IMG/VR virus record: IMGVR_UViG_3300007722_000019
Location: 1 to 54,251 of that record
DNA: 54,251 nt
Source: a virus
Reading direction: 5' to 3' (one strand)
The notes under the pieces were generated by a model. That model searched no databases. It was not told the origin of the DNA and saw only the letters and a program-made list of their open reading frames with translations. The translations under genes were made by a program, and so were the position numbers. Of this stretch, positions 1-54,251 are shown one piece after another (position 1 is the first letter of the stretch; each line of letters opens with the position of its first letter).

Positions 1-37
1 CCCCCTTGTGTATAGATTACAACTTTAAAACTATTTT

Positions 38-123
38 ATCTTGTGTCGACTGCTGGCAACGGTCATTACCCTTTCAAGGTGACGCCTTAACAGGCTGGGG
101 TTCGAATCCCCCACAGGATACCA
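38..123 (+). tRNA. tRNA-Glu(TTC), long variable region
   Basis: Acceptor 38-44 pairs with 113-119, discriminator A120, CCA 121-123. Anticodon stem 66-70/78-82 encloses a seven-base loop with TTC at 73-75. T-loop ttcgaat at 101-107. The variable region is 13 bases and could form a small GCC/GGC stem, unlike normal Glu tRNAs. The T-stem has one mismatch. Confidence 0.75.
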
Positions 124-163
124 TAGTATTTTGTATAAATACTCCATTATAAGGAGTGTTAAT

Positions 164-880
164 ATGGATTTAGTATTAGGCCCCGATGAATTATCAGTGC
201 CGTTTAATTTTACAATCCCGACTCATTTGAAGAACGGAAACGAAGTAAAAAGAGTCGGCTTATATAGTTCGGGAGGTATGGATTCATCCGCGCTAATGTG
301 TCTGATTATGTCGGAATTAAAAGCAACAGGCAGATTAGAAACTGTCCCTGTAACAGCATTTACCATTGTGAAGAATGAAGGGTCTACATATTATTCTCAT
401 CGAATTGTAGATAAGGTATCTGAACATTTCGGTGTACGTATCACACACGTAAATAATTTAGAAAATGACGAAGAAGCTAATGCACAGGGCCGAATCGGAC
501 GCACACCATTGGTGAATACTTATTTGCAAAATAGACAAGATATGATGTTCTATATAGGCATCAACAGAATGGCGCCAGATGACATTCGGCCGTTCGAGCA
601 TACACTAAAATTATTCTATAAAGACGAACAAGTCTTATATAAGGCTCCATTCTTACTTCTACATAAACCGCAGATTACAGATATTTACTATAAATTGGGA
701 TGTGAAGATATTATCCAATATACACATTCATGCACTACACAGGCAATCGGCCCGTGTAATAATTGTTATTCGTGTTCGGAGCGAAAATGGGGGCTTTCTG
801 CATTAGGCAAGGCCGATCCAGGGACAGTTCCCCCAGATATAGACGATATTTCGTACGGTAACACATGGATTAATAATTAA
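164..880 (+). CDS. QueC-like ATP pyrophosphatase (PP-loop)
   Basis: About 238 residues. The N-terminal PP-loop SGGMDSS is the ATP-pyrophosphatase signature of QueC, asparagine synthetase and related N-type ATP-PPases. Near the C-terminus C-x9-C-x2-C-x2-C followed by R..GL...G.ADP matches the QueC zinc site and tail. QueC converts 7-carboxy-7-deazaguanine to preQ0, used by some phages to modify DNA or tRNA. No QueD, QueE or FolE is evident in the window, so the substrate is open. ATG 164 follows an AAGGAG site at 151-156; a longer TTG-started frame runs into the tRNA and is less likely. A second protein of this class is at 18638. Confidence 0.8.
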   Translation: MDLVLGPDELSVPFNFTIPTHLKNGNEVKRVGLYSSGGMDSSALMCLIMSELKATGRLETVPVTAFTIVKNEGSTYYSHRIVDKVSEHFGVRITHVNNLENDEEANAQGRIGRTPLVNTYLQNRQDMMFYIGINRMAPDDIRPFEHTLKLFYKDEQVLYKAPFLLLHKPQITDIYYKLGCEDIIQYTHSCTTQAIGPCNNCYSCSERKWGLSALGKADPGTVPPDIDDISYGNTWINN

Positions 881-915
881 AGATTTTAGGAAGTTAGATA
901 TTATTTAGACAAAAT

Positions 916-993
916 TGGTCGTGAGCGAGCAAGGTGTTTGCGTTCCGCTGTTAACGGAAATTAGGCGAGGTTCGATTCCTCGACGACCAGCCA
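916..993 (+). tRNA. tRNA-Asn(GTT)
   Basis: Perfect 7-bp acceptor tggtcgt/acgacca, discriminator G, encoded CCA. Anticodon arm ttccg-ctgttaa-cggaa gives GTT. T-arm cgagg/cctcg. Confidence 0.92.
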
Positions 994-999
994 AACAAT

Positions 1000-1096
1000 G
1001 ATGAAAAAGTCCAGTCGGTTGCTGGTACGAATCAATAAGAACTGTTCTTGGCGATCCAGGAGTAGTCCGATGCAGTTCGATTCTGCATTTCATCTC
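1000..1096 (+). ncRNA. tRNA-like RNA with no clear anticodon arm
   Basis: gatgaaa at 1000-1006 pairs with tttcatc after a good T-arm (tgcag-ttcgatt-ctgca), and a D-like hairpin ccag/ctgg is present. The middle holds an aagaa/ttctt hairpin instead of a seven-base anticodon loop. No CCA is encoded. Could be a degenerate tRNA or a tRNA mimic. Two more TTCGA-bearing segments follow to 1140 without a recognisable cloverleaf. Confidence 0.4.
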
Positions 1097-1155
1097 AATC
1101 ATGGTTCGAAACCTAGTCGTGGAGCCCTTGAGTTCGAGCATAAGTATCAAACTAT

Positions 1156-1163
1156 GATAAATA
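1156..1163 (+). promoter_or_regulatory. late-promoter box GATAAATA
   Basis: Matches the T4 late-promoter core TATAAATA at 7 of 8 bases, upstream of the endonuclease gene at 1185. Confidence 0.55.
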
Positions 1164-1184
1164 ACACATAAGAATAACAGGGTA

Positions 1185-1838
1185 ATGTCACTTATGTTTT
1201 ATTTAATTTATAAAATAACAAATAAATTTTCTGGTAAATTTTATATTGGTACCCATAAAACTAATAATAAAAACGACAGTTATATGGGTTCCGGCAAATA
1301 TTTAAATTATGCTATACAGAAGTATGGTCTAGAAAATTTTACTAAAGATATATTATTTGAATATGATAATTCAGAAGATATGTTTAATAAGGAAGCAGAA
1401 ATTGTAAATGAAGATTTTTTAGCAAGCGAAAATACATATAATCTTAAAAAGGGTGGTAATGGTGGGTTCGGGTATATAAACAACCTTGGTATAAATTTAT
1501 ACGGAAAAAACGGCCATCCTGGTTATGGAGGAAATAATCTTGTCGATGGTGCATATATAAAAGACAAATTTATAAACGAAAATAAATGGAATGACTATCT
1601 TGTAAAATTATCACAAATTCATAAGCAAACATATATAAATGGACGAATACCATCATTCACTAATAGGAATCACACAATAGAATCTAGAAATAAGATGAGT
1701 ATATCTAGTAAAGGAATTGGTTGTGGTAAGGATAACAGCCAATTTGGAACCTGTTGGATTACAGATGGTATAAATAATAAAAAAATAAAAATTAATGATT
1801 TAGATAAATGGCCAAATTGGAAACGCGGTCGCAATTAA
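1185..1838 (+). CDS. GIY-YIG homing endonuclease (Seg-like)
   Basis: 217 residues. LIYKITN...FYIGTHKT is the GIY-YIG core; YMGSGK, KYGLENF and EIVNEDF follow as in phage Seg-type endonucleases. The C-terminus ends QFGTCWITDG...WKRGRN, a tail shared with the genes at 6709 and 28057. A GATAAATA box lies at 1156-1163. ATG 1185 or 1194 are both possible. Free-standing mobile endonuclease next to tRNA genes. Confidence 0.88.
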   Translation: MSLMFYLIYKITNKFSGKFYIGTHKTNNKNDSYMGSGKYLNYAIQKYGLENFTKDILFEYDNSEDMFNKEAEIVNEDFLASENTYNLKKGGNGGFGYINNLGINLYGKNGHPGYGGNNLVDGAYIKDKFINENKWNDYLVKLSQIHKQTYINGRIPSFTNRNHTIESRNKMSISSKGIGCGKDNSQFGTCWITDGINNKKIKINDLDKWPNWKRGRN

Positions 1839-1845
1839 ACAATAT

Positions 1846-1919
1846 GTATCAGTAGTGTAATGGCAGCACGACAGTCTCCAAAACTGTTTGTGAGGGTTCG
1901 AGTCCTTCCTGGTACGCCA
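1846..1919 (+). tRNA. tRNA-Trp(CCA)
   Basis: Acceptor gtatcag/ctggtac, anticodon arm acagt-ctccaaa-actgt (CCA), T-arm gaggg-ttcgagt-ccttc, discriminator G, encoded CCA. Confidence 0.92.
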
Positions 1920-1926
1920 AATTTAT

Positions 1927-2002
1927 CCGACCTTGGTGAAGGTGGTCCTCACGCTTGTCTGAAGAACAAGAGAACTCCGTTCGAAACGGGGAGGTCGGGC
2001 CA
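1927..2002 (+). tRNA. tRNA-Phe(GAA)
   Basis: Acceptor ccgacct/aggtcgg, anticodon arm cttgt-ctgaaga-acaag (GAA), T-arm ctccg-ttcgaaa-cgggg, encoded CCA. Confidence 0.92.
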
Positions 2003-2145
2003 AACGTTGCATGTGGCCACATGCGAACAGAAGTATATAGCTACCCTCTGAAGGTAAGAGTCACTACTTCGAAATTTATTTACGAATATCGATAGAAAGC
2101 ATCGATCAGGACATAGTTGTGACGCTCACTGTCCGAAATTATTTT
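2003..2145 (+). ncRNA. cluster of nested hairpins between tRNAs
   Basis: Four hairpin units follow one another: palindrome gcatgtggccacatgc at 2009-2024; a 41-base unit 2030-2070 closed by gaagta/tacttc with inner tacc-ctctgaa-ggta, which mimics an anticodon loop; atcgat/atcgat near 2090; and ggaca/tgtcc enclosing gtga/tcac near 2110-2133. No ORF or complete cloverleaf. Function unknown. Confidence 0.4.
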
Positions 2146-2222
2146 GCCTCCGTACGCCAATTGGTAGTGCGGCCTGTTTCAGAAACATGTGATTGGGGGT
2201 TCGAATCCGCCCGGAGGTACCA
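2146..2222 (+). tRNA. tRNA with Leu anticodon CAG, short variable loop
   Basis: Acceptor gcctccg/cggaggt, discriminator A, CCA. Anticodon loop ttcagaa (CAG) on a stem with one mismatch. T-loop ttcgaat. The variable loop is only 5 bases, while bacterial Leu tRNAs are class II. The D-arm resembles that of Gln tRNAs. Sister of 2602. Confidence 0.82.
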
Positions 2223-2227
2223 AAATT

Positions 2228-2249
2228 AAATAGTTGTTAACTATTTTTT
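2228..2249 (+). terminator. Rho-independent terminator
   Basis: Stem aaatagtt/aactattt with loop gtt, followed by TTT. AT-rich, so weak. Confidence 0.5.
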
Positions 2250-2256
2250 ATTTTAT

Positions 2257-2333
2257 GCGGCCCTTAGTGTAATGGTAAGCACTTAATTCTGTGAAAATTA
2301 GAGACACGGTTCGAATCCGTAGGAGTCCGCCCA
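2257..2333 (+). tRNA. tRNA-His(GTG)
   Basis: Anticodon arm taatt-ctgtgaa-aatta gives GTG. G2257 can act as the His-specific G-1 opposite C73 (2330), followed by CCA. The acceptor has two mismatches and the T-stem one extra base. Confidence 0.8.
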
Positions 2334-2393
2334 ATCATTTTTGTTTAACAGAGATCGTTAAATAATCTCAACCCAAGTATGATTCTTTAGCTC

Positions 2394-2521
2394 AGATGTT
2401 AGAGCACTGTCGCAACCGCTCATTGTTGATGTCAGACGTTTGATCAAGCGTCACCGCTCCACAATGATGTATAGGCTTCAGGGGTCGCAGCATTAACAAG
2501 CTGCATGAGTCACCGATTTAT
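2394..2521 (+). ncRNA. tRNA 5'-half-like sequence and hairpins
   Basis: gattctt-ta-gctcagatgttagagc has the geometry of an acceptor strand, U8-A9 and D-arm. The next stem ctgtc can pair with gtcag across a 19-base loop. No matching acceptor 3' strand (aagaatc) follows. A gcagc/gctgc hairpin lies near 2490. May be a decayed or interrupted tRNA. Confidence 0.35.
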
Positions 2522-2596
2522 GTATCGTTGTCCGAGCGATTTAGGTAGCAGTCTGCAAAACTGTTTAGAGTGGTTTGACTCCACTACGATACTCCA
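2522..2596 (+). tRNA. tRNA-Cys(GCA)
   Basis: Perfect acceptor gtatcgt/acgatac, anticodon arm gcagt-ctgcaaa-actgt (GCA), T-arm agtgg-tttgact-ccact, discriminator T, CCA. Confidence 0.9.
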
Positions 2597-2601
2597 CATA
2601 T

Positions 2602-2678
2602 GCCCCTGTACGCTAATCGGTAGTGCGGGTTGATTCAAAATCAGCTGGTTGTAGGTTCGAATCCAACCAGGGGTACCA
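2602..2678 (+). tRNA. tRNA with Leu anticodon CAA, short variable loop
   Basis: Acceptor gcccctg/caggggt, anticodon arm gttga-ttcaaaa-tcagc (CAA), T-loop ttcgaat, CCA. Variable loop of 5 bases, class I geometry, very like 2146. The T-stem has a central mismatch, as in its sister. Confidence 0.85.
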
Positions 2679-2684
2679 AAATTT

Positions 2685-2760
2685 GATTTATAGACACAGT
2701 GGGACTCAGTGTATAGATACCCGATCAGCGGTCTCCTGCAACGCGGTGGGTGGCAAATCT
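2685..2760 (+). ncRNA. possible structured RNA
   Basis: gattt (2685) can pair with aaatc (2755), enclosing acac/gtgt and a GC-rich segment. No cloverleaf and no ORF. Weak. Confidence 0.25.
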
Positions 2761-2789
2761 ATTTTAGCTTTCTAAATCAGATAATTATT

Positions 2790-2797
2790 GATAAATA
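2790..2797 (+). promoter_or_regulatory. late-promoter box, leaderless spacing
   Basis: GATAAATA ends only 4 bases before ATG 2802 and there is no ribosome-binding site between them. If used like a T4 late promoter, transcription would start at or inside the start codon. Confidence 0.6.
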
Positions 2798-2801
2798 GTG
2801 A

Positions 2802-3776
2802 ATGCGTTTAATTGAACTATTTGTAACAGAAAAGATAAGTCTCACCAATTTAAAGAATCCTTTAAAACGTGAGATTGAAGAAACAATACTGTATTGTCTA
2901 CATCAAATCTATTACCGTGAATCCAAACTGGACCCAAAGATAAAAGCTCATGCAGATAAAAATTCGACCTTAAAACAGGTAAATGCGTTTATTAAACCTT
3001 TGTTAGATAAACAATTAACACTTGTAGTTGCAGCAGCATTAACAGAATTACTTAAAGGTATTACTGAAGTAGATGTGGCAGTTAAATTTGCCGATATAAC
3101 TGCTTCTGGTCATGCATCCGGAAGAACAATCGTACTAAACACAAAATATACAGATGATATTTGTAAAGTCACAATGGGATCATTGTACGATGTGGCATTA
3201 GACAGTGTAGAAAATGAGAATGATCTTGTTTCGGTGTTATTTCTTACATATAAAAAAGCCGATATGTATATGTTTGCAAGATCGAACCTTAATACTATTA
3301 TAGACAATCTGATTAGTGTTATTATACATGAAATGGTGCATGTTGTGCAGCACGACAAACAATATAAAGCAGGAAGATCGACAACCGAATACAGAAGTTA
3401 TCTGGATAAAGGTAAAGATAAAACTAAATTTTATAATTCTCTACGTAAATTATCGGCAGGGGATCATACAGCCGCAGATTACAAATTATATCGAGGAAGT
3501 CCTCAAGAGATTGCAGCATTTGCCCAAGAGGCAGCATTGAAATTTATTAATGATATAGATATGGACAACTTGGCAGACATTAATGATCTCAGGAAAGATT
3601 TACCTAACGAAATGAGAATGTATATAGAATCATTATTTAATAATCCAACCAATCAGACCGAACATAAAGTATTCAAGAGATTTCATAAATTAATGTATCA
3701 AGAAGTTGATCGTTACATGGATGCAATCGAGAAAAAACGAAAAAGAGAGGCTAGATCTAATAAGCCTAAGAATTAA
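2802..3776 (+). CDS. HExxH metallopeptidase-like protein, possible head protein
   Basis: 324 residues. HEMVHVVQH near residue 178 is a zinc-metalloprotease HExxH motif; the rest is not recognised. The N-terminus MRLIELFVTE resembles that of the other metallopeptidase-like gene (48380, MRLLELFLVE) and recalls short T4 capsid-targeting sequences cleaved after a glutamate. A packaged protease is an inference. ATG 2802 directly follows a late-promoter box. The stop is 2 bases before a tRNA-Val. Confidence 0.6.
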   Translation: MRLIELFVTEKISLTNLKNPLKREIEETILYCLHQIYYRESKLDPKIKAHADKNSTLKQVNAFIKPLLDKQLTLVVAAALTELLKGITEVDVAVKFADITASGHASGRTIVLNTKYTDDICKVTMGSLYDVALDSVENENDLVSVLFLTYKKADMYMFARSNLNTIIDNLISVIIHEMVHVVQHDKQYKAGRSTTEYRSYLDKGKDKTKFYNSLRKLSAGDHTAADYKLYRGSPQEIAAFAQEAALKFINDIDMDNLADINDLRKDLPNEMRMYIESLFNNPTNQTEHKVFKRFHKLMYQEVDRYMDAIEKKRKREARSNKPKN

Positions 3777-3777
3777 T

Positions 3778-3855
3778 GCCCGGAGAGTGCAGCTGGTGAA
3801 GCCATCCTCCTTACAAGTGGACAAATGTAGAGTTCGATTCTCTATCCGGGTACCA
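3778..3855 (+). tRNA. tRNA-Val(TAC)
   Basis: Acceptor gcccgga/tccgggt, T-arm tagag-ttcgatt-ctcta, CCA. Anticodon loop cttacaa (TAC) on a stem with one U-U mismatch. Starts 2 bases after the preceding stop codon. Confidence 0.85.
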
Positions 3856-3856
3856 A

Positions 3857-3953
3857 CATAATCGGAATATTGATAGTTCCTGTCTTAAATGAAAATATCT
3901 GTACCAGGTGTAGGTCTATCGCCTCTTCATATAAGGTAACTCCTTATCGATTA
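3857..3953 (+). ncRNA. structured RNA closed by a 7-bp stem
   Basis: ataatcg pairs perfectly with cgattat at the far end. Inside are ataagg-taact-ccttat, aggtg/cgcct and gatag/ctatc. No ORF or cloverleaf. Confidence 0.4.
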
Positions 3954-4002
3954 TATTTAATGGAAGTGCTATCGTCTAGGAGCGCGACACAGTTTTGATT
4001 AT

Positions 4003-4010
4003 GATAAATA
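4003..4010 (+). promoter_or_regulatory. late-promoter box GATAAATA
   Basis: Lies 16 bases before ATG 4027 with a GGGAG ribosome-binding site between. Confidence 0.55.
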
Positions 4011-4026
4011 TGTACGGGAGACCGTT

Positions 4027-4584
4027 ATGTTTATATGTATATATTGTGAAAGAGAATTTAACAAAAAAGAAGGTAATACACTGCACACTAAGTATTGCAA
4101 ATTAAATCCACATTCTATTAAAAGAATTACAGGCGGATCCTTTAGACCAGGTCATTCAGGAAAAGCATCGACCCCGGAGAAAGAAAAGATAAGATCTGAC
4201 AAATTATCAATAATAGCAAAGAAAAATAAATTGGGCGGCTATGTGCATGGTTCTGGCAGAGGTAAGAATGGATGGTATAAAGGATTTTTTTGTGATAGTA
4301 GTTGGGAATTGGCTTATGTAATATATTGTCTGGAACACAATGTATCTATTACACGAAATACTGTTCGACGCCAATATTATTGGGATGGTAAAATTAGAGA
4401 TTATATTCCTGATTTTGTTGTGTCTGGTACCGTAATCGAGATAAAAGGATACAAAACTTCCCAGTGGTTAGCAAAAATGGAAGCTAATCCTGACATTGAG
4501 GTATTGTATGAGAAAGATTTACAACCGATACTTAAGTATGTCAAACTTAAATACGGTAAGAATTTTATAGACTTATATGAATAA
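4027..4584 (+). CDS. PD-(D/E)XK homing endonuclease
   Basis: 185 residues. N-terminal C-x2-C...H..YC zinc-finger-like segment, a GSGRGKNGWYKG linker, then YIPDFVV-x5-IEIKGY, the PD-(D/E)XK catalytic core. This layout is typical of phage free-standing endonucleases of the Vsr/HJR-like superfamily. SD GGGAG and a late box precede it. The stop is 1 base from a tRNA-Ser. Confidence 0.75.
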   Translation: MFICIYCEREFNKKEGNTLHTKYCKLNPHSIKRITGGSFRPGHSGKASTPEKEKIRSDKLSIIAKKNKLGGYVHGSGRGKNGWYKGFFCDSSWELAYVIYCLEHNVSITRNTVRRQYYWDGKIRDYIPDFVVSGTVIEIKGYKTSQWLAKMEANPDIEVLYEKDLQPILKYVKLKYGKNFIDLYE

Positions 4585-4585
4585 T

Positions 4586-4672
4586 GGAGATTAGGGACGC
4601 TGGGCGTTAAATGGCTTTGAATACCATCCCACTTAGTGATAGGTGATAGTTCGATTCTATTATTCTCCGCCA
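4586..4672 (+). tRNA. tRNA-Ser(TGA)
   Basis: Acceptor ggagatt/attctcc (one mismatch), G discriminator, CCA. Loop tttgaat gives TGA on stem atggc/accat with a C31-A39 mismatch. Extended variable arm fits class II Ser. T-arm gatag-ttcgatt-ctatt. Confidence 0.75.
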
Positions 4673-4713
4673 AATTTCTTTTATAAATTCTACTAGTATA
4701 ATACTTCCGCCAT

Positions 4714-4742
4714 TTGACAAAGGAGTGATAAGTAGTTACAAT
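4714..4742 (+). promoter_or_regulatory. sigma70-type promoter
   Basis: TTGACA, 17-base spacer, TACAAT. Placed immediately before the RNA at 4751. Confidence 0.65.
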
Positions 4743-4750
4743 GTATTTAC

Positions 4751-4844
4751 GGGCCGTAGAAGGTGTAAAAGGGTAACACACAAGTCACTGTTATATATTT
4801 GCTGGCTTATGTCAGTTGTGGTTCGAATCCGCCACGGTCCACCA
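4751..4844 (+). ncRNA. tRNA-like RNA with extended anticodon hairpin
   Basis: gggccgt/acggtcc acceptor, T-loop ttcgaat, discriminator A and encoded CCA. Between the D-arm and T-arm is a 9-bp hairpin (cacaagtca/tggcttatg, one mismatch) with a 15-base loop. A normal seven-base anticodon loop is not visible; an intron-like insert of about 16 bases is one explanation. Confidence 0.5.
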
Positions 4845-4888
4845 GTTTTAGACTGTGTTAATATCCTGTCCAGTGGACGCATTTCTTC

Positions 4889-4914
4889 CATCTTTCCTGC
4901 AAGTGGAAAGCAGT
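4889..4914 (+). terminator. possible terminator hairpin
   Basis: ctttcc-tgcaagt-ggaaag followed by cagttttt, just before tRNA-Met. Confidence 0.35.
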
Positions 4915-4924
4915 TTTTAGTTTC

Positions 4925-4999
4925 GGTAGCGTAGCATTAAGATAATGCAGCACTTTCATAAGGTGTTCCAAGTGGGTTTGATTCCCGCCGCTCCCACCA
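4925..4999 (+). tRNA. tRNA-Met(CAT)
   Basis: Acceptor ggtagcg/cgctccc (one mismatch), anticodon arm gcact-ttcataa-ggtgt (CAT), T-arm gtggg-tttgatt-cccgc, CCA. Elongator Met or, with a modified C34, Ile2. Confidence 0.88.
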
Positions 5000-5002
5000 A
5001 GT

Positions 5003-5073
5003 TTTACATGTGTTATACCGAGGCACTGGAGCCGGCTCACAGATGTTCCGCAGATATGTATCTGCAATGTAAA
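5003..5073 (+). ncRNA. structured RNA closed by a 7-bp stem
   Basis: tttacat pairs with atgtaaa. Inside are gagc/gctc and a strong gcagata/tatctgc hairpin. No ORF. Same general plan as the elements at 3857 and 6528. Confidence 0.4.
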
Positions 5074-5081
5074 TTCAATTC

Positions 5082-5155
5082 GCGTGCTTAGTTAAATGGT
5101 AGAACCAAACATTGCCGATGTTTAGACAGGAGTTCGATTCTCCTAGCCCGCACCA
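5082..5155 (+). tRNA. tRNA-Gly(GCC)
   Basis: Acceptor gcgtgct/agcccgc (one mismatch), anticodon arm aaaca-ttgccga-tgttt (GCC), T-arm aggag-ttcgatt-ctcct, CCA. Confidence 0.92.
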
Positions 5156-5158
5156 TCG

Positions 5159-5187
5159 TTGACTTTTTTAGTATTAGTGTTTACACT
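5159..5187 (+). promoter_or_regulatory. sigma70-type promoter
   Basis: TTGACT, 17-base spacer, TACACT, upstream of the paired small genes; a late box GATAAATA sits at 5217-5224. Confidence 0.5.
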
Positions 5188-5246
5188 GAGCTATGTTGCA
5201 CTGCAACATATTTGCAGATAAATAAGTGTTGATACTAAGGAATAAA

Positions 5247-5414
5247 ATGTTTAAGAATTTATTTGAAAGTTTAAAAGGCCTGTTCTCAGGCAAGTATATA
5301 GACCAGCGTATGGATAAGTTTGTACAGTCGGGTAATCCACAAAGCGAAGAAGATGTAATACGACTACGAAAGGCATACTGGAATAATGCTACAAATAAAA
5401 GAGCAGGATATTGA
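5247..5414 (+). CDS. small phage protein, paralogue of next gene
   Basis: 55 residues. Pattern MFK.L..SL...F......D..F...GNPQ...DV..L.K.(Y/F) is shared with the gene at 5416, so the two are a tandem duplication. No known domain. An in-frame upstream ATG at 5226 lacks a good ribosome-binding site; AAGGAA precedes 5247. Confidence 0.6.
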   Translation: MFKNLFESLKGLFSGKYIDQRMDKFVQSGNPQSEEDVIRLRKAYWNNATNKRAGY

Positions 5415-5415
5415 T

Positions 5416-5595
5416 ATGTTTAAAGTATTCATGACATCACTGGCAAAATTTTTCAAAGTTCCGTCGGTCCAAGACGATCTCGAAGCATTTATAATTGCAG
5501 GCAATCCACAAAACGTAGGCGATGTCGATCAGCTTGAGAAAGAATTTCAAAGAAAGAAAGCCCATACATGGGTCGGCACACATTTAAATAGATAA
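5416..5595 (+). CDS. small phage protein, paralogue of preceding gene
   Basis: 59 residues, starts 1 base after the previous stop. Shares the F..(S/A)GNPQ...D...L.K.F core with 5247. GAGCAGGATATT before ATG 5416 provides an SD. Function unknown. Confidence 0.6.
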   Translation: MFKVFMTSLAKFFKVPSVQDDLEAFIIAGNPQNVGDVDQLEKEFQRKKAHTWVGTHLNR

Positions 5596-5596
5596 T

Positions 5597-5669
5597 CTCC
5601 CATCCGTCGGATACGGTGACTGGTCTTCGAAACCGGTTTAGGAAAGTTCGAATCTTTCATGGGGGACCA
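5597..5669 (+). tRNA. tRNA-Arg(TCG)
   Basis: Acceptor ctcccat/atggggg, anticodon arm ctggt-cttcgaa-accgg (TCG), T-arm gaaag-ttcgaat-ctttc, CCA. Begins 1 base after the stop at 5595. Confidence 0.92.
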
Positions 5670-5674
5670 TATAT

Positions 5675-5682
5675 GATAAATA
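5675..5682 (+). promoter_or_regulatory. late-promoter box, near-leaderless spacing
   Basis: GATAAATA ends 7 bases before ATG 5690; no SD between. Confidence 0.6.
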
Positions 5683-5689
5683 GTTTACT

Positions 5690-6361
5690 ATGACACACCT
5701 ATCTATACGACATTACATCAACTTGGTAGAATCTGCAGAATTTGCTGCCACAACAGAGGCCGAGGGCGACGCCGAGGGGTTACCGCATCTCACTTCTACA
5801 ATGGCGAAAAATATTTCTGATCAGATCGACACTGAAGGCCCACACGCTATTTCTAAAAGTGTTGAATGGGGTGACGGTGCATCCAGAGAGCTTATTCGAA
5901 AAATACAAAACATGCTAGACGATTATTCAGCTGCTGTAGATGAATCGGCAGCATGGAAAAGAAAAGAAGGTAAAAGTAAATCCGGCGGCCTTAATAGCAA
6001 GGGTGTGGCCAGTTACCGTAAGGAACACCCGGGCAGCAAGTTACAAACAGCAGTAACTACCAAACCCAGCAAACTGGACCCCGACAGCAAAGATGCTAAA
6101 CGGAGAAAAAGTTTTTGTGCTAGAATGGGTGGCATGAAAGGACCGTCGAAAGACGATAACGGCAAGCCCACTCGAAAAGCATTAGCATTAAAGAAGTGGA
6201 ATTGTGAAAGCATTGCTGACCTGGGCATGCTGATTGAATCTGAGATTCAGGAAGCAAAGCAAAGACTAGACCCCAGTTGTTGGAAAGGATACCGAAAGGC
6301 CGGCACCAAAATGAAAAATGGTGTAAAAGTTAACAACTGCGTGCCAACCAACAAAACTTAA
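5690..6361 (+). CDS. DUF6321 phage protein
   Basis: 223 residues. The central and C-terminal region (GGLNSKGVASYR, HPGSKLQTAVTT, KRRKSFCARMGGMKG, KALALKKWNC) is the conserved DUF6321 block known from T4-like and cyanophages. Function unknown; the basic, Cys-containing core suggests nucleic-acid contact. The N-terminus reaches INLVES, resembling a head-targeting peptide. Gene lies directly after a late box, without SD. Confidence 0.75.
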   Translation: MTHLSIRHYINLVESAEFAATTEAEGDAEGLPHLTSTMAKNISDQIDTEGPHAISKSVEWGDGASRELIRKIQNMLDDYSAAVDESAAWKRKEGKSKSGGLNSKGVASYRKEHPGSKLQTAVTTKPSKLDPDSKDAKRRKSFCARMGGMKGPSKDDNGKPTRKALALKKWNCESIADLGMLIESEIQEAKQRLDPSCWKGYRKAGTKMKNGVKVNNCVPTNKT

Positions 6362-6371
6362 ATACCTTTAT

Positions 6372-6444
6372 ATCTCTATCGTCTAACGGTTTAGGACGCT
6401 ACTCCCTCAAAGTAGAAATTTGGGCTCGACTCCCAACAGAGATT
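6372..6444 (+). tRNA. tRNA-Glu(CTC)
   Basis: Acceptor atctcta/cagagat (one mismatch), anticodon arm ctact-ccctcaa-agtag gives CTC but base 33 is C instead of the near-universal U. D-arm tcgtcta...aggac is Glu-like. T-arm ttggg-ctcgact-cccaa. No CCA encoded. Confidence 0.75.
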
Positions 6445-6456
6445 CTATTTTATATC

Positions 6457-6525
6457 CCGCAATGGCTTTATAGATGAGGTCCAAACTTGTTCTATTAGGG
6501 GTTCGATTCCTCGGGGATGCCAGTT
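6457..6525 (+). tRNA. degenerate tRNA, possible Trp(CCA)
   Basis: atccc/gggat acceptor of only 5 bp, T-loop ttcgatt, encoded CCA. A 5-bp stem atgag/cttgt carries loop gtccaaa (CCA). The D-arm is truncated and the RNA is only 69 bases. Coordinates within a base or two. Confidence 0.4.
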
Positions 6526-6527
6526 AT

Positions 6528-6608
6528 GTCTTCTCAACATGAGATGTGTAGGTTCGGAGGTAACGTTACCGAACTTGGAGTGCGGTGTAATACCGACGGG
6601 AGACGCCA
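6528..6608 (+). ncRNA. tRNA-like structure with CCA but no TTCRA T-loop
   Basis: Acceptor gtcttct/gggagac (7 bp with wobbles), discriminator G and CCA. Internal hairpins acat/atgt, gttcgg/ccgaac and cggt/accg occupy the D, anticodon and T positions, but no canonical T-loop or seven-base anticodon loop exists. 81 bases, between two tRNA genes. A tRNA mimic is likely; function unknown. Confidence 0.5.
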
Positions 6609-6615
6609 GTTTTAT

Positions 6616-6689
6616 TGCCTCGTAGCTTAACAGGAAGAGCGGCCGGATTCTGAGTCCGGAGGACGTCGGTTCGAGTCCGACAGGGGTTG
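6616..6689 (+). tRNA. tRNA-Gln(CTG)
   Basis: Anticodon arm ccgga-ttctgag-tccgg (CTG), T-arm gtcgg-ttcgagt-ccgac, discriminator G, no CCA. Acceptor tgcctcg/aggggtt shows U1-U72 and a 7-66 mismatch, both shared with the Gln tRNA at 7499; a weak first pair is a known Gln feature. Confidence 0.85.
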
Positions 6690-6696
6690 CACAAAT

Positions 6697-6704
6697 GATA
6701 AATA
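6697..6704 (+). promoter_or_regulatory. late-promoter box, leaderless spacing
   Basis: GATAAATA ends 4 bases before ATG 6709. Confidence 0.6.
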
Positions 6705-6708
6705 GTTC

Positions 6709-7422
6709 ATGAACTATTTATACCAAATCACCAACCTTATAAACAACAAAATCTATGTAGGTGTTCATAAAACAAATAATATAGATGATGGTTATATGGG
6801 AAGTGGAAAAGTTATAGTATCGGCTATAAAGAAATACGGAATAGAGAATTTCAGAAAAGATATTTTAGAATTCTTTGATACATACGATCTTGTCTTGCAA
6901 AAAGAAACAGAAATAGTTACCGAAGAATTTCTGCAAAGACCCGATGTGTATAATCTCCGTAAAGGAGGTTCCGGCGGATTTGATTATATAAACAAGACAG
7001 GCCTTGCGTCTGTCGGCCGTGTAAAAGGATATAATAATCGAACGAAAGAATCATATGCTAAAATGTCAGAAGGCGGCAAGAAGGGTGCTGCTTCACTTAA
7101 TATTTCAGGTAACAGAACACCCGGTAATGCATCTCGTGCAGATTACGCCAGGTTGCATACGCAAACAAAAGATGCTAAAATTAAAAGAAAGAAGACATTA
7201 GCTGAAATAAATCATCAGCAAGGCACTAAGAATTCCCAGTTTGGAAAGTGCTGGATTACAGATGGTATCGAGAGTAAAAAGATAAAAAAAGAAGAATTAG
7301 AAAAATATGTTTCCGAAGGATGGAGACAAGGAAGAATAATGCACCGTTCGACTTCTGGTGAGGTCACCAGCCTTTCACGCTGGGTAGAGGGGTTCGAAAC
7401 CCCTACGGTGTACCAGTTATGA
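6709..7422 (+). CDS. GIY-YIG homing endonuclease reading into a tRNA
   Basis: 237 residues. LYQITN...IYVGVHKT, YMGSGK and KYGIENF are the GIY-YIG core; FGKCWITDG and GWRQGR are the family tail. Relatives stop right after the GR. motif, but this frame continues for about 27 codons through the tRNA-Glu gene at 7341-7415 and stops beyond it, as expected if insertion next to the tRNA removed the original stop. Confidence 0.87.
   Translation: MNYLYQITNLINNKIYVGVHKTNNIDDGYMGSGKVIVSAIKKYGIENFRKDILEFFDTYDLVLQKETEIVTEEFLQRPDVYNLRKGGSGGFDYINKTGLASVGRVKGYNNRTKESYAKMSEGGKKGAASLNISGNRTPGNASRADYARLHTQTKDAKIKRKKTLAEINHQQGTKNSQFGKCWITDGIESKKIKKEELEKYVSEGWRQGRIMHRSTSGEVTSLSRWVEGFETPTVYQL
7341..7415 (+). tRNA. 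tRNA-Glu(TTC)
   Basis: Acceptor gcaccgt/acggtgt, anticodon arm ccagc-ctttcac-gctgg (TTC), T-arm agggg-ttcgaaa-cccct, CCA. Fully overlapped by the end of the endonuclease ORF. Confidence 0.93.
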
Positions 7423-7490
7423 CCCTACCCTGGAATGGGAGAAAATGTTACATGAATATGTAACCAAGTAGGTGAGAGCCCAGGGTCGCC
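7421..7490 (+). ncRNA. tRNA-like structured RNA
   Basis: gaccct/agggtc closing stem followed by gcc, with ccc/ggg and a 7-bp gttacat/atgtaac hairpin inside. No T-loop consensus. Same plan as 6528. Confidence 0.4.
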
Positions 7491-7498
7491 TATATTAT

Positions 7499-7575
7499 TG
7501 CGGGGTAGCTTAACAGGAAGAGCGATCTGATTTTGAGTCAGAGATACGTCGGTTCGAGTCCGACACCCGTTGCCA
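7499..7575 (+). tRNA. tRNA-Gln(TTG)
   Basis: Anticodon arm tctga-ttttgag-tcaga (TTG), T-arm gtcgg-ttcgagt-ccgac, discriminator G, CCA. D-arm and acceptor anomalies are shared with 6616, so the two are recent paralogues. Confidence 0.88.
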
Positions 7576-7599
7576 AACCAAGGGAGTGTAAGTTAAAAT

Positions 7600-7767
7600 A
7601 TGTCAGATGATAAACAAACGTATAGCAGAAAAGGCATGTTATGCCTGGCATGCGAAAATGGACATCTTGTAGAAGGTAGTATTTACGACGACTGGAAATC
7701 CATGTTGACATGTGACAACGGCGAATGTAGACTACGGGTTGATTCGCGCGGGGAGAAAGAAGAATAA
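7600..7767 (+). CDS. small CxxC zinc-ribbon-like protein
   Basis: 55 residues from ATG 7600, SD AGGGAG at 7581. Has C-x2-C and C-x5-C pairs (CLAC, CDNGEC), a zinc-ribbon pattern. Not otherwise recognised. Confidence 0.55.
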   Translation: MSDDKQTYSRKGMLCLACENGHLVEGSIYDDWKSMLTCDNGECRLRVDSRGEKEE

Positions 7768-7789
7768 GGAAGATTTGCAGAGTGGATAC

Positions 7790-7877
7790 AGAAAGTTAAG
7801 CTAATGGGATTAGCCGCAACCTGCTAAGTTGTTGGCTCGTGAAAACGGGTGCGGGTCGGGACCGCAACTTTCTGCCA
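7790..7877 (+). tRNA. tRNA-Ser(GCT)
   Basis: Perfect acceptor agaaagt/actttct, anticodon arm gcaac-ctgctaa-gttgt (GCT), long variable arm, T-stem tgcgg/ccgca with unusual loop gtcggga, CCA. Confidence 0.85.
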
Positions 7878-7883
7878 TATAAT

Positions 7884-8246
7884 ATGAAAAACTTTATAAT
7901 AGATGAAAAGTTCCTGACCCAGGAGACTGTCCACAACGAGTGGAGTATGTATGCTGGCAGAACAGATCTTACAGAAGATGAGACGATAAAAGTCCTGAAG
8001 GGCGAGGGAAGGATGACATCTACTTCGTCAATTGATAATCCGGTATTTACTGAGTTGAGAAATCAGCTTGAGGTAGATGGATACATAAAGACAGAACGTA
8101 ACTGGTGGAACGGCGACATGGTGACCAAACCGTTTAGCTTAAACGATTATAAGTTTAAGAAGGGAGCAAGGTTTCCCTGTGCTGGCGCACTTAAGATTAC
8201 TATAGAGGTTGATAGAAAATATAGAAAGAAAAATAAAAAGATTTGA
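7884..8246 (+). CDS. hypothetical phage protein
   Basis: 120 residues, lysine-rich C-terminus. ATG lies 7 bases after the CCA of tRNA-Ser, so tRNA 3' processing would leave an almost leaderless mRNA. No domain recognised. Longer frame starts lie within the tRNA and are less likely. Confidence 0.5.
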   Translation: MKNFIIDEKFLTQETVHNEWSMYAGRTDLTEDETIKVLKGEGRMTSTSSIDNPVFTELRNQLEVDGYIKTERNWWNGDMVTKPFSLNDYKFKKGARFPCAGALKITIEVDRKYRKKNKKI

Positions 8247-8322
8247 TTGTAAGTAATGCCCTTAATATTCGCAGGAGTCACCGGCTGTCGGCCGGTCTGC
8301 CGGTCGCTGAAGGTGCTTACAA
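8247..8322 (+). ncRNA. structured RNA closed by ttgtaag/cttacaa
   Basis: 7-bp closing stem with inner accggc-tgtcg-gccggt hairpin. Starts at the stop codon of the previous gene. Function unknown. Confidence 0.4.
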
Positions 8323-8417
8323 CCAAAACAGAACAAGCCTGACTTGCTGTGCAGCAGGTCATATAATAGAAATATGGTTCGGTAATATTATTAGTAAGCA
8401 TAAAGATAACAAAAACT

Positions 8418-8492
8418 AACACACCTCAGCACTCCAATATATCAAAGCACATTACCTGTTAAGGTTAATGCCTGGTTACTGATTAGTGTGTT
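8418..8492 (+). ncRNA. structured RNA closed by aacacac/gtgtgtt
   Basis: 7-bp closing stem and an inner cattacc/ggttaatg hairpin. The gap 8323-8417 also contains a long tgctg/cagca hairpin but no ORF. Confidence 0.35.
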
Positions 8493-8530
8493 TCGATATG
8501 ATAGACAATACGGGTATAAAATAAACATTC

Positions 8531-8604
8531 GGGCTACAAACTTTAAAGTGAAGTATTAGGCTTTTAACCTAAGAAACGGGGGGCAGTACCCCGGTGGCCT
8601 ACCA
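8531..8604 (+). tRNA. tRNA-Lys(TTT), aberrant T-loop
   Basis: Acceptor gggctac/gtggcct (7 bp with wobbles), anticodon arm ttagg-cttttaa-cctaa (TTT), A73, CCA. T-stem cgggg/ccccg is perfect but the loop is ggcagta, lacking the TTCRA consensus. Confidence 0.75.
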
Positions 8605-8608
8605 TAAT

Positions 8609-8818
8609 ATGACAAGCAGAACTATTGATATCAAGTGTATAGGTTGCAGAAAATATTTATTTTCTATACTTCCAGACAGTAACGCTGAGTTAGATAAGAT
8701 ACATCACTGTAATAAGAAAGCCTGCAAAGAAAAAGCAACTTTCGAAATATTGAAAGGTCCCGAACCATCAATAACCTGGGAAGAGATGATGAGTATACTT
8801 TCGGGCAAAAGAATTTAA
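8609..8818 (+). CDS. small zinc-ribbon-like protein
   Basis: 69 residues. C-x2-C near residue 10 and C-x4-C near residue 36 suggest a zinc ribbon. ATG lies 4 bases after the tRNA-Lys CCA, with no SD, again implying a leaderless message after tRNA processing. Confidence 0.55.
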   Translation: MTSRTIDIKCIGCRKYLFSILPDSNAELDKIHHCNKKACKEKATFEILKGPEPSITWEEMMSILSGKRI

Positions 8819-8819
8819 A

Positions 8820-8882
8820 AGAATGCTTCCAGCGAACCAACACAACTTCAAAACTTTTATCTTTGAAAAGAAACAGCATTCT
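8820..8882 (+). ncRNA. structured RNA closed by agaatgct/agcattct
   Basis: 8-bp perfect closing stem with inner ttcaaa/tttgaa hairpin. No ORF. The segment to 9006 shows nothing further. Confidence 0.4.
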
Positions 8883-9006
8883 GATTTATATAATAGGTTA
8901 TCATGACACAAAATTGAAATCATAACAACTGAATATCATTCCTATGATAGATATAGTGACGAGCATTCACTTATAGTGGAAAGTATAACAGGTGTTACAA
9001 GTTAAT

Positions 9007-9084
9007 GCGGGTGTAGTGCAATAGGTAGGAGACAGCAGATTTAAAATCTGAACAGTGTGGGTTCGAATCCCACCACCCGCACCA
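9007..9084 (+). tRNA. tRNA with Leu anticodon TAA, short variable loop
   Basis: Acceptor gcgggtg/cacccgc, anticodon arm gcaga-tttaaaa-tctga (TAA), 5-base variable loop, T-arm gtggg-ttcgaat-cccac, A73, CCA. Third class I tRNA here with a Leu anticodon. Confidence 0.87.
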
Positions 9085-9089
9085 GTTTT

Positions 9090-9190
9090 GAAATGTTATG
9101 ACTACATACAGGGAGTAGCTAACCAATCCAAGGCCTGTATTCCGAAGGATAAACATAGCAGGGAGGTTTGGTCACCGACCGTAACATTTC
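9090..9190 (+). ncRNA. structured RNA closed by a 9-bp stem
   Basis: gaaatgtta/taacatttc closing stem, inner atacagg/cctgtat (9106-9112/9134-9140). Function unknown. Confidence 0.42.
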
Positions 9191-9289
9191 GATTTAGTTT
9201 TAAAGAATTCTTCCAGCACATCCTATGGATACAATTGGTTCAACTCCAGTCGGACTCGCAAGAGTACGTTACAAGAATTCTGTTTTGAT

Positions 9290-9301
9290 TTTGATTACCC
9301 G
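9290..9301 (+). repeat. direct repeat flanking HNH gene, copy 1
   Basis: tttgattacccg followed by gactgt; second copy at 9781-9792 followed by aacagt. Confidence 0.7.
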
Positions 9302-9326
9302 GACTGTTGGTCCGCACAGGAATAAA

Positions 9327-9770
9327 ATGGCAAAGTTAGACTCGTCTGTAGTGTTTGTAGAAGATTGTACCTGCAGCGATGCAACAGTTAAGTCACATTT
9401 TTTGAAATTAGTACCTTATGTCTGTGTAGAGTGTGGGTGTAGTTCCCATAATAATAAACCGATAACATTACAACTTGACCATATAGATGGTAATCACACA
9501 AATTGCAAACGTGAAAATTTACGTCTGTTATGTCCTAGTTGTCATTCACAAACAGAGACATATGCTGGTCGCCAAAATTGGAACAATATAGTGGTAACTG
9601 ATGATGAATTGGAGACAGCTTTACTCAAAAGTGCTAATATCTCAATTGCCCTTAAGAAGGTTAAGTTAGACGTAGGGAGAACAGAATATTTTGGTCGAGC
9701 AACATTCTTAATACAAGAAAGAAAAATTGTAGTCGGCAGTAAACATAACACATATACTAACTTTTTTTAA
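9327..9770 (+). CDS. HNH homing endonuclease
   Basis: 147 residues. CVECG...LQLDHIDGNHTNC..ENLRLLCPSCHSQT is a complete HNH motif with its structural CxxC pairs, as in phage free-standing HNH endonucleases. The gene is flanked by an 18-base direct repeat with two mismatches, and the downstream copy opens an RNase P-like RNA, so the gene looks inserted at that RNA's 5' end. Confidence 0.82.
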   Translation: MAKLDSSVVFVEDCTCSDATVKSHFLKLVPYVCVECGCSSHNNKPITLQLDHIDGNHTNCKRENLRLLCPSCHSQTETYAGRQNWNNIVVTDDELETALLKSANISIALKKVKLDVGRTEYFGRATFLIQERKIVVGSKHNTYTNFF

Positions 9771-9780
9771 AATACATAGT

Positions 9781-9893
9781 TTTGATTACCCGAACAGTCG
9801 CTGGGAGAAATCCTTGAGGAAAGTCGGGCTGTATAGAACAGGACTTGTCGATCTGTGGAAGATGGCGTAGCAATACAGGGGTAATGTCGGGAG
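9781..9893 (+). ncRNA. RNase P RNA-like sequence, incomplete
   Basis: Contains ACAGTCGC, then 14 bases later GAGGAAAGTC, then GGGCT..ATAG..CAGG. The order and spacing resemble the P2-P4 region (CR-I) of bacterial RNase P RNA. attaccc can pair with gggtaat near 9885. CR-II to CR-V were not found, so this is a remnant, a minimal RNA or a coincidence. Copy 2 of the direct repeat is at 9781-9792. Confidence 0.35.
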
Positions 9894-9930
9894 CAGACAG
9901 CGAAGCTGTCTGCTAAATCTCGATGCCATC
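9861..9930 (+). ncRNA. nested hairpin closed by gatggc/gccatc
   Basis: Inner agcagacag/ctgtctgct is a 9-bp hairpin; ATTTTT follows the closing stem, so it may serve as a terminator. A T-arm-like ttcgagt with a CCA end follows near 9990 without a matching 5' half. Confidence 0.4.
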
Positions 9931-10042
9931 ATTTTTACCACAACGACTCCGCAGCAGCACAAACAAGTTCGAGTCTCGTATCTCGCGCCATTTTTATAAG
10001 GAACTTATATGAAACATTAGTGTAACTTAAATAAGGACAACT

Positions 10043-10291
10043 ATGAAAGTAAGAATAACGATGTCAGGTGACAACATCACACATTTGAATTCGAGAGAAT
10101 GGAAGGATAAATACGTTGACGACATGTTGATGTGGGCTTCAGAGACCGAGACCAGCATGGAGTTCTATACTTGGCATTCTGTTTGGGAAAAACACAAACT
10201 AAAAGAAATGCATGCAGTATGGATCGTCGAGGACGATGACAGGGCAATATTAATGCTCAAATGGAATGCTAAAAAGCATAAAGTAAAATGA
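10043..10291 (+). CDS. hypothetical phage protein
   Basis: 82 residues, Trp-rich, acidic centre. SD AAGGA before ATG. Its stop overlaps the ATG of the release-factor 5' remnant (ATGA), showing it was once directly upstream of that gene. No domain recognised. Confidence 0.55.
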   Translation: MKVRITMSGDNITHLNSREWKDKYVDDMLMWASETETSMEFYTWHSVWEKHKLKEMHAVWIVEDDDRAILMLKWNAKKHKVK

Positions 10292-10344
10292 AAAAAGTAA
10301 TAGAGATAAGATCAGCCGCCAATTTTATAATCAAAACTTTATGA
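10288..10344 (+). pseudogene. displaced 5' end of release-factor gene
   Basis: ATG 10288 opens MKKVIEIRSAA, matching the start of the release factor at 11048 ([10 protein letters not shown]), then falls out of homology and stops at TGA 10342. It lies just before the endonuclease at 10375. Best read as the original 5' end of the release-factor gene, cut off by the endonuclease insertion. Confidence 0.6.
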
Positions 10345-10361
10345 AGAGGGTAAATGATATA

Positions 10362-10369
10362 GATAAATA
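10362..10369 (+). promoter_or_regulatory. late-promoter box, leaderless spacing
   Basis: GATAAATA ends 5 bases before ATG 10375. Confidence 0.6.
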
Positions 10370-10374
10370 CATTT

Positions 10375-11055
10375 ATGATTTACTATGTCTATGCGTATCT
10401 TAGGAATAAAGATTCAATCTCATCACACTCCGGCAGCCCTTACTATATAGGAAAGGGAAAGAATTTAAGAGCGTGTGAATATCACAGAAATGTTCCCTTG
10501 CCGAGTAATAGAAAAAATATTGTGATATTAGAATTTAATCTTACTGAAGTAGGTGCGTTTGCGATTGAACGCAGGATGATTAAATGGTATGGAAGAAAAG
10601 ATTTAGGAACAGGGATATTACTAAATAGAACAGATGGCGGCGATGGCGCAAGTGGGCACATTGGCCAGATTCCGTGGAATAAAGGCAAAAAGGGCTTGCA
10701 AAAAGCCTGGAATAAAGGTATGCCACATACCGCTGAAACAAGAAAGAAGATATCAATTTCCGGTACAGGCAGAAAACAATCGACAGAAACTATTGCGAAA
10801 AGATCCATTTCGATGCTTGGTAAAAATAAGGATAAGGTACGATCTGATGAACTGAAACAACAATGGGCTAATTCTCATAGAGGTAAAAGACATTCGGACG
10901 AACATAAGCAGAATATATCGGCCGCGCTCAAAGGTAGAGACGGCAGGGTTTGGACAGATGAACAAAAACAAAAACAATCTGTAGAAAGAAAGGGGAAATC
11001 TTGGACTCTTGCAAGGAGAGAAGCACAATCTAAAAGAAAGGAACGAGATGAATAA
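10375..11055 (+). CDS. GIY-YIG homing endonuclease with NUMOD3 repeats
   Basis: 226 residues. YYVYAYLR...PYYIGKGK is the GIY-YIG core. The C-terminal half carries repeated NUMOD3-type DNA-binding motifs ([39 protein letters not shown]). Its end overlaps the start of the release factor at 11048 and it sits on a conserved EIRAA coding site. Confidence 0.88.
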
Positions 11056-11725
11056 TCAACGAAAAATTATAGAAATCCGTGCCGCAGAGGGTGGAGACGA
11101 TAGCAAACTATTCGTAGCTGACTTGGCACAAGCATACCGCAAACACGCTGACAGAGTCGGCTGAATTAATCGTATAACAAAATCCTTACCTGGTGAAATC
11201 TTTATAGAGGTTGTTGGCGCGGATCTTGTTCAACTACAAAATGAATCCGGCGGTCACAGGATACAACGTATACCGCCAACAGAGAATAAAGGTAGAGTTC
11301 ACACAAGTACGGTGACAGTAGCTATTACAGATCCGAATATACAGAAAAAAACGTATAAAGATGCTGACTTTAGTGTTAGTTGGTTCAGTGGCACAGGTGC
11401 TGGTGGGCAACACCGCAATAAACACCAAAATTCGTGCAGAATAACACACTTACTGACTGGTTTAGTGTCTACTGCACAGTGCAGATCAAGGCAAAACAGT
11501 CTAGAACAAGCTAAATCGTCTTTAGTGGAAGAGTTAGATGCAAAGTACAACAAACTTGCAAACAACGAGATTGCTATAGACAGAAAGCAACAAGTTGGCT
11601 CCGGAATGCGTGGAGACAAGATAAGAACTTATCGTTTTCAGGATGATGTCGTGAAAGACCACATTACTGGTAAGAATGGAAGTGTTAAACAAGTCCTAAA
11701 GGGACATTTTAACCTATTATGGTAA
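11048..11725 (+). CDS. class I release factor (RF1-type) with in-frame TGA
   Basis: 225 sense codons plus one internal stop. [28 protein letters not shown], and [15 protein letters not shown] are class I release-factor motifs, including GGQ for peptidyl-tRNA hydrolysis and a PxT (PPT) anticodon tripeptide typical of RF1, which reads UAA and UAG. Domain 1 is missing, giving a short factor. An in-frame TGA at 11162-11164 falls where RF1 has a conserved Trp (..RRW..), so it looks like TGG to TGA. Translation may need UGA readthrough, or the gene may be inactive; the intact downstream frame argues for function. Confidence 0.72.
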
Positions 11726-11728
11726 TAT

Positions 11729-11802
11729 TGGGGATTAGTTAAATGGTATAACAGCGGATTTTGATTCCGCTATCATAGGTTCGATTCCTATATCCCCTGC
11801 CA
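11729..11802 (+). tRNA. tRNA-Gln(TTG)
   Basis: Anticodon arm gcgga-ttttgat-tccgc (TTG), T-arm atagg-ttcgatt-cctat, acceptor tggggat/atcccct with U1-U72, G73, CCA. Third Gln tRNA. Confidence 0.9.
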
Positions 11803-11809
11803 AACAAAC

Positions 11810-11848
11810 AATAGCCTGCTATCGGTAACGGTAGTGGGCTATTCTTTT
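11810..11848 (+). terminator. Rho-independent terminator
   Basis: Stem aatagcc/ggctatt extended by ctatcg/cggtag, followed by CTTTT. Separates the tRNA from the converging minus-strand operon. Confidence 0.65.
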
Positions 11849-11914
11849 GATTGATTTTTGCAGAATACCCGGTGTTAAATTACAATTTAAGTCAGTATCG
11901 CTATCCGTTTAATG

Positions 11915-12580
11915 TTATGCCTGTGCAAGATTAGACACTATGTATTTGTATACAGATATGTCAAATTTAATTACAAAAACTATCATAATGCAATCATCCT
12001 TCATACTAAACAGCGAGTGTGGTAACATACTGTTGAAGTAATACAATCTGCCTTCTTCGAAGCTGCACAATCTGTCGTCTATGATAAACTTTAAAGACGA
12101 AGATGAACAGTTCTTGACAAATGCTATAAACCTTATTACGGGTTGGAATGCTGGGTCATCCTCATCAACGTCATACGAATCTCTATGTTCGGGAAAAAAT
12201 CCACCTGCATCTAATTTAAGGAAATGACTTCTGCCAACCGACGCCTTAAATGGTAGAGTCATTTCCTGTAATATGCTGCTATTGTGATAGACAGGTGTAA
12301 GAACGTTGCATTCTTCTGTCTTATAAGACGAATTATTCTCCCGGTTATACTCGAGTAATGAGTCTAGGTCCGGGATGCCCGATAATCCACCATCGTATGA
12401 TGTAATACTCAGGCCCTCCCTTCTTATTTGTTTTCTTGGATTGTACTGCTTCCAATCATCCGAGAAAGGTGCTATTTCTTTTAGAAGTTCAGAAGTGTTA
12501 AACTGAGTTCGCAATTTTATTACTGAACCCAGTAAATTTAATTTCATTAACCAGAATTGATTATTAATGCTATCAGTCAT
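11915..12580 (-). CDS. AspH/2OG-Fe(II) oxygenase-like protein
   Basis: 221 residues. HFLKLDAGGFFPEHRDSYD provides a His-x-Asp style metal ligand pair and FNSMLPHSLFS the distal His, with RFIAFV before it, a double-stranded beta-helix pattern like aspartyl/asparaginyl hydroxylases. Probably hydroxylates the island's product. Last gene of the minus-strand operon, 4 bases after the binding-protein gene. Confidence 0.6.
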   Translation of the reverse strand: MTDSINNQFWLMKLNLLGSVIKLRTQFNTSELLKEIAPFSDDWKQYNPRKQIRREGLSITSYDGGLSGIPDLDSLLEYNRENNSSYKTEECNVLTPVYHNSSILQEMTLPFKASVGRSHFLKLDAGGFFPEHRDSYDVDEDDPAFQPVIRFIAFVKNCSSSSLKFIIDDRLCSFEEGRLYYFNSMLPHSLFSMKDDCIMIVFVIKFDISVYKYIVSNLAQA

Positions 12581-12584
12581 TTAA

Positions 12585-13598
12585 TTATTTCTTGGTTCTT
12601 GCCCCGTACCTTTTTTCCCATTCCTTAAGAATAGCTACTCTGTTATTAGCAATTGATTCTAAATTAGAATCAACCATGAATTTTGCAATATTTTTTCCAT
12701 GTGGGTGATGTTTAGAATTTGAATCTACATCGGCCCTACCTAATATAGCATAGTCCTTACCGTAAATCTTCATAGCATTTTTAGAATATATCCAATTATA
12801 CAAAGTTTTCGCTGCTTCTACATTTTTAGTGCCTGCCATAATTGCAGCACCTTCTAGATCCCAGAAAACACCTTCGGATGGGACAATAAATTCAATTGGG
12901 GCACCATCAGCAATGAGCCTACCTGCTCTAATATCAACACTCCATCCCATTAGATATTCGCCATTTGCTGCTTGAGTACATGGAGTAGATCCACTAGGCA
13001 AATATTTTACAATATTATTATCTAATGCATCGAGATATTCCCAACCCTTTTGTTCGCCATACAAATCTAGTATACTTGCAACAATCATAAATCCTGTACC
13101 CGAGATAGTTGGTTCAGGCATTTGAATTCTGCCTTTAAACTCGGGTTTGAGTAAATCTTTAATAGATGTAGGCTTTCGTAGACCTAATTTATCACCTTCA
13201 ATTGTGTTATAGCAGAGTGCTGCAAGAAATGCATCATATGCAAACCAAGTATTTGTCTTACTTCTAAATTTTGCACCAAGATTTGCAGCCTCTGGAGGCA
13301 CATACTTCATCAGAAGCCCCTCTTTGTCTAATTGGATTAAGTTCGATGCACCCAATCCATATACAACATCTGCTCGCGGGTTTGACTTTTCTGCCAATAC
13401 ACGGGCTGTTATAGTTCCAATTGGTGCTCTAACCCAGTCGATAATAACACTAGGATTTTCTGCCTCGAATGCGGATTTAATCGTAGACAATTGATCCGGT
13501 TCTAATGAAGCATAAACCAGTAATTTCGTAGGTGCTTGTGCATATGCAACAGATATACTAACCACTAGGGCTGCAATACCCGATAATAACTTTTTCAT
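12585..13598 (-). CDS. ABC transporter substrate-binding protein (phosphonate/iron type)
   Basis: 337 residues with a clear signal peptide (MKKLLSGIAALVVSISVAYAQA). ADVVYGLGASNLIQLDKEGL, FKGRIQMPEPTISGTG and GVFWDLEGAAIMAGTKN match periplasmic proteins of the AfuA/FbpA and 2-aminoethylphosphonate (PhnS) family. No permease or ATPase is nearby, so it would work with host transporters or as a decoy ligand sink. TATAAATA boxes on the minus strand lie at 13640-13647 and 13663-13670. Confidence 0.8.
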   Translation of the reverse strand: MKKLLSGIAALVVSISVAYAQAPTKLLVYASLEPDQLSTIKSAFEAENPSVIIDWVRAPIGTITARVLAEKSNPRADVVYGLGASNLIQLDKEGLLMKYVPPEAANLGAKFRSKTNTWFAYDAFLAALCYNTIEGDKLGLRKPTSIKDLLKPEFKGRIQMPEPTISGTGFMIVASILDLYGEQKGWEYLDALDNNIVKYLPSGSTPCTQAANGEYLMGWSVDIRAGRLIADGAPIEFIVPSEGVFWDLEGAAIMAGTKNVEAAKTLYNWIYSKNAMKIYGKDYAILGRADVDSNSKHHPHGKNIAKFMVDSNLESIANNRVAILKEWEKRYGARTKK

Positions 13599-13639
13599 AT
13601 TTTTCCTTTATTAAAATAATTTAGTACGTACACAATGTT

Positions 13640-13647
13640 TATTTATA
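13640..13647 (-). promoter_or_regulatory. late-promoter box TATAAATA
   Basis: Exact T4 late core on the minus strand, 41 bases upstream of the binding-protein ATG; a second copy at 13663-13670 overlaps the end of the ATP-grasp gene. Confidence 0.55.
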
Positions 13648-13661
13648 ATATTTGATATTGT

Positions 13662-15032
13662 TTATTTATAATATTTAATATTGTTTCTTATAAATGCGTT
13701 GGCGCTTAAAACAGATTTAATCTGATCATCCAGCGAATCACCGCATGTATGAATTTTTACTTCCCATTTTTTAGAATTTAGTGACTGAATTTCTGGAATA
13801 GATACACCTGTTCTAAGCTTGTCTTTACCCGATATTATTAATTTGGGTGTATCTGCTGGTATAATACAGTGCTCGATTATTCCGGTGTCTAATAATAACG
13901 AATTAACACACCCCAACGGACCTATATGATTAAAAGTTTCCATAGATTTATGTAATATAGCATTCCAGTATCTTAAATAGAATTCGGGTTGAGAAAATTT
14001 ATGATTCACAGTCCATTGCCCGCCAACTCGAGGGTTAAGGTCGGTTAAATAGAACTCACCGTCTATAGTTTCGTGTATTGCTAGTGTAAACGACATATTA
14101 TTAATTGAATATGTCCTCTTCATGTAGTCAACACATTTTTTAAAAAATGGATATATATGGTCCGGTACAGCACTTAAATGATAATAACCTATTTCTTCAG
14201 AAGTTATTGTAGACCCATTTGTTATTCTTAACCTCGGATCTTGCAACGGATCTATTTTCCTATTATTTTCAAATTCGTCTTTTTGTGCCCAACAAAATAA
14301 TTGACCTATTGTGTTGTAATGCCATTTGCCATTTAGAACCGAATATTGAAATGTGTAACTTTTATTGGTATAATAGCACTCTTGAATTAGTGCCTTCGGC
14401 TTTTCGGGATAATAATAACTTGTATCTATGCCGGTTTTACAATATTTTATAAATTCATCTGTTAAATTATGTTTGCGTAGCGTATCAATGAGTGCCTGTG
14501 CATTTTTAATACCCTTGTATTCGAAAATCTGGTCATCGGGTATACTAGATTCAAATACTCCACGCATGCCACAACCAATTTCCGGTTTTATGAACAGTGA
14601 TTTTTGTGTACGGTTAGGTAAATCATTAAGGGATGAGTGACCATCTATATATATTGTTCTAGGTACATGATCGGACAATCCGTTTGTAATTGCATGCTGT
14701 ATGTGTGAGAATTTATTAAGAAATAATTCCGCCGTCTCTAAGGTGCATGGCGTCTCTATTTTTAGAATGTTGCAAATTTTTACCACGTTAACAAATAAAT
14801 GGTCAGAGGGTGTTGTTAGGAAGTCAATATTAAATTTAGATAATAGTTCTGCTATACCTCTGATATCGTTTAGGTCTACGTAAAAGATCTCATCTTCGTT
14901 TATGTAAACTGGCATTTTTGCTCCAGGGTTTACTAAAAGTAATATTTTAACATTTAGTTGTCGCAATGCTTCGACATCTGGTATAATTCGTTTTAGTGAT
15001 TTACTATGAGAGAGAAATGCTACTGTTTTCAT
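13662..15032 (-). CDS. ATP-grasp ligase
   Basis: 456 residues. The middle has KPEIGCGMRGV (phosphate-loop region) and FTLAIHETIDGEFYLTDLNPRVGGQW, the ATP-grasp metal/ATP site with the DLNPR motif. The N-terminal third resembles the Rossmann-like pre-ATP-grasp domain. ATP-grasp enzymes join carboxylates to amines or thiols through acyl-phosphates, so it may form an amide in the island's product. Confidence 0.78.
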   Translation of the reverse strand: MKTVAFLSHSKSLKRIIPDVEALRQLNVKILLLVNPGAKMPVYINEDEIFYVDLNDIRGIAELLSKFNIDFLTTPSDHLFVNVVKICNILKIETPCTLETAELFLNKFSHIQHAITNGLSDHVPRTIYIDGHSSLNDLPNRTQKSLFIKPEIGCGMRGVFESSIPDDQIFEYKGIKNAQALIDTLRKHNLTDEFIKYCKTGIDTSYYYPEKPKALIQECYYTNKSYTFQYSVLNGKWHYNTIGQLFCWAQKDEFENNRKIDPLQDPRLRITNGSTITSEEIGYYHLSAVPDHIYPFFKKCVDYMKRTYSINNMSFTLAIHETIDGEFYLTDLNPRVGGQWTVNHKFSQPEFYLRYWNAILHKSMETFNHIGPLGCVNSLLLDTGIIEHCIIPADTPKLIISGKDKLRTGVSIPEIQSLNSKKWEVKIHTCGDSLDDQIKSVLSANAFIRNNIKYYK

Positions 15033-15044
15033 GAATATGATATT

Positions 15045-15992
15045 TTAAATGACTGGATCATTTGGATTTTTTAGTTTTTTTACAATAATTTCAGGTGCGC
15101 ACACACATGTCGTCTTCTTACATACAATTGGTTCTGTTGGTAGAGTAATAACTTTATCATATATGCTGTTAATTATGCCACCTTCTTGGCAACTACCTCG
15201 GTATAACATATCGTCGTTCCATATTGTTAATGTATAGATACCTGCCCAACAAGTCCATCCCTTAAATCTATTTTTCAGAGAGCTAGATATTTCGTTTACA
15301 TGCACTTCTGTAGATTTCACTTCATTATTATTCTTGTAAAATACAATTGCATTATTGCCAGATGATTCAGATTTCTGTTCTGAAAAAAACCAATCAAGCT
15401 GTTCTTTAGTATATAAGTGTGCAGAAGAGGGCGAAGATATTTCTCTTATACGGCGTAGGGTGTATTTTATGTTGTGCTCTTTATAGAAATTAATACTTTT
15501 TTTAGCTTCCTCAAAATGGTTAGCATTAAACATAACCTGCACAGATGTTTTTGGATTAATTTCGGAGATTTTCTTAATTTTATGTATAAAAACATCTGTA
15601 TTGCTAAATTCAAAGTGTTGAGAAAACATTATAGAATCGATGTATGTCAATAAGTTTTTGTAATACTTAATTGTTCTCGTTCCGTTACTTGTGATCGACA
15701 CAAATGCTATTTTTATGCTGTTTAGATATTTGCAAAAATCTACAAGTGCAGGATTTACAGTCGGTTCACCACCAGTAAAACCTATTCGTATTAGTCCGGG
15801 ATCTATAGTTTTAGCAATATTATCGATAACTGATCGAAGTTCTGCCAACGATTTATGTTTGCTAAAGTTGTCGTGTAGGAAATCCCCGCAATAACTGCAA
15901 TCGTAATTGCATCGCTTTCCTAGAAACCAATCGATCCTAACTGTATGCGAGTCGTCTATCCTATTAATTGCAATTGGGTCAATGTCTTTCAT
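15045..15992 (-). CDS. radical SAM protein with C-terminal Cys-rich domain
   Basis: 315 residues. CNYDCSYC is the CxxxCxxC radical SAM cluster site, followed by FTGGEPTVNP (GGE motif) and SITSNGT. The C-terminus has CW, CQEGG and CKKTTCVC, a SPASM/twitch-like auxiliary cluster region. First gene of the minus-strand operon, 12 bases before the ATP-grasp gene. Confidence 0.85.
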   Translation of the reverse strand: MKDIDPIAINRIDDSHTVRIDWFLGKRCNYDCSYCGDFLHDNFSKHKSLAELRSVIDNIAKTIDPGLIRIGFTGGEPTVNPALVDFCKYLNSIKIAFVSITSNGTRTIKYYKNLLTYIDSIMFSQHFEFSNTDVFIHKIKKISEINPKTSVQVMFNANHFEEAKKSINFYKEHNIKYTLRRIREISSPSSAHLYTKEQLDWFFSEQKSESSGNNAIVFYKNNNEVKSTEVHVNEISSSLKNRFKGWTCWAGIYTLTIWNDDMLYRGSCQEGGIINSIYDKVITLPTEPIVCKKTTCVCAPEIIVKKLKNPNDPVI

Positions 15993-15996
15993 TCTA

Positions 15997-16004
15997 TATT
16001 TATC
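15997..16004 (-). promoter_or_regulatory. late-promoter box GATAAATA (divergent)
   Basis: Lies 4 bases upstream of ATG 15992 on the minus strand, leaderless spacing. The plus-strand partner is at 16023. Confidence 0.6.
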
Positions 16005-16022
16005 GATCTATTATTTTCCAAG

Positions 16023-16030
16023 GATAAATA
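16023..16030 (+). promoter_or_regulatory. late-promoter box GATAAATA (divergent)
   Basis: 15 bases before ATG 16046 with AAAGG between. Together with 15997 it forms a compact divergent late-promoter pair. Confidence 0.6.
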
Positions 16031-16045
16031 TGGTAAAGGTTAACT

Positions 16046-16792
16046 ATGCTTAGAGATTATCAATCAACTATACTTGGTAAGTTTTATAAGATAAATGATG
16101 TAACAGATCAGAAAATATTAGAAGTCGGTGGCCACAAAATTATGTCTGTCCCGTACGATTTAATATCACACGGTGCAAAAGAAGTAGTCTCTATTTCCAT
16201 TGACAGGGCTTTTAGCAGAATGGTTGTAAGTGATAATATAACAACCAAATATATGAATGCAGGTTCCACAGATTTTTTAGATAATTCGTTTGATTCAATT
16301 ATTTCTATTGCTACCATAGAACATATTCTGGATTTGCCGAGTGTGCTTAAAGAATTACATCGTGTGGTAAAACCGGGCGGCATTGTCTATATGCAAGGGG
16401 GTCCGCTTTGGTCAGGCAGTTGCGGTGCCCATTACAATTTCTGGATAGGGGACGTTGAATATCATTTTGTTAGAAACCGAATATTACACGACTGGGAACA
16501 TCTGTATGCTGGGCCAGAGGGCATAATTAAAAGATTAACTACGTTATATCCTATAGAGGCAATTGATAAATTACTAGATATGACTTACAACGCAGACTTT
16601 ATAAACAGAAGTTTACACACTGATATAATACAGAATATTAATGATTCCGACTTCTTAGTACAGTCGATGGGTTTACATAATTGGCACCCCAATATCCCAG
16701 ATGACTTATTGCCAAATATACGAAAACGGATTCCACATTTTGTTGATGTATGTGACGAAATTTGTGTTTGCCTTAGAAAACAATTATCATAA
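16046..16792 (+). CDS. SAM-dependent methyltransferase
   Basis: 248 residues. ILEVGG (motif I), SFDSIISIATIEHI and LHRVVKPGGIVYMQGG are the class I methyltransferase signature motifs. Target unknown; first gene of the plus-strand operon. Confidence 0.8.
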   Translation: MLRDYQSTILGKFYKINDVTDQKILEVGGHKIMSVPYDLISHGAKEVVSISIDRAFSRMVVSDNITTKYMNAGSTDFLDNSFDSIISIATIEHILDLPSVLKELHRVVKPGGIVYMQGGPLWSGSCGAHYNFWIGDVEYHFVRNRILHDWEHLYAGPEGIIKRLTTLYPIEAIDKLLDMTYNADFINRSLHTDIIQNINDSDFLVQSMGLHNWHPNIPDDLLPNIRKRIPHFVDVCDEICVCLRKQLS

Positions 16793-16807
16793 TTTTACTA
16801 CGACATA

Positions 16808-17662
16808 ATGACAATAAACATAGTATGTACTAGTAAACCTGTCGACGGATTACTCTATTATAGTTACGAATATAATTCATATTTAAATTCGTGCGGAATA
16901 CCTAGTAGACTAATAATTATTCCTCACAGGGGATTTAAGAAAAATGATTACCTATCAGCAATAAATAATAAATATATACATTGTAAAGATGTAATCATTG
17001 ATAGCTTTACTCCGTTAGAAAATGATGTTACACTAGTCATGGGTCGAAGCATGATTACAATATCTTGGCTAAACTTCAATGATTATTCACCTAGTGAACA
17101 AGAGACGTTGGTATCGTTATTTAAATGTAAACTTATTTCAGTTTATTCGGAAAATCATCCTCGTGATTATCCTTTAGCATTAGATTTCTATTCGCCGAAC
17201 TTTGTAGCAGACTTGTGTGATACCGAAGTATATCCCAGTGGGATCGGAACGCACTTTGAAAAGACTATCAATTTTGCAATACATAAGGAATGCAAAATTG
17301 ATAAACAGGTCGAATATTTATTCCTTGGTACAAATGATAAATATTATGATGCTGCTGTAAGTGTAATTAATAATTTTCCGAATTATGGAATTTTGGTATA
17401 CGATGCACCATACATAAATAAAGAACTTAACAATATGTTTGCACCAGTTGATAATTTATTGGGGATCTTTGATACCTACGTATACACTAAGAAGACATTC
17501 GACCCTGCTCCCAGACTATTTCAGGAATGTAAGTATCATAAAAAAAATATTATATATTTACGTGATAAGAATATCATAGATGGTGGTAGCGTATACTGGA
17601 AAAGGTCGTTGAAAGATTTAAATATTAAACCTATTATGGAGGCATATGACAAGTTACATTAA
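16808..17662 (+). CDS. putative glycosyltransferase-like protein
   Basis: 284 residues. The end FDPAPRLFQECKYHKKNIIY resembles the nucleotide-sugar-contacting E-rich segment of GT-B folds seen in phage proteins, but no catalytic motif is certain. Sits 15 bases after the methyltransferase and overlaps the next gene. Confidence 0.4.
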   Translation: MTINIVCTSKPVDGLLYYSYEYNSYLNSCGIPSRLIIIPHRGFKKNDYLSAINNKYIHCKDVIIDSFTPLENDVTLVMGRSMITISWLNFNDYSPSEQETLVSLFKCKLISVYSENHPRDYPLALDFYSPNFVADLCDTEVYPSGIGTHFEKTINFAIHKECKIDKQVEYLFLGTNDKYYDAAVSVINNFPNYGILVYDAPYINKELNNMFAPVDNLLGIFDTYVYTKKTFDPAPRLFQECKYHKKNIIYLRDKNIIDGGSVYWKRSLKDLNIKPIMEAYDKLH

Positions 17663-17966
17663 ACCCGGCTGTTTATCGTTCTATTATGATGAAGCTGGTA
17701 ATCGTGGAACAAAAATAGTCACACAGGTCATAGCATATACTGCTGACGGGTATCTGTTGCCGTGTTGTTGGTGCGATTCGGTGTATTCTAAATCAGATAT
17801 AACTAAGTTAGGTATGCATGATGAATCGCTGAAGGTAAAAAATAATGAGTCAATCGATAGTATACTAACATCTAGCATATGGCAAAAATTTATAAAAATA
17901 ATATCGACTGACCCAATTAATTCCCCTAATTGTTGTCATGACCGTTGCGGAGTTAAGGGTGGATAA
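17646..17966 (+). CDS. stand-alone SPASM-like Cys protein
   Basis: 106 residues. LLPCCWCDS, then S.W..F, then CCHDRCG resembles the SPASM auxiliary Fe-S domain normally fused to radical SAM enzymes. It overlaps by 29 bases the radical SAM gene at 17938, so the pair may be a split enzyme. Confidence 0.5.
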   Translation: MTSYIKPGCLSFYYDEAGNRGTKIVTQVIAYTADGYLLPCCWCDSVYSKSDITKLGMHDESLKVKNNESIDSILTSSIWQKFIKIISTDPINSPNCCHDRCGVKGG

Positions 17967-18648
17967 CGACTATTTAGAGTATATAGGTATTTCAAAACGA
18001 TATATAATACCTAATGTAGAAACTTCGGTTAAGTGTATATTACGCTGCCCGCAGTGTACTCGGCAGGGACTCCTGTCACCGAAGACTTCGGAGAAGTATA
18101 AAACAACAAAATCTAGAATATTAAACGGGGATGATTTGTCAATTAAGGATGCTAAAAAATTATTAGAATTTTTTAATACAGGTGTGGCATTGTGCGGTTC
18201 GTTATCAGATCCTGTGTATTGGCCGAATTTTTTAGAATTTCTTGATTTGGCGAAGTCTTTTCCCGATAGTGCCATTTATATTCATACTGCCGCCAGTCAA
18301 AAAAATATAGAATGGTATAGGGACGCATTTAGTAAATCAACTAAGAATACACACTGGATTTTTGGTTTAGACGGAATGCACGACACTTCAGCTATATACA
18401 GGATTGGCCAAAACAGCAAATTAATGTTTGATGCAATGACTTTGTGTAAGTCAATGGGATTACATACTGAATGGCATTACATCGTGTTTAAACATAATCT
18501 CCATCAGCTGGACACGGCAAAGGAGTTTGCTGCATTACACAATATTAAATTGATATTTATTAAAAGTGACAGAACTGGCGGCAACATAGAAGTCCCAATT
18601 GAATGGAAACCCGGCCGTAATAAGGAATTCGTGCATAATGAAAATTAG
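17938..18648 (+). CDS. radical SAM protein
   Basis: 236 residues. CILRCPQC is a CxxxCxxC radical SAM motif; ALCGSLSDP and FGLDGMHD follow as in twitch-type family members. Lacks its own C-terminal cluster domain, which may be supplied by 17646. One of the few genes ending in TAG; the next ATG lies 11 bases before its end. Confidence 0.75.
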   Translation: MTVAELRVDNDYLEYIGISKRYIIPNVETSVKCILRCPQCTRQGLLSPKTSEKYKTTKSRILNGDDLSIKDAKKLLEFFNTGVALCGSLSDPVYWPNFLEFLDLAKSFPDSAIYIHTAASQKNIEWYRDAFSKSTKNTHWIFGLDGMHDTSAIYRIGQNSKLMFDAMTLCKSMGLHTEWHYIVFKHNLHQLDTAKEFAALHNIKLIFIKSDRTGGNIEVPIEWKPGRNKEFVHNEN

Positions 18649-19438
18649 AGATGTTGAATTATTCGAACCGGGTGTTATTAATTTAATTAATTCGCAGAAA
18701 TTTGTAGCAATACGTATTAGTGGCGGCATAGATTCCGCTATATTATGCCATATTATTCTTAAATATTTTCCACATATCGAATTGTTACCATTTACTTTTT
18801 TTAATAAATTAAGACCATCAGCAATAAATTCAGTTAATAACGTTATGAGACAACTATCTGTATTAAATCCTAATAATAAATTAATGACACACCGAATTGC
18901 ATTTTTTGATACAACACTTCCGTATATAAGGGTAAACGATAGTGGCGGACTTAAACAAAGTCCTAAGGATGCACTTCAGCGGCAATATATAAGAGATCTG
19001 TTTGACGAGTATAATGGTGATTTAAATTTAATTTTTTCCGGAGAATCCTTAAATCCTCCAGCAAATATACAGGCAGAATTAAATATGGATGGCCATTTCC
19101 TTAAATACCGGAATGAAATAATATCGGATGTGTTATTGAAATATACATATAATAATGAATATAAGTACGAATATAGGCCGTTTATAAATTATACCAAGAA
19201 ACAAATTTCGGAAGTTTGCAAAGAACTGGGATTAATGGAGACCCTCTTTCCGTACACAGAAACTTGTGAATCTGTACCGCGGCAGTATAATGATATTTAT
19301 ACTCATAAGTACGGTATAACATACACCACGCCGGGCGTTGAACCATGCCAGTGCTGCTGGCCATGCAGGGAAAAGTTCTGGGCATACGGGGTTTTCGACT
19401 TCAATACACCGGTTAGAGTGAAAGACTTAATCAAATGA
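18638..19438 (+). CDS. QueC/asparagine-synthetase-like ATP pyrophosphatase
   Basis: 267 residues from ATG 18638, AAGGA upstream. SGGIDSA PP-loop at the N-terminus, FSGESLNPP in the middle, ETCES and PCQCCWPCREKFWAYG at the C-terminus form a QueC-like zinc/tail region. Probably adenylates a carboxylate or amide of the island's intermediate. Paralogue-like to 164. Confidence 0.72.
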   Translation: MKIRDVELFEPGVINLINSQKFVAIRISGGIDSAILCHIILKYFPHIELLPFTFFNKLRPSAINSVNNVMRQLSVLNPNNKLMTHRIAFFDTTLPYIRVNDSGGLKQSPKDALQRQYIRDLFDEYNGDLNLIFSGESLNPPANIQAELNMDGHFLKYRNEIISDVLLKYTYNNEYKYEYRPFINYTKKQISEVCKELGLMETLFPYTETCESVPRQYNDIYTHKYGITYTTPGVEPCQCCWPCREKFWAYGVFDFNTPVRVKDLIK

Positions 19439-20940
19439 AAATATTTTCTATTGCTGCTAATATGCATGATCATAATACATATGATGGCATTATCCATCGT
19501 CAGGAAGAAAGATACACAAGGAGAAAACATAATTTAATAACCGATAATCCGCATGATCCTTTACCAAGTCGAGAATTCTTCACAGAGCAGTTTATTCCAG
19601 CCTTCACTCTAACTGGTGTGATGCCTGCGTTCACATGTTCAAATTTAGGTAAACAATTTGTTTTAGATTTACTAGAAGATCAGCTATCGGATACGGGATT
19701 TTTATCATTTAAGCCAAAGACTATCTGGGATAGGTATCAGACACCCGACTATTACTATATCGACCACCATCAGTCCCATGCTGCGTATGCATATCTTACA
19801 TCGGGGTTCAATGAATCCGATATACTTGCAATCGACGGCCAGGGTTGCACATTTAGCTGTATATTTGTAGATAAGTCTGGGAAAATAATTGATTTATCGC
19901 CTAAATTATCTATAGGTGGTTTGTGGAATCTATTGTCGCAACAGGTAGGCCTGGGATATTTAGGTGCAGGAAAGTTAATGGGGTTATCTGCATATGGAAA
20001 ATATGACAACAGAATAGCAGACGTAGTTTCGTTATACCTTAGAAATCCAATTCATAAATTGCCTGATTACGCATATAGCATTGTTATGAATACTGAAAAA
20101 AAAGACATAGCTTATACTTTGCAATATATAACTACGCGATTAGTTATAGACACAATAATGCAGTATAAGACATCTGACAATATATGTATTGCCGGCGGCG
20201 TAGCTTATAATGGGTACCTAAATGAAGAATTTACTAAATTTTATACAAATGTGCATATACCACCTGCAGTAGGGGATGAAGGCCAATCAATCGGCACCTA
20301 CATGCATGCAAACTATGTATTAAATAATAGTATAGATATTCCGAGTGTATATTCGGGGGAATCGCACACACTTGATCCTGCAATTTTTAAAGGGATAAAT
20401 TTCAAAAAAGAATCATTTGACAGTTTGTCAATTTATATAGCTGACGCAATTTCAAATGGCAAAATTGTCGGGTGGTATCAGGGCAGATCCGAAAGTGGGA
20501 ATAGAGCCCTTGGAAATCGTAGCATTTTAGCAGATCCCAGAAATCCGAATATTAAAGATATAATTAATTCTAAAATTAAATTAAGGGAAGATTTTCGACC
20601 GTTTGCCCCTAGTGTGCTAGAGGAGCACTATAAGGAATATTTTCTTACTAACCAACCGAGTCCGTATATGTCTAGGATAATCCCTGTAATATCAGATAAA
20701 ATACCTGGTGTAACCCACATCGATAAGACAGCAAGAATACACACCGTAACTAGAGAATCTAATGAAAGATTTTTTAAATTAATTACAGATTTTCATAATA
20801 TAACAGGAATACCTATGTTACTGAATACAAGCTTCAATTGTAGAGAGCCTATTGTCGAAACACCAACAGATGCTATAAACACTTTTAAGAAGTGTGGATT
20901 AGATATTCTTGTAATTGACGATTACATAATTGAAAAATGA
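19435..20940 (+). CDS. NodU/TobZ-family O-carbamoyltransferase
   Basis: 501 residues, near normal family length. DHHQSHAAYAYLTSG, DGQG, GLGYLGAGKLMGL, GGVAYNG and GRSESGNRALGNRSIL are the N-terminal Kae1-like domain and the C-terminal YrdC-like domain boundary motifs; NTSFNCREPIV closes it. These enzymes move a carbamoyl group from carbamoyl phosphate, through a carbamoyl-adenylate, to a hydroxyl on sugars or antibiotics. Overlaps both neighbours by 4 bases (ATGA), so tightly coupled. Confidence 0.92.
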   Translation: MKIFSIAANMHDHNTYDGIIHRQEERYTRRKHNLITDNPHDPLPSREFFTEQFIPAFTLTGVMPAFTCSNLGKQFVLDLLEDQLSDTGFLSFKPKTIWDRYQTPDYYYIDHHQSHAAYAYLTSGFNESDILAIDGQGCTFSCIFVDKSGKIIDLSPKLSIGGLWNLLSQQVGLGYLGAGKLMGLSAYGKYDNRIADVVSLYLRNPIHKLPDYAYSIVMNTEKKDIAYTLQYITTRLVIDTIMQYKTSDNICIAGGVAYNGYLNEEFTKFYTNVHIPPAVGDEGQSIGTYMHANYVLNNSIDIPSVYSGESHTLDPAIFKGINFKKESFDSLSIYIADAISNGKIVGWYQGRSESGNRALGNRSILADPRNPNIKDIINSKIKLREDFRPFAPSVLEEHYKEYFLTNQPSPYMSRIIPVISDKIPGVTHIDKTARIHTVTRESNERFFKLITDFHNITGIPMLLNTSFNCREPIVETPTDAINTFKKCGLDILVIDDYIIEK

Positions 20941-21575
20941 TAGATCTTGTAAATAACACCATTAGTTTAGATTTATTTAGGAAAGTTTTAAAAGAAATAA
21001 AAAACCAATCAACACTTTATCTGGATATGATAGATTCGTTTAGTGACAACCAGTTTAAATCAAAAGTATTTTTGTTAGACCAGTTAACAAACCTCGGTAT
21101 AGTAAATGAGGCAACATATGTTGTCATTATCGGGTGCTGGTACGGTAGTATACTTATACCTGTATTGTCATCTAAAGTATCTAAAATAACTGGGATTGAT
21201 TTAGATGACAGGTCGATACGCATAGCAAAAAATAGATTTTTTCCAAATTATAAAAATGTATATTTTAGGACAGGAGACACCTTTGATACAACTAAAAATA
21301 AAACCATCTACAGTGATGCTAATTTAATTATTAATACATCCTGCGAACATATGCGCCCAATGTGCGAATGGCCTTACTGGGATAGTGTGAAGAGTGATGC
21401 ATATTTTGCATTTCAGTCGAATAATATGTTCGGCATAGACGGGCATACCAATTGTGTAAATTCAATAATTGAGTTTAAAGCTCAGATGCCGACAAAATTT
21501 GAAGCAATTTTTGAAAATGAATTAATCGAAGACAGGGGAATTCGTTACACACTTATCGGAAAAATGCATCCATAA
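20937..21575 (+). CDS. SAM-dependent methyltransferase
   Basis: 212 residues. VVIIGCWYGSILIPVL (motif I), GIDLDDRSIRIAKNRF (acidic SAM-binding residue) and NTSCEHMRPM are class I methyltransferase features known from phage proteins of this size. Overlaps the carbamoyltransferase stop. Confidence 0.75.
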   Translation: MIDLVNNTISLDLFRKVLKEIKNQSTLYLDMIDSFSDNQFKSKVFLLDQLTNLGIVNEATYVVIIGCWYGSILIPVLSSKVSKITGIDLDDRSIRIAKNRFFPNYKNVYFRTGDTFDTTKNKTIYSDANLIINTSCEHMRPMCEWPYWDSVKSDAYFAFQSNNMFGIDGHTNCVNSIIEFKAQMPTKFEAIFENELIEDRGIRYTLIGKMHP

Positions 21576-21601
21576 TGCGATTATATAACTCTGGGTTTAA
21601 T

Positions 21602-21609
21602 GATAAATA
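21602..21609 (+). promoter_or_regulatory. late-promoter box GATAAATA
   Basis: Upstream of the spanin pair; GGAG SD lies between the box and ATG 21629. Confidence 0.6.
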
Positions 21610-21628
21610 ATTGAAATGGAGATAATAT

Positions 21629-22024
21629 ATGTTCGGATTAAGTCAGATTCAATTAATAGCAAGTATTGTATTACTAGCCGCACTTTCTGCATCGGCTGTA
21701 TATATAGTAATTCTTAGAACACAGGCAACAACACTAAAGTCGGAAAAAGAAACACTTCAGACAAAATTAGATATGTCACAGGCTAATCTTTTCCAATTGA
21801 AAAATGATATAGATGCACAAAATGTTGCCATACAGAAATTAAAGACAGACACCGATGAAAGAGTTGCAAAGGGGTTAGAAGAAATTGCAAGAGCCAAGGC
21901 ATCTGCAGCATCAAGCAAAGCGAGAGCAGATAGTATATTATCAAGAAAACCACCTGTGGGTGCAAATATATGTGACGCTGCAAATGACTTATTTAATCAG
22001 GAGATAAAGCATGGTAAGAAATAA
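21629..22024 (+). CDS. i-spanin (Rz-like)
   Basis: 131 residues. N-terminal transmembrane helix (residues 8-27), then a long coiled coil, no other domain. The 14-base overlap with a small lipoprotein gene is the Rz/Rz1 layout. Spans the periplasm to fuse inner and outer membranes at lysis. Confidence 0.75.
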   Translation: MFGLSQIQLIASIVLLAALSASAVYIVILRTQATTLKSEKETLQTKLDMSQANLFQLKNDIDAQNVAIQKLKTDTDERVAKGLEEIARAKASAASSKARADSILSRKPPVGANICDAANDLFNQEIKHGKK

Positions 22025-22280
22025 ATTTATATTATTGATACCGTTTTTATTATTTGGATGTGCTACTACAGAGCCTACTATAAAGGTTGTTACACAGAAA
22101 GTTGAGATACCTGTTGCAACAGCATGTAAGACAGTAACACCGACTGCACCATCTTTCTCTTTTAACAGTCTGTCTGAAGAGAATACAATATACGAGAAAT
22201 CACAGATTGCATTATCTGATTTAGAACTCCACAGGAGTTATGAAATAGAATTGTTAGCAGCATTAAAATCTTGTAAATAA
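22011..22280 (+). CDS. o-spanin lipoprotein (Rz1-like)
   Basis: 89 residues. Signal peptide with lipobox LLFGC at residues 13-17, Pro-containing mid region. Starts inside the i-spanin gene in another frame. Outer-membrane partner in lysis. Confidence 0.75.
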   Translation: MVRNKFILLIPFLLFGCATTEPTIKVVTQKVEIPVATACKTVTPTAPSFSFNSLSEENTIYEKSQIALSDLELHRSYEIELLAALKSCK

Positions 22281-22315
22281 AACTCCCAGACATTAAGTTT
22301 AAATATAAAGCTATT

Positions 22316-22323
22316 GATAAATA
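22316..22323 (+). promoter_or_regulatory. late-promoter box GATAAATA
   Basis: 22 bases before ATG 22346, SD AGGAG between. Would drive the PrkA-YeaH-SpoVR operon late. Confidence 0.6.
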
Positions 22324-22345
22324 CTCTGACACAACAGGAGTTCCA

Positions 22346-24280
22346 ATGGCAATATCCAAACTTTTTAAATCTAATTTCGACAAAACTGTTTTTAAGTCGA
22401 TGACTATAGACGAATATCTCGATATTTGTAAAAAAGATAAAATGGCATATGCTACTTCTGCAGAACGAATGGTAAAAGCCATCGGAGAACCGGAATTAAT
22501 AGACACAAGTAGAGATCCCCGACTAAGCAGAATATTTTCCAACAGAACTGTAAGGATATATCCGGCATTTAAAAATTTCTACGGAATGGAAGATGCTATA
22601 GAACGTATAGTTGGATATTTTAGGCATGCAGCACAGGGATTAGAAGAAAGAAAACAAATTCTATATTTGTTAGGCCCAGTCGGGACCGCTAAATCCTCCT
22701 TAGCCGAGAAACTAAAGGATTTGATGGAAATAAATCCTATCTATGTATTAGCAACAGATCAGGGCGAGATTAGTCCTGTATTCGAAAGCCCGTTGGGATT
22801 ATTTCCTAGTAAAACTTATGGCGATACCATGGAAACAGAATACGGTATTGATAAAAGATACTTGATGACAATTATTAGTCCGTGGGCATCTAAACGGTTA
22901 AAAGAATTTGATGGTGATATCAACAGATTTAGAGTTGTAAAACTTTCACCAAATAAGTTATCTCAAATTGCATTAATGAAGACAGAACCCGGTGACGAAA
23001 ATAATCAGGATATTAGTGCATTAGTCGGTAAGATGGACATTCGTAAATTAGAAAAATTTAGTCAGAATGATACCGATGCATATAGCTACAGTGGCGGACT
23101 ATGCCGTTCAAACCAGGGCCTATTAGAATTCGTCGAGATGTTTAAGGCACCAATTAAAGTCTTGCATCCATTATTGACTGCAACACAGGAAGGAAACTAT
23201 GCAGGGACAGAAGCAATAGGTGCTATTCCGTTCCAAGGTATAGTATTAGCCCACAGTAATGAATCTGAATGGAAAACATTTAGAAATAATAAAAATAATG
23301 AAGCTTTCTTGGATCGTATTTGTGTTGTTAAAGTTCCTTATTGCCTACGAGTTGACGAAGAAGCAAAGATCTATAAGAAGATGATTGCTGATTCTGGATT
23401 ACTCGATACACCTTGTGCTCCACAGACAATAGAAATGTTAGCGCAATTTAGCATGCTTACCCGCCTAACAGAGCACGAAAATAGCACACTCTTTAGTAAA
23501 ATGAGAGTATACAATGGCGAGAACATTAGAGAAAGTGATCCTAAAGCAAAGAGTATGCAAGAATACCGAGATGTAGCTGGTGTAGATGAAGGCATGTCTG
23601 GTACATCGACTCGGTTTGCTTATAAAATTCTTAGCCAAACATTTAACTTTACACCGGAAGAAATTTCTGCAGATCCCGTACACTTGATGTATGTGCTAGA
23701 AAATGCCATTAAGCGTGAGCAGTTTGGCGAAACATTAGAACAAGAATACCTAACACATATTAAGGCAGAATTAGCTCCGAGGTATGCAGAATTTCTTGGT
23801 AACGAAATACAGAAAGCATATTTGGAAAGCTACGGCGAATATGGGCAGAATATTTTTTCGAGATATGTAGATTATGCCGATGCATGGATTCAACAAGTAG
23901 AATTTAAAGATCCAGACAGCGGATTGCTAATGGATAGAAGCTTGTTAAATGTAGAACTTGAAAAAATTGAAAAGCCTGCCGGTATTGGGAATCCAAAAGA
24001 TTTTAGAAATGAGATTGTGAATTTTGTATTACGTGCAAAAGCAAAAACCGGACAAGATGTAAAATGGACAAGTTATGCTATCTTGAGAGATGTTATCGAA
24101 AAGAGAATGTTTAGTCAAGTAGAGGAACTATTACCAGTTATTAGTTTCGAGGGAAAGAAAGACAAAGCATTGGAGAAGAAGCATAACGATTTTATCTCTA
24201 GAATGACTTCGAGAGGATACACAACTCGGCAAATCAGGAGATTAGTCGACTGGTATATGAGAATCAGAAAAAGTTCTTAA
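22346..24280 (+). CDS. PrkA-family serine protein kinase (YeaG-like)
   Basis: 644 residues, same length as bacterial PrkA. GPVGTAKSSL is the Walker A loop of the AAA+ half; PLLTATQEGNY and VLAHSNESEW lie in the conserved core; the C-terminal half is the PrkA kinase-like region. In Enterobacteria YeaG works with YeaH and YcgB in stationary-phase and nitrogen-stress responses. Next gene starts 10 bases later. Confidence 0.93.
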   Translation: MAISKLFKSNFDKTVFKSMTIDEYLDICKKDKMAYATSAERMVKAIGEPELIDTSRDPRLSRIFSNRTVRIYPAFKNFYGMEDAIERIVGYFRHAAQGLEERKQILYLLGPVGTAKSSLAEKLKDLMEINPIYVLATDQGEISPVFESPLGLFPSKTYGDTMETEYGIDKRYLMTIISPWASKRLKEFDGDINRFRVVKLSPNKLSQIALMKTEPGDENNQDISALVGKMDIRKLEKFSQNDTDAYSYSGGLCRSNQGLLEFVEMFKAPIKVLHPLLTATQEGNYAGTEAIGAIPFQGIVLAHSNESEWKTFRNNKNNEAFLDRICVVKVPYCLRVDEEAKIYKKMIADSGLLDTPCAPQTIEMLAQFSMLTRLTEHENSTLFSKMRVYNGENIRESDPKAKSMQEYRDVAGVDEGMSGTSTRFAYKILSQTFNFTPEEISADPVHLMYVLENAIKREQFGETLEQEYLTHIKAELAPRYAEFLGNEIQKAYLESYGEYGQNIFSRYVDYADAWIQQVEFKDPDSGLLMDRSLLNVELEKIEKPAGIGNPKDFRNEIVNFVLRAKAKTGQDVKWTSYAILRDVIEKRMFSQVEELLPVISFEGKKDKALEKKHNDFISRMTSRGYTTRQIRRLVDWYMRIRKSS

Positions 24281-24290
24281 TAGGAAATAA

Positions 24291-25568
24291 ATGTCAAATA
24301 TTATCGATAGAAGACTTAACCCGCGGGATAAGGCACTAAGGAATAGACAGAAATTTATCCAAAGAAGCAAGTCGCAGATCAAGCAATCGGTTAAAGATGC
24401 CATAGATTCTGGGAGTATATCGGATATAGAGGGCGGCAAAGTCAGAGTTAAAGTTGGCGGCATAGGCGAACCGTCATTTTCTATAAATCAAAAAACAGGC
24501 AATAAGAAATATGTTCTGCCCGGAAATAAAGATCATGTTGTAAATGACATCCAAGACAAGTCGGAAGATGGAGAAGGATCTGGTGGCAGTAAAGCCGGAC
24601 TCGGCGAAGGCGAGGATGACTTCGAGTTCGAATTAAATCGAGAAGAATTCCTGGACTTTATATTCGATGATCTAGAATTGCCGGACCTTGCTAAGAAGCA
24701 AATGAAGGATGTCACAAAGATCAAAATGAAAAGAGCCGGGTTTACAAACTCGGGTAATCCTACACAATTAGATATTTCGCGGTCTGTCAAGAATAGCATG
24801 GGCCGCCGCATTGGCCTGGGCCGTCCGAAAAATGAAGAAATAACAGAACTAGAAGAATTACTAGAAACCATTGATCCAGGCAGCGACGAATATAAAACCT
24901 TAACACTCAAACTTGAGGAACTGAGAAGATTACAAGTCTCAATTCCGTGGTTAGATCCATTTGATGTTAGATACAGGAACTTTACACCAACACCACAACC
25001 AATGACTCAAGCAGTTATGTTTTGTGTAATGGATGTTTCGGGGTCCATGGGACAACGAGAGAAAGATCATGCAAAAAGATTCTTTTTATTCCTTTTTATG
25101 TTTCTGTCCAGGAAATATCAAAAAGTAAATATTGTTTTTATTAGACATCATGAAAGTGCAAAAGAGGTAGACGAGGAAGAATTCTTTTCAAGCAAAGAAA
25201 GTGGCGGTACTGTAGTCTCGACTGCATTGGAACTTACTAAACAAATTATCGATTCTAGATACAATGTGAATGATTGGAACATATATGCTGCCCAAGCAAG
25301 TGACGGCGACAACTTTTCTAATGATACAGAGAAGACATTGTCTGTTATGAGAGAGCTATTGCCACTAGTCCAATATTTTGCCTATGTCGAGATTACAAAC
25401 TCATATCAATCGATAGGTTTTGCCGGCATCGCAAGCCCTGGCACAGACCTATGGAAAACCTACCGAGCATTAGTCGAGGAATATAAGAATCTTAATATGA
25501 GGAAAGTTTCAGAAGTGCAGGATGTCTGGAAAGTGTTTAAAGATTTATTTAAAAAGGAATCTGCATAA
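24291..25568 (+). CDS. YeaH/YhbH family (DUF444) vWA protein
   Basis: 425 residues. N-terminal RRLNPRDKALRNRQKFIQR, acidic middle, then CVMDVSGSMGQREKDHAKRF, the DxSGS MIDAS of a vWA domain, and the SGGT...S.A loop. Matches E. coli YeaH in size and order. SD AGGAAATAA. Confidence 0.93.
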   Translation: MSNIIDRRLNPRDKALRNRQKFIQRSKSQIKQSVKDAIDSGSISDIEGGKVRVKVGGIGEPSFSINQKTGNKKYVLPGNKDHVVNDIQDKSEDGEGSGGSKAGLGEGEDDFEFELNREEFLDFIFDDLELPDLAKKQMKDVTKIKMKRAGFTNSGNPTQLDISRSVKNSMGRRIGLGRPKNEEITELEELLETIDPGSDEYKTLTLKLEELRRLQVSIPWLDPFDVRYRNFTPTPQPMTQAVMFCVMDVSGSMGQREKDHAKRFFLFLFMFLSRKYQKVNIVFIRHHESAKEVDEEEFFSSKESGGTVVSTALELTKQIIDSRYNVNDWNIYAAQASDGDNFSNDTEKTLSVMRELLPLVQYFAYVEITNSYQSIGFAGIASPGTDLWKTYRALVEEYKNLNMRKVSEVQDVWKVFKDLFKKESA

Positions 25569-25591
25569 TGGCGTATCTTAGCCTATGAAAT

Positions 25592-25599
25592 GATAAATA
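25592..25599 (+). promoter_or_regulatory. late-promoter box GATAAATA
   Basis: Upstream of the endonuclease at 25616, AAAGGT SD between. Confidence 0.55.
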
Positions 25600-25615
25600 A
25601 TATAAAAGGTGTAAC

Positions 25616-26503
25616 ATGAGATATCATTATGTATATATTACTGTAAATTTAATAAATGCCAATTTTTATATAGGCAAACATTCCAGTTTAAAAATAAACG
25701 ATAATTATAGCGGAAGTGGCACTCTAATTAAAGCTGCTATACGAAAATACGGACGAAAGAATTTTAAAACATCGGTATTAGTGTATTGTTTAAGCGAAGA
25801 AGCCGCGTATTCGTGCGAAGAAGAAATTGTTAATGAATTTTTAAATGATCAGGCATGCTACAATTTAGTAGAAGGTGGCCAAGGATTTACTAATGAATCT
25901 GGTAAACGTGCATCGTTAAAGGCACAAGATGCCGGATGGTTCGGATGGAAAAATCTAAAAGACACAGATCCCGATAAATTACTTGAAAATTGCAGAAATG
26001 GCAGAATCAAAGGTGCCGCAATTAACAGGGAGAATGGCACAGGTATGTTTGCATTTACATTTAACGAACGTAGTAATTGGTCGTCAAACTATAATTCGAA
26101 TAGAGTATGGATTACTAACGGTGTTATAGATAAACGAGTTAAGGATATTTGCCAGTTTCCATTAGGATATTATGTAGGTAGGTCAAATATTATAAATATA
26201 AGCCGTATCGGAATGAAATGTTGGACTAATGGTGATATTCATCTATTTGCGTTTAGTTCCCCCGGAGCAGAATTTTTTAATGGTATGATTAAGACTACTC
26301 CTACTGCTAAATTACCGTGGTGGAATAACGGCAAGCAAAATAAGAGATCGATAGCTATTCCGGGACCCGATTTTAATCCAGGTCGATTAAAATGGAAATC
26401 GAAAATCGTAGAATGCACATATTGCACCAAAACCGGCGGCGAGACTGCAATGAAACGACACCATTTCACTCACTGTAAATTTAGGGAAATAGTAAATGTC
26501 TAA
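25616..26503 (+). CDS. GIY-YIG homing endonuclease inside the PrkA operon
   Basis: 295 residues. HYVYITVNL...FYIGKHSS, YSGSGTLI and KYGRKNF form the GIY-YIG core. The C-terminus has a C-x2-C-x11-H-x4-C zinc-finger pattern. The stop codon overlaps the SpoVR ATG (ATGTCTAA), so it splits the YeaH-SpoVR pair without breaking either frame. Confidence 0.87.
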   Translation: MRYHYVYITVNLINANFYIGKHSSLKINDNYSGSGTLIKAAIRKYGRKNFKTSVLVYCLSEEAAYSCEEEIVNEFLNDQACYNLVEGGQGFTNESGKRASLKAQDAGWFGWKNLKDTDPDKLLENCRNGRIKGAAINRENGTGMFAFTFNERSNWSSNYNSNRVWITNGVIDKRVKDICQFPLGYYVGRSNIINISRIGMKCWTNGDIHLFAFSSPGAEFFNGMIKTTPTAKLPWWNNGKQNKRSIAIPGPDFNPGRLKWKSKIVECTYCTKTGGETAMKRHHFTHCKFREIVNV

Positions 26504-27938
26504 ATTATTTAAAAATAATGAATGGGATTTTGATGTGTTGCGGAAAATAACCGATGCTTGTGCTAAAATAGCTGTTGAAGAATTACATTTAGATATATAT
26601 CCGATTCAGATCGAAATTATTGATTCATCACAGATGCTCGATGCATATAGTAGCAACGGGTTACCGATGATGTATAATCATTGGAGCTTTGGAAAGCATT
26701 TTTTACAACACGAGCATAGTTATAGGGGAGGTCATTCCGGATTGGCAATGGAAATTGTTATAAACAGTTCGCCATGCATATCATACCTAATGGAGGATAA
26801 TTCGGCTACTATTCAGACACTTGTAATTGCCCATGCCGGCTTCGGGCATAATCATTTTTTTAAAAATAATTATTTATTCAAGCAGTGGACAGACGCAGAG
26901 GGAATTTTAGACTATTTACAGTTTGCCAAAAATTATATAACTAAATGCGAGGAAAAACACGGACTGGCAGAAGTAGAGGCAACATTAGATGCATGCCATG
27001 CCATTTCGGACTACGGAGTCGATAGGTATAAGCGTCCTACCAAATTAAGTAAAAAGAAAGAAATTGAATTACAGAATGTCAGAGCAGATTATGTTCAACA
27101 GCAGGCCAATGAACTTTGGTCAACATTACATCAGAAAGAAAATAAGTCTGCTAAACTTCGAGAATTACATTTTCCAGAAGAACCACAAGAAAATATTATG
27201 TATTTTCTGGAGAAGAACAGTCCTGTACTAGAAAGCTGGCAACGAGAGATAGTAAGGATAGTCAGAAAGATTGCTCAGTATTTTTATCCGCAGCGGCAAA
27301 CAAAATTAATGAATGAAGGCTGGGCAAGTTTCACACATTTTTATATAATGAATAGACTATGGGAAAAAGGTCTTATAAATGACGGCAGCTATTTAGAGTT
27401 CATACATAGTCATAGTGGTGTTGTGACTCAGCTTCCGTATAATCACAAGTATTACAACGGATTTAATGTTTATGCGTTGGGCCTCGATATGTTTAATGAC
27501 ATTAAACGAGTATGTGAAAATCCTACAGACGAAGATAAGGCATGCTTCCCTCATTTAATTGGTCAACACTGGTTAGATGTCTGTTTAGATGCAGTTGCTA
27601 ATTATAGGGATGAAAGTTTTGTATCCCAATTCCTTAGTCCGACTGTTATGAAAAAATGGGGCTTATTTGAAATAACAAATAATGAACATGATAAGTTTGT
27701 AACTGTTTCTGGAATACAGGATATGCGTGGATATAACGCAGTCAGGAAGACATTAAGTAATCAATACAGCAGTACGTCTCATCAACCAAATATCCAAATA
27801 ATAAACGCAAACCTTGCAGGATCGCGCACTTTAGAGCTTAAATACACTGCTTATAACAATGCCAAGCTAAATAACAGCGGTAAAGTAATAAACTGTATTA
27901 AATACCTCTGGGGATACGATGTATCCTTGGATGGTTGA
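26496..27938 (+). CDS. SpoVR/YcgB family protein
   Basis: 480 residues. YPIQIEIIDSSQMLDAYSS, HWSFGKHF, AHAGFGHNHFFKNN and NEGWASFTHF are hallmark SpoVR motifs, with conserved His and Glu residues. Length close to E. coli YcgB. Completes the PrkA-YeaH-SpoVR trio. Confidence 0.93.
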   Translation: MSKLFKNNEWDFDVLRKITDACAKIAVEELHLDIYPIQIEIIDSSQMLDAYSSNGLPMMYNHWSFGKHFLQHEHSYRGGHSGLAMEIVINSSPCISYLMEDNSATIQTLVIAHAGFGHNHFFKNNYLFKQWTDAEGILDYLQFAKNYITKCEEKHGLAEVEATLDACHAISDYGVDRYKRPTKLSKKKEIELQNVRADYVQQQANELWSTLHQKENKSAKLRELHFPEEPQENIMYFLEKNSPVLESWQREIVRIVRKIAQYFYPQRQTKLMNEGWASFTHFYIMNRLWEKGLINDGSYLEFIHSHSGVVTQLPYNHKYYNGFNVYALGLDMFNDIKRVCENPTDEDKACFPHLIGQHWLDVCLDAVANYRDESFVSQFLSPTVMKKWGLFEITNNEHDKFVTVSGIQDMRGYNAVRKTLSNQYSSTSHQPNIQIINANLAGSRTLELKYTAYNNAKLNNSGKVINCIKYLWGYDVSLDG

Positions 27939-27963
27939 CATTATTGCAAGATAGTGTTAAAGT
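27935..27963 (+). promoter_or_regulatory. sigma70-type promoter before tmRNA region
   Basis: TTGACA, 17-base spacer, TAAAGT; starts inside the end of SpoVR. It precedes an 80-base structured leader and then the endonuclease and tmRNA. Confidence 0.6.
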
Positions 27964-27969
27964 ATAGGT

Positions 27970-28043
27970 TGTGCTGTAAAAGGGCGTACAAAGAGAATCT
28001 GCCGCAAGGCAAACAAGACGGTGGTTCAATACCCGCTAAACTA
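27970..28043 (+). ncRNA. structured leader upstream of endonuclease/tmRNA
   Basis: Contains tgcc-gcaa-ggca with a GNRA tetraloop and a T-arm-like ggttcaatacc. It may be the 5' part of the tmRNA acceptor piece, separated by the endonuclease insertion. Not proven. Confidence 0.35.
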
Positions 28044-28051
28044 GATAAATA
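28044..28051 (+). promoter_or_regulatory. late-promoter box, leaderless spacing
   Basis: GATAAATA ends 5 bases before ATG 28057. Confidence 0.6.
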
Positions 28052-28056
28052 CAAGT

Positions 28057-28803
28057 ATGAACTACTTGTATAAAATAACTAACATAATAAACAATAAAAT
28101 TTATGTAGGGGTCCACCAAACTGACAGTATTGATGATAGATATATGGGATCAGGAACTGCAATAATTCGTGCCATAAAGAAATATGGAATAGAAAATTTC
28201 AGAAAAGATATATTAGAATTTTTTGATACATATGAAATGGCTTTAGAAGCTGAAGAACTTATAGTTGATAAGAAATTTATTTTACGTGAAGATGTGTATA
28301 ATCTCAGAACAGGTGGCATCGGCGGTTGGGGCCACATAAATTCGATTGACAAAGCTGACAGAATAAATATAAAATCATTTAAGGCTAAAATAGCATCAGG
28401 GGAACTAAAAGTAGGTGGTTCACAGCATTGGACAGAAGAAAATAGAAAAAAAGTTATAGACACTGCAAGAAAAAATGCAAATAAAGTAACTGGTGCTGCC
28501 CATACTGAATCTGCAAATAATAAACGAAATGCAACATTTAAGCGAATAGGGTTTTCCCAGGGTAAAAAGAATTCACAATATGGAAAATTTTGGATATCAA
28601 ATATAGAAACAAAAGAAGTAAGACGAACAGATAAAGGTGCAAATATTCCAGATGGCTGGGTAAGAGGTAAAAAGGGGCACGAAGTTAAAACGGCTTGGAT
28701 AAATAACGGAATAAGAGAAACCATTATTTTAATAGGTGATAAAGATTACTCTTTAAATAATGGATACATTGCAGGTAGATTAAGGAGAAATTCTGCTATT
28801 TAG
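28057..28803 (+). CDS. GIY-YIG homing endonuclease next to tmRNA
   Basis: 248 residues. LYKITN...IYVGVHQT, YMGSGT and KYGIENFRKD define the GIY-YIG core; QYGKFWISN and the basic tail follow. Close paralogue of 6709. Stops in TAG directly at the 5' edge of the tmRNA acceptor piece. Confidence 0.88.
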   Translation: MNYLYKITNIINNKIYVGVHQTDSIDDRYMGSGTAIIRAIKKYGIENFRKDILEFFDTYEMALEAEELIVDKKFILREDVYNLRTGGIGGWGHINSIDKADRINIKSFKAKIASGELKVGGSQHWTEENRKKVIDTARKNANKVTGAAHTESANNKRNATFKRIGFSQGKKNSQYGKFWISNIETKEVRRTDKGANIPDGWVRGKKGHEVKTAWINNGIRETIILIGDKDYSLNNGYIAGRLRRNSAI

Positions 28804-28804
28804 T

Positions 28805-29078
28805 TAGCAAGTGTGTAACAGAGAATGTGCGACACGAGGATTCGACTTCCTCCACCTCCACCTAAGTTACTTAGGATACTTAGGTGGGGGTGAACTGGCT
28901 ATCGACCGCGCAGGCAAAATTACACATAGAATCGTCATGTAACCGACGTTAATGATACAAAAATAGTAAATGCAAACGCAAATACAAACGAGTTGAACAT
29001 GTCTGCTTTCGCAGAGATGGTCGCAGCCTAAGAAACTGCCACTCCGAGGTAGGACTTACCTTGTATAATAAATAACCA
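28805..29078 (+). ncRNA. ssrA: circularly permuted (two-piece) tmRNA
   Basis: Acceptor piece first: P2 strand, T-arm gagga-ttcgact-tcctc (28836-28852), acceptor cacctcc 28853-28859, A28860. A 25-base spacer with a cctaag/cttagg hairpin follows. Coding piece then starts gggggtg 28886-28892, pairing perfectly with the acceptor 3' strand, followed by the tmRNA D-like gaactgg..tcgacc. P2 forms between cgcgca and tgtgcg, and ttacaca and tgtgtaa. The tag frame 28972-29031 reads ANANTNELNMSAFAEMVAA then TAA, ending in the usual protease degron. CCA is not encoded (CCT). Confidence 0.87.
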
Positions 29079-29102
29079 ATGGGGCTTCGGCCCCATTTTT
29101 AC
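29079..29102 (+). terminator. Rho-independent terminator
   Basis: atggggc-ttcg-gccccat followed by TTTT. Ends the tmRNA and may also serve the opposing gene. Confidence 0.85.
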
Positions 29103-29122
29103 GACTCCCAATTTATCGAAAT

Positions 29123-29374
29123 TTAAATTATTAGTTCTAATACGCCGACAATTGCATCGAACGCTTTTTGCATTAGAATCTTTTCTTCTAAATCGGCTGC
29201 ACCCATTGCGAGTTCCTGAGCAACCTTCATATCGTTTAACAAATCCTTTGCTTCAACCGACGTAATACTGCCATCGTTTAGTGCATTGTGTATTCCTTGT
29301 ATTTTTGCACCGATTTGTTGTGCGTACGGATTATCCGATGACACAAGTTCTTTAATTTTATCTTCAGTAGACAT
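29123..29374 (-). CDS. hypothetical helical protein
   Basis: 83 residues, predicted helical, no domain recognised. Start overlaps the stop of the upstream lipoprotein gene, so the two form a minus-strand operon. SD AAGGAGAA. Confidence 0.6.
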   Translation of the reverse strand: MSTEDKIKELVSSDNPYAQQIGAKIQGIHNALNDGSITSVEAKDLLNDMKVAQELAMGAADLEEKILMQKAFDAIVGVLELII

Positions 29375-29772
29375 TATATTCTCCTTCTCTTTGCGACAGA
29401 ATGTTTTATAATTCCAGCTGATAATTCGATGTTATCGAGCTTCAGTCTGCAATACGTGACTGTGTGTAATTCTGTATTAAATTTAACATTGGCATCTGAC
29501 ACCATTTTGTGTAATGGTATAACCAATTTTACTGTGTCTGCGTTATCTGGTATATCTGTGCTGTAATTAACAAGTTCCAATGATACTTCAGTTAATTTAC
29601 CGAAATTTTCTTTAGTTTTTTCGGGATCGGAACAACCGAGTTTGTATACTTCTGCCATTGTGTATACTTTGTTTATTAGAGCGTATTCGTATGAATCGAA
29701 ATTAGCAGGGCCATTTAGTGTAGAACAACCTACTAATAATAGTGCTGTCATGAATGCAAATAGTCTTTTCAT
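29374..29772 (-). CDS. lipoprotein
   Basis: 132 residues from ATG 29772. Signal peptide with lipobox LLVGC. AAAGGAG precedes the start, and a minus-strand GATAAATA box lies at 29789-29796. Likely outer-membrane lipoprotein; function unknown. A longer upstream start is not supported. Confidence 0.65.
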   Translation of the reverse strand: MKRLFAFMTALLLVGCSTLNGPANFDSYEYALINKVYTMAEVYKLGCSDPEKTKENFGKLTEVSLELVNYSTDIPDNADTVKLVIPLHKMVSDANVKFNTELHTVTYCRLKLDNIELSAGIIKHSVAKRRRI

Positions 29773-29788
29773 AATCTCTCCTTTAGTG

Positions 29789-29796
29789 TATTTATC
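29789..29796 (-). promoter_or_regulatory. late-promoter box GATAAATA
   Basis: Upstream of the lipoprotein gene on the minus strand, SD between. Confidence 0.55.
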
Positions 29797-29812
29797 TGAA
29801 AATATATTGGTT

Positions 29813-29841
29813 TTGCAAATCCAGTCTTTATGTGCTATAAT
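29813..29841 (+). promoter_or_regulatory. sigma70-type promoter
   Basis: TTGCAA, 17-base spacer, TATAAT; a late box GATAAATA follows at 29852-29859, so the outer-membrane gene may be expressed both early and late. Confidence 0.65.
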
Positions 29842-29888
29842 ACGGCAAGTTGATAAATATCGGCTCACTTATAACCTGGGAAATAAAA

Positions 29889-30335
29889 ATGAAGAAATTA
29901 GTAATTATGGCAGCACTGGCAATGGCAATGGTATCAGCTTCGGCAGTCGAAGTCGGCATTCGTGCTACCAATTCGCAAGGTGCTGCAGGTGCTGCACTTG
30001 GTTTGTCGATTGGCGAAAAATTCGGTTCGTATGGCCTTGAAGGTGCATATGACCGCACAACTCGCGGCGCAATCAATATAGACCGTTGGAGCGTAACTGC
30101 ATCGTATGATGCAGCAGTCATCGGCGGTGTAACTATTGCACCTAAAGTCGGCGTAGCGTACATTAACCCTACAGGTTTCCGTAACGGTACTGCAATGTTT
30201 GTCGGTGTTGGAGCAAGCTACCCACTTACAAAGCAAGTTGCATTGACAGCTGATTATCAGTATCAGGTTGGTCAAGACCGTGTTCGTGCATACAACGGTA
30301 ATCGATTCATGATTGGTGCAAAATATTCATTCTGA
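29889..30335 (+). CDS. small outer-membrane beta-barrel protein
   Basis: 148 residues. Signal peptide ending SASA, then alternating amphipathic strands rich in Gly and aromatic residues, terminating in YSF, the C-terminal aromatic signature of outer-membrane barrels. Could alter the infected cell surface, for example in superinfection exclusion. Inference only. Confidence 0.7.
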   Translation: MKKLVIMAALAMAMVSASAVEVGIRATNSQGAAGAALGLSIGEKFGSYGLEGAYDRTTRGAINIDRWSVTASYDAAVIGGVTIAPKVGVAYINPTGFRNGTAMFVGVGASYPLTKQVALTADYQYQVGQDRVRAYNGNRFMIGAKYSF

Positions 30336-30355
30336 TAACGAGATACTGAATAATG

Positions 30356-30377
30356 AAAGGGACTTCGGTCCCTTTTC
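30356..30377 (+). terminator. Rho-independent terminator
   Basis: aaagggac-ttcg-gtcccttt followed by TCT; 8-bp stem with UUCG tetraloop. Confidence 0.8.
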
Positions 30378-30379
30378 TA

Positions 30380-30408
30380 TTGACTTTTCTGTAAGAATCT
30401 GCTATAAT
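30380..30408 (+). promoter_or_regulatory. sigma70-type promoter, leaderless spacing
   Basis: TTGACT, 17-base spacer, TATAAT ending 7 bases before ATG 30416, so transcription should start at the ATG. Confidence 0.65.
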
Positions 30409-30415
30409 ACAGATT

Positions 30416-30972
30416 ATGGAAGGTTACGTATATTTTATTGGAACACCCGTTTTCGGTTGGTACAAGATTGGAAAATCTAAAACACCTGAAGTACGGGTGA
30501 AAGATTTAGGAATACTACTCCCGTTTAAAGTTCATATCATCGGTGTCTGGAAGGCAAAGAATCACACATTGATGGAAAGTAGTCTGCACGAGATGTATAA
30601 AGACAAGCGGATAAATGGTTTGAATTTTCTAAAAAGGAAGCAGATGAATTCTTTAAATCACTTCCAGAAGAAGTGAGGATTTATCCATCTGTCGATGGAA
30701 AACATCCGTTAGACAGGTTCTCCAATATAGAACAGGATACAAAGAATTCAAAGAAAGTTTTCGGAGTTAAAGTCCTGAAACTGTTAGGTGATTTCACTCC
30801 AGAGGAACGGTATAATATAAGGATGCAGTATATCCAGCATAAAACTGTATCTAAAAAGATAGCAAAACTAACAGGATATGCAAATCGGGAAAAAGCATTT
30901 TCACTGATTTGTTACAAATATCAACCACATAAGAAAATAAAGATAAATATATTTACATCTTTAATGGTGTGA
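30416..30972 (+). CDS. T5orf172/GIY-YIG-like protein with -1 frameshift
   Basis: First frame (30416-30676) gives GYVYFIG...WYKIGKSKTPEVR..., a T5orf172-type GIY-YIG domain. Homology to the expected WFEFSKKEADEFF tail continues in the -1 frame, which runs to 30972 with a helical C-terminal region. A CTA AAA AGG site near 30632 could allow slippage; an indel error is the alternative. Confidence 0.5.
30952..30959 (+). promoter_or_regulatory. late-promoter box GATAAATA
   Basis: About 86 bases before ATG 31046. Between them are agtgc/gcact and ccagt/actgg hairpins. Confidence 0.4.
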
Positions 30973-31045
30973 TAACAGTGCATAGGGCACTACTTGACCA
31001 GTTTTAAATTGCGGCCTACTGGTAGCCGGTTGAAAAGGAAAAATA

Positions 31046-31900
31046 ATGATGTATTCAGATAAATTTGTCGTGGCTATCAAGGTTGGCGGCAAGGTATTGC
31101 GAGAAACCAAAGATCTCGTCACTCTGCCATTCGGTTCAGAGTTTTCAGTTTTAGTAAAAAACTTAAATTCCCGTAGAGCAAAATTCATATTAGACATCGA
31201 TGGCACAAATGCATTAGATGGCCAGGAAATCATTGTGAATGCAAATTCCGAAGTTGAAATGAAACGATTTATACGTAATGGAAATATGAACGAAGGTAAC
31301 GCCTTTAAGTTCATTGAACGCACAACAGCAATCGAAGATGGTCCACGCGGTATTAAAGTAGACGATGGTGTAGTTCGTGTTGAATTTTGGTTCGAGAAAG
31401 AAGTTCCGGAAATAAAAACAACATATCACAATGATGTATGGTGGAATACTTATAATCGTCCTCCACCATTTGGCGGTATCAGGTACGGTCACTATGATTC
31501 ATATACATCGACAGCAAAAGGTGCAGTTGGCAACAGTGACTCGGGTGGATCTACATTAAGTTCGGCAAGTCTCGGAAGCGTAACACGTGGCATGAATGTT
31601 CAGACCCAGACTGCTGAATATGCAGTCCCACAGAATGCATCAGTTAAATCTGTTGTATCGGATGTCGGCATCACTGTGCCAGGTTCAAAAGTAGAACAGC
31701 AGTTTACACCAGTTTACGGATTTAACTCCGAAGCTGCATCCAGCGTCATTATTTTACGCTTAGCTGGTAAAGTGGGCAGCGTCGAAGTTGTTGCACCAGT
31801 TACGGTTCATACTAAGAATATTTGCTCAACATGTTCACATACAAATAAAGCAAATTCGAGATTTTGCAGCCAATGCGGAACTTCTTTAGAATTGATTTAA
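31046..31900 (+). CDS. phage protein with C-terminal zinc ribbon
   Basis: 284 residues. The C-terminus CSTC-x9-FCSQCGTSL is a zinc ribbon. The N-terminal half is beta-rich (VVAIKVGGKVLRE...), the middle Gly/Ser/Thr-rich. Looks like a structural or adhesin-like protein but is not recognised. SD AAAAGGA. Confidence 0.55.
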   Translation: MMYSDKFVVAIKVGGKVLRETKDLVTLPFGSEFSVLVKNLNSRRAKFILDIDGTNALDGQEIIVNANSEVEMKRFIRNGNMNEGNAFKFIERTTAIEDGPRGIKVDDGVVRVEFWFEKEVPEIKTTYHNDVWWNTYNRPPPFGGIRYGHYDSYTSTAKGAVGNSDSGGSTLSSASLGSVTRGMNVQTQTAEYAVPQNASVKSVVSDVGITVPGSKVEQQFTPVYGFNSEAASSVIILRLAGKVGSVEVVAPVTVHTKNICSTCSHTNKANSRFCSQCGTSLELI

Positions 31901-31904
31901 CCAC

Positions 31905-31933
31905 TTGACAGAAGATGCCACTATTGTTAAAGT
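31905..31933 (+). promoter_or_regulatory. sigma70-type promoter for RNA cluster
   Basis: TTGACA, 17-base spacer, TAAAGT. About 10 bases upstream of the first structured RNA. Confidence 0.65.
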
Positions 31934-31943
31934 AGTGACATAG

Positions 31944-32065
31944 TAACAAACAATACATAGCATCACATATGTTATGTATTGGGCAAGACATCCTGTAGCA
32001 TATAGTAATGCGCTAGAAATAGAGACCTGGCTGCAAACCCTGGGAAGGCTCTGCTTTGTTTGTTA
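31944..32065 (+). ncRNA. structured RNA closed by taacaaaca/tgtttgtta
   Basis: 9-bp closing stem; inner aatacata/tatgtatt hairpin and agagacct/aggctct. No ORF. First of three in a row behind one promoter. Confidence 0.5.
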
Positions 32066-32069
32066 TTGT

Positions 32070-32150
32070 GTTTAAGAATTAAGTATAGCGGTGTGTGACA
32101 TACTGAGTGGGCAGACGTGCTTCAAAGGAGTCTCTACTTAATTCTTAAAC
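32070..32150 (+). ncRNA. structured RNA with 16-bp closing stem
   Basis: 32070-32085 pairs perfectly over 16 bp with 32135-32150, holding a 49-base loop. Function unknown. Confidence 0.55.
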
Positions 32151-32152
32151 AC

Positions 32153-32220
32153 AAATGACTAGTTTAGTAGCCAGAACATAGCGTATTGTGGAGAACTTGG
32201 TTCGAGTCCAAGGTCATTTT
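32153..32220 (+). ncRNA. tRNA-like RNA with truncated anticodon region
   Basis: aaatgac/gtcattt acceptor, gtt/aac D-stem and a good T-arm cttgg-ttcgagt-ccaag. Only 18 bases lie between D-arm and T-stem, five too few, and no anticodon hairpin forms. Confidence 0.45.
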
Positions 32221-32225
32221 CTGTT

Positions 32226-32298
32226 TTTATCTATTGTGTATATTGGTGTATAAGCATACTCGGCAGATAACCAATGGGGAATCTACGCAATAGATAAA
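32226..32298 (+). ncRNA. structured RNA with 15-bp closing stem
   Basis: 32226-32240 pairs with 32284-32298 (one wobble); inner attggt/accaat hairpin. Confidence 0.5.
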
Positions 32299-32329
32299 CA
32301 TTGATTAACTTTTTAGAAAGATATTGATT

Positions 32330-32554
32330 ATGAATGAATTCCTCACCGAGCACGTAGACAAATTCGCCCGAGATTTCCTAAAAGAGGGCCTAGCAAAATT
32401 ACCCAACGAAAACTTCTTATTCTTTAAAAGGATGTACGATCAAGATTTAAATAAATCAATCGATGAAGTAGTCGACTCATTGCCGTTTGACAAATTAGAT
32501 TGGGCAATGATCCAGGTACAGAATTCGGTTGACAAATTAAACAAAATAGTTTAA
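32330..32554 (+). CDS. small phage protein
   Basis: 74 residues, acidic, helical. Not recognised. Preceded by AGAAAGATATTGATT; weak SD. Confidence 0.5.
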   Translation: MNEFLTEHVDKFARDFLKEGLAKLPNENFLFFKRMYDQDLNKSIDEVVDSLPFDKLDWAMIQVQNSVDKLNKIV

Positions 32555-32692
32555 TATATAGGTAAATACAGTTACAACTTAACTAAAGGAAAATATACTA
32601 TGATGTAGATATATTTTAATTCTTCATAAAAATAATTTGACAATTCTCATTGCAATTTTGTAGAAATCAAATTTTAATTTTAAGGAAGAAAC

Positions 32693-33064
32693 ATGAACAA
32701 TTTAATGAACTTAACCGAAGTAGTTTCGGACGCACCTAAATCATTTACTGATATCAGGGCAAAATGGAAGGCACGAGCTGCCCTCAAAAACATTATCAAA
32801 GAAGACGTTGTTACGCTTTGTATCTATAAATCCGTTATGGCGGGTGAAGGCAAAGAAGGTGCAATCGAACGATTGAATAAATCATTCACACCTATCACAA
32901 ATACTATTAAATTAGCAAATGGTGCATATCCATATTTTGGTGTTTACTCATCCTTGTATGGTGTCAGAGGCTGCCCAGTTTATAATTGGCTCGATGAAAC
33001 TGAAAAGAAAGCAGTTTTAGAAATCGCCAAAAGTATTAAAGCAACCGGAAAGGCACTAGCATGA
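32693..33064 (+). CDS. hypothetical phage protein
   Basis: 123 residues; KWKARAALKNII and a C-terminal helix. SD AAGGAAGAA. The stop overlaps the next ATG (ATGA). No domain recognised. The gap before it (32555-32692) holds only a 9-codon frame with an internal TAG. Confidence 0.55.
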   Translation: MNNLMNLTEVVSDAPKSFTDIRAKWKARAALKNIIKEDVVTLCIYKSVMAGEGKEGAIERLNKSFTPITNTIKLANGAYPYFGVYSSLYGVRGCPVYNWLDETEKKAVLEIAKSIKATGKALA

Positions 33065-33387
33065 GTTCGTATATCTATACATTCATCCGAGAGGATATTT
33101 CTGCTGCTCAAAAGATCGTCCAAACTGGTCATGCATGTTATGAGGCAGGCAAACTGTTTAAAGACGCGAATGGCATCTCGAATTTAGTGCTTTTATCGGC
33201 GAAAAATGAGGATGACATCAAAGTCATTGCTTAGATGCTTGATATGCGTGGCATTGATTTTTATGCATTTTATGAGCCAGATACTAACATTGGATTCAGT
33301 GCAATTTGTACTCGCCCTATAACTGATAAACTGGAACGCAAGTTTTTCCGTAAGTGGGATTTATTTAGGGGAGAAATGACACAATGA
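33061..33387 (+). CDS. Pth2-like protein with in-frame TAG
   Basis: 108 sense codons plus TAG at 33232-33234. IREDISAAQKIVQTGHACYEA and LLSAKNEDDIKVIA..MLDMRGIDFYAFYEP resemble peptidyl-tRNA hydrolase 2 (..GK.AAQ.GHA.., ..L...A...GI...). The frame is overlapped on both sides by ATGA junctions, so it is a genuine operon member. TAG sits where Gln or Glu would be plausible. Needs amber readthrough. Confidence 0.6.
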
Positions 33388-33992
33388 AAATAACATATAC
33401 ACCTAATCCGTTGAATACTATCGTTGAATTGGATGATCACGAATTAGAAGTTTTCAGATTAAAACTAAAGCTTAAAGAATATGAGGATCTTTTATTTAGT
33501 GCTCATTTTCATTTGCAAGAAGATGAGTCATGGTTTGATATTAATAGGGCACGGAAAGAATTAGACCCGGTATACTGGTGCACAGATGATAAATCTAAAC
33601 TCGAAGAACGAGTCGATGAATTATTAGAACATTACGTAGAAGAACTCGCAGGTTCTCACATCGGGGACTGTACTTGTTTTGCTGCCAGTTGTTCCAAATG
33701 TAATGCTGAAAGCATCCTCGGCATCGATACTATTAAGGGACTTGGAAAACATCCGGGTCATAAGATACAATCGGTGTTTAACTATAAAGATGGTGATATT
33801 TGGAAAGAACGGACAATGGACGAGGCGCTGGAACTTCTTCGAGTGTATGATCCAAAGCCAACCGGCCCGGGATGGGAAAAAGTGGGAGGATATGAACAAT
33901 ATGTTCCTCGATGGACACAAGAGGCCAAACACGCATATGAGTGGTTACTGGATTATAAAACGACTAAACTTGTATCGGTTGACATAAAGTAA
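33384..33992 (+). CDS. conserved phage hypothetical
   Basis: 202 residues. Contains CTCFAASCSKCNAESILG, a Cys-rich centre that could bind zinc, and a C-terminal WTQEAKHAYEWL. Not recognised. Confidence 0.55.
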   Translation: MKITYTPNPLNTIVELDDHELEVFRLKLKLKEYEDLLFSAHFHLQEDESWFDINRARKELDPVYWCTDDKSKLEERVDELLEHYVEELAGSHIGDCTCFAASCSKCNAESILGIDTIKGLGKHPGHKIQSVFNYKDGDIWKERTMDEALELLRVYDPKPTGPGWEKVGGYEQYVPRWTQEAKHAYEWLLDYKTTKLVSVDIK

Positions 33993-34007
33993 TGTATATA
34001 CTATAAT
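33979..34007 (+). promoter_or_regulatory. sigma70-type promoter for suppressor tRNA
   Basis: TTGACA, 17-base spacer, TATAAT; predicted start falls within 3-4 bases of the tRNA 5' end. Confidence 0.7.
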
Positions 34008-34016
34008 ATGTTATAT

Positions 34017-34091
34017 TCGCCAGTAGCTCAGCGGCCGAGCAAGAGCCTCTAAAACTCCTAGTCGTGGGTTCGAATCCCACCTGGCGAACCA
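34017..34091 (+). tRNA. amber-suppressor tRNA (anticodon CTA)
   Basis: Perfect 7-bp acceptor tcgccag/ctggcga, U8-A9, D-arm gctc/gagc, perfect T-arm gtggg-ttcgaat-cccac, A73, CCA. Canonical spacing puts the seven-base loop at 34047-34053 (ctctaaa): U33, CTA at 34049-34051, A37. The stem has mismatches at both ends. Reads UAG. Amino-acid identity not determinable by eye. Confidence 0.85.
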
Positions 34092-34102
34092 TTATTCAAA
34101 TT

Positions 34103-34312
34103 ATGTATACGCATTACGTTAAATGGGATCAGAATAAATCATGGAAAAAGGAGTTTCCGCCCGAGATGGTATTCCTTTTTGACATTGCACCCCCGGCCCG
34201 AGAAACCTCCGATGGAATATACTGGAACTGGTTTGGGGCACCTACGAGAATTCAAATAAATATTTACGACGAAGAGACTATTGTAGCTTTTAAATTAAAA
34301 TTTCCAAAATGA
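34103..34312 (+). CDS. hypothetical phage protein
   Basis: 69 residues, starts 11 bases after the tRNA CCA; no clear SD. Stop overlaps the denV ATG. Not recognised. Confidence 0.5.
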   Translation: MYTHYVKWDQNKSWKKEFPPEMVFLFDIAPPARETSDGIYWNWFGAPTRIQINIYDEETIVAFKLKFPK

Positions 34313-34800
34313 CCCGAATAAATCTAGTCCATGTGCAAGATCTTGCCGACCAACATCTTTTTGCCGAATGGCGCGAGATCAAAATGATTGTGCCTGCTGC
34401 AAAGAGATCACTTTGCGCGAAGCCTGTTTCCAAGATTTACGAAAAAATATGCCCTGTGTATACGCTGAATACAGGTCACGTTACTTTCTTTTATAATAAA
34501 CTTACGTTCCTAAATGACAGATTTGACGAGCTGACTCAGGAGCTTCTTCAACGTGGGTTCGATATTACCTTGTTTAATTTCATAACCGAAGATTTTAAGT
34601 TTGTGCATGACAGAATAGGTCAAATAGAATGGTTACCCACGAAAAAAGATACCAAAGTAAATATTGATCGCATTTCTTTACGATTAAACGAACGCCCGGC
34701 TTGGTACAGATATTATGGAGATGTTTATACTCCAGATTTTTTTATTGACAGATACAACCAGCAACTCACAGTTGACACGCTCGTTAAATGTACTATATAA
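34309..34800 (+). CDS. denV: pyrimidine-dimer DNA glycosylase (endonuclease V)
   Basis: 163 residues. MTRINLVHVQDLADQHLFAEWRE has the catalytic Thr2 and conserved Glu; GHVTFFYNKLTFL, ELLQRGF and RPAWYRYYG match T4 DenV throughout, though longer by about 25 residues. Cuts at UV dimers by base excision. Confidence 0.95.
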   Translation: MTRINLVHVQDLADQHLFAEWREIKMIVPAAKRSLCAKPVSKIYEKICPVYTLNTGHVTFFYNKLTFLNDRFDELTQELLQRGFDITLFNFITEDFKFVHDRIGQIEWLPTKKDTKVNIDRISLRLNERPAWYRYYGDVYTPDFFIDRYNQQLTVDTLVKCTI

Positions 34801-34801
34801 T
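34772..34801 (+). promoter_or_regulatory. sigma70-type promoter
   Basis: TTGACA, 18-base spacer, TATAAT at the end of denV. Confidence 0.5.
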
Positions 34802-34815
34802 ATACGAAAAGATAT

Positions 34816-35205
34816 ATGAAAGTAGGATTTACCGGCACAAGAGAAGGAATGACCCAATCTCAGAAAGAACAATTTGTTTTGAAATTCTATGAATTAAATG
34901 TTTGTGAATTTCATCACGGTGATTGCAGAGGTGCAGACGAAGAAGCAAATAATATTGTAAGAGAATTCTTCCCGGATGTTTTTATTGTAATTCATCCGCC
35001 TCGCCTTACATATCAACGAGCATATTGCAAAGGTGACGAAATTCGTGAACCGGATGATTACCTGCCACGAGATCGAAGGATTGTAGATTACACAGATGCA
35101 TTGATTGGCGCTCCTAAGTTTGACAAAGAAGATAAGAGTGGTTCGTGGTATACAATTCGATATGCACGAGCATCGGGTAAAGATTTTTATGTAATGAAAC
35201 GATGA
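34816..35205 (+). CDS. SLOG/YspA-like nucleotide-binding protein
   Basis: 129 residues. GFTGTREG near the start, HHGDCRGADEEA in the middle and LPRDRRIVDYTD match small SLOG-fold proteins that bind nucleotides or ADP-ribose derivatives, common in phages. Stop overlaps the next ATG. Confidence 0.75.
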   Translation: MKVGFTGTREGMTQSQKEQFVLKFYELNVCEFHHGDCRGADEEANNIVREFFPDVFIVIHPPRLTYQRAYCKGDEIREPDDYLPRDRRIVDYTDALIGAPKFDKEDKSGSWYTIRYARASGKDFYVMKR

Positions 35206-35447
35206 CTAAGAAATATTTCACAGAAAGAGTAATCCACAATAAAGCACAATGTCTTATCTGTAAGGACATCATTGAATCGACGCATCGACACGATTTTAAA
35301 TGGTGTAAGTGTAACACTTTAGCAGTTGACGGCGGCCACGATTATACCAGACGATGTTTTAGTAAGGGCACAGAAACCTGGTTAGAACTTAGCACATTCG
35401 AACAAATCGAACGTGAAAAATATGACTGGGAAAAAGATGATGAGTGA
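35202..35447 (+). CDS. DUF7695-like zinc protein
   Basis: 81 residues. C-x2-C then HDFKWCKC and VDGGHDYTRR form a compact zinc-ribbon pattern found in small phage proteins. Function unknown. Confidence 0.65.
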   Translation: MTKKYFTERVIHNKAQCLICKDIIESTHRHDFKWCKCNTLAVDGGHDYTRRCFSKGTETWLELSTFEQIEREKYDWEKDDE

Positions 35448-35637
35448 AGACTTAGTTTTTCGACTCAGGAAACGAGCTGAAATTCGCCGGCAAATTTCTA
35501 CACGGAAAAGTGTTCAGGAAAATAAGCCGGACAGGATTGCAGATTTACTCGAAGAAGCAGCAAATGAAATAGAAGCATTGCGTAAAAGGAATAGTGATCA
35601 GGGTTGGGAAATAAATCCAGAAAGGATGGGGCAATGA
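35440..35637 (+). CDS. small helical phage protein
   Basis: 65 residues; RIADLLEEAANEIEALR is a coiled-coil helix often seen in small phage genes. Overlaps both neighbours. Confidence 0.55.
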   Translation: MSEDLVFRLRKRAEIRRQISTRKSVQENKPDRIADLLEEAANEIEALRKRNSDQGWEINPERMGQ

Positions 35638-35855
35638 GACATAGAGTTAGATACATAAATTCTCCTTCATATCCGTACAGGGTAGACCGTAAGCGTAAAT
35701 CATGGCACTAGTGGACAGAAGTTGGGTTGTGTACATCTTAGGAATCTGCCAAAGAGTGGATTAAACTTGACATTAAGAGCAAACCGCCGAAATTTGGTGA
35801 AATTGTGTTTCGATACGATGAATTAGATCAAGTAGTAGATAAACTAAAAGGTTAA
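35634..35855 (+). CDS. hypothetical protein with two in-frame TAG codons
   Basis: ATGA-coupled to the previous gene, ends TAA 35853-35855. TAG at 35709-35711 and 35739-35741 interrupt an otherwise normal frame (…KSWH-TAG-WTEVGLCTS-TAG-ESAKEWI…). Codon use on both sides looks coding, and the next gene begins 2 bases later. Requires amber readthrough to make the 73-residue product. Confidence 0.6.
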
Positions 35856-35856
35856 T

Positions 35857-36183
35857 ATGAAATACAGAGTTAAAATAGGTTCCTCGGACATACATCCGTT
35901 TATTATACAAAGAAAGAATGAGAAAGCTTTTCTTTCATTCTGGCGAACAGTCGAACGAGCCAAGACCGAATATGATGTAAAAAGATTTATGCAAATTTCG
36001 GTTGCAAGGCATGCTAAATTTAAAATCGGTGCTGTCATTGCAACATATGATGAAATGGATTTAATAGCAGATACGTTAAAGGATAAAGCAGCAGTGTCTG
36101 CTGAATATTATATCCCACAGGCGGCAATGGAAAGTGCAAATGTGAAACCAGGTACTATAGCAAGAGGAATTACAAAAATATGA
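35857..36183 (+). CDS. hypothetical phage protein
   Basis: 108 residues, basic. Start 2 bases after the previous stop; AAAAGG upstream. Stop overlaps the next ATG. Not recognised. Confidence 0.55.
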   Translation: MKYRVKIGSSDIHPFIIQRKNEKAFLSFWRTVERAKTEYDVKRFMQISVARHAKFKIGAVIATYDEMDLIADTLKDKAAVSAEYYIPQAAMESANVKPGTIARGITKI

Positions 36184-36374
36184 AATCACAAATTGTAACA
36201 TTATTCGAAGATGAGAACGGTGAGACCGTTCTCCCATTGCCGGAAAGTTTGTTCGATGGCGATGAACCTTGGTTCCAAGGTGACACACTTACTTGGAAAG
36301 TCGAACATGACCAAGTGACCATTGTAAATGATTCCTGGAATGACAGACGAACGAAGCGGTTGATTGCTAAATAA
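36180..36374 (+). CDS. small acidic phage protein
   Basis: 64 residues: LFEDENGETVLPLPESLF and DTLTWKV, resembling the start of the gene at 39862 (VDEYGETIPI). Function unknown. Confidence 0.55.
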   Translation: MKSQIVTLFEDENGETVLPLPESLFDGDEPWFQGDTLTWKVEHDQVTIVNDSWNDRRTKRLIAK

Positions 36375-36388
36375 GATTAGTATATAAT
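36360..36388 (+). promoter_or_regulatory. sigma70-type promoter, leaderless spacing
   Basis: TTGATT, 17-base spacer, TATAAT ending 6 bases before ATG 36395. Confidence 0.6.
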
Positions 36389-36394
36389 GTATAA

Positions 36395-36823
36395 ATGACA
36401 GAGATTGAAGAATACATATTACTAAGTAAAGAACTACGGCAGGAACATCTTAGATTAGATGAACCCTGCATTGAGCGTGGTGGTCAAAGTATGTATTTGA
36501 AAGGGTTGCTTGCACATTTACATGATACAACAATACCATCAGGTAAGAAAATTCATGTGTGTCATGCATGCCATAATGGGAAATGTTCCAATCCCAATCA
36601 TGTTTATTGGGGCACTGCAAGTGAAAACTGTTTAGATAAAATGGCAAATGGCGGTAAGTCTCTTTGGGAGAACATGGTAAACAAATATGGTGAAGAAGAG
36701 GCTCGACGCATAAATGCGAAGAAGGGAAATAAAAATGGTTCTGGCAACAAGGGTAATACTTTGGCTGAGGAACACAAAGCAAATATATCTGCTAACTGGT
36801 CTGGCGGAAGAAAAAAGAAATAA
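36395..36823 (+). CDS. HNH endonuclease
   Basis: 142 residues. HVCHACHNGKCSNPNHVYWGT..EN is an HNH_3-type motif with two structural Cys. The C-terminal basic tail is typical of DNA binding. Free-standing homing-type gene next to a tRNA. Confidence 0.8.
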   Translation: MTEIEEYILLSKELRQEHLRLDEPCIERGGQSMYLKGLLAHLHDTTIPSGKKIHVCHACHNGKCSNPNHVYWGTASENCLDKMANGGKSLWENMVNKYGEEEARRINAKKGNKNGSGNKGNTLAEEHKANISANWSGGRKKK

Positions 36824-36824
36824 T

Positions 36825-36908
36825 GCGCGAGTGGTGGAATGGTATACACGGTGGTCTTAGAAGCCACTGCCGAAAGGATTAAGAGTTCGAGTCTCTTCTT
36901 GCGCACCA
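36825..36908 (+). tRNA. tRNA-Leu(TAG)
   Basis: Acceptor gcgcgag/cttgcgc, anticodon arm gtggt-cttagaa-gccac (TAG), long class II variable arm, T-arm aagag-ttcgagt-ctctt, CCA. Starts 1 base after a stop codon. Confidence 0.92.
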
Positions 36909-36948
36909 AATAATGTCTCCCAGGGGGCACCAAATGTAGAAAGATTAT

Positions 36949-37140
36949 ATGCAAACAATGTTTAGTGTAGATATGTGTGACAGAGACGGCGACGTTATCG
37001 AAGCTGGCATATTTATTCATATTGAGAACACAACAATCCTGAAATTCAAAGATACAGTCGAGTTAGAAGATTTCGCAAGAGGACTGTTGAGCATGATTGC
37101 AGAGATAAAAGAAAACTATCCGGAACATGCAGACGATTGA
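36949..37140 (+). CDS. hypothetical phage protein
   Basis: 63 residues. Beta-rich N-terminus, helical C-terminus. Upstream GTAGAAAG is a weak SD. Overlaps the next gene by 14 bases. Confidence 0.5.
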   Translation: MQTMFSVDMCDRDGDVIEAGIFIHIENTTILKFKDTVELEDFARGLLSMIAEIKENYPEHADD

Positions 37141-37334
37141 AGAGAGACATGTCGCTTGCCCATCTTGCAGAGGTTTTGGGGCAAAATGGGTAGGAAAAAC
37201 TCAAATGGCACTCAGACGTCGAGGCAACAATGGCCCCGTGTAATACTTGTCGAGGTAAGGAAACTATACCCGATAGTGATTATATCATTTATAAACTGTG
37301 TGGAAAGTTGCCAAGTAAGAATGATGAAAACTGA
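37127..37334 (+). CDS. CxxC zinc protein split by a +1 frameshift
   Basis: Frame 1 from ATG 37127 reads ...ACPSCRGFGAKW... and stops at TAA 37241. The +1 frame continues APCNTCRGKETIPDSDYIIYKL to TGA 37332. Joined near GGC CCC GTG (37231-37239) it gives a DnaJ-like CxxCxGxG pair. Either a +1 slip on a CCC run, a one-base insertion, or a sequence error. Confidence 0.45.
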
Positions 37335-37506
37335 ATATACAAGATACATTCAATGTACGGAGTGCGGCGGCCTGGGCCAGCAGATGACCGCTAAAATGTA
37401 TCCGAGTGGCCATACAGAGATATGGGAAGATTGTGAAATATGCGAAGGCATGGGTGAATTCGAGGAAGCAGATTATTTGGTATTAAAGTTAGAAGGAAGA
37501 GTTTAA
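37321..37506 (+). CDS. DnaJ-type zinc-finger small protein
   Basis: 61 residues. CTECGGLG and CEICEGMGEF are paired CxxCxGxG motifs as in the DnaJ zinc finger. Start overlaps the end of 37127. Function unknown; such proteins often assist folding or bind RNA. Confidence 0.6.
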   Translation: MMKTEYTRYIQCTECGGLGQQMTAKMYPSGHTEIWEDCEICEGMGEFEEADYLVLKLEGRV

Positions 37507-37509
37507 GAA

Positions 37510-37631
37510 GTTGTAGTTGTATCTGGCGGGAGCATTAGTCCCTACCATAATATGGTATATTTGATTTGGTGAAAGTCCAACTAGCAATCGAGCGCACAAA
37601 ACATAGCCCGCGGAGTTTCGATAACTACAAC
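37510..37631 (+). ncRNA. structured RNA with GGUGAAAGUCC segment
   Basis: gttgtagtt/aactacaac (9 bp) closes the element; gcggg/cccgc and accat/atggt form inside, and ttggtgaaagtccaa is a hairpin. The GGTGAAAGTCC string recalls the cobalamin riboswitch core but the rest does not fit. Function unknown. Confidence 0.45.
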
Positions 37632-37643
37632 AACTTAGAAGGC

Positions 37644-37672
37644 TTGACAGCAGCAGTATTAAAAGGTAAAAT
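37644..37672 (+). promoter_or_regulatory. sigma70-type promoter for tRNA-Val
   Basis: TTGACA, 17-base spacer, TAAAAT, 22 bases before the tRNA. Confidence 0.6.
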
Positions 37673-37694
37673 AGACACAAGTTAAAAGAATATT

Positions 37695-37770
37695 GGGCGA
37701 TTATTTCAGCGGTTAGAATGATGCTTTTACATGGCATTGGTCGTAAGTTCGAATCTTACATCGCCCACCA
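37695..37770 (+). tRNA. tRNA-Val(TAC)
   Basis: Perfect acceptor gggcgat/atcgccc, stem atgct/ggcat with loop tttacat (TAC), T-arm gtaag-ttcgaat-cttac, CCA. Second Val(TAC). Confidence 0.88.
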
Positions 37771-37899
37771 AGAATTCATATCCGAGCGTGGATATAAAAG
37801 TCCGTCTCCGAGCCAGGCAACATGACTCGCTAAAACAGTATTGCAGGTTTGGCCCTAGATCGCTACCTGCCGTGATTATGGCAGTATAATAAACTGGTC

Positions 37900-37917
37900 C
37901 GTGAATTGAAACGTTAG
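37900..37917 (+). repeat. RNA repeat box 1, copy A
   Basis: cgtgaattgaaacgttag. Confidence 0.65.
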
Positions 37918-38070
37918 CAAACCGACTTTGAATATCGGCTGCGAAATACTAATTCGCATCCAGCCTACGATGTAAAAGGTTAGAGCCGGGCCTGGCAGTG
38001 GGGCATTGTAAAAATTCCACTCCGGTCACACCGTGAAGATGAGCGCCCAAACTATGGCGTTAAACTGATT

Positions 38071-38088
38071 CGTGAGTTGAAACGTTAG
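38071..38088 (+). repeat. RNA repeat box 1, copy B
   Basis: cgtgagttgaaacgttag; 17 of 18 identical to copy A. Confidence 0.65.
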
Positions 38089-38268
38089 TCTGTGGACTCG
38101 GGTACTGCAGGCGAAGCACTAATTGTCGTCTCCCGATATATATGTACTAGAACTGGATTCTTGTATAGACGTTAAATGTAGTCGGTGCTTGCAAGTTTTA
38201 AGAAACTGCGGTCATAGACTTCCTGGACCATAACTCAGAAGCGGAGCTTATTTCTCCCGTAAACAATA

Positions 38269-38286
38269 CGTGAGCTAAAACGTTAG
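38269..38286 (+). repeat. RNA repeat box 1, copy C
   Basis: cgtgagctaaaacgttag; 16 of 18 identical to copy B. Confidence 0.65.
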
Positions 38287-38546
38287 TTGAAAATGCACAA
38301 TAGTGAGTAGACGAAGTTATAATCCACATGCTGACAATCCATGTAATTGATTGTCCGGTTGACTTCAAGCCGTTACGTCGAAGTGGGGGACAATTGGCTA
38401 ACCCATCACGAGTCGATTGCTTTTGTGGGGTTTAAAGGAAACAGCCCGAGTGAGTAGTAACACTATAGTCCATGGACTGAAAAACATATCGGGGGCCGAT
38501 CCGTTAGCGTTAGATGTTTGGAAAACCTGACGCAAGCTATAATTTA

Positions 38547-38620
38547 CTCGGTATGGTGAAATGGTATCACTTGTCGTTTGGGACGACAGAGCGTAGGTTC
38601 GATTCCTGCTACCGAGACCA
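38547..38620 (+). tRNA. tRNA-Pro(TGG)
   Basis: Perfect acceptor ctcggta/taccgag, anticodon arm tgtcg-tttggga-cgaca (TGG), T-arm gtagg-ttcgatt-cctgc, CCA. Confidence 0.93.
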
Positions 38621-39225
38621 TTTTTGACTTGTATAGTAGTAACAGAGACGCTATACTTAATTATAATTAATGTTGCTGGTAAAACCGATAAATGCTTTCT
38701 CAGGCTGTGCAACACTAAAGTCAAATCGATCTTGAGGATGGTACACAGTAAAATGTGCCTCAATACTGCGCCGCAGTTTAACGGTGGTTAGGTACCTTTC
38801 CGTAATAAAGGTACAGGGTAGCATCACCTGTTATGCCGAGTCTCGCTTTAGATTCGTAAGTATTTCAGTCCGTATTAAAAGCTTTTATATACGGTCGCAT
38901 TTTGGGGATGCGTAAATGACATACTTAAATAGGGTTTACCTCCTATAGCACTATTTTAGTAAGTAACGGGCAGCGAAGAAAGAAATACGCCGGTGGATAT
39001 GCAGCAGCAGGTCGATAAACTGTCAGAGCCGCTTTCCTGTCTTAATGTATTTCCTCCTGAATGTTGGGAAAATGCGCAAAGAGAATTGTAATCTGAAAAT
39101 TACAATGGAAATACCGAGACGAGGTTTGGCTAAGTAGATGGATATTAGATTATCCTGTCGAAAACCGTTTGAGTCTTGAGAGTAGCTAGATGACCGATTA
39201 GCAAGACATTCACTTATTTTTTATT
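38621..39225 (+). ncRNA. non-coding region with several closed-stem RNAs
   Basis: Elements seen: ttgagg/cctcaa (38732-38763); an 8-bp hairpin gtaccttt-ccgtaat-aaaggtac (38792-38814); 38858-38926 closed by aagtatttca/tgacatactt (9 of 10) with two inner hairpins; 39047-39114 closed by gtatttcc/ggaaatac with inner attgtaat/attacaat. A gaaatac near 38982 competes for the same gtatttc. No ORF. Confidence 0.4.
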
Positions 39226-39585
39226 ATGACGAAAGCAAAATATTACATTTATAGAAACTTACGAACTGGTGGCTTTTCTGTGAAACACAAAGGTTTGGTA
39301 GTTTGCCTTGCCCATTCGTTATATGGATTAGCAGTCGAGTTTAGGGTGAGTGAAAAGGGCAGGCAGAAGGTAATAAAAGAGAAACGGAAGAATGTGCATG
39401 CATTTGTCGTTGCAGATAAATACATGTTACATACGTATCCTGTTATGGACATTAGGGATATTGACAATAGCAAAAAAATAAGCTATAATCCATTCACTGA
39501 CGCACAGTTTATGTGTGATAACAGAAGAATTTATAGTGCTGAAGAAGTGTTTTTTCAGAATGGGTATTGTGTATTTGTAAAATGA
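39226..39585 (+). CDS. hypothetical phage protein
   Basis: 119 residues, basic, aromatic-rich. KYYIYRNLRTGGFSVKHKGLVV reads like a small beta domain found in phage hypotheticals. A TTGACA-17-TATAAT promoter-like pair lies inside at 39461-39489. Start has no clear SD. Confidence 0.55.
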   Translation: MTKAKYYIYRNLRTGGFSVKHKGLVVCLAHSLYGLAVEFRVSEKGRQKVIKEKRKNVHAFVVADKYMLHTYPVMDIRDIDNSKKISYNPFTDAQFMCDNRRIYSAEEVFFQNGYCVFVK

Positions 39586-39604
39586 ATTCGGGGGGATTAG
39601 TATA

Positions 39605-39757
39605 ATGGTGTTTAGAAACGCTCCGAATGCAACATGCCAGAAATCTATTGATTATTTAGAAGAAAATATTTCAGAAATAAAAGACGACCGGGATACAGAT
39701 CATATTAACAGATGGATAAACAAGCACGGTTACAAAATTATAAGAAAGCTAAGTTAG
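39605..39757 (+). CDS. small phage protein ending in TAG
   Basis: 50 residues, helical, with GGGGGATTAGT SD-like upstream. Stop TAG 39755-39757 overlaps the first base of a late box. If UAG is read through, translation would continue into the tRNA-Asn. Confidence 0.45.
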   Translation: MVFRNAPNATCQKSIDYLEENISEIKDDRDTDHINRWINKHGYKIIRKLS

Positions 39758-39764
39758 ATAAATA
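39757..39764 (+). promoter_or_regulatory. late-promoter box before tRNA-Asn
   Basis: GATAAATA ends 8 bases before the tRNA 5' end, consistent with transcription starting at the tRNA. Confidence 0.55.
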
Positions 39765-39772
39765 GAGAATAT

Positions 39773-39848
39773 TCCCTGATAGCTCAGTCGGTAGAGCGTT
39801 TGATTGTTAATCAAAATGTCCGTGGTTCGAGCCCACGTCGGGGAGCCA
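39773..39848 (+). tRNA. tRNA-Asn(GTT)
   Basis: Acceptor tccctga/tcgggga, anticodon arm tttga-ttgttaa-tcaaa (GTT), T-arm cgtgg-ttcgagc-ccacg, G73, CCA. Second Asn tRNA. Confidence 0.93.
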
Positions 39849-39861
39849 AATAAGGTAAAGA

Positions 39862-40209
39862 ATGCAAGTAATATTTGTAGATGAATATGGAGAAACTATT
39901 CCAATTAAGATTAATGATTTTAAATTCCTGCCAGCTGCTGGCGATTGTGTAATCATAGAAGATATAGAATGGTTCGTCCGATCCCGCACATTTAATACAT
40001 ATAGTAATTTTGTAACTGTTGAATTAGCTGAATCTATGGGAAGAAAAGAGTCCCCTGCACCTACCAGAGATGAAAGAGTTACCGAAATGAAAGCTCAACT
40101 ACACGCCATTACACAGCGACAGAATAAACAAGAAAGTAAAGGACGAATACTCCGAGAACAGTTGGTTTCTTTAAGGTCTTTTTTAAAGAATCAGAAGCCA
40201 AAAGAATAA
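39862..40209 (+). CDS. hypothetical phage protein
   Basis: 115 residues. N-terminal small beta domain (VIFVDEYGETIPIKI), C-terminal coiled coil. SD AAGG upstream. Function unknown. Confidence 0.55.
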   Translation: MQVIFVDEYGETIPIKINDFKFLPAAGDCVIIEDIEWFVRSRTFNTYSNFVTVELAESMGRKESPAPTRDERVTEMKAQLHAITQRQNKQESKGRILREQLVSLRSFLKNQKPKE

Positions 40210-40211
40210 AT

Positions 40212-40294
40212 ATAAGAATATACACTAATAACTTACGATAAGAATAAAAGAGAATTAGTGTCGACATAGAAAGTAATACTATTACTATTCTTAT
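40212..40294 (+). ncRNA. structured RNA with two stacked long stems
   Basis: ataagaata/tattcttat (9 bp) encloses acactaat/attagtgt (8 bp). Directly upstream of tRNA-Thr. Confidence 0.5.
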
Positions 40295-40296
40295 AC

Positions 40297-40372
40297 GCCC
40301 CTTTAGTGACATTGGCGAACACGTATCTTTGGTATAGATAAAAGGTCAGTTCAATTCTGACAAGGGGCACCA
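40297..40372 (+). tRNA. tRNA-Thr(GGT)
   Basis: Perfect acceptor gcccctt/aaggggc, anticodon arm tatct-ttggtat-agata (GGT), T-arm gtcag-ttcaatt-ctgac, CCA. Confidence 0.92.
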
Positions 40373-40378
40373 GATTAC

Positions 40379-40460
40379 AGCGGGCGAGTGGCACGGATAT
40401 ATAAACCATTTTGGTCTCATAAGCCAAAGATATCAGGTTCGACTCCTGATCCTGCATCCA
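40379..40460 (+). tRNA. tRNA-Met(CAT), possibly initiator-like
   Basis: Anticodon arm ttggt-ctcataa-gccaa (CAT), T-arm tcagg-ttcgact-cctga, T73, CCA. Acceptor agcgggc/tcctgca lacks a 1-72 pair (A-A), the hallmark of bacterial initiators, though 7-66 is also unpaired. Long D region. Confidence 0.78.
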
Positions 40461-40657
40461 GTTATTATAGTGTTAAACGCACTGTTGGTATACATTCTAC
40501 TAAACCGTGGTTTAGAGACTACGTCTCCGAGTCGGGATCGTACGGCTAAGTGTTCATCTTTTAACTGAGGAGTAATCATGTAAGATTATTGGTCGCATGA
40601 AGCTGTGAATCAGCCGTTGATATACGACCATCTATCATATACATATTTCGTATGTAT
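40461..40657 (+). ncRNA. hairpin cluster between tRNAs
   Basis: ctaaacc/ggtttag, gagac-tac-gtctc, ggtcg/cgacc and catacata/tatgtatg-type hairpins. No ORF or cloverleaf. Confidence 0.35.
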
Positions 40658-40742
40658 GCATCTGTGTTGTAATTGGTAGCCAAGCCAGAATGAGAGTCTG
40701 GTATCGAAAGATGTGCTGGTTCGAGTCCAGTCAGATGCACCA
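40658..40742 (+). tRNA. tRNA-Leu(GAG)
   Basis: Perfect acceptor gcatctg/cagatgc, anticodon arm ccaga-atgagag-tctgg (GAG), class II variable arm, T-arm gctgg-ttcgagt-ccagt, CCA. A gtgttttaatct/agattaaacac inverted repeat follows. Confidence 0.92.
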
Positions 40743-40789
40743 GTGTTTTAATCTAGATTAAACACTCACTCAATATTTCATTATTCTAC

Positions 40790-40797
40790 GATAAATA
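40790..40797 (+). promoter_or_regulatory. late-promoter box GATAAATA
   Basis: 48 bases before ATG 40846. Confidence 0.45.
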
Positions 40798-40845
40798 ACA
40801 TAGTAGGAAATCTTTTACTGATTCCAACATAATCGAGAATAAAAG

Positions 40846-41526
40846 ATGAAATTTGAAAATATTGTTGCATTGCTTAATGCTTTAAGCTGGTCCAAAATGA
40901 TCCAAGCATTTATATTTCTAATCATGATAGGATTAGCATATGGTCTATGGGAAAACAGAGCAATAGTATATAACTCTTTAAAAATTACTGCTCAAGTAGA
41001 GATATCCGAACCCGTAGTTCTGAACATAACACCAGACACATCTAATTTAATTGATACGGCTGTAAATAAAGCAAAGGATAAAATAGCAGCAATTCAGATA
41101 ATTAATGTAGACTTTAAAAAAAATGTAAGATATGTTGCTTACTCGGCAATCAGCAATGATAACTTCGAACGAGCATATAAACAATACGAGCAACAAAAAA
41201 TATCACATTTACCATTGTTTTCAGATAAAGAATTTGAAAATCAACTTATTATAAATTTGATAAATGGGGACTTTGTATGTGTAGACTATAAGAAGTCCCT
41301 AGGATACACAATGTTTTATAAGTCAACCACCGAGATTAATACTGTTTGTTCAATAAGCATTCCACCATATTATGGCAGATTCAGTGGATATATAAATATT
41401 TACTTATTTAATTCCCCAACTGAAAATGATATAATTTCTGCGAAACAATTATTAAGGGATATATCTTTCAGAATATATGAAGTTGATATGTCTAACCGCC
41501 AACCACATTCAATAAGAAGCAATTAA
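40846..41526 (+). CDS. membrane-anchored phage protein, paralogue of next
   Basis: 226 residues, one N-terminal transmembrane helix (about residues 16-34), extracytoplasmic remainder. VVNVDFKKN...YVAYSAI, GDFVCVDYKKSLGYT and CSISIPPYYGRFSGYINIYL recur in the next gene, so the pair arose by duplication. Function unknown. Confidence 0.65.
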   Translation: MKFENIVALLNALSWSKMIQAFIFLIMIGLAYGLWENRAIVYNSLKITAQVEISEPVVLNITPDTSNLIDTAVNKAKDKIAAIQIINVDFKKNVRYVAYSAISNDNFERAYKQYEQQKISHLPLFSDKEFENQLIINLINGDFVCVDYKKSLGYTMFYKSTTEINTVCSISIPPYYGRFSGYINIYLFNSPTENDIISAKQLLRDISFRIYEVDMSNRQPHSIRSN

Positions 41527-41536
41527 ATGGAGAAAT

Positions 41537-42163
41537 ATGATACGACTTATTCGTGCTTTGGCAATTTCAATCGCATTAGCGGTTATCCCTGGTGCAATTG
41601 TATATAATTTATGGAAATCGCCACGAATCACTAAACCTGAAATAAATTCACATTTATTAAAGATTTCCCCATTTGTGAAATCTAAGATAGATTCTGTCAC
41701 CACTAATACAGATTATATATTAGGGACTCAGATTGTAACTGTAGACTTTAACAAAAATACGATATCAGAGACGTATATAAAGATTGACAATCCATCTGCT
41801 CAAATTTTATATGATGCGTTTGTTGAAGGTAGACTAAGTGATCCACCGATATTCACGACATCCACAGTAGATAATGCCCGCGTAATGAGACTGATACGAG
41901 GTGAATTTATATGTGTCCCATTTAAAGAATCGACAGCATATAAATATGCACCAGCAGCCAATGTGTTAATAGCTTCAGTTTGTGCGATCGGGATACCACC
42001 TAATAAATTATATCAACTATCAGGAATTCTGACTATATACCTTAGTACAGTGCCGACACCAGAAGAAACCAGACAAATTTACTTGTTTGCAAGGGATATT
42101 TCGTATAACATAGCAAACTATAACAACCTTTTTTATGATACGATCAAGTCTCGAGTGGAATAA
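41537..42163 (+). CDS. membrane-anchored phage protein, paralogue of preceding
   Basis: 208 residues. N-terminal transmembrane helix; TVDFNKN, GEFICVPFKESTAY, CAIGIPPN..YQLSGILTIYL parallel the gene at 40846. SD GGAGAAAT. Overlaps the next gene. Confidence 0.65.
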   Translation: MIRLIRALAISIALAVIPGAIVYNLWKSPRITKPEINSHLLKISPFVKSKIDSVTTNTDYILGTQIVTVDFNKNTISETYIKIDNPSAQILYDAFVEGRLSDPPIFTTSTVDNARVMRLIRGEFICVPFKESTAYKYAPAANVLIASVCAIGIPPNKLYQLSGILTIYLSTVPTPEETRQIYLFARDISYNIANYNNLFYDTIKSRVE

Positions 42164-42383
42164 TATTGAAATTAAATTGCGTCGACAAGCTCGAGGATGG
42201 ATGTACGAGGGAGAAATTCTAAGGATGATAAACAATATCCAGAGTGAGATTGTATTATTATCTAAAGCAGAAGTTGATGCACGACGCGGGAATACTTTAA
42301 AGTCGACAGAATTACTAGAAAGAATAAATAACGATATAGAGATGATAGAAGAATATCTAATAGTGGCAGCACTGATAGGTTGA
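42135..42383 (+). CDS. small helical phage protein
   Basis: 82 residues, coiled-coil. Start overlaps the previous gene by 29 bases. Not recognised. Confidence 0.5.
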   Translation: MIRSSLEWNNIEIKLRRQARGWMYEGEILRMINNIQSEIVLLSKAEVDARRGNTLKSTELLERINNDIEMIEEYLIVAALIG

Positions 42384-42408
42384 CATCGGTATAGCATTCG
42401 CGTATACT
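42380..42408 (+). promoter_or_regulatory. sigma70-type promoter for tRNA-Ser
   Basis: TTGACA, 17-base spacer, TATACT; tRNA starts 10 bases later. Confidence 0.65.
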
Positions 42409-42417
42409 ATCGAGATT

Positions 42418-42509
42418 AGAGAGTAAAGTAGCCAGGGGCTGCCACTGATTGGAAATCAGCTGGATTTATTGAGAAATAGGTTTCGATTCGAGTTCGATGC
42501 TCTCTTCCA
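42418..42509 (+). tRNA. tRNA-Ser(GGA)
   Basis: Perfect acceptor agagagt/gctctct with one wobble, loop ttggaaa (GGA) on ctga/tcag, long class II variable arm, T-arm ttcga-ttcgagt-tcgat, CCA. Confidence 0.88.
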
Positions 42510-42524
42510 AACAATCGGAAAAAT

Positions 42525-42914
42525 ATGAGAAACATACAAAGGAATGTCATGAATGCAATTAAAATGGACCGCCTAGACTTGCTTGAGATAGTCAAAACAA
42601 ATAAAGAAAAACACATTTCAGCCTTTGTCGAATCTGTAGCGGACTATAAACAACTAGTCTTACAAACTATGACAGCTAACTTGAAGCTTGCCAAAACGGC
42701 AAATTTAGAAGAATTTGGAAAAATTAAATCTGCACCACCAAAACCAACATCATATGAAAATAGCTACACGCGAGCAATCCGTATGCTGGAATTATCCGTC
42801 GATATTTTTATCGAAGTTGAAGAAGATATATTCAACCAACTAGTATTGGACGAGTGGCAGTGGAAACATGCATTCGTTGCATCCAACGCTACATATAAAG
42901 CCGGAGCATTTTAA
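42525..42914 (+). CDS. hypothetical phage protein
   Basis: 129 residues, helical. ATG 16 bases after the tRNA CCA. No domain recognised. Confidence 0.55.
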   Translation: MRNIQRNVMNAIKMDRLDLLEIVKTNKEKHISAFVESVADYKQLVLQTMTANLKLAKTANLEEFGKIKSAPPKPTSYENSYTRAIRMLELSVDIFIEVEEDIFNQLVLDEWQWKHAFVASNATYKAGAF

Positions 42915-42983
42915 TCCATGCTTAACAGCATCGCTAATGTTACAATAGCGATGTAAGTTATACAACACACTAAAAGGACTTTT

Positions 42984-43469
42984 ATGGTGGATCCAATTAT
43001 CGCATTTTTCGCAGGCTTCTTGCTGACCTGGCCAGCATTGATTATTTTGCTGTTCCTGGGTATTATCTTTGAACACAACGATGCAAGGGGCATGGCAGTT
43101 TTTACTGCGTTAGTATCAGCCGCTGTAGCATATTTCTTTTTTGCAATTCCGTTCTGGACTTTGATGATTTACGCTGGAATTTATTTGGTAGCAGGTATTT
43201 GTTGGAGTATGTGGCGTTATAAACGTGCTTTGAACAAAATGGTGGAAGAAAACAGAGGCGAAACAGAAACCAATAAAGAACGTGCATTGAGAAGATTGCA
43301 TCCTCGACACATGTGGCCGACAATCATTGCCTGGGTATTCGTATGGCCGTTCAGCTTTGTTGAAAACATCGTCGGCGACGTTATCACTACTGTGTCTACG
43401 GCGATCAAGAAAGTATTCCACGACGCGTATCAAAGAATGTTCGATCATGCTGTTTCGCAACTGAAGTGA
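42984..43469 (+). CDS. multi-pass membrane protein
   Basis: 161 residues with three hydrophobic segments in the first 75 residues and one near 115-130. SD AAAAGGA. Function unknown; GC content is higher than most neighbours. Confidence 0.6.
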   Translation: MVDPIIAFFAGFLLTWPALIILLFLGIIFEHNDARGMAVFTALVSAAVAYFFFAIPFWTLMIYAGIYLVAGICWSMWRYKRALNKMVEENRGETETNKERALRRLHPRHMWPTIIAWVFVWPFSFVENIVGDVITTVSTAIKKVFHDAYQRMFDHAVSQLK

Positions 43470-43717
43470 TCGAAGTATCGTTTACGGAATACAGGTATTT
43501 CTCAGAATGCCCAATATGGTGGAGAAACTTCTGCACTGTTACATCTGGCGAATGGGTTTCTGCAGATGGTAGGAATCTATTGCTAATAGCGGAAATAGCG
43601 AAATTTTCTGGAAATATTGTGGATGGTGGGAATAATGAAGATGTAGATCACTTAGAATTTGAAACAGAAGAAGACTTTAATTTATTTAAAACATATTGGA
43701 TATTACGTGGCAAGTAA
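43466..43717 (+). CDS. hypothetical phage protein
   Basis: 83 residues. GTG start overlaps the previous stop (GTGA). Acidic. Not recognised. Confidence 0.5.
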   Translation: MIEVSFTEYRYFSECPIWWRNFCTVTSGEWVSADGRNLLLIAEIAKFSGNIVDGGNNEDVDHLEFETEEDFNLFKTYWILRGK

Positions 43718-44102
43718 ACAGGTATTGGTTATGCGTAAGTTTATCGGTAAAGGATCGAGAATTGGAAAATACGTGGCACAAGGCGCCCACGCAAGTGTAG
43801 GAGCATTGTTTTCTCTTGGTGCAATAGATAAAGAAGCAAAGGAATTTGTTATCGATATTAGTAATCCATTCGTATATGAATGGGTTGTTGGCAACTTTAG
43901 AAAGATTACCTGTTATGTCGAAACTGATCAGGAATTGACCGACATTTACATTGCTGCAAGATCAGCCGGAATTGCATGTTCCATAATTGAAGATTCTGGA
44001 TTAACTGAATTCAATGGTGTAAAAACTCTGACCGCAATTGGCGTCGGGCCAGCCGACGAAGAATTGATAAACAAACTTACCGGGCATCTGCCCTTATTTT
44101 GA
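43707..44102 (+). CDS. pth2: peptidyl-tRNA hydrolase 2
   Basis: 131 residues. KQVLVMRKFIGKGSRIGKYVAQGAHA, the ITCYVETDQEL strand and IEDSGLTEF...TAIGVGPA give the Pth2 fold with the catalytic region around GK.(V/A)AQ.AHA. GTG 43707 is preferred because it includes the first beta strand; ATG 43731 would remove it. Hydrolyses peptidyl-tRNA released from stalled ribosomes. Confidence 0.88.
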   Translation: MASKQVLVMRKFIGKGSRIGKYVAQGAHASVGALFSLGAIDKEAKEFVIDISNPFVYEWVVGNFRKITCYVETDQELTDIYIAARSAGIACSIIEDSGLTEFNGVKTLTAIGVGPADEELINKLTGHLPLF

Positions 44103-44103
44103 T

Positions 44104-44329
44104 ATGTTAAATTATTTTAAATGGGTGTTTGCCAGAGAAGCACGGGGCTAACAGAACAGGTATACAGCTTCTGTACGCTATGATTGCAGTGGTGATTATA
44201 GGCTATCTGTTAAGTCTGCTATCGATTAAACTTGTATTCATCTCGCTTGCAATACTTTGGGTGGGATCAGTTACCTTAGCAATTGTCTGTAATGTAATAG
44301 AGTACAGAACAAATCGCAACACCGATTGA
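44104..44329 (+). CDS. small membrane protein split by a +1 frameshift
   Basis: ATG 44104 reads MLNYFKWVFAREARG then TAA 44149. The +1 frame continues NRTGIQLLYAMIAVVIIGYLLSLL..., two hydrophobic helices, to TGA 44327. The junction GGC TAA C resembles stop-codon-driven +1 sites. Alternatives are a one-base error or initiation at TTG 44129. Confidence 0.45.
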
Positions 44330-44380
44330 GTTCTTGCAGCAAATCTATTACACTACACTCTAACATAGAAAGGATACAAA

Positions 44381-45178
44381 ATGGTATCACATGAAATTCT
44401 CGCCAAGCGAGACAAGATGAAAAAATGGGTCTCCATTGTAGCATTGGGTGTAGTCGGGTTATTGGTAGCACCAATCATCTTTCTATCTATCCAGGGACTG
44501 ATCGGCCTCGCTATTGCAGCAGCCATCGGATTTACATTAGTGACATTGGCGCCAGTGTTTGCACTGAAAATGGCAAACCTGAAATATCGATTAACCGATG
44601 ATGAAAAAGTCAAGCACATTCAAAAGGTAACTGACGCCGCTGCAGAAAATCCTATCGAAACTATGACGTACCAGTTGCAGGAACGACGCAAAGCATTTGG
44701 CACATTTGAAGACAATGTGGTTAATGCAACAACTGCCAGAGATACATTCCGTGATAAGGTTAAAAAGTTTGCAGCAAAGTATCCACATCGCGCTGCTGAA
44801 TTCCAAAAACAGTTTGACCGAATGGTTGATTTGGTCGAGCGTAAAAAGACTGCATTGCGTAATGCACAGAAATCACTCGAGGAAGGTGCGATGAAGCTCG
44901 AAGAAATGCAAGCATATTGGGAAATGTCTAAGGACGCGATTGAACTGAATAAAGCTGCTGGTATGGACACCGGCGACGTATTTGAACAGCTAAAACACGA
45001 TACAGCATGTGATGCCGTGTTCGAATCAATGAACCGTGCATTTGCTCAACTTGAAGTTGCAGCAGCACTGGATGTGGATTCGGATGACAAAGAGGACTCG
45101 CTTGTCGTACAATTAGGTCATAGCGAACCAAATGTAGTTGAAGTACCAGTTCGCGAAACACAGAAAGTGAGTAGATAA
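44381..45178 (+). CDS. PspA-like membrane-anchored coiled-coil protein
   Basis: 265 residues. Two adjacent hydrophobic helices (residues 16-60), then a long coiled coil with A-rich heptads like PspA/IM30 and an acidic tail. May stabilise or remodel the inner membrane. SD AAAGGA. Overlaps the next ATG (TAATG). Confidence 0.55.
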   Translation: MVSHEILAKRDKMKKWVSIVALGVVGLLVAPIIFLSIQGLIGLAIAAAIGFTLVTLAPVFALKMANLKYRLTDDEKVKHIQKVTDAAAENPIETMTYQLQERRKAFGTFEDNVVNATTARDTFRDKVKKFAAKYPHRAAEFQKQFDRMVDLVERKKTALRNAQKSLEEGAMKLEEMQAYWEMSKDAIELNKAAGMDTGDVFEQLKHDTACDAVFESMNRAFAQLEVAAALDVDSDDKEDSLVVQLGHSEPNVVEVPVRETQKVSR

Positions 45179-45333
45179 TGAAGATTCGGATTCTAGGCGC
45201 TATCTTTGTATTTCTAATTCTTGCAGCACTATTTGTCTTAACTGGTGGAGATAATTCGACACCGAATATTCAAGGTCAGCCTCAGCCGACCAGCTCTGGA
45301 GATGCAGGATTCAAGGGTTTACAGATTAACTAA
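45178..45333 (+). CDS. small single-pass membrane protein
   Basis: 51 residues. Hydrophobic segment residues 5-21, then a Gln/Pro/Ser-rich tail. Coupled to the previous gene by TAATG. Confidence 0.5.
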   Translation: MKIRILGAIFVFLILAALFVLTGGDNSTPNIQGQPQPTSSGDAGFKGLQIN

Positions 45334-45350
45334 CTTAAAGAAAGACACAA

Positions 45351-46295
45351 ATGAAATTTACTAAAATCGCAATGATCGTCGGCGTACTTGCAATTTCTAC
45401 AAGCGCAATGGCACAAACGCAACTGAAGGTTGCAACAGGCGGCCCAACTGGTACCTACCATCGTATGTTCGTGGAATTCCAAGGCATGTGTAAGGACCAA
45501 ATTATGCAAATCGAGGTCCCGTCAAAAGGGTCAGTAGACAACATGGATAAGCTCCTCGGTAACGAAGTGAACGCAGCAATTGTTCAGACCGACGTACTGT
45601 TCTATCGTGCTCGTAACGAAGACCTTGGCAGTATCAAGACGCTGTTTAGCATGTATCCAGAAGAAGTCCATGTGATTACTTCTGCAGTAAGCCCGATCAA
45701 AACTTCGGGCGCGTTGGGACTTGGTATTATCGGCTCCAAGCCGTTGCAGTTTAATACTGTAAATGATCTTGCTGGGCAGAGTGTTGCAGCCTGGGGCGGG
45801 TCTATTGTTACAGCACAGGTTATTCGTTTACAGAGTGAAGTTGCATTCACTGTTGTCGAGGTTGCAGACTTTAAAGCTGCAAAAGCAGCACTGGATGCTG
45901 GCAAAGTTGCAGCAATTGTAATGGTTGGTGGACAGCCGATGGCTGACGTGCAGACTCTTACCAATGCGTACAAACTGTTGGCATTCCCCGAAGCAACAAT
46001 GGGCAAGTTGAAGAGCGTATATGTTTCTGCTAAGTTGAATTACTCGGGCATGGGGCAGGGCGGATCCGGTGTCCAATCAATCGCAACGGAATCGTTGTTC
46101 GTTACTCGTGCATATAAAACTGCCAAGTATGTTGAATCGCTCGCTGCCTTGCGTGGATGCTTCCAAGCTAGTTTACCAGAGATGCAGGAAACAACTGGTT
46201 TCCATAAAAAGTGGTCTGCTGTTAAGGCCGAGAACACTGGCAAATGGTCGTTCTATGAGCTTCCAGCGATGGCTGCGAAGCCAGCTAAGAAGTAA
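45351..46295 (+). CDS. TAXI-family TRAP transporter solute-binding protein
   Basis: 314 residues with signal peptide ending SAMAQ. KVATGGPTGTYHRMF is the TAXI family N-terminal ligand motif, and NAAIVQTDV follows as in family members. No TRAP permease genes are nearby. SD AAAG. Second periplasmic binding protein in the window. Confidence 0.85.
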   Translation: MKFTKIAMIVGVLAISTSAMAQTQLKVATGGPTGTYHRMFVEFQGMCKDQIMQIEVPSKGSVDNMDKLLGNEVNAAIVQTDVLFYRARNEDLGSIKTLFSMYPEEVHVITSAVSPIKTSGALGLGIIGSKPLQFNTVNDLAGQSVAAWGGSIVTAQVIRLQSEVAFTVVEVADFKAAKAALDAGKVAAIVMVGGQPMADVQTLTNAYKLLAFPEATMGKLKSVYVSAKLNYSGMGQGGSGVQSIATESLFVTRAYKTAKYVESLAALRGCFQASLPEMQETTGFHKKWSAVKAENTGKWSFYELPAMAAKPAKK

Positions 46296-46312
46296 GTAAC
46301 TTCCAATCTAAA

Positions 46313-46340
46313 CAATACCGCTTGACATCAAGCGGTATTG
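46313..46340. promoter_or_regulatory. 13-bp inverted repeat overlapping a -35 box
   Basis: 46313-46325 pairs perfectly with 46328-46340; TTGACA of the next promoter (46322-46327) lies inside. May act as a terminator for the upstream gene, an operator, or both. Confidence 0.5.
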
Positions 46341-46351
46341 CCATTTATAAT
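46322..46351 (+). promoter_or_regulatory. sigma70-type promoter, leaderless spacing
   Basis: TTGACA, 18-base spacer, TATAAT ending 5 bases before ATG 46357. Confidence 0.6.
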
Positions 46352-46356
46352 ACATC

Positions 46357-46809
46357 ATGGGCAAATTACTTTTAAAAGAAACTATGGATAATGTTAGGTG
46401 GTATTGTTCCGATGCCCACTATATACACAATGGTCGTGGATATTATCAATATAAGTGGCCTAGCCCGGATTGGCCATTTAGGCATTATATTCATAGCGAA
46501 AAACTAACACAAACAGAAATGATTAAGATCAGGCGATGGATCGAAAATATTATTACCGATACAGTAATATTCGATAGCATTGATTGGAAATATAGAAGGT
46601 ACTACGGAGAAAGAACAGATTGGGAACATGGTTCGGAAGTTAGCAATACATGGTACAGGTTTAGTTTCGAGGATGAACATACTGCTACAATGTTTGCGAT
46701 TACATTCGCCCACTTAATACAGAAGCCCACAAATCATCATCCAGATCGATCAGAAGACGAGGAATGGTTAAAAACAAGTAACCAACATAAAACAAGGCAC
46801 GAATTATGA
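46357..46809 (+). CDS. hypothetical phage protein
   Basis: 150 residues, rich in Trp and Tyr. Stop overlaps the RNA ligase ATG. Not recognised. Confidence 0.55.
   Translation: MGKLLLKETMDNVRWYCSDAHYIHNGRGYYQYKWPSPDWPFRHYIHSEKLTQTEMIKIRRWIENIITDTVIFDSIDWKYRRYYGERTDWEHGSEVSNTWYRFSFEDEHTATMFAITFAHLIQKPTNHHPDRSEDEEWLKTSNQHKTRHEL

Positions 46810-54251: not shown

Follow-up and report, generated by a model that had tools for sequence, protein, structure and literature searches.

A short RF1-type release factor gene with a conserved in-frame UGA: likely control by recoding in phages and some Proteobacteria

Frameshift control of RF2 (prfB) is a textbook feedback loop. Other known systems share features with the gene considered here: PrfH is a release factor homologue without domain 1; code-switched phages (codes 4 and 15) carry their own release factor close to a large array of tRNAs; and viral readthrough stem-loops of the MuLV, tobamovirus, and alphavirus types place RNA structure about 7–8 nt past the stop codon. 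RF2 and RF1 genes were covered in a 2016 review by Atkins et al., which gives no RF2 gene with an in-frame UGA followed by the same frame, and treats a UAG counterpart in RF1 genes as not known (PMC5009743). A prfB survey of 8,164 genomes describes prfA as being without programmed frameshifting and the prfB motif as being without TAG (Prince et al., 2025; PMC12421855). RF1 and RF2 are mentioned for huge phages (PMC7162821). The nearest precedent, a viral release factor gene with conserved UGA readthrough, is the class-I factor of Mimivirus (R726) and Megavirus (mg280), for which a further frameshift is reported as well, and a Hirsh-like tRNA-Trp (PMC3521657). The literature searched, largely without subscription papers and preprints, yielded no account of phage RF1 genes like those described below.

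The window, that is, the whole stretch of DNA analyzed, is an IMG/VR virus record of 54,251 bases, with 38% GC and 31 tRNA/tmRNA predictions. The start of its release factor gene (Table 1) overlaps the 3′ end of a NUMOD3/homing-endonuclease-like ORF. If UGA is read as Trp, the frame runs for 225 codons to a TAA; the TGA at codon 39 is its single internal stop, the frame is the same on both sides, and there is no +1 frame change at a CUU-UGA-C site. A preliminary description of the gene, as encoding an RF1-type factor with PPT and GGQ motifs and an in-frame UGA at a conserved Trp position, whose production would need UGA readthrough without a change of frame, is confirmed. What is new is that the UGA is fixed in phages and Alphaproteobacteria, that an RNA structure lies downstream, that domain 1 has been lost, that relatives use other types of recoding, and that the code is otherwise standard.

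As in prfB, an early internal stop interrupts a class-I release factor gene whose full product needs recoding, and sister lineages of the window family use a CUU-UGA cassette with a Shine-Dalgarno-like stretch. Unlike prfB, the window factor is RF1-type (PPT), lacks domain 1, and stays in frame, and its clade also uses UAG. The Mimivirus/Megavirus protein differs in being an unrelated one of eukaryote/archaeal eRF1 type, from an amoeba virus, with both recoding events in one gene. Unlike PrfH, the window factor has PPT and an RF1-type codon-reading region, and it falls below the cut-off of the NCBIfam PrfH model (35.4 bits vs. 166.65); unlike code-switched phages, the window phages have no genome-wide reassignment. 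The resemblance to viral readthrough stem-loops is in the stop followed by structure after about 7–8 nt, but this is a bacterial/phage system, and the stem is known here by comparison only.

Table 1. Features of the release factor locus; positions are those of the window.
Feature	Position	Strand	Basis or remark
tRNA-Trp(CCA) with U11-A24 pair like that of the Hirsh UGA suppressor; candidate helper	1846..1919	+	tRNA prediction
AAAGGA, putative Shine-Dalgarno-like stretch, 5 nt 5′ of ATG	11037..11042	+	by reading sequence
Gene for RF1-type release factor lacking domain 1	11048..11725	+	domain matches, dN/dS, Foldseek
38-codon leader	11048..11161	+	stop at UGA would give 38-residue peptide
In-frame UGA, conserved Trp position 39	11162..11164	+	family alignment
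5′ arm of conserved stem, beginning 7 nt past UGA	11172..11184	+	stem scan, pair counts
3′ arm of conserved stem	11221..11233	+	stem scan, pair counts
PPT tripeptide, residues 76–78	11273..11281	+	translation
GGQ motif, residues 119–121	11402..11410	+	translation
tRNA-Gln(TTG), directly 3′ of release factor gene	11729..11802	+	tRNA prediction
Intrinsic-terminator-like hairpin ending the release factor/tRNA-Gln stretch	11810..11843	+	consensus match only

At the protein level, Pfam PCRF (84 bits) and RF-1 (61 bits) match, one on either side of the UGA. The NCBIfam prfA model scores 174 bits, well short of its cut-off of 423, and because its match begins only at position 112 of 361, release factor domain 1 (~100 N-terminal residues) is missing; the protein looks like a working RF1 yet fails curated prfA filing. 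Its tripeptide is of the PxT type (PPT) rather than SPF, as in 288 of 297 family matches (a redundant set), and PPT is also present in seven canonical RF1 matches; this is the RF1-type motif for stop-codon reading. The AF2 model has a pLDDT of 86.7, and its top Foldseek matches are ribosome-bound RF1 and mtRF1a (TM 0.81–0.86 relative to the query within the first 20), with RF2 lower. From the PPT tripeptide and the RF1-like fold, the factor is predicted to read UAA and UAG. Many phages (L295–L410; for example L306, L359, and L376) have another, smaller RF-1-domain protein without PCRF and with a 12-letter protein stretch.

The UGA is conserved across the family. All 83 loci from the first round of searching, which took the best 80 of 243 relatives in IMG/VR, have TGA at codon 39; further IMG/VR scans took the best 80 of 447, 239, and 229. 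Wider searches, including a pattern scan and profile mapping, brought the total to at least 119 unique sequences, which form 91 clusters at 90% identity, reach pairwise identities as low as 40%, and each cover more than 120 columns of the model. All 119 have TGA at codon 39, a set kept by TGA at this column with TGG and other rows tallied apart; the search patterns did not require TGA, and most relied on sequence elsewhere in the gene, for example GGQHRNKH. The family has two further invariant Trp columns, which are TGG in 119/119 and 116/116, a pattern far beyond chance. At the codon-39 column, TGG occurs only in canonical RF1 genes (36 unique matches) and one frameshifted relative (L168), and canonical RF1 matches mostly have Trp there. 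The preliminary description had named TGG in homologues as the sign of a simple mutation or sequencing error, and on this alignment that explanation fails. Sequencing error is also very unlikely because two IMG/VR contigs from different samples (L002 and L003) share the identical gene with the same TGA. The base following the UGA (+4) is never U (0/119), but 9 of 114 variable columns, the +4 column included, are without U-first codons. Twenty phage records have one RF-1 family gene each.

Chromosomal or contig copies are found in Thalassospira, Rhodospirillales, Jiella, an alphaproteobacterial MAG, Sphingomonas, Gemmobacter, and Rhodovibrio (seven of the eight loci L163–L170), and copies with UGA on isolate plasmids of Bosea sp. 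RAC05 and Rhizobium leguminosarum TP16; in a Variovorax plasmid copy the UGA is a few codons further on. Among the matches listed for 385 Alphaproteobacteria genomes, an in-frame stop was found in one, which was the genome used as the center. Annotation pipelines can overlook or split such genes: the Variovorax sp. WDL1 plasmid 2 copy (L510, 3959–4663) is annotated as two ORFs, split at the stop, and that of the Bosea RAC05 plasmid (L508, 3995–4627) solely as an antisense hypothetical gene across the factor.

At the RNA level, the 81 nt beginning with the UGA have a mean folding z of −2.52 relative to synonymous-codon shuffles (SE 0.17, 91 representatives), with 75% of representatives below −1.5. 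Segments starting 6 and 12 codons upstream, which overlap this one, score −1.78 and −1.39, the remainder −0.2 to −0.9, and 45 canonical RF1/RF2 controls −0.32 at the corresponding codon. A stem scan of 76 ungapped representatives (15 of the 91 were omitted for length changes between the arms) places the best nine-bp stem of 5995, by both pairing and covariation, within a helix at +10..+22/+59..+71. Stem cells are paired in 67.8% of cases, compared to 59.1 (sd 0.7) in shuffled and 28–48 in slid controls, and both sides have changed 72 times, compared to 21.3, all of these counts being inflated by relatedness. Synonymous third bases are skewed at codons −1 and +1 to +4, and codon +2 has Y in 52/52 four-fold codons (0.56 expected), neither being corrected for relatedness. 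RNAalifold gave no consensus stem at the stop with either 22 or 76 sequences; because of this, and because the stem comes from single folds, the scan, and pair counts, the z profile is more secure than the exact pairs of the stem. Within the window itself the conserved helix is the minimum-energy fold, yet z is 0.02 relative to synonymous shuffles, and the high-GC chromosomal copies L165, L166, L169, and L170 have no structure excess. The comparisons support a cis-acting structure 3′ of the stop family-wide, weak in the window's own sequence.

A profile built from huge-phage release factors led to a wider clade, in which the counts are of genes matching three motif patterns. Recoding near the place of the UGA is required by 149 of 151 unique short-form genes, and by none of 45 full-length release factor genes; L454 and L086 are short-form members without an internal stop. 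Readthrough would be needed in 135 (UGA in 125, UGA+UGA in seven, UGA+UAG in two, and UAG in one) and a +1 frame change in 14 (at UGA in 10 and UAG in four). CUU is directly 5′ of the stop in all 14 frame changes, with GGAGGGG or a close variant upstream in most; CUU at the stop with such a Shine-Dalgarno-like stretch is the RF2 arrangement, here in genes related to that of the window. The preliminary description aptly compared the gene to RF2 autoregulation, a CUU-UGA-C cassette having replaced the readthrough codon in parts of the wider clade. L168 (Hahella sp. MAG, counted as L421) has CUU-UAG without a GGAGGGG-like stretch. A search of its order gave no further CUU-UAG cases: the family is in one of 244 genomes, L168's own, and 90 other matching genomes have longer, uninterrupted frames. 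Eight loci outside the patterns (L446, L447, L463, L467, L468, L481, L498, and L506) each have one in-frame UGA, and the three plasmid genes (Bosea, Rhizobium, and Variovorax) are also outside the count of 151. The release factors of the huge phages LR756501, LR745206, LR756502, and LR756504 are interrupted at other codons, by one or two in-frame UGA each. In readthrough genes with stops elsewhere, structure past the first stop is raised (z −1.57, n = 17, vs. −0.24 and −0.08).

A tree of 74 rows, including 35 with readthrough at codon 39 and eight of full-length RF1, needs 13 changes among eight gate labels. This pattern suggests that forms of the gate have been swapped, namely readthrough at UGA (with a hairpin), at tandem stops, or at UAG, and RF2-style +1 frameshifting at UGA or UAG. 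We lean toward the view that this short RF1-type clade of huge phages and a few Proteobacteria is nearly always placed behind a recoded stop, with the recoding mechanism swapped and the gate kept. RF2 control would then have its first counterpart on the RF1 side, one that senses the termination state as a whole. RF1-type genes with RF2-like control in several interchangeable forms would stand against the absence stated in the review and the survey (PMC5009743, PMC12421855). Since interchangeable gate forms occur in near relatives, sensing of the factor's own codon and of total load could be told apart with UGA and UAG versions.

The likely explanation for the window gene is programmed recoding that ties the output of an extra release factor to slow termination; the cell seems to make the factor only while stop codons are read slowly. 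The observations behind this are the conservation of the stop, selection past it, the RNA structure of the family, the ordinary stop function of UGA in other genes, and the frameshift sites in sister lineages; from these we infer readthrough itself, Trp insertion, UAA/UAG specificity, and the feedback logic. Ribosomes would initiate at 11048 and reach the UGA after 38 codons, where the usual outcome would be termination by host RF2. When UGA termination slows down, the UGA could be decoded by a near-cognate tRNA, with tRNA-Trp the likeliest, aided in most family members by the hairpin ~7 nt past the stop; the RF1-type factor of 225 residues would then be made. This would add UAA/UAG capacity and release RF2 from UAA codons, so that UGA termination would be restored and the factor's own synthesis shut off. 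Because UGA is RF2's codon while the factor resembles RF1, the gate would report RF2 shortage, for example when RF2 is occupied at UAA during heavy phage translation, which extra RF1 activity could relieve. A coupling of termination capacity to UGA competition, raised in the preliminary description, gains evolutionary support in this way, although the coupling as such is still deduced.

Direct autoregulation through the factor's own specificity is not the simple reading, because a UAA/UAG reader should sense UAG, yet UGA dominates. It would follow, however, if the factor also reads UGA. A factor with widened specificity could recognize the recoded stop, whether UGA or UAG, and, like RF2, end its own translation once it is plentiful. 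UGA and UAG are indeed swapped among close relatives (L453 and L465, with UAG, cluster in the tree with L460, with UGA; the sites are CUU-UAG in L453 and CUU-UGA in L460), UAA is the recoded stop in 0 of 149 genes, and the RF2 cassette GGAGGGGUCUUUGAC is found in PPT factors of the clade; but PPT and the RF1-like fold predict UAA/UAG reading, and we give this alternative perhaps one chance in several.

A tentative alternative to recoding governed by slow termination, and a less probable one than widened specificity, is that a phage suppressor tRNA-Trp (CCA, either Hirsh-type or one whose anticodon stem has 4 bp) decodes the UGA late in infection and so turns the factor on. The window tRNA-Trp has the U11-A24 pair, and A24 is present in 18 of 28 unique tRNA-Trp compared to 366 of 940 other tRNAs (non-bacterial loci plus L169; p 0.01), but U11-A24 is common in the other tRNAs of the same loci (337/940), and the Hirsh type was set aside as an explanation on account of this weak enrichment. 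Seven of the 28 unique tRNA-Trp(CCA) have no standard 27-43 pair, for example C27-U43 with A24 in L378, L383, and L401; this is the form reported to read UGA, an anticodon stem of 4 bp being found to increase readthrough at UGA in E. coli (PMC13092985), and the Mimivirus tRNA-Trp carries the same A (PMC3521657). Chromosomal and plasmid copies, on the other hand, depend on host tRNA, UGA is a stop throughout, and a UCA anticodon was found in none of 1923 (redundant) tRNA predictions.

That UGA is plainly a sense (Trp) codon in these phages or their hosts is highly improbable. The frame can be read under code 4, and code-4 coverage is clearly up in 3 of 10 phage stretches. In two of these (L418 and L419), however, the rise is due to short operonic genes and antisense frames, and L412 is poorly coding either way. 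Long ORFs in the window and ten 18-kb phage stretches with the gene end in TAA 125 times, TGA 74, and TAG 27 (n = 226), many of the TGA stops being in 4-base stop/start overlaps; UGG encodes every other invariant Trp of the family, and two full-length release factors are present in each of seven bacterial genomes that carry the gene. UGA likewise serves as a stop in the sampled stretches of LR756501, LR745206, and LR756502, and coding density gains little or nothing under code 4 in these and LR756504 (0.733 to 0.803, 0.783 to 0.810, 0.843 to 0.866, and 0.855 to 0.849, respectively). UGA is an ordinary stop elsewhere in the window and the sampled records, which refutes a change of genetic code for them.

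Selenocysteine insertion, with the hairpin immediately 3′ of the UGA acting as a bacterial SECIS, can be given hardly any weight: a SelB domain was detected in 0 of 14 genomes or records (an E. coli control was positive), most canonical RF1 have Trp at the position, and relatives use UAG or a frameshift site.

Selection was compared on the two sides of the UGA, with dN/dS of 0.107 5′ and 0.125 3′ (28 independent pairs). By this measure the frame past the UGA is functional and under purifying selection; together with the same stop in 119/119 relatives and the identical copies, it leaves next to no room for a decayed gene or sequencing error, in favor of which there is the internal stop itself and nothing more. 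Restart after the UGA was also rejected: the first in-frame ATG, GTG, or TTG is 4 to 148 codons away in the distances listed, with no shared site, and restart at GTG 11312 would lose the PPT region.

Several other features of these genomes concern translation. A CUA-anticodon tRNA in the window (34017–34091), called tRNA-Pyl by ARAGORN, is also found in L006 and L011; it may be an amber suppressor, and the phages concerned carry the RF1-type factor as well. A two-piece (permuted) tmRNA gene lies at 28771–29122, with others in L006 (6197–6653), L009 (7021–7360), L010 (5657–6120), and L011 (5657–6170); in L010 and L011 it overlaps the 3′ end of the release factor gene. The ribosome-rescue set in the tmRNA-bearing phages fits Alphaproteobacteria-like hosts. 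Unusual cargo is found close to the tRNA-rich region of the window, where ORFs at 16046–21575 were named by eye as methyltransferase-like, radical-SAM-like, and carbamoyltransferase-like. In Gemmobacter caeni (L169), genes for a PTH2 peptidyl-tRNA hydrolase (4495–4908) and a Thg1-like protein (6243–7244) adjoin the factor, among 18 tRNAs, and a window ORF at 43659–44102 is, by eye only, PTH2-like.
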